DNA from: Clostridiales bacterium CHKCI006 | GTDB taxonomy: Bacteria > Bacillota_I > Bacilli_A > Erysipelotrichales > Coprobacillaceae | Direction of reading: 5' to 3' | DNA length: 50,039 nt | Assembly: GCA_900018345.1 (NCBI GenBank) | Contig: FCNA01000109.1 | Span: forward strand, 1 to 50,039 | Shown here: positions 1 through 50,039 of the stretch, one piece after another | Layout of the letters: each line of letters opens with the position of its first letter | Position numbering within the stretch: position 1 is the stretch's first letter | The notes under the pieces: model-generated | Told to the model about the DNA's origin: nothing | The model's input: only the letters and a program-made list of their open reading frames with translations | Databases searched by the model: none | Position numbers and translations under genes: made by a program

Positions 1-14
1 AAAAGACGCTCAAG

Positions 15-130
15 AAGATCTGGTAGTGATAGCATGATGGACACACCTGTTCCCATCCCGAACACAGAAGTTAAGCATCATCACGGCGACAATAGTGCTA
101 CGGTGCGAAGATAGCTAGCTGCCAGGTCTT
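15..130 (+). rRNA. rrf: 5S ribosomal RNA
   Basis: The conserved 5S core CCCATCCCGAACACAGAAGT and the downstream GGTGCGAAGATAG-like arm are visible. The terminal stem pairs AGATCTGG (16-23) with CCAGGTCT (122-129), with one G-U pair, and gives a normal length of about 116 nt. It is probably the last gene of an rRNA operon whose 16S and 23S genes lie upstream of the window. A run of T directly after the stem fits intrinsic termination. Confidence 0.95.
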
Positions 131-147
131 TTTTTTGGCTTTTTTTT
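122..147 (+). terminator. T-rich end of the rRNA operon
   Basis: The 3' arm of the 5S terminal stem runs straight into T8, GGC, T8. The 5S stem itself can act as the terminator hairpin. No separate hairpin is visible. Confidence 0.5.
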
Positions 148-163
148 GCTTATATGGTAGAAT
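135..163 (+). promoter_or_regulatory. promoter of the metallophosphatase gene
   Basis: TTGGCT (135-140) and TAGAAT (158-163) are separated by exactly 17 bases. This gives a start about 20 bases before the ATG at 188. The -35 box overlaps the T-rich end of the rRNA operon. Confidence 0.5.
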
Positions 164-187
164 GGAATCATCAATGAGGTGATCTAA

Positions 188-886
188 ATGATCTATGTGA
201 TGAGTGATTTACATGGGATGTATTCTTCTTATTTGAAAATGCTCAGAAAAATTCATTTTTGTGATACGGATACGCTCTATATCTTAGGCGATGTGATCGA
301 TCGTGGACCACAGCCTATCCAAATTTTGCAGGATATGATGTTGCGCCCCAACGTTTATCCGCTTTTTGGAAACCACGAATGGATGGCCATGCAATGTTTG
401 GATTGGATCACTGAAGAGATAACTGATACTTTTTTAGCTTCCTTAGATACGGAACGTCTGATTCATTTAGCGGACTGGATGGGCAATGGTGCATCAACAA
501 CGCTGGCTGGCTATGCTGCTTTGACTAAGGATGCGAAAGCCGATCTACTGGATTATTTATGTGAATTTCAAGCTTATGAGGAGCTATATTTGAACGGTCA
601 AACCTTTTTGCTTGTCCATGCCGGTTTGGGGAATTTTGATCCTGATAAAGCCTTGACGGATTATACCATTGATGAACTAGTATGGGAACGTCCGAATCTT
701 GAAAAACCATATTTTGATGATCCTAACCGCCATGTGGTTGTTGGGCATACTCCCACCTTGATGTTGACCGGAAAACCTGAGGTATTCACATCTAATGGCT
801 TTTCTTTTATTGACTGTGGGGCTTGTTTTGATGTTGGTCGTCTGGCTTGTCTTTGCCTTGATACCATGCAGGCTTATTATGTATGA
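188..886 (+). CDS. Metallophosphoesterase, PP2A-like serine/threonine or dinucleotide phosphatase
   Basis: A 232-residue calcineurin-like phosphoesterase. The metal-binding signatures appear in order: SDLHG at the N-terminus (about residues 6-10), GDVIDRGP, GNHE, and then the two late histidines in LLVHAGL and VVVGHTP. This arrangement belongs to the PP2A-like branch that includes PrpE, ApaH and phage lambda phosphatase. Family members hydrolyse phosphoproteins or diadenosine polyphosphates with two bound metals. No signal peptide is visible, so it should be cytoplasmic. The ATG follows GAGGTGATCTAA. The gene stands alone between the 5S gene and a terminator. The true substrate cannot be told from sequence. 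Confidence 0.85.
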   Translation: MIYVMSDLHGMYSSYLKMLRKIHFCDTDTLYILGDVIDRGPQPIQILQDMMLRPNVYPLFGNHEWMAMQCLDWITEEITDTFLASLDTERLIHLADWMGNGASTTLAGYAALTKDAKADLLDYLCEFQAYEELYLNGQTFLLVHAGLGNFDPDKALTDYTIDELVWERPNLEKPYFDDPNRHVVVGHTPTLMLTGKPEVFTSNGFSFIDCGACFDVGRLACLCLDTMQAYYV

Positions 887-910
887 AGGCTGCTTTTGGC
901 AGTCTTTTTG
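887..910 (+). terminator. Intrinsic terminator of the phosphatase gene
   Basis: AGGCTGC (887-893) pairs with GCAGTCT (899-905), with one G-U pair, across a short T-rich loop. TTTTTG follows. It begins directly after the stop codon. Confidence 0.75.
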
Positions 911-994
911 CTTTATTTCAAGAAAGCACGTTGGAGCCTACAATAAGGGACAGAACCATTGACAGACGATGGTTTCGTGAAAGGGGGAATTACG

Positions 995-1591
995 TTGGAA
1001 ATCAAACGCATTCATTCTTACAAGGATCAACGGTTTTCTGATAAGGTCTTGCTTTCGCATTGGTGTTTTTTAGTGGATGACATCCCCTATGAGGTAGAGA
1101 TCATTTCTGATTTTGAAGCCATTATTCGTGGTGCGAAGAGGGAATGGTATGTCAAAGTCATCGAGGAATTTCGTTTCCACACACCGCATATTACTCGCTT
1201 CATTGATGACTGCGGGCATGTGATCAAAGAATATCCGAAAGTGCCCTTACTGACTCTTTTTTTGGATCAGATTCAGCCATCTCAATTTTATGTGGATGAA
1301 GATAAGCTCGCTGCAATCAGTACTTTTATTTATCAACCGGAGGATATCATCATCCAGGTGATGCCATTTGAGGATCGGTATATCTCTTTGGATGGACATA
1401 CACGGCTGTATTATGCTGTGATGAAGGGGTGGGATACCGTTCGTGCTATAAAAGTTGTTTCCGATGACTACATCTATGGCTTTGTAAAGGAAGCCAAGCG
1501 ACGAAGTATCTTATCGCCTAAAGACATGGTCTTAGTAAGTCATGAAGAGTATGTAGAAAAATGGGTTCGTTTTTGTGAAGATTTTTTTTAA
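995..1591 (+). CDS. Small ParB/sulfiredoxin-like protein of unknown function
   Basis: About 198 residues. The first half resembles no family I recognise. The second half contains LDGHTRLYYAVMKGW, which resembles the DGHHRL-type motif of ParB-like and sulfiredoxin-like folds. It is preceded by a stretch (IQPSQFYVDEDKL...) like the parameter-name strands of that fold. No helix-turn-helix partition domain is present, so it is not a chromosome-partitioning ParB. The TTG at 995 is preferred because AAGGGGGAA lies 6 bases upstream. A TTG at 959 in the same frame has no such site. It is a single gene with no clear partner, and its function is unknown. Confidence 0.65.
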   Translation: MEIKRIHSYKDQRFSDKVLLSHWCFLVDDIPYEVEIISDFEAIIRGAKREWYVKVIEEFRFHTPHITRFIDDCGHVIKEYPKVPLLTLFLDQIQPSQFYVDEDKLAAISTFIYQPEDIIIQVMPFEDRYISLDGHTRLYYAVMKGWDTVRAIKVVSDDYIYGFVKEAKRRSILSPKDMVLVSHEEYVEKWVRFCEDFF

Positions 1592-1634
1592 AATCGGTCA
1601 TACTATCAATGAGCCTCGACTTTACAAAAAAATG

Positions 1635-1647
1635 TGAAACGCTTTCA
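1635..1647 (+). promoter_or_regulatory. Candidate operator upstream of glgB
   Basis: A 13-base inverted repeat, TGAAA-CGC-TTTCA, lies about 30 bases upstream of the -10 box of glgB. Symmetric GAAA/TTTC sites are typical of LacI-family regulators such as MalR. It does not fit the CcpA cre consensus, because the outer TG is displaced. No regulator of this type is in the window. Confidence 0.35.
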
Positions 1648-1677
1648 AAAATGATGGTTTTTTATAGGGGTTTCATG

Positions 1678-1683
1678 TATAAT
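1678..1683 (+). promoter_or_regulatory. -10 box of glgB
   Basis: TATAAT lies 27 bases upstream of the ATG at 1710. The -35 region 17 bases further up (TGGTTT) is weak, so activation or the nearby symmetric site may matter. Confidence 0.5.
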
Positions 1684-1709
1684 AAGCTTGTAAAGGGAAG
1701 GTGAAAATT

Positions 1710-3653
1710 ATGGATCATAACTTAATTGTGAAATTTCACCAGGGAATGTGTTTAGATGCACATCAAATTTTTGGTGCGCATTTTACCGTTGAAGACGGCG
1801 TAGAAGGTGTTCGATTCTGCGTGTGGGCACCCGAAGCTTTCAGCATTACCGTTATTGGTGAATTCAATGGATGGGATACGAAGGCTAATCCAATGAAACG
1901 TTTAGAAGAAGACGGCAGTATTTGGGTTTGCTTTATTCCTGAAGTCAAAGAACTGGCGGAATATAAATATCATATTCAAACGAAGTATGGGCGCTATGTG
2001 GATCGAGCGGATCCTTACGCATTCTATTCTGAATTACGTCCTGGAACCGCCAGTAAGGTTTATCATATGGATGGTTACGAGTGGCAGGATAGTAAGTGGA
2101 TGAAAGAACGTACACGCAATTTTGACCGGCCACTGAACATCTATGAAGCGCATTTAGGGTCATGGAAGTTTAAAGAAGAAGCGACGGAAGAAGACGATGG
2201 TGTTTTCTATACATACGAGGAAATGATCGATGAGATCATTCCTTATGTCAAAAAAATGGGTTACACCCATCTGGAATTAATGCCTTTAGCGGAACATCCG
2301 TTTGATGGATCCTGGGGTTATCAGGTAACCGGCTACTTCAGTGCGACCAGCCGTTATGGGACACCAAAGCAGCTGATGAAGTTTATTGATGCCTGCCATC
2401 AGGAGGGAATCGGTGTGATCATGGACTTTGTACCGGTTCACTTTGTACAGGATGCCCACGGTTTATATGAATTTGATGGGTCCCATCTGTATGATTACCC
2501 TGATATTAATCGACGCTACAGCGAATGGGGCACGGCTTATTTTGATCTGGGACGCGAAGAAGTACGCAGCTTTATGATGAGCTCTGTGGATTTCTGGCTC
2601 TCGTACTATCATATGGACGGTGTTCGTTTTGATGCCATCTCTAACATCATCTATTGGCGCGGCAATAAGAACATCGGCTTAAATGACGGTGCTGTCGATT
2701 TTATGAAGCGTTGTAACTTCCATATTCATGAGCGATTCGATGACGTCATGATGATTGCCGAAGATTCTTCTGACTTTCCAAATGTGACCAAATCGACATT
2801 GGATGGTGGTTTAGGTTTTGACTATAAATGGGATCTAGGCTGGATGAATGATACGTTAAAATATATGGGACGTGACCCTATCTATCGTCAGTATCATCAT
2901 AATGATATGACCTTCTCGATGGCTTATTTTTACTCAGAACGCTTTATTTTACCATTCTCACATGATGAGGTCGTCCATGGTAAACGAACGATCATCGACA
3001 AGATCTGGGGCGATTTTGACCAGAAGTTTGCACAGTTGAAGAGTTTGTATGTATATATGTTTTCACATCCAGGTAAAAAACTTAACTTTATGGGCAATGA
3101 GCTCGCTGAGTTTAAAGAATGGGATGAGAAGAAGTCATTAGGATGGAATATTTTGTCATTCCCGACGCATGATGCCTTCCATCATTTCGTGGCTGATCTC
3201 AATGATCTCTATCTGGCGCATCCTGCGATGTATCGTGGGGATTATCGTTTCGATGGTTTCAAGTGGCTGATCGTCGATGATAACCTGCAAAGTCTATTTG
3301 CTTTTACACGTAAGAGCGAAGATGGAGATACACTGATCGCCGTGATGAACTTTACTTCGAATAGTCACGATGGTCTCAGAATTCCGGTGGAAAAACCTGG
3401 CTGGTATAAAGAGATCCTGAATACGGATAAGGACATTTATGCGGGTGGCAACATGTTGAATCAGAGTCTCTTAGAAAGCGAAGAAGTACCATGGGTCAAT
3501 GAAGCTCATTCGATCTGCATTAATCTGGCTCCTTTTGCTTCAACCATTCTGAAACTTGAAAAAGAGAAAGTGATCAAGAAAAAAGAAGAAGTTTCAAAGA
3601 AGGAAGAGCCAGTTATAGAGAAACAAGAGAAGCCAAAAGTGAAGCAAAAGTAA
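1710..3653 (+). CDS. glgB: 1,4-alpha-glucan branching enzyme
   Basis: A 647-residue GH13 enzyme that cuts alpha-1,4 chains and rejoins them in alpha-1,6 linkage to branch glycogen. An N-terminal CBM48-like beta domain (about 25-105, with GEFNGWD) precedes the barrel. The four GH13 regions are visible: DFVPVHF, GVRFDAISN (nucleophile Asp308), IAEDSSDFP (acid/base Glu351) and LPFSHDEVVHGK (Asp419). The ATG at 1710 lies 10-18 bases after AAGGGAAGGTG; an in-frame GTG at 1701 sits on that site and is rejected. After the all-beta C-terminal domain comes an odd tail of about 30 residues rich in Lys and Glu, outside the normal fold. It sits with glgP and pulA, but the glycogen synthesis genes glgC and glgA are not here. 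Confidence 0.95.
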   Translation: MDHNLIVKFHQGMCLDAHQIFGAHFTVEDGVEGVRFCVWAPEAFSITVIGEFNGWDTKANPMKRLEEDGSIWVCFIPEVKELAEYKYHIQTKYGRYVDRADPYAFYSELRPGTASKVYHMDGYEWQDSKWMKERTRNFDRPLNIYEAHLGSWKFKEEATEEDDGVFYTYEEMIDEIIPYVKKMGYTHLELMPLAEHPFDGSWGYQVTGYFSATSRYGTPKQLMKFIDACHQEGIGVIMDFVPVHFVQDAHGLYEFDGSHLYDYPDINRRYSEWGTAYFDLGREEVRSFMMSSVDFWLSYYHMDGVRFDAISNIIYWRGNKNIGLNDGAVDFMKRCNFHIHERFDDVMMIAEDSSDFPNVTKSTLDGGLGFDYKWDLGWMNDTLKYMGRDPIYRQYHHNDMTFSMAYFYSERFILPFSHDEVVHGKRTIIDKIWGDFDQKFAQLKSLYVYMFSHPGKKLNFMGNELAEFKEWDEKKSLGWNILSFPTHDAFHHFVADLNDLYLAHPAMYRGDYRFDGFKWLIVDDNLQSLFAFTRKSEDGDTLIAVMNFTSNSHDGLRIPVEKPGWYKEILNTDKDIYAGGNMLNQSLLESEEVPWVNEAHSICINLAPFASTILKLEKEKVIKKKEEVSKKEEPVIEKQEKPKVKQK

Positions 3654-3674
3654 AATAAAACCATCCAAACACAC

Positions 3675-3710
3675 AAGGGCTTGCAACGAGTCTGCAGGCC
3701 TTCTTTTTTT
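3675..3710 (+). terminator. Intrinsic terminator after glgB
   Basis: AAGG-CTTGCA and TGCAGGCCTT pair with a one-base bulge around an 8-base loop. TTCTTTTTTT follows. Confidence 0.7.
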
Positions 3711-3727
3711 GTGAAATGGCACCTCTC

Positions 3728-3747
3728 TTTTACATGAAAATGTAAAA
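3728..3747 (+). repeat. Inverted repeat in the glgB-glgP gap
   Basis: TTTTACAT and ATGTAAAA are perfect 8-base arms around GAAA. The repeat lies between the glgB terminator and the glgP promoter. It may be an operator or a second weak hairpin. Confidence 0.45.
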
Positions 3748-3783
3748 AAATGCCTTAAAGTCACGATAATTGACCAATAAGAA

Positions 3784-3812
3784 TTGAAAGACGGAAAATA
3801 ATCTGATATAAT
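3784..3812 (+). promoter_or_regulatory. Promoter of glgP
   Basis: TTGAAA (3784-3789), a 17-base spacer and TATAAT (3807-3812). A close match to a housekeeping sigma-A promoter, 32 bases before the ATG. Confidence 0.75.
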
Positions 3813-3843
3813 CCTCATGGCAAATATTAAAGGAGAGATAAAA

Positions 3844-6249
3844 ATGTTTAGCAGTAAAGATGAGTTTCAAATGGAATTTTCTAAACGAATCGTTGAACAG
3901 TATGGCCGTGGTATCGATGAAGCCCATATTACTGAGAAATTTATGGTTCTCGAATCCATGGTGCGCGACTACGCGTCTATCAACTGGGCTGCCACCAAGG
4001 AGAAAGTTGCAGATCATCAACAAAAACAGATGCATTATTTTTCCATGGAATTTTTGTTAGGCCGCCTTCTTGTCAACAACATGATGAATCTTGGCATTTA
4101 TGAAGTGGCTAAAGAAGGACTGGCTGATTTTGGTATAAACATTCATGAATTAGAAGAACTTGAATCAGATGCCGGCTTAGGTAACGGTGGATTAGGTCGT
4201 TTAGCGGCTTGCTTTATGGATTCACTGGCATCCATGGGATATGCCGGACACGGGAACACGATCCGTTATGAATACGGATTATTCAAACAGAAGATTGAAA
4301 ACGGGTATCAGGTAGAGGTTCCAGATCAGTGGATGAAACTGGGAAATATGTGGGAAGTGCGTAAACCAAAGCATGCGACGGATATCAAATTTTATGGTAA
4401 GGTCAACATGTCCTGGGATAGTGAAGGCAATATGTCATTCGAACATGTGGATGCTGAATGTGTCAGTGCCGTTCCTTACGATATGCCGATTGTCGGAAAC
4501 GATACGACGGTTACCAATACCCTTCGTTTATGGTCTCCGGAAGCATCTGAAAACATTCCTCACAATAAGGATTTCAGACAGTACATTCAGGAAGTGCGTG
4601 ATATCTCACAGACGCTTTATCCTGATGATTCAACCCAGGCTGGTCGTACCTTACGTTTAAAACAGCAGTATTTCTTTGTATCTGCCGGATTACAGGCAAT
4701 CGTACGTTCTCATTTAAGAACGTATGGGACGATGGATAACTTCCATGAGAAAAATGTCATTCAGTTAAATGATACACATCCTGTTCTCTGTATCCCTGAA
4801 CTGATGCGTATCTTAATGGATGAACATCACATGGACTGGGATAAGGCATGGAATATTGTAACCCATACAATGGCTTATACGAACCATACGATCTTATCTG
4901 AAGCATTGGAAAGATGGCCAATCTCCGTATTACAGCCATTACTTCCTCGTATCTATATGATCATCGATGAAATCAATCGTCGTTTCACGAACTTTGTCCG
5001 TGAGAAAACCAATAATGATGAATCGAAGATCTATAAGATGTCCATCATTCGTGATGGCCAGATCTTCATGGCGCATTTAGCCATTGTCGGCAGCTTCTCT
5101 GTCAATGGTGTCGCTGCGCTGCATACAGAAATCTTAAAACATCAGGAAATGCGTGATTTCTATGAACTTTATCCTGATAAATTCAACAACAAGACGAATG
5201 GTGTGACCCATCGTCGCTGGTTGGCATATGCCAATCCGGAATTATCCAGTCTGATCAATGACACGATTGGTTCACGTTGGATCAAAGAACCAGAACGTCT
5301 GGTGGATTTAATGGACCATGTGGATGATCCTCAGGTTCAGGAACGCTTCCTGGAAGTGAAAAAACAGCGTAAACAGATCCTGGCAGATTATATTCGTGAG
5401 CACAATCACATTGATGTGGATGTCAACTCCATCTTTGATGTTCAGGTAAAACGTCTGCACGCTTATAAACGTCAGCTTTTAAACATCCTGCATGTCATGT
5501 ACATTTATCGTGAGATGAAGGAAAATCCAGAATATCGTATTTATCCACGCACTTTTATCTTTGGTGCGAAAGCAGCGGCTTCTTACTACTTTGCGAAAAA
5601 GGTCATTAAGCTGATCAATACGGTTGCTGATGTGATCAATAATGATCCAGAGACGAACGCCTACTTAAAAGTGGTCTTCTTAGAAAACTACGGTGTGACC
5701 TTAGCTGAAAAGATCATGCCTGCAGCAGATGTTTCTGAACAGATCTCCACAGCAGGTAAGGAAGCCAGCGGTACCGGTAACATGAAGTTCATGATGAATG
5801 GTGCCTTGACTTTAGGAACATTGGATGGTGCCAATGTAGAGATCAGTCAGCGTGTGGGCGAAGATAACTGTGTCATCTTTGGTTTAAAGGATAATGAGGT
5901 CATTGCCCTCAAGCAGCAGGGTTATCGCGCGTGGGATTACTATCACAGTGACTACAAGCTGCAAAGAGTGGTGGATTCCTTAATGAATGGTTCATGGGGA
6001 GTGGATAAGGACGAGTTCCGCATCATCTTTGAAGAACTGATGAACCATAACGATGAATATATGCTTTTAGCTGATTTCCACGCTTATAAAGATGCTCAGG
6101 AAAAAGTACAGGCACTTTATCAGGATCGTCAGCGTTGGGCACATATCTGTCTGGTCAATATTGCTCAGTCCGGTTATTTCTCCAGTGACCGTACGATTCA
6201 GGAATATATTGACGATATCTGGCATATTGAACCTGTCAAGGGCGCCTAA
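3844..6249 (+). CDS. glgP: Glycogen/alpha-glucan phosphorylase
   Basis: An 801-residue GT35 phosphorylase that releases glucose 1-phosphate from the ends of alpha-1,4-glucan using phosphate and pyridoxal phosphate. The N-terminal YFSMEFLLGR and DAGLGNGGLGRLAACFMDS blocks, the QLNDTHP and HRRWL motifs, and the cofactor-binding KEASGTGNMKFMMNGALTLG block are all present, with the PLP lysine at residue 648. The length is normal for the bacterial enzyme. The ATG at 3844 is chosen because TTAAAGGAGAGATAAAA precedes it. An upstream in-frame ATG at 3817 lacks a site. It has its own promoter and terminator. With GlgB and PulA it covers branching and mobilisation of stored glucan. Confidence 0.96.
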   Translation: MFSSKDEFQMEFSKRIVEQYGRGIDEAHITEKFMVLESMVRDYASINWAATKEKVADHQQKQMHYFSMEFLLGRLLVNNMMNLGIYEVAKEGLADFGINIHELEELESDAGLGNGGLGRLAACFMDSLASMGYAGHGNTIRYEYGLFKQKIENGYQVEVPDQWMKLGNMWEVRKPKHATDIKFYGKVNMSWDSEGNMSFEHVDAECVSAVPYDMPIVGNDTTVTNTLRLWSPEASENIPHNKDFRQYIQEVRDISQTLYPDDSTQAGRTLRLKQQYFFVSAGLQAIVRSHLRTYGTMDNFHEKNVIQLNDTHPVLCIPELMRILMDEHHMDWDKAWNIVTHTMAYTNHTILSEALERWPISVLQPLLPRIYMIIDEINRRFTNFVREKTNNDESKIYKMSIIRDGQIFMAHLAIVGSFSVNGVAALHTEILKHQEMRDFYELYPDKFNNKTNGVTHRRWLAYANPELSSLINDTIGSRWIKEPERLVDLMDHVDDPQVQERFLEVKKQRKQILADYIREHNHIDVDVNSIFDVQVKRLHAYKRQLLNILHVMYIYREMKENPEYRIYPRTFIFGAKAAASYYFAKKVIKLINTVADVINNDPETNAYLKVVFLENYGVTLAEKIMPAADVSEQISTAGKEASGTGNMKFMMNGALTLGTLDGANVEISQRVGEDNCVIFGLKDNEVIALKQQGYRAWDYYHSDYKLQRVVDSLMNGSWGVDKDEFRIIFEELMNHNDEYMLLADFHAYKDAQEKVQALYQDRQRWAHICLVNIAQSGYFSSDRTIQEYIDDIWHIEPVKGA

Positions 6250-6259
6250 TTTGGATGAT

Positions 6260-6292
6260 AGAGGATTCTTCATGAGGAAGGATCCTCTTTTT
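6260..6292 (+). terminator. Intrinsic terminator after glgP
   Basis: AGAGGAT (6260-6266) pairs perfectly with ATCCTCT (6282-6288), followed by a T run. Confidence 0.8.
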
Positions 6293-6368
6293 GGTTATCA
6301 ATTAGCACACTTTGTCTAATCAAATGAACTAAAAATTAACCCTTTTGCTTTTTAATTGTGCGATTCTA

Positions 6369-6377
6369 TGGTACAAT
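6369..6377 (+). promoter_or_regulatory. Extended -10 promoter of pulA
   Basis: TGGTACAAT is an extended -10 element (TG, one base, then TACAAT). The -35 region is poor, as expected for this promoter type. The ATG of pulA follows 26 bases downstream. Confidence 0.55.
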
Positions 6378-6403
6378 AATATACCGAGATAAGAGGTGAC
6401 ATC

Positions 6404-8539
6404 ATGAACCGCGATAATGAAAAATTAAAAGCCTATCTAGATGATTACCACCTGATTAGTGTCTATTTGTCCAAATATTACTATGAAGGTAAATCATCCG
6501 TTTTTCGTCTAAGAGATAATAAACATGGCACTTTACAGGAGTTGCAGATTCAGTCTATGTACGAGAGCCGCAATGGCAGTTATATAACCTATAAGCTGCA
6601 TGTACCAATGGATCTGGTGATCGGGTATGAATATGACATTTTAGATGCTTATGGACTGAGCTGTCCGTTAATTTACGGTCGGATCGTACGTTTACCTGAA
6701 TTTGATATGCAGTTCAGCTGTATGGATACGCCTTTAGGGGCGCAATACAGCAAAGAAAAAACGACGTTCCGTTTATGGGCGCCGCCGGCTACAAAGGCTG
6801 TGGTGGAATACACGCTGGGTCAACAGACCCACTGGGTCTATATGAACCGCACTGTCAAAGGGACATTTGAATGCGATGTGGAAGGTGATCTTGATGGTGC
6901 GCGCTACACCTATATTGTGAAAAACAGCATGGATTGGCAACAGGCGACGGATCCCTATGCTGTTTCATCCACCGCCAACTCCAAAGAAAGTGTTGTGATC
7001 AATCCGGCAAAGGTACGTATGGATCTGAAAAAAGACCAGCTGCCGCCGTTAGATAAATATACCGATGCCGTGATCTATGAGATGAGTATTCGTGACTTTA
7101 CCTGGATGCGTGAGAGCGGTGTGAAGCATCGTGGGAAGTTCCTGGGATTGACAGAGACAGGAACCCGTTCACCACAGGGTGGCATGACGGGTTTAGATTA
7201 TCTGGTAGATTTAGGTGTCACGCATGTGCAGATCATGCCGATGTTTGATTTTGCCACGGTGGATGAGAACCATCCCGATGTCTACTACAATTGGGGCTAT
7301 GATCCGCTGCAATATAATGTACCTGAAGGTAGTTACGCTACGGATCCCAATGATGGGTATAAACGCGTGCTGGAACTCAAACAAATGATCAGGACCCTGC
7401 ATGAGCATGGATTGCGCGTGATCATGGACGTGGTTTATAATCATATGTATGATCGTATGATGAGTTCTTTTGATAAGATCGTTCCGAATTACTTCTTCCG
7501 TCTAGGACCGAATGGAGAAAACTCCAATGGTTCATTTTGCGGAAACGATATGGCAACCAATCGGCCCATGGTCCGTAAGTTCATTGTGGAGTCTTGTCTG
7601 CACTGGTTGAAAGAATATGGTGTGGATGGTTTCCGTTTTGACCTAATGGGAATCATTGATGTCGATACGATGAATCGCATTGTGTATCAATGTCGGGCCA
7701 TCGATCCGAATTTTATGATCTATGGTGAAGGCTGGAATATGCCGACCATTTTGGATGAGAAGCTGAAGGCATGTATCGCGAATCGTACACGGCTGCCGCA
7801 CGTGGCTTTCTTCAATGATTATTTCCGTGATAAGATTCGAGGCAGCCATGATGTGTCTAATTTTCATGAAAAAGGCTTTGCGGGAGGCAATACGTATTTG
7901 CTTCATGAGGCGAAGCTGGCGATGCAGGGCTATGATTATTTGGATGATCCATGGCGTTCGATCAATTATGTCGAGTGCCATGACAATGCAACAGTCTGGG
8001 ATAAGATCAAGGTCAGTAACTCCGGTGAGGATCGTGAAAAGCTGCTGCAGCGTATCAACTTGATTAATGGTATCGTGATCCTGAGTCAGGGGGTCCCATT
8101 CCTGCACAGCGGTCAGGAATTTGCGGTGACCAAGCGAGGAGAGCATAATACCTATAATCGTCCGGATTCGATCAATCAGATTGACTGGGTGCGCAAGGAC
8201 TATCATCTGGCGCAAGTCAATTATGTGCGCGACATGATCCAGATCCGTAAACAGTTTCCATGTCTGCGCCTGGAGACCAAAGAGGAAGTGCAATATTACC
8301 TGGAAACAAGTGAGATCGATTATCGCATGATCTTATTTGTTTATCATATGGATATGGAGGGCTATAATCAATTACAGATTTACGTCAATCCATCCGATAA
8401 CATCTATCCGGTTTTTCTTGGGGATGGGGAATATGAACTGATTGCCGATCAGCGAGGATCGGTCAATCAGAAACTGAGCGACAATAATGTGAAGATTGCG
8501 CCGGTTTCAATCGCTATTTTTGCCAGAATAGATCAGTAG
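6404..8539 (+). CDS. pulA: Type I pullulanase (debranching enzyme)
   Basis: A 711-residue GH13 enzyme that hydrolyses alpha-1,6 branch points of glycogen, limit dextrins or pullulan. An N-terminal carbohydrate-binding-like region (1-110) and a CBM48 domain (about 120-200) precede the barrel. The pullulanase signature YNWGYDP is present. Catalytic residues are visible: nucleophile Asp413 in GFRFDLMG, acid/base Glu442 in YGEGW, and Asp527 in ECHDN. There is no signal peptide or sortase motif, so it should act in the cytoplasm on stored or imported glucan rather than on external pullulan. The ATG follows AAGAGGTGACATC. A terminator overlaps its stop codon. Confidence 0.94.
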   Translation: MNRDNEKLKAYLDDYHLISVYLSKYYYEGKSSVFRLRDNKHGTLQELQIQSMYESRNGSYITYKLHVPMDLVIGYEYDILDAYGLSCPLIYGRIVRLPEFDMQFSCMDTPLGAQYSKEKTTFRLWAPPATKAVVEYTLGQQTHWVYMNRTVKGTFECDVEGDLDGARYTYIVKNSMDWQQATDPYAVSSTANSKESVVINPAKVRMDLKKDQLPPLDKYTDAVIYEMSIRDFTWMRESGVKHRGKFLGLTETGTRSPQGGMTGLDYLVDLGVTHVQIMPMFDFATVDENHPDVYYNWGYDPLQYNVPEGSYATDPNDGYKRVLELKQMIRTLHEHGLRVIMDVVYNHMYDRMMSSFDKIVPNYFFRLGPNGENSNGSFCGNDMATNRPMVRKFIVESCLHWLKEYGVDGFRFDLMGIIDVDTMNRIVYQCRAIDPNFMIYGEGWNMPTILDEKLKACIANRTRLPHVAFFNDYFRDKIRGSHDVSNFHEKGFAGGNTYLLHEAKLAMQGYDYLDDPWRSINYVECHDNATVWDKIKVSNSGEDREKLLQRINLINGIVILSQGVPFLHSGQEFAVTKRGEHNTYNRPDSINQIDWVRKDYHLAQVNYVRDMIQIRKQFPCLRLETKEEVQYYLETSEIDYRMILFVYHMDMEGYNQLQIYVNPSDNIYPVFLGDGEYELIADQRGSVNQKLSDNNVKIAPVSIAIFARIDQ

Positions 8540-8556
8540 CCAGCTGGTCTTTTTTG
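8531..8556 (+). terminator. Terminator overlapping the pulA stop codon
   Basis: GATCAG (8531-8536) pairs with CTGGTC (8544-8549), with G-U pairs, followed by T7. The TAG stop codon lies in the loop, so the last codons form part of the hairpin. Confidence 0.55.
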
Positions 8557-8626
8557 GCGCACGAGATACATATGAGAATGATCATCGTTATTTATTGGTG
8601 ATGTTGAGATATGAGGGGGAAAAGCA

Positions 8627-9187
8627 ATGAAATTAATCGTCGGGTTAGGCAATCCGGGACGTGAATATGAAAAGACACGTCATAACTGTGGTTTTCGGGT
8701 GATTGAGAAGCTGGAATCTTTGCTGCAGACGAGTTGCCAGCAGGTGAAGTTTCGTTCTTTATATACGAAATGCAAGTACAAGGGTGAGGACCTGATCCTG
8801 TTAAAGCCACAGACTTATATGAATCTTTCGGGGGAAGCCATTGCGATGGCCATGCAATTCTATAAATTAAGTGCTAAAGATCTGCTGGTGATCTACGATG
8901 ATATGGATACACCGGTAGGTCGTTTGCGCCTGCGTGAGAGCGGCAGTGCTGGAGGTCATAATGGCATGAAGAGCATCATCCAGCATGTCCATACGCAGGA
9001 GTTTGAACGGATCCGGGTAGGGATCGGCAGAGTCAAGGAAATTCCGGTGGTGGATTATGTTCTGGCTCGATTTAACCCGGATGAAAGTCAGATCATGGAT
9101 GAGACCTTTGAGCGTGCGGCAAAGGCCTGTCTGATGATCGTTGAAGACGGCTTTACGAAAGCAATGAATCAGTATAACACAAAATGA
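8627..9187 (+). CDS. pth: Peptidyl-tRNA hydrolase
   Basis: A 186-residue cytoplasmic esterase that recycles tRNA from prematurely released peptidyl-tRNA. The family signature GLGNPGREYEKTRHNCGF at residues 6-23 contains the catalytic His19. The second signature block (IYDDMDTPVGRLRLRESGSAGGHNGMKSI) holds the conserved Asp and the glycine-rich loop. It starts after TGAGGGGGAAAAGC and overlaps mfd by 4 bases (ATGA). The pth-mfd order is conserved across the Bacillota, which supports both calls and translational coupling. Confidence 0.97.
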   Translation: MKLIVGLGNPGREYEKTRHNCGFRVIEKLESLLQTSCQQVKFRSLYTKCKYKGEDLILLKPQTYMNLSGEAIAMAMQFYKLSAKDLLVIYDDMDTPVGRLRLRESGSAGGHNGMKSIIQHVHTQEFERIRVGIGRVKEIPVVDYVLARFNPDESQIMDETFERAAKACLMIVEDGFTKAMNQYNTK

Positions 9188-12100
9188 ACAAAATCTTACA
9201 GTTAATCAGTCAAAACCCGGCAGTCGAACTTTTACGTAAAGGCAAGGGCCGTCTTATCACCAGCGATATCCTTGATGAGGCTTACTTGCTGGCAAGCGCC
9301 TATCAGCGTGAGCCGCGTCCTTATGTGATCGTGAAAAGCAATCTTTATGAGGCCAGCCAGCTCTACCAGGCTTTATCTGGTCTGGTTGAAGAAGGGGCCT
9401 GCCTGTATTTTCCGATGGATGAATCGATGCGCATGGAAGTGCTGGCGACTTCACCGGAAATGCAGTCTGAACGTATCCAGAGCTACCAGGCTTTGACAAC
9501 GCGTGAGAACTATTTGTTGATCACGCATACGCACGCATTATTAAGACATGTTCCTTCTTCCAAGACCTTTACCGAATTCCGTTTGAATATTCGGGTCGGT
9601 GATACGGTGGAGATGAGCGATCTCAAACGTCAGCTGATCCAGATGGGTTATCAGTATATTGTCAAGGTGGATGAACCATTCTATTTCAGTTATCGCGGTG
9701 GGATCATTGATGTTTATTCCGTTAATTATGAACAGCCGATCCGTATTGAGTTCTTTGACAATGAAATCGACAGCATTCGTTTATTTGATACAGCATCGCA
9801 GCGTACCAGTGAAACGCTGGATGAAGTGACCATCTTACCGGCCACCGATCTGCTTTATCAGGATGCGGATGTTGCACCGGCGATTCAGGAAATCACCGAG
9901 GTCTATAATCGCTGTTTCCAGAAATTAGATCCGGAACGTCAGGATGAACTGGATGATCGCTATCATTTGGATATGGAAAATCTACGCAATCATGATACGT
10001 CCAGCCCAATGGCCAAATATTATCGTTATTTGGGCCGTTCTTCCAGTATCCTGGATTATTGTCCGGAGGCAACGATCCTGCTTTCTTCGGAGAGTGGTGT
10101 GAAAGAAAATCATCGCATGTTGGCAGAGGAAGCGTTCAGCTATCAGCTGGAGATGTTCGAAGAGGGGCGTATGCTGCTGGGGTTAGAGATCTATGAGGAT
10201 CTCGAGACGCTTTTGTCCAAACATAATAAGCGCTTGATTTCCGTTGAAAACTTTAAAACCAAAAGCAGTGATGTGGTTTTTGAAGCAAGAGCGATCGATC
10301 CCTTTATCGGTAAAGAAGAGCTGATGCTGAAACGTCTGAGAGACTTTACCAGCATTGAAAAAGTGCTGATGATCTTACCGAGCGAAAGTCTGATTCGCAA
10401 TATGACTGAGCTTTTGGACAGCCATCTTTTCAAGGTGCACCTGCTTTCGGAAAATGATCCGCTTCTAAGTGGTGTGAATATCATGAAAGGGGATCTGGCT
10501 TTTGGTGTTGAATTGCTCTATGAAAAAGTCGCTGTGCTGACACCGCGGGAGCTTTTTGGTCAGATCAAGCCACGTAAAAAGAGCTTTGTGAAGTACAAGA
10601 ATGCGCGTGTACTCAAAGATTTTGATGATCTGCAAGTCGGCGATTACATTGTGCATGACGTGCATGGTATCGGTCAGTATCTGGGAATCAAGACTTTGGA
10701 GGTTTCCGGTAATCATCGCGACTATCTTTATATTGCCTATCGCGGAAATGATACTTTGTACATACCCGTTGAACAGTTTAAGATGATTCGTAAATATACA
10801 TCCAGGGAAGGAAAGGCCCCTAAGCTGAATAAACTGGGTGGAACAGAATGGGCCAAGACCAAACAGCGTATTAAGAAAAAGGCGGACGGCCTGGCCGATT
10901 CACTCATTCAGCTCTATGCCCAGCGTATGTCCCAACCTGGCTTTGCCTTTGGTCCGGATGGGCCAGATCAGTTAGCTTTTGAAGCGTCTTTTGGTTATGA
11001 GCTGACAGATGACCAGGCACAGGCGGTGCAGGAAATCAAACATGACATGATGCTGCCTAGACCGATGGACCGTTTGCTTTGTGGGGATGTTGGTTTTGGT
11101 AAGACGGAGGTCGCTTTACGTGCGGCTTTTAAGGCCATTGAAAGTCATAAGCAAGTAGTGATGCTCTGTCCAACAACGATCCTTTCCAGTCAGCATTACC
11201 GGACGATGATCGACCGTTTTAAGGATTTTCCGGTAGAAGTGGCACTGCTGAATCGCTTTGTCTCTGCCAAACATACCAAAGAGATCCTCACTAAGCTAAA
11301 AGAAGGCACCATTGATATTCTGGTGGGAACGCATCGTGTTTTAAGTAAAGATGTCCAGTTTAAGGATCTGGGCTTATTGATCGTGGATGAGGAACAGCGC
11401 TTTGGCGTACGCCATAAGGAAAAGATCAAAGAGATGAAGAAAACGATCGATGTCCTGACCTTGACGGCCACACCGATCCCGCGTACCCTGCAGATGTCAT
11501 TGATGGGTATCCGCGGCCTTTCAACCATCAATACGCCGCCTGAAAATCGTTTGCCTGTCCAAACCTATGTGGTGGAAAAAAGTCCGACCATGATCAAACA
11601 GATCATCGAGCGTGAATTAGCCAGACAGGGCCAGGTGTTCTATTTGTATAATCGGACCGAAGATATCGATGCCGTCGCTATGCATCTTGAACAGACGATT
11701 CCTAATGCCAAGGTGGGGGTCGGCCACGGCAGGATGGATAAGGCGGATCTGGAAGATGTGATGATGAAATTTATTAATCAGGATTTTAATATTCTGGTAT
11801 GTACGACCATCATCGAGACCGGAATCGATATTCCCAATGCCAATACGATCATTATTGAAGATGCCGATCACTTTGGTCTGTCACAGCTTTATCAGATTCG
11901 TGGCAGAGTGGGACGCAGCGATCGTTATGCTTATGCGTATCTGCTTCATCGTCCAAACAAGGAGATGACACCGGAGGCTACAAAACGTTTAAAAGCCATC
12001 AAAGAGTTTACGGAACTAGGCAGTGGATATAAAATTGCCATGCGTGACTTGAATATTCGCGGCGCAGGTGATATCCTAGGTGGTGAACAGGCTGGGTTTA

Positions 12101-12636
12101 TTGACAGTGTCGGATTTGATATGTTTATGCGGATCTTACAGGAGGTCATTGACGAGAAGACCGGTAAGACAGAAGAGAAAGAAGAGATTCCAAGCATCAA
12201 TCTGACCACGGATGGTTACATTCCACAAAATTATGTGGATAGTGATCTGGAAAAATTGCGTCTCTATCAGCGCCTGGATGAGGCGGATGATATCGCACAT
12301 CTCGATGAAGTCAAGGCCGAACTGACGGACTTGTACGGCAAACTGCCCCGTGAGGTTGCGACGCTGGTCGAAAAGCGCGAGTTTGATATTCTCTGTCACG
12401 ATGATCGCATCGACCACGTGAGTGAACAGAAAAACGGTGTAGAAGTGACGCTGAGTCGAGAACTCACCAGTCATACCGACGGCAATTTATTGATGGAATT
12501 GGTGACCCAACTGTCCAGAAATATACGCATTGCCTATACCTTTGATAAGATCACCCTGAAGTTTCCTAAAGAGGGTGAATGGTTGGGCACGATGAATCTG
12601 TTTTTAAGACAGGTAGATCGATTTGTGAAAGGATGA
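9184..12636 (+). CDS. mfd: Transcription-repair coupling factor
   Basis: A 1150-residue Mfd. It displaces RNA polymerase stalled at DNA damage and recruits the UvrA excision machinery. A UvrB-like N-terminal module (about 1-340) is followed by the RNA-polymerase-interacting domain (about 480-560, with VGDYIVHDVHGIGQYLG). The RecG-like superfamily 2 motor comes next: Walker A GDVGFGKTEVA, the DEEQRFGV box, and the TATPIPRTL block. The translocation motif IAMRDLNIRGAGDILGGEQ and the C-terminal UvrA-masking domain are also present. The start overlaps the pth stop codon, so translation is probably coupled. The length is normal. Confidence 0.97.
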   Translation: MNKILQLISQNPAVELLRKGKGRLITSDILDEAYLLASAYQREPRPYVIVKSNLYEASQLYQALSGLVEEGACLYFPMDESMRMEVLATSPEMQSERIQSYQALTTRENYLLITHTHALLRHVPSSKTFTEFRLNIRVGDTVEMSDLKRQLIQMGYQYIVKVDEPFYFSYRGGIIDVYSVNYEQPIRIEFFDNEIDSIRLFDTASQRTSETLDEVTILPATDLLYQDADVAPAIQEITEVYNRCFQKLDPERQDELDDRYHLDMENLRNHDTSSPMAKYYRYLGRSSSILDYCPEATILLSSESGVKENHRMLAEEAFSYQLEMFEEGRMLLGLEIYEDLETLLSKHNKRLISVENFKTKSSDVVFEARAIDPFIGKEELMLKRLRDFTSIEKVLMILPSESLIRNMTELLDSHLFKVHLLSENDPLLSGVNIMKGDLAFGVELLYEKVAVLTPRELFGQIKPRKKSFVKYKNARVLKDFDDLQVGDYIVHDVHGIGQYLGIKTLEVSGNHRDYLYIAYRGNDTLYIPVEQFKMIRKYTSREGKAPKLNKLGGTEWAKTKQRIKKKADGLADSLIQLYAQRMSQPGFAFGPDGPDQLAFEASFGYELTDDQAQAVQEIKHDMMLPRPMDRLLCGDVGFGKTEVALRAAFKAIESHKQVVMLCPTTILSSQHYRTMIDRFKDFPVEVALLNRFVSAKHTKEILTKLKEGTIDILVGTHRVLSKDVQFKDLGLLIVDEEQRFGVRHKEKIKEMKKTIDVLTLTATPIPRTLQMSLMGIRGLSTINTPPENRLPVQTYVVEKSPTMIKQIIERELARQGQVFYLYNRTEDIDAVAMHLEQTIPNAKVGVGHGRMDKADLEDVMMKFINQDFNILVCTTIIETGIDIPNANTIIIEDADHFGLSQLYQIRGRVGRSDRYAYAYLLHRPNKEMTPEATKRLKAIKEFTELGSGYKIAMRDLNIRGAGDILGGEQAGFIDSVGFDMFMRILQEVIDEKTGKTEEKEEIPSINLTTDGYIPQNYVDSDLEKLRLYQRLDEADDIAHLDEVKAELTDLYGKLPREVATLVEKREFDILCHDDRIDHVSEQKNGVEVTLSRELTSHTDGNLLMELVTQLSRNIRIAYTFDKITLKFPKEGEWLGTMNLFLRQVDRFVKG

Positions 12637-12643
12637 GATGTAG

Positions 12644-13447
12644 ATGGAAACAACGATAGGCATGATTGGCTTAGGCCATATGGGACGAGCAATCCTGGAG
12701 GGTGTTTTGCGTCAAGCGCTGGTTCCTTCCAGTCAGGTTTACTTGAGTGATTTGGATCTCGCGAAGACAAAACCGTTGCAGGATACTTATGGCTGCCTTG
12801 TCGCTTCGAATCAGGAAGTTGCGCAGGCGGCGGATGTGCTGATTTTAGCGATTAAGCCTCATCAGTACGAAGAAGTCATTGATGAGATCAAAGACGTGGT
12901 CAAACCGGAAGTCATTATTATCGATATTGCGGCCAGCGTTTCACTTCAGGATGTTCATGATTACTTTGGCAGAGATATTAAGACGGCTAGAGTGATGCCC
13001 AATACCCCTGCTTTGATCGGCGAGGGAATGAGCGGCATTGCCTTTGATGAATTCATGGAGGAAGCAGATCGCCAGAAGGTCATTCGCATTTTTGCCAGTG
13101 TTGGTCAGGTAGGTGTTGTGAAGGAAAGCCAGATCGATGCGGTTGCCAGTGTCAGCGGGGCATCGCCTGCCTATGTTTACTTATTTATAGAAGCCTTGGC
13201 CGATGGCGCTGTCATGCTCGGATTGAGTCGTGAGGAAGCGTATCGTTTTGCCAGTCAGGCTGTTGTCGGCGCAGCAAAAATGGTTCAACAGACCGGCGAG
13301 CATCCGGCGAAGCTCAAGGATGCGGTCTGCTCACCAGGCGGAACGACCATTGAGGCCATCGCGAAATTAGAAGAGAAAGGCTTTAGAAGTGCCATCATCG
13401 AAGCGATGCGCGCCAATGATCAAAAAGCCAAAAAGATGAAACAATAA
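12644..13447 (+). CDS. proC: Pyrroline-5-carboxylate reductase
   Basis: A 267-residue enzyme that reduces 1-pyrroline-5-carboxylate to proline with NAD(P)H, the last step of proline synthesis. The Rossmann signature IGMIGLGHMGRAIL is at the N-terminus. The MPNTPALIGEGMSG block and the C-terminal family motif KDAVCSPGGTTIEAIAKLEEKGFR, which binds substrate in the dimer, are intact. It starts 7 bases after mfd with AAGGATGAGATGT as ribosome site, so it is the last gene of the pth-mfd-proC operon. A strong terminator follows. No proA or proB is nearby. Confidence 0.96.
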   Translation: METTIGMIGLGHMGRAILEGVLRQALVPSSQVYLSDLDLAKTKPLQDTYGCLVASNQEVAQAADVLILAIKPHQYEEVIDEIKDVVKPEVIIIDIAASVSLQDVHDYFGRDIKTARVMPNTPALIGEGMSGIAFDEFMEEADRQKVIRIFASVGQVGVVKESQIDAVASVSGASPAYVYLFIEALADGAVMLGLSREEAYRFASQAVVGAAKMVQQTGEHPAKLKDAVCSPGGTTIEAIAKLEEKGFRSAIIEAMRANDQKAKKMKQ

Positions 13448-13452
13448 AACAA

Positions 13453-13492
13453 AGCAGTCTATCTTTGAACGGTAGACTGCTATTTTCTTTCT
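13453..13492 (+). terminator. Intrinsic terminator after proC
   Basis: AGCAGTCTA (13453-13461) and TAGACTGCT (13473-13481) are perfect 9-base arms with an 11-base loop, followed by ATTTTCTTTCT. Confidence 0.85.
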
Positions 13493-13493
13493 A

Positions 13494-13520
13494 AAATAAA
13501 AAGAGCTCTTAAAGAGCCCT
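13494..13520 (-). terminator. Intrinsic terminator of the cold-shock gene
   Basis: Read on the minus strand, GGGCTCTTTAAGAGCTCTTTTT forms a hairpin around GCTCTT/AAGAGC and runs into TTTTTATTTT. Confidence 0.65.
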
Positions 13521-13534
13521 TGTGTCTTGGTGGT

Positions 13535-13738
13535 TTAACCAACAACTTTGACATTGGCAGCCTGAGGACCACGAGGACCTTCAGTGATGTCAAAAGTGAC
13601 TTTCTGTCCTTCTTCTAAGGTTTTGAAGCCATCTGCCTGAATAGAAGAGTAGTGAACGAATACGTCAGCTGCACCTTCTACAGAAATGAATCCGTAACCT
13701 TTTTCAGAATTAAACCATTTAACTGTTCCTGTGTTCAT
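13535..13738 (-). CDS. csp: Cold-shock domain protein
   Basis: A 67-residue single cold-shock domain that binds single-stranded RNA or DNA and acts as an RNA chaperone. The RNP1 motif KGYGFI and the RNP2 motif VFVHYSSI are both present, as is the conserved start [11 protein letters not shown]. The length is that of the CspA/CspB family. AAAGGAG lies 10 bases before the ATG. A 147-base untranslated leader precedes it, which is typical of temperature-regulated csp genes. It converges on proC, and a terminator from each strand lies between them. Confidence 0.97.
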
Positions 13739-13885
13739 GTTTCATAATCTCCTTTAACTAGATTTTCTGCCTGAAGCAGAACCGGTACTTTGAGCTAGGC
13801 CTTGATTTCATCTATATGATATTCAAATACAACGAATGATAATTCAAACAGAGCATACATAAAAGTCAGTTTAGCTTAAAATTAC
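13739..13885 (-). promoter_or_regulatory. Long 5' leader of the cold-shock gene
   Basis: If transcription starts about 7 bases after the TATACT box, the mRNA leader is about 147 nt. It contains the hairpin-forming sequence CTGCTTCAGGCAG just upstream of the ribosome site. Long structured leaders are known to control csp mRNA stability and translation with temperature. The extent is inferred from the promoter position. Confidence 0.5.
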
Positions 13886-13891
13886 GATATA

Positions 13892-13920
13892 AGTATAACA
13901 ATTTTTCACTGAATAATCAA
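13892..13920 (-). promoter_or_regulatory. Promoter of the cold-shock gene
   Basis: On the minus strand, TTGATT (13920-13915) is followed by a 17-base spacer and TATACT (13897-13892). A good sigma-A match. Confidence 0.65.
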
Positions 13921-14041
13921 GTCTATCGCTTTTTAGATAGAAAAGAAGTGAATTCAAAAAGAGTGATGAAATCGAAAAAAATCGAATGAAAAATTGTTAT
14001 GTGAAAACTTGTTAGAAATTGTAGGCATGCCGTGCATAAAG

Positions 14042-14063
14042 AAAACCACCCGTAGGTGGTTTT
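14042..14063 (-). terminator. Terminator of the LCP gene
   Basis: AAAACCACC and GGTGGTTTT (perfect 9-base arms, 4-base loop) overlap the stop codon of the minus-strand LCP gene. Only a short T stretch follows, so strength is uncertain. Confidence 0.6.
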
Positions 14064-16188
14064 AAACACTATAAACAGTCACGGTGATCCGCAGGGAAGC
14101 GGTCAGGCTTGGGTCTTCATTAGATGTGACCACTAATGTCGCACGGTAAGTGCCGGCCCGCTGCCAGTTGATCTCGTCATCTTCGATTGTGGCCGTATAT
14201 TGGGAACTGGCGATGCGTTTGCCAGTCAGGTCGGTGACATAATAAGGAAGGATGGCCAGCAGATCCCGATCGCTGTCACTGGTTCTGACACGAAGGTTAT
14301 CTGCGATGATCCGATAACCCACATCTGCTTGTGAACTGTTCTGGTCACCGGTGAAATGGAAGATCAGCGTCTTTGTCCCGCGCAGCATATTGTCTGCGGA
14401 GAGGACTTCACCGGCTTCTACGGAGCCAGATTCATAACGTGAATCGTCGTTCAGTTCGGTACCGTCAGTCGTGCGATATTCACAGGTAATGGCATAAGCA
14501 CTGCCAACCGTTGTTTCATTATTTGAGCACCAGCGTCTGACATCGGCGTAGGTATCACCTTCAAAATCGGGAACAGTCAGAGTCCGTCGGCTGCTGCTGG
14601 CATTATCATAAACGAGTTCGTCCAGATCGATGTCGGCCTTTTCATAAGGGACATTGGCATTGAAAGAAAATTTGCTGGTTGGTAGTGGATAAGGTTCCTC
14701 ACCGATGATCCGTTTGATTTCTAAGGTCGTGGCATTGATGGAAGATTCATTTGGTACAAAGTAGTAGATTTCCTGCCCGCCTGACCAGCTTTCGGTCTTA
14801 TAGAGATCGGTTCCTTCAAGTGTATGGGATTGAATATTCAGGGCAGACATATCTCCGTAGCGACTGTTAGAACCTAGATTTGTCAGCAAGGAGAAGAGAC
14901 TATACATATTCTGTGGTGACATATTGGTCTGGACATTATCCCCTACCACAGATAAGAGGCTGTCGACACTCGTGACGATCTTACCGGAAGCCAGCTTGCG
15001 CAGGATACCTTCGATTACGATCTGCTGGTTGATGCCGCGATCGATGTCTCCGCGCAGTAAAGTTTTACGATGCCGGGCTAAGGCTAAGGCTTCTTCACCA
15101 TTGAGGTGCTGGTTTTCACCTGCCTCCAAATGAATGGCATCGGCATTGTCGTGAGAATCCTGTTCCGTAAAGGTGATCGGTACATCGACATCAATACCAC
15201 CGATGGCATCGACCAGATCGACAACGGCATAGAAGTTTAATTTCACATAGTAGTCAATCTTGATATCAAAAGCATTTTCAATCGATTCAATCGTACAGTT
15301 GATCCCGCCGCTGCCTGAGTGGGTAATCTTATCACGCTGTCCCTGGCAGGTTACCGGAATATAAGTATCACGTGGAATCGAATTTAAAGAGAGCTTCATC
15401 GTTTGCGGGTTAAAGGTTGCCAGCATGATGACATCGGCATTGGCAGCTTCGTTTAAGTTCCCGTTGCGGATATCTACCCCATTGATCAACAGGGTAAATG
15501 GTTCGGTTGAGAGATTGGCTTTATCGTCGGAAGCGGTCGCGTGGACGATTCGTTGATAAGAAACGATGGAACGGATCTGATCAGTGACATCCGGGTAAAC
15601 TTGTTCGATCATTGAAATACCACCGGCATCAAGGGCAATGGCATCCACATCCCCATTTAACAGGGCATTATAAGCTTCTACATAATTCGCGTAAGTCGTT
15701 GTCACAAGATCACTTTCTGAAAAGCCGTCTTCCTGCAGACCGTCAGTAATCATCGTACTGGTGGATTCATTGCTTTCAGGCTGCAGTGCGATGGTTCTTC
15801 CTTTGAGATCTTCAGTTGTCTGAAGCTCGCTATCATTAAGCGTATAGACTCCGGCTGAGACAATATCGCCCGCCTGAGTTGAAATCGTGGACATGGTATG
15901 GACGGCCCGATAAAAAATGTAATCGCAATAAGTGATGCCTAGACCATAAAGCACACTGAGTACCATGAAGACATAGAGGACAACACGTTTATGTTTACGA
16001 TAGGCAAGCTGCATGGCCACTAAGAAGATGGCCAGTAAAACAAGAACGAGGGCAACTAGCTGGAAGCGGAAGCCGAGCAGTGGATAATAAATCAATAATC
16101 CTACCCCGACTAGACAGCTTAAGATGGGCAGGATATAAGCGCATATGTGACAGATCTGAAAGATCCGTTTTGATGTTTTTTTACTCAT
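14062..16188 (-). CDS. LytR-CpsA-Psr family protein with periplasmic-binding-like insert and C-terminal PASTA/Ig-like domains
   Basis: A 708-residue membrane protein. Three hydrophobic segments lie at about 12-90. An extracellular region (about 105-230, LKGRTIALQPESNEST and YVEAYNALLNGDVDAIALDAG) resembles type 3 solute-binding proteins. The LCP catalytic domain follows (about 245-400): SIPRDTYIPV, DKITHSG, LVDAIGGIDVDVP and the arginine-rich LARHRKTLLRGDIDRG block. LCP enzymes transfer undecaprenyl-linked glycopolymers to peptidoglycan. The C-terminus has a PASTA-like segment (VPDFEGDTYADVRRWC) and an Ig-like beta repeat ending TASLRITVTV. The ATG at 16188 follows AGGAGGTTTCCG; a longer in-frame start is rejected. 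It overlaps the yigZ-like gene by 8 bases. Confidence 0.88.
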   Translation of the reverse strand: MSKKTSKRIFQICHICAYILPILSCLVGVGLLIYYPLLGFRFQLVALVLVLLAIFLVAMQLAYRKHKRVVLYVFMVLSVLYGLGITYCDYIFYRAVHTMSTISTQAGDIVSAGVYTLNDSELQTTEDLKGRTIALQPESNESTSTMITDGLQEDGFSESDLVTTTYANYVEAYNALLNGDVDAIALDAGGISMIEQVYPDVTDQIRSIVSYQRIVHATASDDKANLSTEPFTLLINGVDIRNGNLNEAANADVIMLATFNPQTMKLSLNSIPRDTYIPVTCQGQRDKITHSGSGGINCTIESIENAFDIKIDYYVKLNFYAVVDLVDAIGGIDVDVPITFTEQDSHDNADAIHLEAGENQHLNGEEALALARHRKTLLRGDIDRGINQQIVIEGILRKLASGKIVTSVDSLLSVVGDNVQTNMSPQNMYSLFSLLTNLGSNSRYGDMSALNIQSHTLEGTDLYKTESWSGGQEIYYFVPNESSINATTLEIKRIIGEEPYPLPTSKFSFNANVPYEKADIDLDELVYDNASSSRRTLTVPDFEGDTYADVRRWCSNNETTVGSAYAITCEYRTTDGTELNDDSRYESGSVEAGEVLSADNMLRGTKTLIFHFTGDQNSSQADVGYRIIADNLRVRTSDSDRDLLAILPYYVTDLTGKRIASSQYTATIEDDEINWQRAGTYRATLVVTSNEDPSLTASLRITVTVYSV

Positions 16189-16798
16189 CGGAAACCTCCT
16201 GTTTTTTGATATAGGCATATCGGATTAATTCTTTTTCATACTGACCGCGGGTGAGGTCCGAAATGGCATCGAATAACTGAGGATCCGGCACATAACATTC
16301 ATAGGTGACTTGCATCTCAAAATGTTTTTGACAAACCGGAATATGCCTGGTTTTAAGCAGATGATCGATCTGCCCGATATAGGGATAGGCAAAAGAAAAA
16401 GCATAATAGGGTGTCTTCTCTTTGACAACGATCTCGCCCTGTTCAAGTGCCTGACTGGTTGCCTGTGTATAGGCACGTACAAGCCCGCCGGCGCCTAGCT
16501 TGATTCCGCCAAAATAGCGAATCACAATGGCCAGGACATTTTGAAGTTCATTTTTCTGAAGGACTCCGAGCATGGGCAGTCCGGCTGTTCCTGAAGGCTC
16601 ACCGTTATCATTGGCTTTTTCATGGGGACCGATGATATAGGCATAACAGTAGTGTGTCGCATCAGGGTAAACTTCCTGATAATGCTTCAGGAGCACGGGG
16701 ACCATGTCGACATCGTCAATAGGTTCTATGATTCCGATGAAACGGGACTTATTGATGATGATCTCATGGATCGTTGTCTTTTCAACAGATTTCAGCAT
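16181..16798 (-). CDS. YigZ/IMPACT family protein (UPF0029)
   Basis: A 205-residue cytoplasmic protein. The N-terminal IMPACT domain shows the family pattern NKSRFIGIIEPI, THYCYAYIIG, NDNGEPSGTAGLPML and VIRYFGGIKLGAGGLVRAYTQA. A ferredoxin-like C-terminal domain follows. Bacterial members are proposed to bind nucleic acids or the ribosome, but their role is not settled. TAGGAGGGCGAAAA precedes the ATG. Its 3' end overlaps the LCP gene, so the two form a two-gene operon transcribed away from degV. Confidence 0.93.
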   Translation of the reverse strand: MLKSVEKTTIHEIIINKSRFIGIIEPIDDVDMVPVLLKHYQEVYPDATHYCYAYIIGPHEKANDNGEPSGTAGLPMLGVLQKNELQNVLAIVIRYFGGIKLGAGGLVRAYTQATSQALEQGEIVVKEKTPYYAFSFAYPYIGQIDHLLKTRHIPVCQKHFEMQVTYECYVPDPQLFDAISDLTRGQYEKELIRYAYIKKQEVSDE

Positions 16799-16953
16799 TT
16801 TTCGCCCTCCTAACGTTTTTATTATAAGTTAAAATGGGACAGTTGAAAAGTCAGATAATTAAAAAAAACGATTCAAACAGGTCATTCGAATAAAAAGACA
16901 ACAAAAGCACTTCAAAATGTGATAAGATAGAAAGGAGGAAGGAGTGATTAGCG
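16799..16953. other. Divergent promoter region between yigZ-like gene and degV
   Basis: 155 AT-rich bases separate the two start codons. On the plus strand, GATAAGAT lies shortly before the degV ribosome site AAGGAGGAAGGAGTG and may be a -10 box. No clear -35 is visible. Confidence 0.4.
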
Positions 16954-17820
16954 ATGTCAAGAATTGCGATCCTGGCGGATAGCGGTTGTCAAATTGCAAT
17001 CAATGAGATACCGGGTGTTTATATCGTTCCTTTACAGGTAATCATCAATGAAAAAACGTATCTTGATGAAGTCGATATCGATTCAAAAACAGTTTTTGAA
17101 ATGATGCGAAAAGATAAGCTGTTACTGCCTAAAACGTCTCAGCCTTCAAGTGGGGCGATCGTGGAGGCAATTACGCAGCTAAAAGAAGATGGCTATGATG
17201 AGGTTTTAGCGATCACCATTGCAACCGGATTGAGTTCCACTTTATCGGGTGTTCACTTAGCCTGTGAGATGGAAAAGATACCGGTAACCCTGATCGATTC
17301 AAAAGGGACGGCAGGTAATCACAAATATCTTGTCGAGGTGGCTTTGCAGCTGATCAACGAAGGCAAATCGCGTGAAGAAATCAAACCGATCCTGGAGGAT
17401 CTGGTAGACCATTCGGCAACTATTATTATGACCAGCAATCTCGATCATTTGAAACGAGGTGGACGCATTACCCCGGCTGTGGCAATGTTGGCCAATATGT
17501 TGAAGATCATTCCGGTCATGAAGCTGAATATGGATCTGGGCGGCAAGATCGATGTTCTAACGAAGGTCAGAACGGTCAAGAAGGCGAACCTGACAATCAT
17601 GGATCATATGCTTAGCTGTGGGGTGAATGCCAAGGATTATATTTTAACGATGGAGCATGTTCTCTGTGATGAATTTGCCAGCCAGATGTTAGCGGAACTG
17701 AAGAAAAAAATTGGTCAGGGCGTTGAAGTCGCTTATGGCCTATTGCCTAGTGTTGTCGGTGTGCATATGGGAATCGGCGGAATTGGTTATCAGTATATCA
17801 AGAAATATCAGCCAGAATAG
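16954..17820 (+). CDS. DegV family fatty-acid-binding protein
   Basis: A 288-residue protein of the DegV/FakB family. These proteins bind a fatty acid and present it to the FakA kinase for phosphorylation, feeding exogenous fatty acids into phospholipids. The first strand AILADSGC, the TSQPSSGAIVEAI loop with the conserved serine, the ATGLSSTLSG motif and the C-terminal GVHMGIGGIGY are visible. FakA is not in the window, so the role is inferred from family. AAGGAGGAAGGAGTG precedes the ATG. It heads a cluster with three downstream genes at short or negative spacing. Confidence 0.9.
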   Translation: MSRIAILADSGCQIAINEIPGVYIVPLQVIINEKTYLDEVDIDSKTVFEMMRKDKLLLPKTSQPSSGAIVEAITQLKEDGYDEVLAITIATGLSSTLSGVHLACEMEKIPVTLIDSKGTAGNHKYLVEVALQLINEGKSREEIKPILEDLVDHSATIIMTSNLDHLKRGGRITPAVAMLANMLKIIPVMKLNMDLGGKIDVLTKVRTVKKANLTIMDHMLSCGVNAKDYILTMEHVLCDEFASQMLAELKKKIGQGVEVAYGLLPSVVGVHMGIGGIGYQYIKKYQPE

Positions 17821-17857
17821 GGGAAGCGTTGCTTCCCTCCATTTGTGAGGTGATTAG

Positions 17858-18829
17858 ATGCATTATTATGGAACGTTGGGACCGAGTGCCTGTGACCTGG
17901 ATACATTAAAAGCGCTGTTTGCGTCCGGCATGAGTGGCGTGCGTCTCAATTTATCCCATCGGGGATTAAATCAAAGTAAAGCCTGGATCGATATCCTGCA
18001 TGCCGCCAAAGCGGATTGTGAACTGTTGATCGATCTAAATGGTCCTGAACTGCGTTTAGGGGATTTAAAAGCGCCAATTGAACTAAAACCGGGTGAGCTT
18101 TACACTTTTCAGGATCTGCCGGATGTACTTTATCAAGGGGTTGAGGTCGGGGATCAGTTGCTGGTGGATGACGGTCGTCTGCTTTTTGAAGTGATTGGTC
18201 CTGGCCTGAAGACAAGGGTCTTACGGGCGGGAACATTACAAAGCCATAAGAGCGTTGCGGTTGTAGGCAAAAGCTTTCCAGTGCCGACATTGACCCAGGC
18301 CGATCTTGACAATATCGCTTTAATTCGCACTTATGGCGTGACCGCGGTCATGCTGCCCTTTGTCCGCAATAGCTCAGATATTCATCATTTAAGACAGGCG
18401 CTGGCAGCTGCCGGTGCCCAAGAGACGCGCATTTTAGCGAAGATTGAGAATCGTGAAGGCGTTTTACGTCTGCCTGAGTTCATTGAGGAAGTGGATGAGG
18501 TCGTGATTGCCCGTGGGGATCTCGGTCAGGCTTATCCGCTCTATGATCTGATCGGTGTCCAAAAGGATCTTGCGGTGCTTTGCCGTCAACATCAGAAACC
18601 ATTCATGGTTGTCACGCAGCTACTGCAGTCCATGATTGAAAATGAAGTACCGACCCGAGCGGAAGTCAGCGATATTTTTAATGCGGTCCTCGATGGCGCT
18701 TCCAGCCTGATGGTGACCGGTGAAATGGCGATCGGCAAACATCCTGTTGAGGTAATGGATTACTTAGTGAAAACAGCCCAGTCGGCTTTGGCCTGGAAAC
18801 AGAAACATGAAGCAGCTGATCATTTTTAA
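17858..18829 (+). CDS. Pyruvate kinase-like protein lacking the C-terminal domain
   Basis: 323 residues, against about 470-590 for genuine pyruvate kinase. The first part of the barrel is clear: GVRLNLSH (Arg29, Asn31, Ser33), IDLNGPELRLG (Asp59), AKIENREG (catalytic Lys195, Glu197), IARGDLG and VTQLLQSM. The allosteric C-terminal domain is absent. In the K+/phosphate site the usual DTKGPEIR has become DLNGPELR, so the Thr and Lys positions are changed. It may be a specialised or low-activity paralogue, and phosphoenolpyruvate chemistry is not assured. It begins 37 bases after degV and overlaps the next gene by 23 bases. Confidence 0.82.
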   Translation: MHYYGTLGPSACDLDTLKALFASGMSGVRLNLSHRGLNQSKAWIDILHAAKADCELLIDLNGPELRLGDLKAPIELKPGELYTFQDLPDVLYQGVEVGDQLLVDDGRLLFEVIGPGLKTRVLRAGTLQSHKSVAVVGKSFPVPTLTQADLDNIALIRTYGVTAVMLPFVRNSSDIHHLRQALAAAGAQETRILAKIENREGVLRLPEFIEEVDEVVIARGDLGQAYPLYDLIGVQKDLAVLCRQHQKPFMVVTQLLQSMIENEVPTRAEVSDIFNAVLDGASSLMVTGEMAIGKHPVEVMDYLVKTAQSALAWKQKHEAADHF

Positions 18830-19337
18830 CGGGACCATGGGGGTGGGCAAGACCACCCTGTCTCAGGCCTTAAAACAGGCGTTGCCGGCAGCTGTTTTTT
18901 TGGATGGTGACTGGTGCTGGGACAGTCATCCATTCATCGTCAATGCGCGTACCAAAGCCATGGTCATGGAAAATATTTCATTCTTATTAAACCAGTTTTT
19001 AGCACAGCCGGATTATCAGAATGTGGTCTTCTGTTGGGTCATTCCCAGTCAGGAGATCATGGATGATCTTCTTTCGCGCCTGCACCTCGAAGATGTCAAG
19101 CTTTTTTGCTTCAGCCTGATAGCAAGTGCATCAACACTTGAGTCCCATTTACAAAAGGATATTTCTAGTGGTAAACGCGAGGCGGATGTGATCAGCCGTT
19201 CACTGGCTTACCAGAAAAACTATCTCGACCAGCGAACGATCAAAATCAATGTGGACGGGAAAGATCCTGCTTTGCTTATTTCAGAAGTACAGATATATTT
19301 AGGAGGAAAGAACAATGTATCGACTGATAGCCAGTGA
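18807..19337 (+). CDS. P-loop kinase-like protein
   Basis: A 176-residue P-loop protein with Walker A GTMGVGKTT at residues 9-17 and FLDGDWCW after the second strand. This layout resembles small-molecule kinases of the shikimate/adenylylsulfate kinase type. No family-specific substrate motif is recognised. It starts 23 bases inside the pyruvate kinase-like gene, and its own end overlaps the HAD gene by 23 bases, so translation of all three is probably coupled. AGCAGCTGATCATT precedes nothing strong upstream of the ATG, which supports coupling rather than independent initiation. Confidence 0.75.
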   Translation: MKQLIIFNGTMGVGKTTLSQALKQALPAAVFLDGDWCWDSHPFIVNARTKAMVMENISFLLNQFLAQPDYQNVVFCWVIPSQEIMDDLLSRLHLEDVKLFCFSLIASASTLESHLQKDISSGKREADVISRSLAYQKNYLDQRTIKINVDGKDPALLISEVQIYLGGKNNVSTDSQ

Positions 19338-20145
19338 TTTAGATGAAACATTATTGAATGACGAGCACCAGATTTGTGAAGCCAATAGACAGGCGATCAA
19401 AGAAGCGACCGCGAGGGGCATCAAGTTTGTTCCGGCGACAGGACGGGGCTATACATCGATTACGAATGTGCTGGAGGCGTTGGATCTCAAAGATAAGGAA
19501 AATGAGTATGTGCTGTCTTTTAATGGCTGTGCTTTGACAGAGAATAAGGGAAACCGGCTATTGGCCTTTGAGGGCCTGGATTTTGATATAGCCAGACAGT
19601 TATTCGAATTTGGTTTGAACAGGGATGTCTGCATTCATGTTTATACGCTGGATGATGTTTATGTTTATCGTTTTAATGATGATGAACGTGAACGTTTCCA
19701 CCGTCAGGGAACGCATTATACAGAGTTAAGGGAACCTTCCATTGCACATCTGAAAGATGAGCCGATTGCAAAGGTCTTATATGAGAATCTGGATGTACCT
19801 TATCTGATGTCGTTGGCTGAAGAGATGCTGCCAATTACAGAAGGACGTCTTTGTGTGAGTTATTCTTCAAATCGCTATGTGGAGTTTAACCGCTTAGGTG
19901 TGGACAAAGGGACGGCTTTATTGAAACTGGCATCGCTTTTAGATATTGCGCCTGAAGAAACGATTGCAGTAGGCGATAATTTCAATGATCTGGCGATGCT
20001 TGAAAAAGCGGGACTTTCGGTCGCTGCCGGCAATGCCGTTCCTGAAGTGAAGGCGGTCTGCGATTATGTCTGTCAGGCGACACATAATGACGGTGTTCTG
20101 GCAGAAGTGATCGAACGTTTTGTCATGCCAAAAAAGGGTCTGTAA
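19315..20145 (+). CDS. Cof-type HAD family sugar-phosphate or flavin phosphatase
   Basis: A 276-residue member of the Cof subfamily (HAD IIB). The nucleophile motif ASDLDETLLND is at residues 6-16. The Ser/Thr motif is in SFNGCAL, the Lys motif in VDKGTALLKL, and the metal motif is VGDNFNDLAML. The large C2 cap lies between. Such enzymes dephosphorylate sugar phosphates, PLP or FMN, and the substrate cannot be read from sequence. TTAGGAGGAAAGAACA precedes the ATG. It is the last gene of the degV cluster. Confidence 0.93.
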   Translation: MYRLIASDLDETLLNDEHQICEANRQAIKEATARGIKFVPATGRGYTSITNVLEALDLKDKENEYVLSFNGCALTENKGNRLLAFEGLDFDIARQLFEFGLNRDVCIHVYTLDDVYVYRFNDDERERFHRQGTHYTELREPSIAHLKDEPIAKVLYENLDVPYLMSLAEEMLPITEGRLCVSYSSNRYVEFNRLGVDKGTALLKLASLLDIAPEETIAVGDNFNDLAMLEKAGLSVAAGNAVPEVKAVCDYVCQATHNDGVLAEVIERFVMPKKGL

Positions 20146-20161
20146 CACAATCCGCTTGAAG

Positions 20162-20191
20162 AGAAGCTGATTTTGATCAGCTTCTTTTTTA
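20162..20191 (+). terminator. Intrinsic terminator of the degV cluster
   Basis: AGAAGCTGA (20162-20170) and TCAGCTTCT (20177-20185) are perfect 9-base arms with a 6-base loop, then TTTTTT. Confidence 0.9.
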
Positions 20192-20279
20192 TGTTGTCTT
20201 TCTGATAAAAAACACTTGCGTAAGCTGGCTGTTTGATGATTGATTTGGATGGCCGCCCATGTTTCTTTTGATATAAAAA

Positions 20280-21060
20280 ATCTCGCCTTCATAGACACAG
20301 GGTTAATTTGTGTGTCCACTTTAGCGGGATCATCTCTTTTTAATATCTCAAACTTCATTGACTCATGTCCTGTTGTCTTTCAAAATGCCGGGGATCAAGA
20401 TCTTATAGATAAGAGACTCAGGAGCATGGTTTCTCTAACCTGTCCCCTCCTGTTTTTTGCCCATTCGACCAGAAGCTCTGCAGAGGCATCGGTATAGAAG
20501 GCCGCTAAGTATTTTTTGAACTGTGCATCCAAAGTAATCTGTAGCGCTTCTCTCGAATGTATGCTCAAATCCAACTTTTTTGACCGCTTCAGCGTAGGGT
20601 CCACTTTAAAAGAGCGTAGATATCCTGGCAATGGTCCTAAACGGTTTCTCTGCTTATCTTGCAAGCAGTACACAGTTCACTAATGGTATCCTGGAAAGCT
20701 TCTTGTGTTCCATCCTCTTTTTTTCGGTGCATAGGTAAGTGCCTGTCTGGTCCTAAGACATCATTTCGCATTGGTCATGGTTCTTTTCTTGTCACATATC
20801 TTCAAATTGATTATACATTTGTTCGGCATCTTCTTTACCCAATCCACAGCTTTTGCTTCATATCTCCCATCTGCTTATGCCTTGACCGTTTTGATCCACG
20901 CCAAATGCGCTATATTAAAGTACATAATCATAGAAAGGAGCGGATCTGATGTGAAGTTGTAAGTATGAGGACATGCTGTCAATGACAGCAAGGGAACCAT
21001 GTTTATCATCGTGGATCTCAGTGCCATTGACAGAAAACGGAAGACAAGAGTGTTTTGCTG
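20280..21060 (-). pseudogene. Decayed coding fragments on the minus strand
   Basis: About 930 bases between the HAD gene and the Nudix-GNAT gene hold no intact gene. The minus strand contains several open fragments in different frames. One covers about 21059-20917 (including NGTEIHDDKHGSLAVIDSM), one runs at about 20673-20395 (ending in TDASAELLVEWAKNRRG), and another starts near 20358. Frame jumps and stops separate them, as expected of an inactivated gene. The fragments look protein-like, possibly from a transposase or phage gene, but I cannot name a family. No flanking inverted repeats were found. Confidence 0.35.
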
Positions 21061-21079
21061 CTGGCGGATCTCTTTACCT

Positions 21080-22111
21080 TTATTTTTTGAAATGGGCCTG
21101 ATCTAAGACATAATCGACGAGTGTGTAAGTATGCCCAAGTTCATCTTGGAAAGCATTCGGCCGACTTCCAACCATCTGGAAGCCCAGTTTTGTATAGACA
21201 TGTCTGGCGCGCTCGTTGTCGGCGGAAGTATCTAGGATGATTTTTTGGTAGCTTTGGAACAGGTAAGTACAGAACATTTTCAACAGGCGTGTCCCATAAC
21301 CATGATTCTGATGGATGGGATCGACGATCTTGATCCCAATCTCAACAGTTTCTGGATCGACTTCACGATAGCTCATCTCACCAATCGGGATGTAGCCGGC
21401 TAAGATGATACAGCGTGTTGAAGGTCCTTTGAGTCCGTCTTTGACTTCTTGAATAGTGGTATGGATACCGTTGGGAAAACCGGCATGGGCCATGATGCGA
21501 CCATCATTCCACCACTCACAGAGCATAGGAGCATCATAGGGACGGGCTTTGCGAATACAAAGTTCATTTTCACAAGCCAATATGTGCAGCTGAAGTAAGG
21601 CCCGTTTGATGATGGACAGATCATGTCCGCATAGATCCTTGGCAGGCACAGTATCGCCGTTTTCATCCACATACTCTCCGGCTAAGAAAGCATCCATATC
21701 CACGCCGACGATGCGTTGAACTTCTTCACCGAGTTCAAAGCGGGGTTGTTTCAAGTCCGTCATGAAAACATAGGCTATTTCACGATCCAAAGAAAAATTT
21801 TCAATACATGTGCCTAGAAACTGCAGATCTTCAGGTCTTAAGCATAACCCGATTTCTTCTCTGGCTTCGCGCAGGATCGTTTGAACGGGCGTTTCATAGG
21901 GATCCATGTGACCGGCACAGGAGATATCATAATCGTTAGGATGGCTTTCTTTCTGACTGGAGCGCTGCTGCAGATAGACGATGCTGCGGCTCGAGTCGAT
22001 GACCCAGAGATGGCAAACGGCATGAAGAGCCCCTGTTCGGTGGGCCTCATTGCGAGACAGGATGCCTGCTTTTTGCAGATCATCCCGGTAAATATCTAAC
22101 ATTTCCTGCAT
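21080..22111 (-). CDS. Nudix hydrolase-GNAT acetyltransferase fusion
   Basis: A 343-residue two-domain protein. The N-terminal part (about 1-170) is a Nudix domain of the isopentenyl-diphosphate-isomerase-like type. It has YLQQRSSQKESHPNDYDIS and a complete Nudix box GHMDPYE...REAREEIGL. The C-terminal part (about 180-335) is a GNAT N-acetyltransferase with the acetyl-CoA-binding region NHGYGTRLLKMF and the NERARHVYTKLGF motif. The joint function is unknown. The ATG at 22111 is chosen because AGAGGTGATTAC precedes it, 48 bases inside the longest frame. It stands alone, with decayed DNA downstream. Confidence 0.88.
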   Translation of the reverse strand: MQEMLDIYRDDLQKAGILSRNEAHRTGALHAVCHLWVIDSSRSIVYLQQRSSQKESHPNDYDISCAGHMDPYETPVQTILREAREEIGLCLRPEDLQFLGTCIENFSLDREIAYVFMTDLKQPRFELGEEVQRIVGVDMDAFLAGEYVDENGDTVPAKDLCGHDLSIIKRALLQLHILACENELCIRKARPYDAPMLCEWWNDGRIMAHAGFPNGIHTTIQEVKDGLKGPSTRCIILAGYIPIGEMSYREVDPETVEIGIKIVDPIHQNHGYGTRLLKMFCTYLFQSYQKIILDTSADNERARHVYTKLGFQMVGSRPNAFQDELGHTYTLVDYVLDQAHFKK

Positions 22112-22197
22112 GTAATCACCTCTTTCCATCATCATAACAGGGTTAGGTCCGGGTTGCAAGAATTTATGGTTTCGTGCTATGCAATAGCAGTTAACTA

Positions 22198-22206
22198 TGT
22201 TAAAAT
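22198..22206 (+). promoter_or_regulatory. Extended -10 of the tsaC-atp gene chain
   Basis: TGTTAAAAT matches an extended -10 element, 23 bases before the tsaC start codon. The -35 is weak. This is the only clear promoter signal I see ahead of the 12-gene chain. Confidence 0.4.
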
Positions 22207-22229
22207 GTTATTTGTAGGAGGTTAATCGT

Positions 22230-22838
22230 ATGTTAACAAAACGTGTATCTGCCAACAGTCTTGAAGAGCTGGCGGAAGCTTTAAAGCGAGATGAAGTGAT
22301 TGCTTTCCCGACTGAAACGGTATACGGTCTAGGCGTGATCTATGATTCAGTAAAGGCACGTGAGGCTTTGATACGCGCCAAGCAAAGGCCGGAAAATAAG
22401 CCTTTTACGCTGATGATCGCTAATCGGCAGGACATTGATGATTTTGCCTATGTTTATCATGCGCATCGTTGCCTGATCGAACATTTCATGCCTGGTCCAG
22501 TCACGTTTATTTTTAAACGGTTGGAATCGGTCGATCCCATGATTACCAATGGTTTTGATACGATTGGCATCCGCTTGCCGGATGATGCGTTTGTATGCTC
22601 ATTAATTCGAAAAGTTGGCAAGCCGCTTTTGGTTCCCAGCGCCAATGTCTCAGGTCGCCCGGCCTGTTTAAACAGTGAAGAGGTCATGCGCGAACTGGGT
22701 GGACGGATCAGTTATGTGGTCGAAGGTCAGTGTGGATCTGGTCAGGCGAGTACGATCGTGGATCTGACGCAGCCTGAACCTCGTATCATCCGTCAAGGTA
22801 AGATTACATTAGAAGAAATAAAGGAGGTCATGTCATGA
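22230..22838 (+). CDS. tsaC: L-threonylcarbamoyladenylate synthase
   Basis: A 202-residue protein of the Sua5/YciO/YrdC family. It makes threonylcarbamoyl-AMP from threonine, bicarbonate and ATP for the t6A modification of tRNAs that read ANN codons. IAFPTETVYGLG, the KQRPENKPFTLMI block, the MPGPVTFIFK motif and SANVSGRPA are visible. The length fits the short TsaC form without the extra Sua5 domain. TAGGAGGTTAATCGT precedes the ATG. Its end overlaps rpiB by 4 bases. In Bacillus the equivalent ywlC also lies upstream of rpiB and upp. Confidence 0.95.
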   Translation: MLTKRVSANSLEELAEALKRDEVIAFPTETVYGLGVIYDSVKAREALIRAKQRPENKPFTLMIANRQDIDDFAYVYHAHRCLIEHFMPGPVTFIFKRLESVDPMITNGFDTIGIRLPDDAFVCSLIRKVGKPLLVPSANVSGRPACLNSEEVMRELGGRISYVVEGQCGSGQASTIVDLTQPEPRIIRQGKITLEEIKEVMS

Positions 22839-23278
22839 AGGTAGCAATGGCATGTGACCATGGTGGTCTGGAGCTTAAGAATATCTTAAAAGCTGAACTG
22901 GAAAACATGGGTCACGAAGTAGTGGATTTTGGAACTTACACAAGCGATAGTGTGGATTATCCGGATTATGCCAGCAAGGCCGCTTTGGCGGTGGCAAAGC
23001 AGGAATGTGAAAAAGGCGTTGTCGTTTGTGGAACAGGGATTGGTGTCAGCATGGTCTGCAATAAGGTTCATGGTGTCCGCTGTGCGCTGTGTCACGATGT
23101 ATTCAGTGCGAAAGCGACGCGTGCGCATAATGATGCCAACATGTTAGCGATGGGACAGCGCGTGATCGGCCCTGGCCTTGCGCTGGAGATTTTGCATGCT
23201 TTCTTTGAGAGCAGCTACGAAGGCGGTCGTCATGACGCACGTATTGCGAAAATGATGGCCTTGGAGAATGAACAATGA
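22835..23278 (+). CDS. rpiB: Ribose-5-phosphate isomerase B
   Basis: A 147-residue RpiB/LacAB family enzyme that interconverts ribose 5-phosphate and ribulose 5-phosphate. The CDHGG motif near residue 8, the catalytic cysteine in VVCGTGIGVSM and the HDVFSAKATRAHNDANML block are intact. The length is normal. AAAGGAGGTCATGTC provides the ribosome site. The start overlaps tsaC by 4 bases and the end overlaps upp by 4 bases (ATGA in both cases). Confidence 0.95.
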   Translation: MKVAMACDHGGLELKNILKAELENMGHEVVDFGTYTSDSVDYPDYASKAALAVAKQECEKGVVVCGTGIGVSMVCNKVHGVRCALCHDVFSAKATRAHNDANMLAMGQRVIGPGLALEILHAFFESSYEGGRHDARIAKMMALENEQ

Positions 23279-23928
23279 GCCTGCATGTCCTGGATCATCC
23301 CCTGATCCATGAAAATCTGGCTATCATTCGTGATAAGCATACGACTGCCGGCAGTTTTAGAAGCGCTGTCGATACTTTAACTGGACTGATGGCTTATCCT
23401 CTCACAGAGCAATTGCCGGAAACTCAAACGACTGTTTTGACACCGCTGATGGAAGCCAAGGTTGCTAGGATCGCTTCTCCGATCGTTCTGGTTCCCATCT
23501 TGCGCGCAGGCTTAGGGATGCTTGCCGGCATGCAGCAGATGATCCCGGAAGCAGCGGTGGGTGTATTGGGGATGGCACGCAATGAAAAGACACTCATGCC
23601 TGAAGTGTACTATGCAAAGTTCCCTGACAAGTTATCTGAAGCTGAGGTCATTGTGCTGGATCCTATGCTGGCCACAGGCGGCAGTGCAGCTGAGGCACTC
23701 ACGGAACTCAAGGCCATGGGGGCAAAACATTTACGGATGGCTTGTCTGGTGGCTGCCCCGGAAGGTGTCAGCAAGCTGACACTGGAGCATCCGGATGTGG
23801 ATATCTATACTTGCGCACTTGATAGCGGCTTGAATGCACAAGGATATATTCTGCCTGGTTTAGGCGATGCAGGGGATCGTTTGTTTGGGACAGAAGTTGT
23901 TTTACAGGATGAACAGCATGCCAAATAG
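23275..23928 (+). CDS. upp: Uracil phosphoribosyltransferase
   Basis: A 217-residue salvage enzyme that makes UMP from uracil and PRPP. The PRPP-binding motif VLDPMLATGGSA and the uracil-binding C-terminal block YILPGLGDAGDRLFGT are both present. VPILRAGLGM is the conserved flexible loop region. The start overlaps rpiB. atpI follows after 19 bases. upp directly before the atp operon is a recurrent Bacillota arrangement; here glyA, which usually lies between rpiB and upp in Bacillus, is missing. Confidence 0.97.
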   Translation: MSLHVLDHPLIHENLAIIRDKHTTAGSFRSAVDTLTGLMAYPLTEQLPETQTTVLTPLMEAKVARIASPIVLVPILRAGLGMLAGMQQMIPEAAVGVLGMARNEKTLMPEVYYAKFPDKLSEAEVIVLDPMLATGGSAAEALTELKAMGAKHLRMACLVAAPEGVSKLTLEHPDVDIYTCALDSGLNAQGYILPGLGDAGDRLFGTEVVLQDEQHAK

Positions 23929-23947
23929 TGCTTTTCACAGATGAGAT

Positions 23948-24316
23948 ATGAATGAAAAAAGTGTGATTCGTCAATCCTTTGTAGTGTTTGTCCTGATAGC
24001 CGTGATCCTGCTTTTTGTCGGAGTTCTTTTTGGCAGCTGGAATTGGCTGACAGGACTGGTTCTGGGTTATTTGCTGTCGTTAGTCAATTTTGGACTCGTC
24101 ATGAAGATATGCGAGCATATCTTAGCATTATCCAGTTCCGTTTTATTAGTGATCATCATGAATGTGGCAAAATTATTGATTTATGCATTTGGCTTTCTCT
24201 TAGCCTGTCTGACGCCCTGGTTTCATCTAGGCGGCGTATTCATCGGCTATTTGATTTTGAAGCTAGCGATCTATATCGCAGGATATAGATATAAGGGAGG
24301 TGAGAAAATTGGTTAA
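23948..24316 (+). CDS. atpI: ATP synthase protein I
   Basis: A 122-residue membrane protein with four predicted helices (about 12-33, 37-52, 66-90 and 95-112). AtpI proteins sit at the head of atp operons and assist c-ring assembly or Mg2+ supply. They vary strongly in sequence, so the call rests on size, topology and position. Its end overlaps the region in which the atpB ribosome site GGGAGG lies. Confidence 0.85.
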   Translation: MNEKSVIRQSFVVFVLIAVILLFVGVLFGSWNWLTGLVLGYLLSLVNFGLVMKICEHILALSSSVLLVIIMNVAKLLIYAFGFLLACLTPWFHLGGVFIGYLILKLAIYIAGYRYKGGEKIG

Positions 24317-24998
24317 GGCGCTTTCCCTCGAGACGGTTCATATCGTTATTCAAAAAGAGCTTATCTTTTCACTCATTATCATGGGTTGTTTATCTCTAAG
24401 CTTTATTTACATCGGGTTGAAGTTTAAAAAGGCGGATCCACTTCAGAAGCCTAAAGGGATTTTGCTGGTGGTGGAAACGTTAGTTGACATGGTGGGGAAG
24501 TACATGCATTCCATTATGCCTAGTCAATTTGAAAAAAACTATTATCCTTATTTTGCCATGATGTTTGTCTATCTGGTTTTCTCAAATGTAAGCGGTCTGC
24601 TTGGTTTTGAGGCACCGACGTCAAATTATTCGATTACTTTGTCGATCACTTTGATTACTTTTACATTGATTCAGTTCAATGCCATTCGAACCAAAGGCGG
24701 ACTGACCTATCTTAAAGATCTTGTCTGGCCGCCAACGAATATTTTGGGAACGATTGCTCCATTGATTTCTTTATCCATGCGTTTATTTGGAAATATTCTA
24801 AGCGGCAGCATACTGATGAGTCTTGTTTATGCCTTTACAGGTTATTTATCAAGTTTTGTCATGTCGTTTAACTTTTTGGGACCAGTTATTGCCCCAATCC
24901 TGCATGTCTATTTCGATGTGTTTGCCGGGTGCATCCAAACATTGGTCTTTATTACCTTATCAAGTATTCTGATTGCCCTTGAGGCAGATACAGATTAG
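24309..24998 (+). CDS. atpB: ATP synthase Fo subunit a
   Basis: A 229-residue integral membrane subunit that forms the ion half-channels beside the c ring. The essential arginine is Arg158 in SLSMRLFGNILSG, and the flanking PLISLSMRLFGN helix is conserved. About five or six membrane helices are visible. The start is taken as TTG at 24309 because AAGGGAGG ends at 24300. An in-frame GTG at 24300 overlaps that site and could not use it. The gene overlaps the end of atpI. Confidence 0.95.
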   Translation: MVKALSLETVHIVIQKELIFSLIIMGCLSLSFIYIGLKFKKADPLQKPKGILLVVETLVDMVGKYMHSIMPSQFEKNYYPYFAMMFVYLVFSNVSGLLGFEAPTSNYSITLSITLITFTLIQFNAIRTKGGLTYLKDLVWPPTNILGTIAPLISLSMRLFGNILSGSILMSLVYAFTGYLSSFVMSFNFLGPVIAPILHVYFDVFAGCIQTLVFITLSSILIALEADTD

Positions 24999-25012
24999 AA
25001 GGAGGAACAAAA

Positions 25013-25243
25013 ATGATTACAGATTATGGTTTAATTGCAATTGCGGCAGGGATTGCCGTATGTGCCGGTTTAGGTACAGGTATTGGTGAAGGGATCGCAG
25101 CCAGCAAGGCAGTTGAAGCAGTCGGAAAGAATCCGGAAGCTGAAGGCAAGATCCGTACCATGATGATCTTAGGTATTGCATTGACCGAAACCGTGGCAAT
25201 CTACGGGTTATTGATTGCGTTTATCTTATTATTTGTTTATTAA
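25013..25243 (+). CDS. atpE: ATP synthase Fo subunit c
   Basis: A 76-residue hairpin of two membrane helices that builds the rotor ring. The ion-binding carboxylate is Glu59 in ALTETVAIYG. The polar loop GKNPEAEGK is normal. Helix 1 carries GIGEG, with Glu26 where H+ types have a small or neutral residue and classical Na+ types have Gln. Thr60 and Tyr64 match the Ser66 and Tyr70 positions of Na+-binding rings. Val61 replaces the usual Thr67. The pattern suggests Na+ coupling by two carboxylates, but this is inference. AGAAGGAGGAACAAAA precedes the ATG. Confidence 0.97.
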   Translation: MITDYGLIAIAAGIAVCAGLGTGIGEGIAASKAVEAVGKNPEAEGKIRTMMILGIALTETVAIYGLLIAFILLFVY

Positions 25244-25264
25244 GTCGAAAAGGAGGAATAACAG

Positions 25265-25768
25265 ATGGATATAGATGTTGCATCGAAATTATTCCCGAAT
25301 CTAACAACCATGATCGTTCAGCTTTTGTCAACGGGTGTCATGTTTTTCTGTTTTAAACGTTTTCTTTGGAAATATGTACAGGCTTATCTTGGTAAGCGTG
25401 CAGATTTTATAGAAGGCAATATGCAGGAAGCTAAGGCCATGAATGACAAAGCCAAGGCGATGCTTTTAGAAAGCGAAGAAAAGGCCCGTCAGTCTGCTTT
25501 GGAGTATCAGCAGATCCTGGCTTCAGCTAAGGAGGATGCGCAAAAGCAGCAGGAAGCGATGCTTGCTAAGGCTAGAGAGCAAGCCGCGTTAAAGATGGCG
25601 CAGGCAGATCAGGAAATTGAAGCCGAAAGGGCACAGGCTCGTCAGGAGATGCGTGAAGAGATGGTGGATATTGCTCTTGAGGTTGCCAGCCGTTTAATGG
25701 CAACAGAAATGACAAGCGAAGAAAATAAAAAGATGGCCGAAGGCTTCATTGATCAGGTTGTGAACTAA
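25265..25768 (+). CDS. atpF: ATP synthase Fo subunit b
   Basis: A 167-residue peripheral stalk subunit. One N-terminal membrane helix (about 14-32) is followed by a long charged coiled coil rich in Ala, Glu, Gln and Lys. The conserved RAxFI-like element KRADFIEGNMQEAKAMNDKA marks the start of the stalk. It links the membrane sector to the F1 head through the delta subunit. GAAAAGGAGGAATAACAG provides the ribosome site. Its stop codon shares one base with the atpH start. Confidence 0.96.
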   Translation: MDIDVASKLFPNLTTMIVQLLSTGVMFFCFKRFLWKYVQAYLGKRADFIEGNMQEAKAMNDKAKAMLLESEEKARQSALEYQQILASAKEDAQKQQEAMLAKAREQAALKMAQADQEIEAERAQARQEMREEMVDIALEVASRLMATEMTSEENKKMAEGFIDQVVN

Positions 25769-26304
25769 TGGAAAAAGTAGATATGCGTTACGCTGAGGCC
25801 CTTTACGAACTGGCTTTAGAAGAAGATGATCTAGCGGCATATTATCAGGATATGCAAAAAGTCAAAGACATCTTTCAGGCAGATAGCATGATCATCGATT
25901 TTTTTGCCGCTGCTTTAGTTTCTGAGAAAGAAAAACTGGCATTGCTGGAGCAGACGTTGGAGGGACAGGTAGGACCTTATGTGCTTAACTTTCTGAAATT
26001 GCTTGTCAAAAAGAAAAGAATTCGCTGGTTGATCGCTATCTGTGATGATTTTAAGAAGAAATATCTTGAGCATATGGGAATTGTTGAGGGATACGTGTAT
26101 AGTGCGATGGCACTCGACGATGCCATCCTGACGCAAATTCAGAGTGCGATCAGTCAAAAAGAAAAAAAACAGGTTCAGCTGCAGTTTGTTTTAGATCCGT
26201 CGCTGCTGGGCGGAGTGAAAGTCGTGGTTGGCCAGCATGTATATGATGGCAGTCTTGAAGCCCGACTGGGACAGCTGCGCGCAGAACTTTTAGGAAGTAG
26301 GTGA
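25768..26304 (+). CDS. atpH: ATP synthase F1 subunit delta
   Basis: A 178-residue subunit that joins the peripheral stalk to the top of the F1 head. The N-terminal helical bundle begins with [14 protein letters not shown], and the C-terminal signature [25 protein letters not shown] is present. The TAATG junction with atpF (shared base at 25768) implies translational coupling. Confidence 0.95.
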
Positions 26305-26308
26305 AAGC

Positions 26309-27826
26309 GTGGAATTGAGACCAGATGAAATTAGTGCTCTCATTAAAGATCAGATTCGTCATTATGCCGACAAGATTGAGATGAAGGATGTTGGGACGGT
26401 CATCACGATCGGTGATGGCGTCAGTCTGATTCATGGTTTAGATGATGCGATGTTAGGTGAATTGCTGGACTTCGGTAATGGTGTTTACGGCATGGTCATG
26501 AATCTGGAAGAAGATTATGTCGGTGCTGTGTTGCTGGGAAATGATGACAGCGTTAAAGAGGGCGATGAGGTCAAAAGGACCGGTCGCATTATTGAGGTTC
26601 CAGTTGGTGATGGCCTGTTGGGACGTGTGGTCAGTCCTTTAGGAGAACCATTGGATGGAGCCGGACCTATTCAATATACTAAAACACGCCCGATTGAAAG
26701 AGTTGCGCCGGGTGTAATGACCCGTGAATCCGTGAATAAGCCTTTATTGACGGGAATGACAACGATCGATGCGATCATTCCGATCGGTCGGGGACAACGT
26801 GAGCTGATTATCGGCGATCGTCAGACAGGGAAGACGGCGATTGCGATCGATACGATCCTGAATCAGAAAGATCAGGATGTCTATTGTATTTATGTTGCCA
26901 TTGGTCAGAAAAATTCGACCGTTGCGCAGATCGTAGAGCGTCTGAAACAAGGTGGCGCGATGGCATATACGACGGTTGTTATGGCATCTGCCAGCGAACT
27001 GGCACCGATCCAATACATTGCCCCTTATGCAGGTTGTGCGATTGGCGAAGAATGGCTGGAACAGGGCAAAGATGTCCTGGTTGTTTACGATGATCTAAGC
27101 AAGCATGCAGTGGCTTATCGAACGGTGTCATTGCTTTTGAAACGTCCGCCAGGACGTGAGGCATATCCTGGAGATGTTTTCTATCTGCACTCACGTCTTT
27201 TAGAGAGAGCTTGTAAGCTTTCTGCGACTTATGGAGGCGGATCTTTGACTGCGTTGCCAATCATCGAGACACAGGCCGGAGATATTTCTGCTTATATTCC
27301 AACGAACGTGATCTCCATCACAGATGGACAAATCTTTTTACAGCAGGATCTCTTCAATTCCGGTTTTAGACCAGCCATCGATACGGGACTATCGGTCAGC
27401 CGTGTCGGTTCGGCAGCCCAAGTGAAGGCAATGAAACAGGTTGCCAGTCAATTGAAATTCGAGCTGGCTCAATATGCAGAAATGCAGTCCTTTGCGCAGT
27501 TTGGTTCTGATCTGGACAAAGCGACGCAGGCGATCATCGACCATGGTCAGCGTGTGCGCGCCTTATTGATTCAGCCACAATATGAAAGTCGTTCGCTTGT
27601 CAATCAGATCCTGATGTTATTTAGCTTAAAATATGGTTTTGTCAAAGAGATACCGGTGGCAGGAATTGCCAATTATATGCAGGCCATGTTGGATGCCATG
27701 CATGCCCAACATGCTAATTTGGTCGAAATGCTTGCTTCTGAAAAGGAGATCACACCAGCATTAGAGACAGCGTTGAAGGAAAGTCTGCAGGCCTTCACGA
27801 CTCAATATTTAAAGACGGTGGCATAA
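26309..27826 (+). CDS. atpA: ATP synthase F1 subunit alpha
   Basis: A 505-residue nucleotide-binding but non-catalytic subunit of the F1 hexamer. The P-loop [13 protein letters not shown] lies near residue 170, and the family block [17 protein letters not shown] is visible. The arginine finger lies within this last block. The start is GTG at 26309, with TAGGAAGTAGGTGAAA upstream and only 4 bases after atpH. The length is normal. Confidence 0.97.
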
Positions 27827-27829
27827 CGT

Positions 27830-30083
<2,254 letters not shown>

Positions 30084-30094
30084 GAGGGGTCGAA

Positions 30095-30499
30095 ATGTCT
30101 AGTTTCAAGCTTCGGATCGTTACTCCGCATGGACTTTATTATGAAGGCGAAGTCGAGATCCTGAATGTCCGTACTAAGAACGGTCAGATGGGTATTTTGG
30201 CACATCGCCTGCCTTTAGCGACAGGTCTGGAGATCAATGAAATGAACTTCGTAGAAAAAGGTGAGCGCAAGCACTTTGCGCTTGCCGGCGGTTTCCTATA
30301 TGTGGGTAAAAACGAAACAACCATCCTGACCGATGCCATCGAATCTGAAATGAGCATTGATCTGGATCGTGCTTTGGCAGCGAAAGCCAGAGCAGAGGCA
30401 CGTTTAGCCGATCGTCAAAATGAGAAAATTGATCTTCAGAGAGCGGAGATTGCTTTGCGTAAGGCGCTGGTCCGTATTCGCGTTAAAAAAGGTGCATAA
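30095..30499 (+). CDS. atpC: ATP synthase F1 subunit epsilon
   Basis: A 134-residue subunit with an N-terminal beta sandwich (KLRIVTPHGLYYEGEVEILN, GQMGILAHRLPLATGL) and a C-terminal helical hairpin (DLDRALAAKARAEARL onward). It joins the shaft to the c ring and inhibits ATP hydrolysis. The order F-H-A-G-D-C is standard. TAGGAGGGGTCGAA precedes the ATG. A strong terminator follows at once. Confidence 0.96.
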   Translation: MSSFKLRIVTPHGLYYEGEVEILNVRTKNGQMGILAHRLPLATGLEINEMNFVEKGERKHFALAGGFLYVGKNETTILTDAIESEMSIDLDRALAAKARAEARLADRQNEKIDLQRAEIALRKALVRIRVKKGA

Positions 30500-30531
30500 C
30501 TGCAATGATAAGAATTCATTGCAGTTTTTTT
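30500..30531 (+). terminator. Intrinsic terminator of the atp operon
   Basis: CTGCAATGA (30500-30508) and TCATTGCAG (30516-30524) are perfect 9-base arms, then T7. The stem begins on the base after the atpC stop codon. Confidence 0.92.
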
Positions 30532-30573
30532 ATTCACCGCTTATAATGATATTAAGATGAAAGGAGGATGTTT

Positions 30574-31425
30574 ATGCGTGCCTGGCAGAGACGTTTTTCA
30601 CATAAGATATTGGAAAGAGGCTATCAGTATTATGAGGACGAACTGGTTGATGAAATGCAGACAGAACAGGAAATCACGACGGCTACGATCAAAGGCAGCA
30701 AGCCTTATCATGTGCAGGTCCGTTACCAGAACGGGCACCTTAGTTGGGCTACCTGCGATTGTCCCTATGCACGTAATGGACGCTATTGTAAGCATGAAGC
30801 GGCTTTGCTTTATGCTTTAGATGCGCAAAAAGGCATTCCGCCAGTTTTAGCCTCCAAGCGACTGGAACTCTTTGTGGAAGATTATGCTGTGATCGATATT
30901 GAAACGACAGGCTTGGATGATGCCAGAGATGCCATCATTGAGGTGGGAGCCATTCGCGTTTATCCGGGCGGCCGCTTAGAAACCTATACATCCTTAATAC
31001 ATACCGATCAAAAGCTTTCTTCCAGTATCGAGACCCTGACGGGAATCACTCAGGATATGGTGAGTAAAGCGCCGCCCTTAGAAAAGGTCTTGCGTGAGTT
31101 TGGCGATTTTGTCAGGGGGACGACCCTCATTGGACATAATGTTCCATTTGATCTGGCTTTTTTAAAACGTGATTTTCTTAGCTGTCTTCATGAGGAATTT
31201 GATCCTTATTATATCGATACCTTGTATTTAGCCAGACGCTATCTCAAAAACATGGCCCACTATGATCTGGCGACAGTGGCCAGTTATTTTAAGATTGATA
31301 CCGGTTATCATCATCGTGCCTTACAGGATGTGTTGATGACCTTAGGAATCTATCGTTGCTTTAAGGAAATCGAGGCCTTTCGACAGCTCTGTTATCGGTT
31401 GGAAAATGAAATGATCATCCCATGA
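30574..31425 (+). CDS. SWIM zinc finger-DEDD 3'-5' exonuclease fusion
   Basis: 283 residues. The N-terminal part (about 1-85) has a SWIM-type zinc motif CDCPYARNGRYCKH (CxC...CxH), a DNA- or protein-binding module. The C-terminal part (about 100-270) is a DnaQ-like exonuclease. Exo I is IDIETTG, Exo II is IGHNVPFDLAFL and Exo III is HHRALQDV, making it DEDDh type. It is similar to the epsilon proofreading subunit but is not DnaE-linked here. The ATG at 30574 lies 6 bases after AAAGGAGG; the ATG at 30568 touches that site. It could act in repair or RNA/DNA trimming; the substrate is not known. Confidence 0.88.
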   Translation: MRAWQRRFSHKILERGYQYYEDELVDEMQTEQEITTATIKGSKPYHVQVRYQNGHLSWATCDCPYARNGRYCKHEAALLYALDAQKGIPPVLASKRLELFVEDYAVIDIETTGLDDARDAIIEVGAIRVYPGGRLETYTSLIHTDQKLSSSIETLTGITQDMVSKAPPLEKVLREFGDFVRGTTLIGHNVPFDLAFLKRDFLSCLHEEFDPYYIDTLYLARRYLKNMAHYDLATVASYFKIDTGYHHRALQDVLMTLGIYRCFKEIEAFRQLCYRLENEMIIP

Positions 31426-31640
31426 GACAAACCAGAAAAATATTATGATTTCTCAGGAGAATCGACATATTTTGAGGAGGTTCAGGCGTATGATAAGAAT
31501 GAACTTCAGAGATGGAGAAATGCGTGAAAGGTGAACCTCCTGATGACAATGATCCTGAACACGCGGAATGGATACATACGGATGTTGGTAATGGTGGAAC
31601 ATAACAGAAGTACCTGGCAGGCATCCATTCCGTGAAATGA
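31426..31640 (+). other. Intergenic stretch with two perfect inverted repeats and coding-like remnants
   Basis: About 235 bases lie between the exonuclease gene and the DUF1146 start. Two perfect 10-base inverted repeats occur: AGGAGGTTCA (31475-31484) with TGAACCTCCT (31532-31541), and CGGAATGGAT (31564-31573) with ATCCATTCCG (31623-31632). In the plus strand, broken frames read protein-like (YYDFSGESTYFEEVQAYDK, then GEPPDDNDPEHAEWIHTD in another frame). It may be a decayed small gene or a structured leader of the downstream operon. Neither is certain. Confidence 0.4.
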
Positions 31641-31660
31641 CAAAGGAGGTCGAATACCCA

Positions 31661-31864
31661 ATGGTTTATACCTTATTGAAGTTCATTCTCTACATGATTA
31701 GCCTTGTATGCGTGATCTATGGCTTAAGCTGTATTCCTTTTGAAAAGATGATCAAAAAAAATCACGTCCGTCAGTTTTACGTTCTTTATATCATTGTGGT
31801 GTTGAGTTTAACTTATCTTGTCGCGCATTTCTTTCTTGATTTTATGACAATCAGATTCGGGTGA
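31661..31864 (+). CDS. DUF1146 family small membrane protein
   Basis: A 67-residue protein with two membrane helices (about 5-24 and 42-62) joined by a basic loop (FEKMIKKNHVRQF). It matches the small YwzB/DUF1146 type often found just after the atp operon in Bacillota. Function is unknown. The ATG at 31661 lies 10 bases after AAAGGAGGT. An in-frame ATG at 31637 lies upstream of that site and is rejected. spoIID begins one base after its stop codon. Confidence 0.8.
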   Translation: MVYTLLKFILYMISLVCVIYGLSCIPFEKMIKKNHVRQFYVLYIIVVLSLTYLVAHFFLDFMTIRFG

Positions 31865-31865
31865 G

Positions 31866-32780
31866 ATGGATTTGAAAAGAACGTTTAAAAAAAGCTTTGT
31901 TGTCCTTTTGCTTGCTGTCGTTGTCGCTTTCTCACTTGCTCATATGGTTCCCGATGATTCTGACAAGTCCGCTCCCCCTTTGCCAGAAGTGAATGATGTG
32001 GTGCAGGTGAGACAAGCTGACGGCAGTGTTCGTGAGGTCGCGTTGGAAGAATATGTCGTTGGTGTCGTGAGCGCCGAGATGCCGGTCAGTTTTAGTCAGG
32101 AAGCATTAAAGGCGCAGGCAGTAGCCAGCCGAACCTATGTCCTTTCGCGTGATCTGGTAGTCGATGATACGACCAGTTCTCAGGTATATGAAGATGAAGC
32201 GAAGCGCAGGGAGAAATGGAAAGAAGATTTTGAGGCCAATGAAGCGAAGATTGAAGCATGTGTGGAAGCAACAAAAGGCGAGGTGCTGACCTATCAGGGT
32301 CAATATATCTCGGCTTTATTTTTTTCCAGTTCAAATGGAAAGACCGAAAATAACGAAGATTACTTTAATACGGTCAGTGTGCCTTATTTACGTTCAGTGG
32401 ACTCAAGCTGGGACCTGGAAGTCTCCAGTCAGGTGTACCGGGAAAAAAGTTTTACCAAGGAAGAGTTAAATCAGATTTTTGAAACCGATGACTTTACCTT
32501 GACCATTTTAAGTTATAAGGAAAGCGGTCGGGTCGATCAGGTGGATGTTTCCGGCAAGACGTATACAGGTCGCGAGATCCGTGAAAAATTAGGCCTGGCC
32601 AGCAGTGACTTTGATATCGAACAGGAAGGCAATACGTATATTTTCCATACGGTAGGTTATGGACATGGCGTAGGGATGAGCCAGTATGGAGCCCAGGGAA
32701 TGGCCGAAGAAGGGTATGATTACCGCACGATCCTGACTTATTATTATCAGGGCGTTGAAATTGAAAAATTGCATTCATAG
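31866..32780 (+). CDS. spoIID: Stage II sporulation protein D (lytic transglycosylase)
   Basis: A 304-residue protein with an N-terminal membrane anchor (about 9-27) and an extracellular SpoIID domain. The motif VVGVVSAEMPVSFSQEALKAQAVASRTY contains the catalytic glutamate. The C-terminal block GYGHGVGMSQYGAQGMAEEGYDYRTIL is characteristic. SpoIID cuts peptidoglycan at the septum so that the mother cell can engulf the forespore, together with SpoIIM and SpoIIP. It is tightly linked to the small gene upstream and to the spoIIQ-like gene downstream. Other LytB/SpoIID-domain proteins exist outside sporulation, but the neighbour supports SpoIID. Confidence 0.88.
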   Translation: MDLKRTFKKSFVVLLLAVVVAFSLAHMVPDDSDKSAPPLPEVNDVVQVRQADGSVREVALEEYVVGVVSAEMPVSFSQEALKAQAVASRTYVLSRDLVVDDTTSSQVYEDEAKRREKWKEDFEANEAKIEACVEATKGEVLTYQGQYISALFFSSSNGKTENNEDYFNTVSVPYLRSVDSSWDLEVSSQVYREKSFTKEELNQIFETDDFTLTILSYKESGRVDQVDVSGKTYTGREIREKLGLASSDFDIEQEGNTYIFHTVGYGHGVGMSQYGAQGMAEEGYDYRTILTYYYQGVEIEKLHS

Positions 32781-32829
32781 GTATATTTACGCAGGAATTG
32801 GAAAAACTGATTCTTGAGGTGATATATGA

Positions 32830-33483
32830 ATGAAGCGCATCATCTATCAGTACAGGATGCCAATCTTATTTGGATTTAGTTTAGTCCTCTTTCTATCCGG
32901 TCTATCCATCATAGAGAACATTATTTCCAATGTCAATCAGGAGATGCAGGAGCCAACCCCTACGGTTGTCCAGGAAACGATCACGCATAGCGATGCGACG
33001 ACCGAAACCCAGGTCACAACAACCCCGGCCCCAGAGGTATTGGGCTATCCCTATGTAGAACCTATTGCCATCGTACGCCACTATTATGAAGTCGATGCCA
33101 GTGATGAAGTGAAGGCGCAGTCCATGGATTATTTCGAAGGCGTCTATCGACCAAGCTTAGGGATTGATTTCTCAAATGGAGAAGAGGCTTTTGAAGTGGT
33201 GGCCAGTATCAGTGGAACAGTTCAGGATGTGAAAGAAGATCCGGTGTTTGGTGGATGTCTATCCATTGTCGGAGAAAATGGCCTGGAAGTGACTTATCAA
33301 AGCTTAGCCGAGATTGCGGTAAGTGAAGGGGATACGGTGGCACAGTCCGATTATCTAGGCATGAGCGGAACGAATATTTATGAAGCAGATTTAAATAATC
33401 ATATTCATTTTGTGGTTGAAAAAAATGGTCAGACGGTCAATCCGGAAGATTATTTTGAGGTCGCTCTTTCTGAGATTTCCTAA
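32830..33483 (+). CDS. SpoIIQ-like LytM/M23-fold protein with degenerate active site
   Basis: 217 residues: one N-terminal membrane helix (about 12-30), a Thr/Pro-rich linker, and an M23 domain (about 95-210). The zinc motif normally reading HxGxD is here SLGIDF, so the first histidine is missing. HIHF near the C-terminus keeps the HxH pair. Loss of zinc ligands is known for Bacillus SpoIIQ, which binds SpoIIIAH across the engulfing membrane instead of cutting peptidoglycan. Position next to spoIID supports this role. GAGGTGATATATGA precedes the ATG. A strong terminator follows. Confidence 0.75.
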   Translation: MKRIIYQYRMPILFGFSLVLFLSGLSIIENIISNVNQEMQEPTPTVVQETITHSDATTETQVTTTPAPEVLGYPYVEPIAIVRHYYEVDASDEVKAQSMDYFEGVYRPSLGIDFSNGEEAFEVVASISGTVQDVKEDPVFGGCLSIVGENGLEVTYQSLAEIAVSEGDTVAQSDYLGMSGTNIYEADLNNHIHFVVEKNGQTVNPEDYFEVALSEIS

Positions 33484-33539
33484 TTTATCTTCTTCAGTTC
33501 AGAAAATGGATTGGATTTTGTACGAATATTGAGATGGCT

Positions 33540-33570
33540 AGGGCTAAATGACGGATTTTAGCCCTTTTTA
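33540..33570 (+). terminator. Intrinsic terminator after the spoIIQ-like gene
   Basis: AGGGCTAAA (33540-33548) and TTTAGCCCT (33557-33565) are perfect 9-base arms, followed by TTTTTA. Confidence 0.9.
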
Positions 33571-33571
33571 T

Positions 33572-33599
33572 TTGCCTAAAAAAAAAGATATGTTATAAT
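33572..33599 (+). promoter_or_regulatory. Promoter of the TagO-type gene
   Basis: TTGCCT (33572-33577), a 16-base spacer and TATAAT (33594-33599). The ATG at 33621 follows closely, so the leader is only about 15 bases. Confidence 0.6.
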
Positions 33600-33620
33600 A
33601 TGACAAATGGGGGTGCACCT

Positions 33621-35453
33621 ATGTCAATGCAGATTTTTTGGTCATTTTTGGTGACCTTGGGCCTTAGTGCCTGCTTTGTGCCTCTAGTCAATAAAGCAGG
33701 TCGACATTTAGGTATTATTGCGGAACAGAACAAACGAACCATTCATAAAGGCAAAATTGCACGTATCGGTGGCATGGCGATTTATTTGAGTTTTCTCATC
33801 GGAGCAGCGATCTTTCTGAAAGCGGATCGTCAGATCAACGCCATCCTCATTGGCAGTTTTCTTATCTTTACCGTCGGGTTTTTAGACGATATTTTTGATC
33901 TTTCACCTAAGAAAAAGCTGCTTGTTGAACTCGTAGCTGCTTTGGTTATTATTTTATGTGGAGATATTTGGATCAAAGGCGTATCCATTCCTTTTTTGCC
34001 GTCTTTTTCCTTTGAATACATCTCCATGTTTGTCACGATCGCCTGGATCGTCGGGATCACCAATGCCATCAATTTGATTGATGGACTGGATGGGTTATGT
34101 GCCGGGGTGTCAACGATCGTATTGATTGCGATTGCAATGACAAGTCTTGTCTTTTCCAGAACGGATATTGCCGCCATCAGTGTCTTGCTGGCAGGGGCGA
34201 TTTGCGGATTTTTATGTTATAACTTTCATCCGGCCTCTATTTTTATGGGGGACTGCGGTGCTTTATTTATCGGGTTTATGATTTCAGTCATCTCTCTTTT
34301 AGGTTTCGGCTATAAAAGCTCAGCTTTCTTTACCTTGGGTGCACCGATCGTCATGTTGGCAGTACCGATCATGGATACATTTTTGGCGATCATTCGGCGT
34401 CGTTTGCGCGGACAAAAGTTCAGTGATGCGGACCGTGAGCATTTGCATCACACCTTGATGTTTAAATTAGATCTAGGTCAGACACGCAGTGTCATTATTC
34501 TTTATGTTGCCACAACGCTTTTTGCCTTGAGCGCGTATGTTTATGTCTTTGATAAGAAATTAGGCTTACTGATCTTTTTAGGCTTGATCCTGATCTTTGA
34601 ATTGTTTATTGAATATACGGGTATGGTCAATACCCATTATAAACCGATTTTGGCAACACTGAATTTATTTCTTAAAAATCCCAATTTACCGTCTTTCTCG
34701 GCGCAGCAGCGCAAGGTGGAAATTCGGGCAGCATTGAAAAAAGATCCGGAAAGTTTTAAAGATGCCAATCTGGAAATAGAAAAGGAGAAACTTAAAATGA
34801 AAAAACGCAAGCAGAAAAATCTGATTGTTGCTTTGGCTCTGATTGCAGTCGCTGTCATTGGAGGAATCGCTGTCTTTTTCGCTACCCAGCGTCAGTCACA
34901 AAAAGCTCCGATTGCCCTCGAGGAAGATACGGTGAACTATGTGGAAGGCAATCATCCAACGGCTTTGATGGATGAAATATATGATCAGCTTTTAGCGGCC
35001 AATGAAAGTGGCGATAAGACGCAGGAGAGGGAATTAGTAGCTGCCTATTTTGCGGCAGACTTTTTGACCTGGTCCAATAAAACAGACCGTGAAGATATCG
35101 GCGGTCTCTATCTGGTTTATCCGGACGTTCGGACAGAATTTGCCAGCTATGCTTTAAATCTCTATTATGTGAATATGAATGAGCATGCCTTAACCTATGG
35201 GCAGGAAGGCCTTCCTGAAGTCGAAAGCTATGCAATCATCAGCGATGAAACTTCTGATTTTATTTACGAAGCGAAGAATTTAGACAGCACTTATGATATT
35301 ACGGTACAAGTGACATATAAGTCAAAAGAAGGCGGCATGCCAACGGAAGATCTGAAGCAGGAAGCAGTCATCACGGTCTTAGAAGATGGCGAGAAGTTCT
35401 ATGTCGTTGGTGTGGATTATACGAATATTAATGCGAAGACAGATACGAACTAA
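33621..35453 (+). CDS. TagO/WecA-type undecaprenyl-phosphate GlcNAc-1-phosphate transferase with fused C-terminal anchored domain
   Basis: 610 residues. The first about 350 form a multi-helix GT4-like transferase that starts wall glycopolymer synthesis by loading GlcNAc-1-P on the lipid carrier. The motifs are VGFLDDIFDL, NAINLIDGLDGL, NFHPASIFMGDCGALF and DREHLHH. It matches TagO/TarO and not MraY. A charged linker then leads to another membrane helix (about 398-418) and an extracellular domain of about 190 residues not normal in the family. A ribosome site and ATG at 34797 sit at that junction in frame. The ATG at 33621 follows GGGGGTGCACCT. Confidence 0.9.
   Translation: MSMQIFWSFLVTLGLSACFVPLVNKAGRHLGIIAEQNKRTIHKGKIARIGGMAIYLSFLIGAAIFLKADRQINAILIGSFLIFTVGFLDDIFDLSPKKKLLVELVAALVIILCGDIWIKGVSIPFLPSFSFEYISMFVTIAWIVGITNAINLIDGLDGLCAGVSTIVLIAIAMTSLVFSRTDIAAISVLLAGAICGFLCYNFHPASIFMGDCGALFIGFMISVISLLGFGYKSSAFFTLGAPIVMLAVPIMDTFLAIIRRRLRGQKFSDADREHLHHTLMFKLDLGQTRSVIILYVATTLFALSAYVYVFDKKLGLLIFLGLILIFELFIEYTGMVNTHYKPILATLNLFLKNPNLPSFSAQQRKVEIRAALKKDPESFKDANLEIEKEKLKMKKRKQKNLIVALALIAVAVIGGIAVFFATQRQSQKAPIALEEDTVNYVEGNHPTALMDEIYDQLLAANESGDKTQERELVAAYFAADFLTWSNKTDREDIGGLYLVYPDVRTEFASYALNLYYVNMNEHALTYGQEGLPEVESYAIISDETSDFIYEAKNLDSTYDITVQVTYKSKEGGMPTEDLKQEAVITVLEDGEKFYVVGVDYTNINAKTDTN
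34782..35453 (+). other. Possible internal start giving a separate 218-residue anchored protein
   Basis: Within the TagO-type frame, AAAGGAGAA (34782-34790) lies 9 bases before an in-frame ATG at 34797. Translation from there would begin MKKRKQKNLIVALALIAV, a typical membrane anchor, followed by an extracellular domain of about 190 residues. No stop codon separates it from the transferase. Either the two were once separate genes, or both long and short products are made. The expression of the short form is inference. Confidence 0.5.
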
Positions 35454-35465
35454 GTAAAAAAAGAA

Positions 35466-35494
35466 TTGCTTTTTAGAGGGTGACATGCTAGAAT
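35466..35494 (+). promoter_or_regulatory. Promoter of secG
   Basis: TTGCTT (35466-35471), a 17-base spacer ending in TGC, and TAGAAT (35489-35494). Both an extended -10 and a usable -35 are present. Confidence 0.65.
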
Positions 35495-35540
35495 AAATGT
35501 GTTTTGAGAGTTCACATTTCAGAAAAGGAGGTTGTACTTC

Positions 35541-35759
35541 ATGTGGGACATTTTAATGGTTATTGTATGTGTGGCCTTAATTATATTATCCTTACTGCAG
35601 AGTGGAAAATCCGAAGGATTAGTCAGTGCTTTAACTGGGCAAAACTCTTCCTTATTTAAACAGACAAAAGAGCGTGGCCCTGAATTAGTCCTTTCACGGA
35701 TTACGCTTGGGTTTGCAATCGCCTTTTTCATTATTGCAGTGATCATTCGTATGGGATAA
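35541..35759 (+). CDS. secG: Preprotein translocase subunit SecG
   Basis: A 72-residue protein with two membrane helices (about 3-20 and 49-69). The conserved middle segment LLQSGKSEGLVSALTG contains the family QsgKs.Gl...g pattern. SecG assists SecYEG-dependent protein export. The ATG at 35541 lies 9 bases after AAAGGAGG. secG before rnr, smpB and ssrA is a classic Bacillota order. Confidence 0.93.
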   Translation: MWDILMVIVCVALIILSLLQSGKSEGLVSALTGQNSSLFKQTKERGPELVLSRITLGFAIAFFIIAVIIRMG

Positions 35760-35763
35760 GTTG

Positions 35764-35793
35764 ACGGGTCCGCTTGAGGTCCCGTTTTTTTTA
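35764..35793 (+). terminator. Intrinsic terminator after secG
   Basis: ACGGG (35764-35768) pairs with CCCGT (35781-35785), extended by an inner CC/GG pair with one bulge, then T8. Confidence 0.75.
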
Positions 35794-35805
35794 CCAGCGG
35801 CTGGC

Positions 35806-35835
35806 TTGTATGAGCGAGGCTGGAATGGATAAAAT
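35806..35835 (+). promoter_or_regulatory. Candidate promoter of rnr
   Basis: TTGTAT (35806-35811), an 18-base spacer and TAAAAT (35830-35835). Confidence 0.45.
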
Positions 35836-35865
35836 AAAGATAAGAAAATGAAAGGAAGTGGGTGA

Positions 35866-38109
35866 ATGAAAGAGGAAATACTCGCCTTATTAGGCAGCGA
35901 CAGTTATCATCCGATGGATCTGCATGAATTACAGGCTTATTTCCATAAGGAAAAAGACATCGCATTTATGAAGCTGCTCGTCGAAATGGAAGAGAATCAT
36001 GAGGTGATCCGCTCTTCCTCAAACAAATATCATCTGCCCGATCGCCTGGGTTTGGTCAAGGGATACGTTCAGATGAATAAGAAAGGCTTTGCCTTTATCC
36101 GTTTAGAGGATGACAGTGAAGAAGTTTTTGTCAGTCGGGAACACATGCACCATGCCATGCAGGATGATCTTGTCATGGTAAGGATCATTCGGCGACGTCC
36201 GGAAGAAAATCCCGAAGGAGAGATTATTGCAATTCTGGATCATGGCCTTAAAAAAGCAGTCGGTGAGTTTGTCAAGTCGCGCAAGAAGTGCTTTGTGCGC
36301 TGCGATGATCCGAAATATCCATCTAAGATCTTTATCGACGACGCACATACGCTGGGTGCTATGCCGGGGCACAAAGTGGTCGTTGAGATCCAAAGTTATG
36401 AACCAAATATTTCCGGGGAAATTGTCAAAATTATAGGACATAAGAATGATCCTGGCGTCGATATTCTGTCAGTGGTAGAAAGATATGATGTTGACATTGA
36501 ATTTAGCGAGGAAATCTATCGAGAGATCGAAGCAATCCCCGAATCGGTCCTGCCTGAAGAACGCAAAGGTCGTCGCGATTTTCGTGACTGGCAGATCATC
36601 ACTATTGACGGGGATGATGCCAAGGACCTTGATGATGCGATTTCTTTGACCCGTTCTGCAGACGGCATCTATCATTTGGGTGTTCATATTGCGGATGTCT
36701 CGCATTATGTCAGGGAGAACACCCCTTTAGATAAAGAAGCGGTCGCCAGAGGCACCTCCATTTACTTAGTCGATCGGGTGATCCCGATGCTGCCTCATAA
36801 ACTTTCTAATGGGATCTGTTCTTTAAATGAGGGGGTCGACCGACTGACACTGTCCTGTCTGATGGATGTGAATGCTCAGGGCGAGGTCATCAATCATGAG
36901 ATCGTCGCTTCAGTGATTCGTTCCCAAAAGCGCATGACTTACCGCCATGTCAATGAGATACTGGCTGGGAATGAAAAAAGGCGCATTCAGTATAGTGAGC
37001 TTGTCGAGCTTCTCGAAAGAATGCAAGAGTTGGCGCACATTTTATCCAGAAAACGTAAAGCTCGCGGTGCGATCGATTTTGATACCAAAGAGGCCAAGAT
37101 CATTGTCAACGATAAGAGCCAGGCAGTCGATATTGCCGTGCGGGAACGCGGCGAGGGGGAACGCCTGATTGAAGACTTTATGCTGCTGGCCAATGAAACG
37201 GTGGCTGAGCATTTTAAATGGCTGGATCTGCCCTATATCTATCGAATTCATGAGAAGCCTCAGCTCAAAAAGCTGCAGCGTTTAGCTTTATTATTAGGAC
37301 CTTTAGGTTACCATTTACATGGTTCATTGAGTCATATTCATCCGCGTGAGTTGGCCAGTCTGGTGGATGAAAGCAAAGGTCAGCCTGAGCATACCTTGAT
37401 TGCGACCACCATGCTGCGCTGCATGCAGAAAGCGAAATATAGTCCGGAATGTTTAGGACACTTCGGTTTGGCTGACGAATATTATACGCACTTTACCAGT
37501 CCGATTCGTCGTTATCCGGATCTCTTAGGGCATCGTTTGATCCATACGTATTTGATCGATGGGGATATGAGTTCAAAGACACAGGCGAAGTACGCTGAAA
37601 TACTGCCCGATCTTGCAGAACAGTGTTCATTGCGCGAAGTCGTTGCGGTTGATCTGGAAAGAGAAGTAGAGGACGTCAAGAAGGCCGAGTATATGAGTGC
37701 CCATATCGGAGAAGAATTCGACGGCTATATTTCTTCAATCACGCGCTTTGGTTTCTTTGTTGAATTGGCCAATACGGTGGATGGTCTGGTTCATCTCTCA
37801 GAGCTGAAAGATGACTATTATTACTTTGATGAAGTCAATACGACGCTGATTGGTGAACGTACGGGAAAAGTCTTTCATCTATGCGATCCCATCAGGGTCC
37901 GCGTTACCGGTGCCAATAAAGATGAAGGAACGGTAGACTTTACGATAGTCAAAACCAAAAAGGAAAAAGGCAAGAAAAAAAGTAAAGCGAAAACCAGTCA
38001 AAGAAATGAACGGGCGACCAGACGCGTCGACCAGCGTTTGAAGAAGGCCAAAGCAAAAACATCTTCTTTTGAGCCTTTTATGAAAAAGAAGAATAAGAGG
38101 AGGCGTTAA
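35866..38109 (+). CDS. rnr: Ribonuclease R
   Basis: A 747-residue 3'-5' exoribonuclease of the RNB family. An N-terminal winged-helix region (about 1-60) and cold-shock-like domains precede the RNB core. The Mg2+-binding [12 protein letters not shown] block is intact. A C-terminal S1 domain ([32 protein letters not shown]) is followed by a tail rich in Lys and Arg. RNase R degrades structured RNA and faulty mRNAs released by tmRNA, which fits its linkage to smpB and ssrA. GGAAGTGGGTGA precedes the ATG. Confidence 0.97.
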
Positions 38110-38110
38110 G

Positions 38111-38560
38111 ATGAAGGTCGTAGCGCAAAATAGGAAAGCCTATCATGATTATTTCATTGACGAAACCTATGAAGCGGGAATCGTGTTGAAAGGGACGGAA
38201 ATCAAATCCGTCCGTAAAGGTTCGGCCAATTTAAAAGATAGCTATATCCATATTAAAGATGGGGAAGCTTTTATCGTAGGCATGCATATTGCCCCATACG
38301 CACAGGGGAATATCTTTAATCATGATCCAACGCGGACAAGAAAACTGTTGTTACATAAAAAACAGATTCGTAAACTGGCACGTGAAACGCAGGAAACCGG
38401 TTATACGTTAGTTCCTACGAAACTCTATTTTGGCGATGGCAGTAAGGTAAAGCTGGAAGTCGCCCTGGCGCGTGGTAAAAAACTATATGATAAACGTCAG
38501 GATATGAAGGCCAAAGACGCTAAAAGAGATATTGAAAAAGCCATAAAAGAGATGTATTAA
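38111..38560 (+). CDS. smpB: SsrA-binding protein SmpB
   Basis: A 149-residue protein that binds tmRNA and places it in the empty A site of stalled ribosomes. The signatures [35 protein letters not shown] and the C-terminal [18 protein letters not shown] tail are present. It starts 1 base after the rnr stop codon, with AAGAGGAGGCGTTAAG as the ribosome site. The ssrA gene lies 46 bases downstream. Confidence 0.97.
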
Positions 38561-38571
38561 TTGAGAAAATG

Positions 38572-38580
38572 TGCTATAAT
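38572..38580 (+). promoter_or_regulatory. ssrA: Extended -10 promoter of ssrA
   Basis: TGCTATAAT is a perfect extended -10 element. Predicted transcription starts within the following palindrome. No good -35 is visible at 17 bases. Confidence 0.65.
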
Positions 38581-38603
38581 ATAAAGGTGTCTGACACCTT
38601 TAT
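38581..38603 (+). repeat. Perfect 23-base palindrome between the ssrA promoter and tmRNA
   Basis: ATAAAGGTGTC and GACACCTTTAT are perfect 11-base arms around a single T. The repeat begins on the base after TATAAT and ends 3 bases before the mature tmRNA 5' end. It could be an operator at the start site, a precursor hairpin removed by processing, or a weak terminator of rnr-smpB. Confidence 0.75.
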
Positions 38604-38606
38604 TCC

Positions 38607-38961
38607 GGGGGCGTCCTGGATTCGACAGGGATTGGTCTGACTTTAGCGGCAGTCGGAGGTACACGTTAAGTACACCCAAAAAATAACTGGAAACAGAACA
38701 AATTACGCTTTTGCCTAATTAAGTCGACATAGACTTTGGCAAACGTTAGCTAGCCTAGCTCCCATCTAGGTTATCCTAACGTCATAACGATGGGATAAGC
38801 ACCTGATATGTCTGGAATCAGGTGACGAAAACCTGACAGACTCGCTTTGTGAAAGAGGGCTTACTGATCGTAGCAAAGTTAAATTCATTCAGAAAGCTAA
38901 ACTGTAGATGCTTTAGGGGGATGATCTTTGGACGCGGGTTCGATTCCCGCCGCCTCCACCA
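38607..38961 (+). ncRNA. ssrA: Transfer-messenger RNA
   Basis: A 355-base one-piece tmRNA that rescues stalled ribosomes. The 5' end GGGGGCG pairs with CGCCTCC before an encoded ACCA at the 3' end. GGATTCGACAGGGATTGG after the 5' arm and GGGTTCGATTCCCGCCGCC near the 3' end form the conserved tRNA-like domain. The resume segment ATAACT then GGA starts the tag frame at 38689, giving AGNRTNYAFA counting the charged alanine, with TAA at 38716-38718. Pseudoknot sequences follow. It lies next to smpB, as expected. Confidence 0.96.
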
Positions 38962-38973
38962 ATCAAAAAATGC

Positions 38974-39004
38974 ACACTTAGATTTTTATCTAAGTGTTTT
39001 TTTG
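38974..39004 (+). terminator. Intrinsic terminator of ssrA
   Basis: ACACTTAGAT (38974-38983) and ATCTAAGTGT (38988-38997) are perfect 10-base arms with a TTTT loop, followed by T7. Confidence 0.93.
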
Positions 39005-39125
39005 TTATCGAAATGGTTAAGAGAGTTCTATGCCAATCGTAGGCTATTTACCAGCATATGATTGATTCCTTAAAGAACGCAAGATGAGAGAGGTATCTTG
39101 CTTGAAATAGACACCTGGCAGAGGT

Positions 39126-39137
39126 AGTGATATAATG
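39126..39137 (+). promoter_or_regulatory. -10 region of the double zinc-ribbon gene
   Basis: GTAGTGATATAATGATC contains TATAAT about 30 bases before the ATG at 39166. The -35 is not clear. Between the ssrA terminator and this box I see nothing else. Confidence 0.45.
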
Positions 39138-39165
39138 ATCTTAGTGAATAGAGAGGAAGGATAAT

Positions 39166-40041
39166 ATGCAAATTGTCAAAGGAAGCTGTCCCATCTGTCA
39201 TCAGGTCATAGATGTAGATCTGGATAATCAGGCGAATATTTGTCCTTTTTGTAAGCGGGCATATGTGAGTCAGGCAGCGGTAGACGCTTATCGTAATCAA
39301 AATAACCAATCGGATCTGGAGGCTTATGTAACAAAGATCAAAAGGTTGCTTCATGTCAATATGGTATCGGAAGCTTATGATCTCATCAGACAAGTTCAAA
39401 GATTATATCCAGACAAATATCAGTCCTGGCTTTTAGATATATGGATTGAGACGAATGAATATCAAAAAAAGTATTTTGAAGATTTGACTTTGACCTGGAA
39501 GCAGGTGAAGAAAGTTGATGACCTAAGACAGTTGGATCATATTCAAGATGAAGCGTTTCAAAAGTGGTTTCAAAGCTACAGAGTGTGGATCATCAATAAC
39601 GACACAGCCTTTGCGCTCTGTAATCAATTACCGCCCTTGGAAGCATTTGAGATTCTGGATGTGGTTCAGATGAAAAAAGCAGGGATTGCAGCATGGCAGC
39701 CTGCAAACTTCTATATTTACGAAAACATGATCCCCAGAGACGCGACGATGACGGATATTTACTACGAGAATCCGGCCGGCAATGGCTTGACGATAACATA
39801 TATCTATAAAGAAAAGGACTATCGCTTTACAGGGCGATACGATTATGAAAAGATATCGTTCGTCTTAAAACTGAAAGATCCTGTTGAAGTGAAGTTTCCT
39901 TTACTCAAACAAGCGATACAGAATGTGAAAAGGAGATCAGGATGCTGTCCTTATTGTGGAAATGTCCATGGTTTATTTGGGAAAGGCTATTGTCGAGGCC
40001 AACGCACCAATGCCAGTTTTTATTGGATGCGAAATAAGTAA
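39166..40041 (+). CDS. Protein of unknown function with zinc ribbons at both ends
   Basis: 291 residues. The N-terminus has CPICHQVIDVDLDNQANICPFC (two CPxC knuckles, about residues 7-28), a zinc ribbon. The C-terminus has CCPYCGNVHGLFGKGYCRG, another metal-binding-like cluster. The middle (about 50-250) is helical with no recognised motif; YDLIRQVQRLYPDKYQSWLLDIWI could be a TPR-like pair. There is no membrane segment or signal peptide. AGGAAGGATAAT precedes the ATG. It stands alone after ssrA. I do not recognise a named family and propose no function. Confidence 0.75.
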   Translation: MQIVKGSCPICHQVIDVDLDNQANICPFCKRAYVSQAAVDAYRNQNNQSDLEAYVTKIKRLLHVNMVSEAYDLIRQVQRLYPDKYQSWLLDIWIETNEYQKKYFEDLTLTWKQVKKVDDLRQLDHIQDEAFQKWFQSYRVWIINNDTAFALCNQLPPLEAFEILDVVQMKKAGIAAWQPANFYIYENMIPRDATMTDIYYENPAGNGLTITYIYKEKDYRFTGRYDYEKISFVLKLKDPVEVKFPLLKQAIQNVKRRSGCCPYCGNVHGLFGKGYCRGQRTNASFYWMRNK

Positions 40042-40258
40042 CCTGCTGCATAATCCCGCAATGATCGCGTGCATCTTAAACGCATCAGTACGAAAGGATA
40101 CTGTACCTGATTGAGAACTCTTATCATTTTGTTGTCAACAGTACAGCAAAGCGTCGTTTAACGGATGATCAAAAGAGAGACCATGATCGTTTTATTTCTT
40201 CAATCTGGAAAACGCTGGGCATGCCCACTTTTCAGGTGTAGGATGTGGACATGGAGGG
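40042..40258 (+). other. Intergenic stretch with a possible gene remnant
   Basis: About 220 bases without an intact gene. One open frame from about 40111 to the TAG at 40240 reads protein-like (NSTAKRRLTDDQKRDHDRF, then SSIWKTLGMPTFQV). It has no start codon or ribosome site. It is most likely the remains of a deleted gene. I see no repeats or terminator. Confidence 0.3.
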
Positions 40259-40264
40259 ATGAAG

Positions 40265-40954
40265 ATGAAGAAATATGAATGTTTTGGTGCTGCCGGGATG
40301 TTGACGCTGTTAGGCGGTTTTTTAGATGCTTACACCTATACCTGTCGCGATGGTGTGTTTGCGAACGCACAGACCGGGAATGTGGTGAAGTTCGGGATTG
40401 CACTGGCCAGCGGTGAGGTCTGGCTGATGCTGCGCTATGCTATTCCTATCCTGGCCTTTGTACTGGGGGTCCTATTGAGTGTCTGGTTCTGTCATCAGAC
40501 ACATGGCAGACGATATGTCCTTCTGACCGAAGGAGCGATCGTGCTTCTAGTGAGTCTGATGCCATCATCGGCAGTGATGAATACGCTGGCCAATGTGTTG
40601 ATCTCTTTCATGTGTGCTTTACAGGCGGAAGCTTTTCGTAAGGTGCTGGGGTTAAGCTATGCATCGACGATGTGTACAGGTAACTTGCGTAGCCTGAGTG
40701 AAGCATTGGCGCGTTTTATTGCGCATCAGGATCAACAGGCACTCAAACAGATGCAACAGTATCTTTTGATCATTGGTATTTTTATTGGTGGGGTCGTCCT
40801 GGGAATCTGGCTAACGTCAGGGATCGGAACAGCAGCCATCTTATGGGCGCTTTTTGCTATCGGCTGGGTGGTGATCAAAGCTGAAGGATTCTCACGGAAG
40901 CGAAGCAAAGGCATGTTGATGATCTATGGACGTCAAAGGCAAGAGAGCGTATAA
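40265..40954 (+). CDS. YoaK family (DUF1275) membrane protein
   Basis: A 229-residue integral membrane protein with about six helices. The family start GGFLDAYTYTCRDGVFANAQTGNVV and the middle block YASTMCTGNLRSLSEAL are characteristic of YoaK/DUF1275. The function of the family is not known; a transport role has been suggested. The ATG at 40265 lies 6 bases after GGAGGG. An ATG at 40259 touches that site and is less likely. Confidence 0.88.
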   Translation: MKKYECFGAAGMLTLLGGFLDAYTYTCRDGVFANAQTGNVVKFGIALASGEVWLMLRYAIPILAFVLGVLLSVWFCHQTHGRRYVLLTEGAIVLLVSLMPSSAVMNTLANVLISFMCALQAEAFRKVLGLSYASTMCTGNLRSLSEALARFIAHQDQQALKQMQQYLLIIGIFIGGVVLGIWLTSGIGTAAILWALFAIGWVVIKAEGFSRKRSKGMLMIYGRQRQESV

Positions 40955-40979
40955 TGAGAATAGATAGGAGTGGTCGTCC

Positions 40980-41519
40980 ATGAAATACTGTGTAGAGTGT
41001 GGAGCGCGCCTTCAGATGCGCACCTGCGGAATCGATGGGATGGTACCTTATTGTCCACGCTGCAAGACATTTCGTTTTCCTATGTTCAACAGTGCGATCT
41101 CAGCGATCATCTTTAATCCGACGAAGGACAAGATCCTGCTGATCAAGCAGTATGGAATGTCTGATTATATTCTTGTCGCAGGTTATATCAACCAAATGGA
41201 AAATGCCAAAGAAACATTGGTGAGAGAAATCAGGGAAGAAACGGGGCTGTCTGTCAAAGGTTATGTGTATAATGATAATGCTTATTTTGCCCGGACCAAT
41301 ACCTTGATACATAATTATGCTGTCGTCGCTGAAAGTGAAAACTTCCATTTGACAAGTGAAGTCGATCGGGCGGAGTGGATCCCAATCGATGAGGTGTTGC
41401 ATGTTATCAAACCGCATTCGCTCGCTAAAGCGTTTGTAGCGCAGTGGTTAGAGAAAATGAAATTTCCACCAGAGAATATCTTTGCCGCGGAAAATGTAAA
41501 TGAAATTCGAAGAGATTGA
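40980..41519 (+). CDS. Nudix hydrolase with N-terminal zinc ribbon
   Basis: 179 residues. The N-terminal CVEC...CPRC pattern (residues 4-28) is a zinc ribbon like that of NADH pyrophosphatase NudC. The Nudix domain follows, with a complete box GYINQME...REIREETGL at about residues 67-89. The SQPWPFP motif that marks true NudC is absent, so NADH or RNA-cap activity is not assured. The gene follows yoaK by 25 bases with ATAGGAGTGGTCGTCC upstream. The end overlaps the region before the next gene only slightly. Confidence 0.87.
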   Translation: MKYCVECGARLQMRTCGIDGMVPYCPRCKTFRFPMFNSAISAIIFNPTKDKILLIKQYGMSDYILVAGYINQMENAKETLVREIREETGLSVKGYVYNDNAYFARTNTLIHNYAVVAESENFHLTSEVDRAEWIPIDEVLHVIKPHSLAKAFVAQWLEKMKFPPENIFAAENVNEIRRD

Positions 41520-41572
41520 GGATTTCTTTACATTTTCTTTCTTTATGCCATAATAATGAGGAGGTGATCAAG

Positions 41573-42223
41573 ATGATTCAGACAGAGGACGAATTGCTGA
41601 GGGCCATTACGGCTTATGGATTTTTACCTTTCTTTCAAAATGATATTCCCGGTTTTTCGGTGGAAGAAATGACTGATCCATCTGTTTGGTTCATGGAGGG
41701 CGTGCCTGGTCCCTGGGAATGGAAAGGACCTTTGGCAGCCAGTCAACAAGTGGTTTATGGGAAATTCTTTCATCGAAAAAGCGGTTTTATCAGCCGTGCC
41801 TGGTTTGCAGACTGGTTAAATGTACACCGTGATGGTTATGACCTGTATGCACGCTTTGATGATCATTTAGTGAGCTATCGTGATCTGGAAATCGGACAGT
41901 TGATCTTGGATCGTGAATATCTTTTGTCAACGACGTTAAAGCGCTTAGTAGCCTCTCCCAAAGGCCTGGATACCGTGCTGACACGCTTGCAGATGGAAAC
42001 GTATGTCATCATCGCGGACTTTGTCTATGCCTATAATCGAGCCGGTGAACCCTATGGCTGGGGAACCGCGCTTTACAGCAGTCCGGAAGTCCATTTGGGT
42101 CGCGACTTTGTAGAGAAAGCCTATCAGTCCACGGTAGCATCATCCAGAGAGCGCATCTTGGATCATCTTGCCGGCATGTTGCCTCAGGCAACCAAACAAC
42201 AATTATCCCAATGGATAGGTTAG
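41573..42223 (+). CDS. AlkZ-related protein of unknown function
   Basis: A 216-residue cytoplasmic protein. The segment PFFQNDIPGFSVEEMT...PGPWEWKGPL and YGKFFHRKSGFISRAWFADWLN is a pattern I associate with a group of small Bacillota proteins described as AlkZ-related. AlkZ glycosylases repair interstrand crosslinks, but this protein is much shorter and the catalytic QxQ motif is not obvious. DNA-repair activity is therefore doubtful. The ATG at 41573 follows GAGGAGGTGATCAAG; an in-frame upstream ATG at 41516 is unlikely. The SDR gene follows by 11 bases. Confidence 0.6.
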   Translation: MIQTEDELLRAITAYGFLPFFQNDIPGFSVEEMTDPSVWFMEGVPGPWEWKGPLAASQQVVYGKFFHRKSGFISRAWFADWLNVHRDGYDLYARFDDHLVSYRDLEIGQLILDREYLLSTTLKRLVASPKGLDTVLTRLQMETYVIIADFVYAYNRAGEPYGWGTALYSSPEVHLGRDFVEKAYQSTVASSRERILDHLAGMLPQATKQQLSQWIG

Positions 42224-42234
42224 GAGGAATAGAG

Positions 42235-42951
42235 ATGATGTTTAAAGATCAGGTCGTGGTGATCACGGGCGGCGCACATGGGATCGGCGCTTGCATCAAG
42301 GCCATGTTTGAAAAAGAAGGGGCCAGGGTCTATAGTATTGATTTAGTCAAGCATGACGGCTTTCAGGGAGATATTGGAAAACAGGAAGATCTGGAAGCCT
42401 TTGTGCAGACTATTCTGGCTTCTGAGACAGAGGTCAATCATATTATTAATAATGCGAAACCCACGATGTTAGGGCTGGATGAAGCAAGCTATGAGGATTT
42501 TAATGCCGCCTTGCGGGTAGGGATCACCGCTCCTTTTTGGTTGGTGAAATGCTTGAAGGATCATTTAGCTCCCCATGCCAGCATTGTCAACATTGCTTCT
42601 TCACGCGATCGGATGAGTCAACCACAAACCGAAAGCTATGCAGCGGCCAAAGGCGGTATAGATAGTCTCACGCATGCCATGGCAATGTCATTAGCGGGGA
42701 AGGCGCGTGTCAATGCAATCTCTCCTGGCTGGATTGATGTAGACGGCAGTCTATATACGGGCAGTGATGCCAACCAGCATCCGGTCAAACGTGTCGGAAA
42801 ACCGGAGGATATCGCACATATGGTTCTGTTTTTATGCAGTGAGAAAGCCGGTTTTATGACAGGAGAAAATATTTGCATTGATGGCGGGATGACCCGGCAG
42901 ATGATCTATCATGGTGATGATGGCTGGAATTTAGAGGAAATAAAGGAATAG
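42235..42951 (+). CDS. Short-chain dehydrogenase/reductase
   Basis: A 238-residue Rossmann-fold oxidoreductase. The cofactor motif TGGAHGIGA is at the N-terminus. The catalytic serine (NIASSRDRMS) and the YAAAK motif are present. The usual NNAG reads NNAK, a mild change in the structural motif. GWIDVDGSLYTGS and the C-terminal ENICIDGGMTRQMIYHGDDGW are typical of the classical SDR family. The substrate is unknown. TTAGGAGGAATAGAG precedes the ATG. It forms a two-gene unit with the AlkZ-related gene and ends at a terminator. Confidence 0.93.
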   Translation: MMFKDQVVVITGGAHGIGACIKAMFEKEGARVYSIDLVKHDGFQGDIGKQEDLEAFVQTILASETEVNHIINNAKPTMLGLDEASYEDFNAALRVGITAPFWLVKCLKDHLAPHASIVNIASSRDRMSQPQTESYAAAKGGIDSLTHAMAMSLAGKARVNAISPGWIDVDGSLYTGSDANQHPVKRVGKPEDIAHMVLFLCSEKAGFMTGENICIDGGMTRQMIYHGDDGWNLEEIKE

Positions 42952-42973
42952 ACGCAAGTGCTATTCTTTTTTT
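42946..42973 (+). terminator. Terminator at the SDR stop codon
   Basis: GAATAG (42946-42951) and CTATTC (42961-42966) pair perfectly; T7 follows. The 5' arm contains the stop codon of the SDR gene. Confidence 0.75.
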
Positions 42974-43127
42974 GTGAAGCTAGGAAGAAAGGTCATATTT
43001 GATGAGCATCACAGAATGGCATGCATTTCATTTCAATATAAGTCAGCGCATCCTCTTCAATGGCTGTGTATAATCAATCGGGCCGAACATCATCAATCAT
43101 ATTTATTATGTACCTTTGGCCAATCTA

Positions 43128-43136
43128 TGCTATACT
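43128..43136 (+). promoter_or_regulatory. Extended -10 promoter of the araC-type gene
   Basis: TGCTATACT is an extended -10 element about 30 bases before the start codon. The 150 bases upstream of it hold nothing else that I can recognise. Confidence 0.5.
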
Positions 43137-43168
43137 ATGCTTATCATTAATGAAAGCAGGTGGGACAT

Positions 43169-44026
43169 TTGGAAATGAGGTTTGAACAGGAATATGAAAA
43201 TTTAAAAGAAGTCGATGATCGGGTGCTGGATATACATCGCATTTGTATGTATCAAGACGAGAAAATAGATGCTGCTGAGCCTCTGCACGTAGGCTGTCAT
43301 TGGCATGAATGGGTGGAAATCTTAAATGTTTGTGAAGGCGAGATCACGGTCCATGCGAATGAATCGACTTTTCATGTCGGCAAAGGACAATGTATTGTCA
43401 TTGGTTCTTCGAGCCTGCATGCGATCGATTGTCCGACGGGGTATCGACATGTGCAATGTCTACATATTCCTGCGGGGTATTTGTTAGAGCATCATTGTCT
43501 GGATTATCTGGAAAAGCAGACGTTTATGATTAAGAATATGCCTGCTTTTTTAGAAAATTTAACGATCATTGCGGCTTCTATGTATCAGACGGAGGTCACG
43601 GCCAGTCTTGATTATGAGATCCATCTGCTGAAACTGGTGGCATTGTTAGTAGAAGAAAATAAAAAAGGGCGTATCATCGAATCTAAGATTGCCTATGGAT
43701 CGACCTTCCAGCAGATCCTGTCTTATATTCATGTCAATTATCACGAAGATCTGACTCTGAATGGAATAGCGAAGCATTTTGGCTATTCACCTCAGCATGT
43801 CGCACTTCTTTTTCGCACCTATCTGAAGCAGACATTTTTAGGCTATTTAAATGAGCTGAGGGTCAATAAAGCCAAGTATATGCTGTCAAGGACAGATGAG
43901 CGGATCATCGATATTGCTTTTGGCTGCGGGTATCCTAATGAGCATGCGCTGATCCGTAATTTCAAAAAAATTACCGGCTATACACCGCTTGCCTATCGTA
44001 AGGAAGCCAAGAAAATAAAGTCCTGA
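43169..44026 (+). CDS. AraC family transcriptional regulator
   Basis: About 285 residues. The N-terminal cupin (about 25-130: HWHEWVEILNVCEGEITV, GKGQCIVIGSSSLHAI) would bind an effector. The C-terminal pair of helix-turn-helix motifs (about 185-280) includes LTLNGIAKHFGYSPQHVALLF and IIDIAFGCGYPNEHALIRNFKKITGYTPLAYR. Such regulators often control sugar utilisation. No target operon is obvious next to it. The start is uncertain: TTG at 43169 lies 5 bases after AGGTGGGA, while ATG at 43175 and GTG at 43160 are alternatives. Confidence 0.92.
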   Translation: MEMRFEQEYENLKEVDDRVLDIHRICMYQDEKIDAAEPLHVGCHWHEWVEILNVCEGEITVHANESTFHVGKGQCIVIGSSSLHAIDCPTGYRHVQCLHIPAGYLLEHHCLDYLEKQTFMIKNMPAFLENLTIIAASMYQTEVTASLDYEIHLLKLVALLVEENKKGRIIESKIAYGSTFQQILSYIHVNYHEDLTLNGIAKHFGYSPQHVALLFRTYLKQTFLGYLNELRVNKAKYMLSRTDERIIDIAFGCGYPNEHALIRNFKKITGYTPLAYRKEAKKIKS

Positions 44027-44111
44027 CTACTTGTGTCAGGAAGGCGTCGTAGGTGCCAGAGGGATTGTTTGGGTTCACGAACCTGATACAATGAAATCAG
44101 GAGGTGTTCTT

Positions 44112-44708
44112 ATGAAGACAAATCTTTCTGTGGAGCCAATCAATCATCGTCCACGTCTTAGTTTTTGGGCCTTGACGCTTTTGAGCGCCATTTGGGTAAC
44201 ACGAGCGACGGTGGCAGTGAGTGCCTTTCTGCAGGTGAACTGGCCTTGGATCCTGCAGCTTCTGATGGTGGTCAGCATGAGTTTTATCTACGGGAAATGG
44301 GTCTTTGCCCATATTCATTATGACGGCCAATTCTACTGGCGGGTTCAGGATGATCATTTTTGCTTTATTGATCCAACACTCTCGAAACACAAGAAGAATC
44401 GACTGTTTCTTGGTTTCTTGTTTAAACACAAGGCCCTGCCAGAAAGCCGGATTGCATTCAATGAGATCCGCTCGATCCGTGTTTATCAGAAAAAGAAGCT
44501 GGGCTTTTATGGCCTGATGGCGTATCTGAGCTATATGACACGCACACTGCAGGATGAGAGAAGATGGACGATTCCTTTTTGGATCTCAACTGCTTTTAAG
44601 GCCGAGGCGACTTTTGCGATGCAGACTCTAGCCGCATCCGGAGTCACAGTTGAAGATCCACAGGGACTGTTATCATGTGTTTTAGGCATGGTAAAGAATG
44701 TATTTTAA
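44112..44708 (+). CDS. Membrane protein with PH-like region, function unknown
   Basis: 198 residues. Two hydrophobic segments (about 17-34 and 40-58) are followed by a cytoplasmic beta-rich region (WRVQDDHFCFIDPTL to FNEIRSIRVYQKKK) that resembles bacterial PH-like domains. No catalytic motif is visible. The ATG at 44112 follows CAGGAGGTGTTCTT. A longer in-frame reading from 44031 is rejected because it lacks a ribosome site. It is a single gene between two regulators and enzyme genes. Confidence 0.7.
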   Translation: MKTNLSVEPINHRPRLSFWALTLLSAIWVTRATVAVSAFLQVNWPWILQLLMVVSMSFIYGKWVFAHIHYDGQFYWRVQDDHFCFIDPTLSKHKKNRLFLGFLFKHKALPESRIAFNEIRSIRVYQKKKLGFYGLMAYLSYMTRTLQDERRWTIPFWISTAFKAEATFAMQTLAASGVTVEDPQGLLSCVLGMVKNVF

Positions 44709-44711
44709 GTA

Positions 44712-44741
44712 TTGGAAAAGAACTGGCTTTCGTTTTACAAT
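44712..44741 (+). promoter_or_regulatory. Promoter of the carboxymuconolactone decarboxylase-like gene
   Basis: TTGGAA (44712-44717), an 18-base spacer and TACAAT (44736-44741). Confidence 0.5.
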
Positions 44742-44764
44742 AGTCTTAAAGGAGAGTGAGTTCA

Positions 44765-45505
44765 ATGTCTAGAAGTGAAGATGCCAATCAATTATTGAAT
44801 GGGAAGGAAGTTCCTTTTCTTGAACATGATCCGGCTTTAAGAGAAATCATGAAGAATTATATCTATGGTGATGTTTATCAGCATGGCAGTTTGAGTATCG
44901 AATTAAGAGATCTGATTTTAGTGGTTGTGATGACAGCGAACCACAGCCTCACCTCTTTAAAAGGACATTTAGAGATGGCGTTGGATCGTGGGTTGGCTCC
45001 TGAAAAGATCAAAGAAGCCATCTATCAGTGCACGCCTTATGTTGGCCTGGGAAAAGTTGAAGAGGCGCTGGAAGTCGTTCATCAGGTTTTCTCAGCGCGC
45101 CAGATTACGGTTGATTCGGAAAGTTTGGGAACCGTTAATGAACAGACGCGTTATCATGATGGTCTGGAAGTTCAGGTACAGACCTTTGGAGAAGGCATGC
45201 GTGAAGGTTATGCCAAGGCCCGTGATGATCTGAAACATATCAACCGTTATTTGTCAGAATATTGTTTTGGCGATTTCTATACCCGTCAAGGATTGGATGG
45301 CAAAACGCGTGAATTACTGACCATGGTGATGATCTTAACATTGGGTGGCTGTGAAAATCAGCTGAGAAGCCATATCCAGGGTAACTTGGCGCTGGGTAAT
45401 GATCGTGCCGTTTTAGTAGAAACCATTACACAATGCCAGCCTTACATTGGGTTCCCTAGAACGTTAAATGCCATGAATCTTGTAGACGAAGCGACTTTAA
45501 AATAA
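44765..45505 (+). CDS. Double-domain carboxymuconolactone decarboxylase family protein
   Basis: A 246-residue protein made of two tandem CMD/AhpD-like helical domains (about 15-115 and 140-240). Each shows the pattern of helix, GHLEMAL/SHIQGNLALGN, then CTPYVGLGKVEEAL/CQPYIGFPRTLNAM. The CxxC(x)nH redox motif of AhpD is absent in both domains, so it is unlikely to be a peroxidase. A ring-cleavage decarboxylase or an unknown lactonase-like role is possible. AAAGGAGAGTGAGTTCA precedes the ATG. A MerR gene follows on the same strand, separated by a strong terminator. Confidence 0.88.
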   Translation: MSRSEDANQLLNGKEVPFLEHDPALREIMKNYIYGDVYQHGSLSIELRDLILVVVMTANHSLTSLKGHLEMALDRGLAPEKIKEAIYQCTPYVGLGKVEEALEVVHQVFSARQITVDSESLGTVNEQTRYHDGLEVQVQTFGEGMREGYAKARDDLKHINRYLSEYCFGDFYTRQGLDGKTRELLTMVMILTLGGCENQLRSHIQGNLALGNDRAVLVETITQCQPYIGFPRTLNAMNLVDEATLK

Positions 45506-45522
45506 GATGATCATGTAATGAG

Positions 45523-45557
45523 GCATCTTGTCAGTAAAATGACAGGATGCTTTTTTT
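45523..45557 (+). terminator. Intrinsic terminator after the CMD gene
   Basis: GCATCTTGTCA (45523-45533) and TGACAGGATGC (45540-45550) are 11-base arms with one G-U pair, followed by T7. Confidence 0.9.
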
Positions 45558-45594
45558 GTATGTGGTTTATTTATAAAAAAAGCTGTTGTTTTGC

Positions 45595-45625
45595 TTGACT
45601 TGGAGTTCAGTCCAAGGGGTAGAAT
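45595..45625 (+). promoter_or_regulatory. MerR-type promoter and operator
   Basis: TTGACT (45595-45600) and TAGAAT (45620-45625) are 19 bases apart. The spacer carries the dyad CTTGGA...TCCAAG (45599-45616). A 19-base spacer with a centred dyad is the hallmark of promoters untwisted by MerR-family activators. It suggests that the MerR gene downstream controls itself. Confidence 0.8.
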
Positions 45626-45658
45626 AGGAGTGAAAAGAAAGACGAAGGAGCGAGTCAC

Positions 45659-45988
45659 ATGAAGATTACAGAAGTCAGCAGACAAACAGGCATATCGACA
45701 GAAACCCTGCGTTATTATGATCGCATCGGATTGATGCCGGCAATCAAACGGGATCAGGATGGCATTCGTTATTATGAGCAAAATGATGTCGAATGGATCA
45801 GCCTGGTGAAGGCTCTGCTGGAAGAAGGGATCAGTCAGGAAATCCTGTTGGAATTTGTTTCACTGGAAAAGCAGCACCAGCCTGGCAAAGAGACCGTCAT
45901 TGAGGAAATGTGTACTTGTCTATTGCAGCACAAAGATCATATTGATCATCTGCTGGACTGTCTTCATGAGAAAATTCAAAATGGCTGA
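45659..45988 (+). CDS. MerR family transcriptional regulator
   Basis: A 109-residue protein. The winged helix-turn-helix (MKITEVSRQTGISTETLRYYDRIGLMPAIKR) covers residues 1-70, followed by a dimerisation helix (about 75-108). Two cysteines lie close together at MCTCLL, and a third near the end. The type resembles the AdhR/organic-electrophile group, but a metal cannot be excluded. The gene ends without an effector domain, as in short MerR proteins. AAGGAGCGAGTCAC precedes the ATG. No target other than its own promoter is evident in the window. Confidence 0.92.
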   Translation: MKITEVSRQTGISTETLRYYDRIGLMPAIKRDQDGIRYYEQNDVEWISLVKALLEEGISQEILLEFVSLEKQHQPGKETVIEEMCTCLLQHKDHIDHLLDCLHEKIQNG

Positions 45989-46033
45989 GTCAACCATCCT
46001 AATTTAAGATGTGGAAAAGATGCAAGCGAAGCG

Positions 46034-46060
46034 AGCGGTCGGAAGTTCCGGCCGCTTTTA
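46034..46060 (+). terminator. Intrinsic terminator after merR-type gene
   Basis: AGCGGTCGGAA (46034-46044) and TTCCGGCCGCT (46046-46056) pair with one G-U pair, followed by TTTTA. Confidence 0.8.
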
Positions 46061-46065
46061 GATTG

Positions 46066-46092
46066 CGTCAAAAAACGACCGGTTAAGGTCGT
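46066..46092 (-). terminator. Terminator overlapping the stop codon of the minus-strand membrane gene
   Basis: On the minus strand ACGACC and GGTCGT pair around TTAACC and run into TTTTTT. The stop codon TAA lies in the loop. Confidence 0.8.
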
Positions 46093-46670
46093 CGGGTGGT
46101 ATATTGTTGTTTGTATCCCCAAAAAGTCAGGATGGTCAATAGGCCGGGAGCGATGGCATAGGGCAGATAAATGCAGGTCGCACAGGCAAAAAGAATGCCG
46201 GCAACAAGGGTTGCCCACTTACGATGTGAAAAGGTGCCGATACCAATAAAGACCGTAGCTGTCACAACTAAAATAAAATCAGGTAGGATCAGCCAGCTAT
46301 CTGGCAGGGTATGGAGTTCAAGCATGTGACTGAACTGTAAGATGATCAGTAGACTGTTGAGCCCGAGGGCTAGAGATGCGAAGATACCAAGCATAAAGCT
46401 TGCCAACAGGCAACGATTCAAGGTTCGATCTTTTAAAGGGACTTTCGTCATCATCTTTTGGAAGCTCTGATCATTAATTTCAGAGTGCGCCTGACGGGCA
46501 ATTTTAAGCTGTTCATCTAAGTATTCATAACAAAGGCGGTAATCCAGGTGGCTTAATTCAGCCATGCGACTGGCAAGCAGGACCTTGTCTTCATGGTTTT
46601 CTTGATAGATCTTCACTAAATCCACGTTCTGGAAAAAGATTTGAAGCTGGATGTATTTTTTTAGATGCAT
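46083..46670 (-). CDS. Membrane protein of unknown function
   Basis: A 195-residue protein. The N-terminal half is a hydrophilic helical region (about 1-85, QNVDLVKIYQENHEDKVLLAS). Four hydrophobic segments fill about 92-185. No catalytic motif or named family is recognised. The ATG at 46670 lies just after AAAGGAGGAATTTC on the minus strand; a longer frame upstream is rejected. It is divergent from the GNAT gene, and the 95-base gap contains TATAAT-like boxes on both strands. Confidence 0.7.
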   Translation of the reverse strand: MHLKKYIQLQIFFQNVDLVKIYQENHEDKVLLASRMAELSHLDYRLCYEYLDEQLKIARQAHSEINDQSFQKMMTKVPLKDRTLNRCLLASFMLGIFASLALGLNSLLIILQFSHMLELHTLPDSWLILPDFILVVTATVFIGIGTFSHRKWATLVAGILFACATCIYLPYAIAPGLLTILTFWGYKQQYTTRRP

Positions 46671-46765
46671 GAAATTCCTCCTTTGTCGTTTAAATACATT
46701 ATAATCAAAGTAATTCAGTTTGAAAAGTGTTATACTAAAGATAATCAGGAAAGTGAGGGATTTTA

Positions 46766-47263
46766 ATGCTGACATATCGACCATTATTACGTGAACAGGT
46801 GCCAATTTTCGCAAGCCTGCATTATCAATGCTGGATGGAAACCTATCCCGGTTTGATTCCTCAGGCATATCTTGATCAAATGTCTTTAGAAGAAAATATT
46901 GCCAGATTTGATGCTCTATATGATCTGATCGGCGCTTATCAATATTTGGTCTACGAAGATGAAAAGCCGGTGGGGCTGTTTGATATTAGTCCAGCGCGTG
47001 AACAGGTGGAAGATTGCTTGAGCGAGGTGCAGGGCCTGTATTTAAGCAAAGCCAGTCATGGAAAAGGCATCGGTCGTGCGATCATCACCTATGTACAGGA
47101 GGTCTTACGCGCCCGCAAAGAACATGCCTTTTATCTTTGGTGTTTGCAGTCGAACCCTACGGTTCACTTTTATGAACATATGGGCGGACAGATCGTGACT
47201 AGCCGTGAGGTTGATTTTAGTGGTGTCAACTTGACGGAGGTTTGTTTTGTCTTTCGTTTTTAG
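46766..47263 (+). CDS. GNAT family N-acetyltransferase
   Basis: A 165-residue single GNAT domain. The acetyl-CoA-binding motif KASHGKGIGRAIITYV lies at about 91-106, and SNPTVHFYEHMGG near the end is the conserved Asn/Tyr region. The acceptor substrate cannot be predicted. GAAAGTGAGGGATTTTA precedes the ATG. The downstream peptidase gene begins 12 bases after its stop. Confidence 0.9.
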   Translation: MLTYRPLLREQVPIFASLHYQCWMETYPGLIPQAYLDQMSLEENIARFDALYDLIGAYQYLVYEDEKPVGLFDISPAREQVEDCLSEVQGLYLSKASHGKGIGRAIITYVQEVLRARKEHAFYLWCLQSNPTVHFYEHMGGQIVTSREVDFSGVNLTEVCFVFRF

Positions 47264-47275
47264 AGGAGGAAGAGG

Positions 47276-49054
47276 ATGAAAAAAGAAATTCTTGCCTTAC
47301 AGGCATTGATGGAAAAAAAGGGGTGCGATGCGTACTTAGTAGAGACCGCTGACTTTCATCAGTCAGAATATGTTGGGGATTATTTTAAGGCGCGCGCCTA
47401 TTTAAGCGGATTTACCGGTTCTGCCGGTACGCTGCTGGTTACAAAACAGGAAGCTTTTTTGTGGACAGATGGACGTTATTTTGTTCAAGCTGAAAAACAG
47501 CTGGAAAACAGTGGAATTGAACTGATGCGCATGGGACAACCCGGTGTACCGACGGTGATTGAGAAACTGGCTATGCTATTTACAGGTCCGTTCTGTTTGG
47601 GGGCGGATGGCCGGACGCTATCTTATCATCAGGCACAGAGCATGCAGCGTGCTTTGCCAATGATGACGATGGCTCTTGCTGAGGATCTGGTCGATGAGAT
47701 CTGGCCGGATCGGCCAGCGCTTTCCTGCCAGGAGGCCTTCGATTATGACCTGGCTTACTGCGGGGAAAGTCGAGAAAAGAAATTGGCTCGTATTCGAACG
47801 GAAATGCGCCAGGTTGGGGCTGAAAGCCATCTGGTGACCAGTTTGGATGATATTGCCTGGATCTTAAATATCCGAGGTCATGATGTGGCGTGCAATCCGG
47901 TGGTCTTGAGTTATCTGCTGATTGAGATGGATCTGGCAACGCTGTATGTGCAAACAGCCGCGATGCCTGACCAGTTGAAAACGGAACTGGCAAAGGCAGG
48001 GGTCACCTGTCGCGATTACTTTGCCCTGATGGAGGATCTCGTGCTGTTAGATGCAAAGAGTCTCCTTTTTGATCCACAGAAAGTCAATGCGGCCCTGTTA
48101 GAAAAAGTGAATCCGTCGGTACGCAGGATCGAAGGCAACAACCCTTCAACGCTGTTTAAGGCGATCAAGAACGAGGTCGAGATTGCCAGGACAAAAGAAG
48201 CGCATTTGATGGATAGCGTTGCGGTGACGAAATTCATGTACTGGCTTAAAAATACGATCCGTCAGCGTCCGATCACGGAACTCGAGGCCAGTGATCATCT
48301 TGAAAAGCTGCGTGCAGCTATACCTGGTTTTATCGATTTAAGCTTTACCACCATTGCCGCTTATCAGGCGAATGCAGCGATGATGCATTACAGTGCGAAG
48401 CCGGAAAATCAGGCAACCATGCAGGCAGAAGGCATGCTGCTGGTGGATTCCGGCGGGCAGTATTTAAGCGGCACAACGGATATTACCCGTACCTTTGTTT
48501 TAGGTGACATCACTGCTGAACAAAGACATCATTTTACCCTGGCGCTCAAAAGCCTGTTACGCTTACAAAACGCGCATTTCTTATATGGTTGTACCGGTCT
48601 GAATCTGGATATTTTAGCGCGGGGCCCTTTGTGGGATGAAGATCTGGACTATCAGTGTGGAACGGGCCATGGTGTCGGACATCTGTTGAATGTGCATGAA
48701 GGACCTAACGGCATTCGCTGGAAAGTGCTGCCTAATCGACAGGAAATGGCAGTCCTGGAAGAAGGCATGATCACGACCGATGAACCAGGTGTCTACATTC
48801 CGGGCAGCCATGGGGTACGTCATGAAAATGAATTATTATGTGTTAAAGGAAAGATGAATGACTATGGCCAGTTCATGCATTTTGAGGTCTTGACTTTTAC
48901 GCCAATTGATTTGGATGGTGTTGATCCGGCAGCACTTAGTCATCAGGAGAAGGAATGGCTGAATGCCTATCACGCAGAAGTTTACGAGAAACTTTCACCA
49001 TATATGAGTGAAGAAGAAAAGGTATGGTTAAAGGAATACACGAGGGAGATTTAA
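47276..49054 (+). CDS. Xaa-Pro aminopeptidase (M24B family, three-domain form)
   Basis: A 592-residue metallopeptidase that removes N-terminal residues preceding proline. Two N-terminal creatinase-like domains (about 1-310) precede the pita-bread catalytic domain. The metal ligands are visible: LVDSGGQY and GTTDITRTF (two Asp), GTGHGVGHLLNVHEGP (His), TDEPGVY (Glu) and RHENELL (Glu). Eukaryote-like three-domain forms of about 600 residues are known in bacteria. No signal peptide is present, so it should be cytoplasmic. GAGGAGGAAGAGG precedes the ATG. The thioesterase gene starts directly after its stop. Confidence 0.93.
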   Translation: MKKEILALQALMEKKGCDAYLVETADFHQSEYVGDYFKARAYLSGFTGSAGTLLVTKQEAFLWTDGRYFVQAEKQLENSGIELMRMGQPGVPTVIEKLAMLFTGPFCLGADGRTLSYHQAQSMQRALPMMTMALAEDLVDEIWPDRPALSCQEAFDYDLAYCGESREKKLARIRTEMRQVGAESHLVTSLDDIAWILNIRGHDVACNPVVLSYLLIEMDLATLYVQTAAMPDQLKTELAKAGVTCRDYFALMEDLVLLDAKSLLFDPQKVNAALLEKVNPSVRRIEGNNPSTLFKAIKNEVEIARTKEAHLMDSVAVTKFMYWLKNTIRQRPITELEASDHLEKLRAAIPGFIDLSFTTIAAYQANAAMMHYSAKPENQATMQAEGMLLVDSGGQYLSGTTDITRTFVLGDITAEQRHHFTLALKSLLRLQNAHFLYGCTGLNLDILARGPLWDEDLDYQCGTGHGVGHLLNVHEGPNGIRWKVLPNRQEMAVLEEGMITTDEPGVYIPGSHGVRHENELLCVKGKMNDYGQFMHFEVLTFTPIDLDGVDPAALSHQEKEWLNAYHAEVYEKLSPYMSEEEKVWLKEYTREI

Positions 49055-49795
49055 ATGAGCAATGAATTGAAATGGAAAAAAGAAAAAATGATTACTTATC
49101 AGGAAGTCGATTTTACCGGTAACTGGCGCATGGCTGAAATCTTAAAGGCCTGCAGTGATCTGGCGACGGAACATGCAGAGATCATCAAGGTCTGGAAACC
49201 AGAAATGATCGGTACCTATGGCTGGATCTTAGCAAAGATGGCCTTAGAGGTGAGACACCCCGTCCGTTTTGAACAGAAGATCCGTTTGTTGACCTGGCCA
49301 GGACGGCCTTCTAAGGTCATTTATCCGCGTTATTATCAGATCGTTGACGAAAATGGCGAGACGATGATCAATGCCTCCAGCGTCTGGACGATGCTTGATC
49401 TCAAACGGCGTCGTATTACGATGCCGGCAAGAGCGGGGGTCACTTTCCCGGAAGAGATCGATCCGGAAGTCTGTCTGGAGTTACCTGATTTTTCTGTGGA
49501 TGTGCAGGCGCTGACAAAGGTGATGACGCGCCAGGTTCTTTACAGTGATATTGATACGAACCAGCATATGAACAATGCGCGCTATATTGAATGGGTGACA
49601 GATCTTTTAGATTTGCAGCGTTTCAAGCAGGGATATATCGCGCGGCTGGCCATCAACTTTAAAAAAGAAGCGGCACCTTTGACAATCATGGATCTCTATT
49701 ATCGTGAAACCGGGGATGTTTTTGAAGTCGTTGGTCGAGATGATCAACAGATCTATTTCGAAGTTAAAGGAGAATGGCAGAACTCTGATGCTTAG
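49055..49795 (+). CDS. Acyl-ACP thioesterase
   Basis: A 246-residue double hotdog protein of the FatA/FatB-like type that releases free fatty acids from acyl-carrier protein. The motif YSDIDTNQHMNNARYIEWVTD contains the conserved Asp, Asn and His catalytic residues. The N-terminal hotdog starts MITYQEVDFTGNWRMAEIL. It lies directly after the peptidase gene with GAGGGAGATTTAA as ribosome site, so it is co-transcribed. A terminator overlaps its end. The chain-length preference cannot be read. Confidence 0.92.
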   Translation: MSNELKWKKEKMITYQEVDFTGNWRMAEILKACSDLATEHAEIIKVWKPEMIGTYGWILAKMALEVRHPVRFEQKIRLLTWPGRPSKVIYPRYYQIVDENGETMINASSVWTMLDLKRRRITMPARAGVTFPEEIDPEVCLELPDFSVDVQALTKVMTRQVLYSDIDTNQHMNNARYIEWVTDLLDLQRFKQGYIARLAINFKKEAAPLTIMDLYYRETGDVFEVVGRDDQQIYFEVKGEWQNSDA

Positions 49796-49812
49796 GTATC
49801 AGAGTTTTTTGT
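49781..49812 (+). terminator. Terminator overlapping the thioesterase stop codon
   Basis: AACTCTGAT (49781-49789) and ATCAGAGTT (49798-49806) are perfect 9-base arms, followed by TTTT. The TAG stop codon is in the loop. Confidence 0.88.
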
Positions 49813-49941
49813 GGTTGAATATAAAATGATACTATCTTTTCATTAACTTATATTTGGAAAATTTAATTATATATTTACGTGTTTATGGTCGTTCCTTAAC
49901 ATCAATACCGTTCAATAAATAGAAAAGATGCATACTATCAT

Positions 49942-50037
49942 TCAAATATGATTTATTTTCTTCGAATATCTATATCCCAAAATTGCCCAAACAAACAAAA
50001 GAACCAGAAAAACAATGATATCAATAAAAATAGTCAT
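49942..50037 (-). CDS. Possible 31-residue hydrophobic peptide
   Basis: On the minus strand an ATG at 50037 opens a frame of 31 residues: a hydrophobic stretch (IIVFLVLLFVWAILGY) and a short basic tail (RYSKKINHI). Small peptides with one membrane helix and a charged end include type I toxins, but short hydrophobic ORFs also arise by chance in AT-rich DNA. The window ends 2 bases upstream of the ATG, so a ribosome site or longer N-terminus cannot be judged. The rest of the 230-base AT-rich stretch after the thioesterase gene holds nothing I recognise. Confidence 0.25.
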   Translation of the reverse strand: MTIFIDIIVFLVLLFVWAILGYRYSKKINHI

Positions 50038-50039
50038 TT

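Follow-up and report, generated by a model that had tools for sequence, protein, structure and literature searches.

The tagO locus and its continuous frame

The window analyzed here is the whole stretch of 50,039 nucleotides from Clostridiales bacterium CHKCI006. In it, a gene for a TagO-type transferase runs on in frame into a second, membrane-anchored domain, which we refer to as the C-terminal domain (CTD). The relevant features are as follows.

14062..16218, minus strand: LCP (LytR-CpsA-Psr) ligase (PF03816, E = 4e-39), whose homologues adjoin the free-standing CTD in other families
31637..31864, plus strand: DUF1146 protein, a landmark of the conserved atp-DUF1146-...-CTD neighborhood
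31866..32780, plus strand: SpoIID, upstream neighbor
32830..33483, plus strand: SpoIIQ, immediate upstream neighbor
33621..35453, plus strand: TagO-CTD fusion gene, 610 amino acids (617 amino acids for the open frame from ATG 33600)
33621..34709, plus strand: TagO/WecA-type polyprenyl-phosphate sugar-1-phosphate transferase module (PF00953 and hydropathy), with 11 helices and intact catalytic motifs
34710..34796, plus strand: charged linker, predicted to be cytosolic
34781..34787, plus strand: AAAGGAG, Shine-Dalgarno-like, 9 nt ahead of ATG 34797
34797..34799, plus strand: in-frame ATG at the start position of free-standing relatives, a relic or a live internal start
34821..34877, plus strand: 12th membrane helix, the anchor of the CTD (hydropathy; the helix is also in the model)
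34962..35423, plus strand: CTD, a predicted extracellular NTF2/VirB8-like domain of about 155 residues (AlphaFold2 model)
35541..35759, plus strand: SecG, immediate downstream neighbor, followed by rnr and smpB homologues

A tmRNA gene (38607-38961, plus strand) lies directly 3' of smpB; its tag peptide is GNRTNYAFA.

The fusion frame, which can be entered at 33600 or 33621, ends with the TAA at 35453. ATG 33621 is the likelier start because its anti-Shine-Dalgarno pairing is better (-9.7 kcal/mol versus -0.9 at ATG 33600) and because homologues align from it. The TagO part matches PF00953 at E = 5.2e-42 (144 bits versus a gathering score of 27), and its translation contains FLDDIFD, NAINLIDGLDGL, HLHHTL, and FMGDCG. 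It has the whole catalytic domain of the TagO/TarO/WecA enzymes, with their DDxxD, NxxNxxDGLDGL, and HxHH-type motifs; these enzymes are polyprenyl-phosphate GlcNAc-1-phosphate transferases that start glycopolymers linked to Und-PP. Unlike them, the fusion adds a linker, a helix, and a predicted extracellular domain. In the hydropathy profile, the 11 helices are followed by a K/R/E-rich linker, by a pronounced 12th helix (residues 401-419 of 610), and by about 190 predicted extracellular residues that reach to the end of the frame. The open reading frame, the PF00953 match, and the hydropathy profile thus bear out the preliminary description, which had seen one continuous frame made of a transferase, a charged linker, a new helix, and about 190 extracellular residues. 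Because 11 TagO helices and a cytosolic linker precede the 12th helix, the CTD is predicted to lie outside the cell; WecA has been described with 11 transmembrane domains (PMC12784632).

Single-sequence folding of the CTD was poor (pLDDT 42), so we used an alignment-based AlphaFold2 model instead (mean pLDDT 82). With this model, Foldseek gave no match below E = 0.001; its weak matches include lipid-binding toluene-tolerance proteins. In a second structural comparison, against the PDB, DotI, TraM, CagV, and VirB8 ranked first (Z 8.7 to 10.4). These top matches have an rmsd of about 3 to 5 Å over 106 to 130 residues at 5 to 14% identity, and the best of them, DotI, reaches Z = 10.4 across 128 residues. 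By sequence, no family in Pfam or NCBIfam recognizes the CTD above the cut-off, and it has no match in the PDB; one CTD from the sister family (f2, see below) touches TrsH/TraH at E = 0.0047. The model suggests an NTF2/VirB8-like fold, a likeness that is not proof of kinship or function. Like VirB8, DotI, and TraM/TcpC of conjugative plasmids, the CTD is predicted to combine a single N-terminal helix with an NTF2-like extracytoplasmic domain. Besides its low identity to these proteins, the CTD differs from them in keeping company with wall-polymer genes, and we recognized no type IV secretion or conjugation genes near it in the listed neighborhoods (whose genes were identified mainly by similarity to window proteins and by selected Pfam scans).

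Distribution of the fusion and a single clade of fused domains

We sampled 43 genomes from the window's own family (f1; Coprobacillaceae at NCBI), whose named members include Thomasclavelia, Sharpea, Kandleria, Eggerthia, Longibaculum, and Massilimicrobiota. Named genomes were scanned with a narrowed CTD alignment, as the full-width alignment was too diverse. A continuous TagO-CTD frame of 561 to 633 codons is present in 38 of the 43 genomes, which represent about 17 genera. The five other genomes are G009, where a contig end interrupts the fusion; G004 and G044, which contain neither TagO nor the CTD; G049; and G001. In G049, the TagO and CTD frames are split (L114:951-2640, plus strand), although the genus has other members with the fusion. 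G001, which is 69% complete, has a TagO without the CTD (L042:4908-6005, minus strand) that stops just past the start of the linker and is followed by an open reading frame antisense to secG and by rnr; the CTD seems to have been lost.

Outside this family, the CTD is always a separate protein. This was the case in all 70 CTD-bearing genomes from the sister family (f2) and from five other families of Bacilli (f7, f10, f12, f13, and f18). The free-standing CTD is a membrane protein of 195 to 295 amino acids, with open frames of at most 295 codons. Elsewhere in the class, TagO orthologues without the fusion have open frames of 356 to 411 codons, in all but G059. We considered whether G059 holds a second TagO-CTD fusion, as its TagO frame has 686 codons (L109:1343-3388, minus strand), but we rejected it: its tail of about 340 residues is of low complexity and unlike the CTD. 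Neither a TagO fusion nor the CTD is described in the literature searched.

The fused CTDs group as a single clade in the CTD tree (support 100/97, 99% of bootstraps). The TagO tree has the window branching first within its family and G002 (contig L003) second (97/92). The CTD tree instead places the window and L003 as a pair, which is the first branch, rather than as successive branches. Judging from these sequences, the tagO and CTD genes merged once, in the ancestor of the family, because the fusion is found in nearly all of its genomes and the CTD is separate in the 70 genomes outside it. Comparing gene boundaries in relatives, as the preliminary description proposed, therefore points to a merger of two formerly separate genes, and the two earliest branches keep an in-frame ATG at the position where a separate CTD gene would begin.

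The conserved gene orders are atp-DUF1146-murA-mbl-CTD in f7 and DUF1146-spoIID-spoIIQ-mbl-TagO-CTD in Thomasclavelia. In f18, murA and the CTD gene are adjacent in one locus, and the other locus reads DUF1146-murA-(one gene)-CTD. As a candidate relative of the CTD, we also considered YwmB, whose gene follows murAA in B. subtilis. The synteny agrees with an origin of the fusion from a tandem pair, in which a tagO gene placed ahead of the CTD gene would have lost its stop codon in the ancestor of the family. A comparison of coordinates found no tandem, unfused tagO-CTD intermediate in 38 genomes.

Neighbors of the free-standing domain and a possible role

In f2, the free-standing CTD gene adjoins an LCP gene in 10 of 15 loci, and in f13 all five genomes have this arrangement. 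The gaps between the two genes range from -83 to +18 nt (14 pairs measured), and Pfam identified an LCP domain in each of the five neighbors scanned. Some of the CTD-adjacent LCP proteins have C-terminal PASTA domains (L032:5190-7466, plus strand; L112:2015-4432, minus strand; and L149:2922-5657, minus strand). An LtaS-type sulfatase adjoins the CTD in seven of eight f12 loci, and the neighbor scanned in f10 is a TagB/F protein (PF04464). LCP ligases and LtaS-type sulfatases are the enzymes, and the CTD is only their gene neighbor: it has no LCP or sulfatase domain itself. In the window, the LCP protein has an N-terminal stretch that resembles substrate-binding proteins (Phosphonate-bd/NMT1 matches), and its gene overlaps a YvyE/UPF0029 gene (16181-16798, minus strand); the LCP-YvyE pair also occurs in L162.

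The CTDs linked to LCP, sulfatase, or TagB/F genes are on a different branch of the midpoint-rooted tree from the fused CTDs. For the fused CTD, the closest free relatives are encoded next to murA, mbl, or other genes and have LCP only in the vicinity, so the link to wall polymers appears weaker for the fused type. Across 60 genomes, 48 have both TagO and the CTD, 3 have TagO only, none has the CTD only, and 9 have neither (Fisher's P = 1.5e-8, not corrected for phylogeny). Some f2 genomes (genus g168) have a CTD without a TagO orthologue. Because TagA is rare in these genomes (PF03808 was above the cut-off in the window's own genome and in 5 of 60 relatives), the polymer may not be classical wall teichoic acid. 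In B. subtilis, tagO and tagTUV are in one wall-teichoic-acid region (PMC7831098).

We think there is an even chance that the fusion permanently ties a TagO-type initiator to an extracytoplasmic domain with a docking or assembly role in the outer polymer machinery. The TagO module would transfer the first sugar-phosphate onto undecaprenyl phosphate at the inner face of the membrane. According to the predicted topology and fold, the chain would then pass through the cytosolic linker and the 12th helix into the outer VirB8/NTF2-like domain. There, the CTD might serve as a docking or scaffold factor for the outer wall-polymer machinery, its putative partner, because in most loci the free form adjoins enzymes for the synthesis or attachment of anionic wall polymers. 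The fusion would hold the initiator where the polymer is finished. To our knowledge, how initiation inside the membrane is coordinated with polymerization and attachment outside is not settled.

The CTD could instead regulate TagO as a sensor or ligand-binding domain, with a pocket for undecaprenyl phosphate, the polymer, or another outer lipid. NTF2-like folds often have a pocket, the toluene-tolerance proteins among the weak Foldseek matches bind lipids, and being joined to the initiating enzyme would suit feedback control. However, the best matches in the second structural comparison are VirB8-type assembly proteins, and the free CTD adjoins LCP, LtaS-type, and TagB/F enzymes, not TagO. We consider a sensor rather unlikely.

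The possible internal start site and what the fusion may mean

The preliminary description had noticed that AAAGGAG ends 9 nt before the in-frame ATG at 34797, and we see the same. This site is unusual and is stronger than chance usually gives: at -8.7 kcal/mol of anti-Shine-Dalgarno energy, it ranks third among the 343 internal in-frame ATGs in the window's genes. Linker length, counted to the helix, is 53 to 63 residues in the window and in L003, its nearest relative. Among the 38 distinct fusions, these two alone combine so long a linker with an ATG where the free-standing proteins (MKK...) start, and in L003 the ATG at the equivalent place has a weaker site (-5.0 kcal/mol). The other 36 fusions have linkers of 26 to 32 residues, most of them without any start codon there, and a comparison of linkers found a comparable internal ribosome site in none of the 36.

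The restriction of the long linker and its ATG to the window and L003 fits a tandem tagO-CTD pair with a lost stop, and the old start of the CTD gene would still be readable in the earliest branch. Most likely, then, the site at 34781-34799 is a relic of the former start of the CTD gene that was kept in the earliest branch, and it may still work. Under another reading, which the preliminary description also offered, the locus yields both the fusion and a free CTD protein of 218 residues from ATG 34797. The strength of the site, the coincidence of this ATG with the start of free-standing relatives, and the equivalent ATG in L003 all speak for it. As a general feature it is not supported: the site is missing from the other 36 fusions, the outcome that the preliminary description had named as refuting, so function does not need it. 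In addition, Lys/Glu codons such as those around the site (GAA AAG GAG AAA) readily yield such motifs, and a relic explains the site equally well. In the window's own lineage, we view a second product as rather unlikely; our confidence in a docking role is not exclusive of it, as the two are compatible.

The CTD might also work in peptidoglycan synthesis or in the rod complex and have been joined to TagO by a genomic accident of no consequence. This would suit the closest free relatives, which occupy the syntenic position next to murA and mbl, and the lineage of G001, which kept TagO and lost the CTD. But the fusion, its linker shortened and tidy, has persisted over about 17 genera, and TagO and the CTD co-occur even where they are unlinked, so a neutral fusion also seems unlikely. 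Finally, a sequencing error, a missed stop, or a recent stop loss private to the window genome is rejected as the explanation: nothing favors it, there is no in-frame stop near 34790, where the preliminary description suspected a hidden one, and all 38 fused genomes of the family read through the joint.

More broadly, we tentatively suggest that the CTD represents a so far undescribed family of single-span proteins that resemble VirB8 and may take part in wall-polymer assembly across several families of Bacilli. By its fusion to TagO in one of these families, it would hold the inner and outer steps of one polymer in a single complex. A natural, family-wide TagO-CTD fusion is thus a candidate coupling factor between the first step inside the membrane and the steps outside it, and an uncharacterized CTD family of many Bacilli gains its first functional lead.
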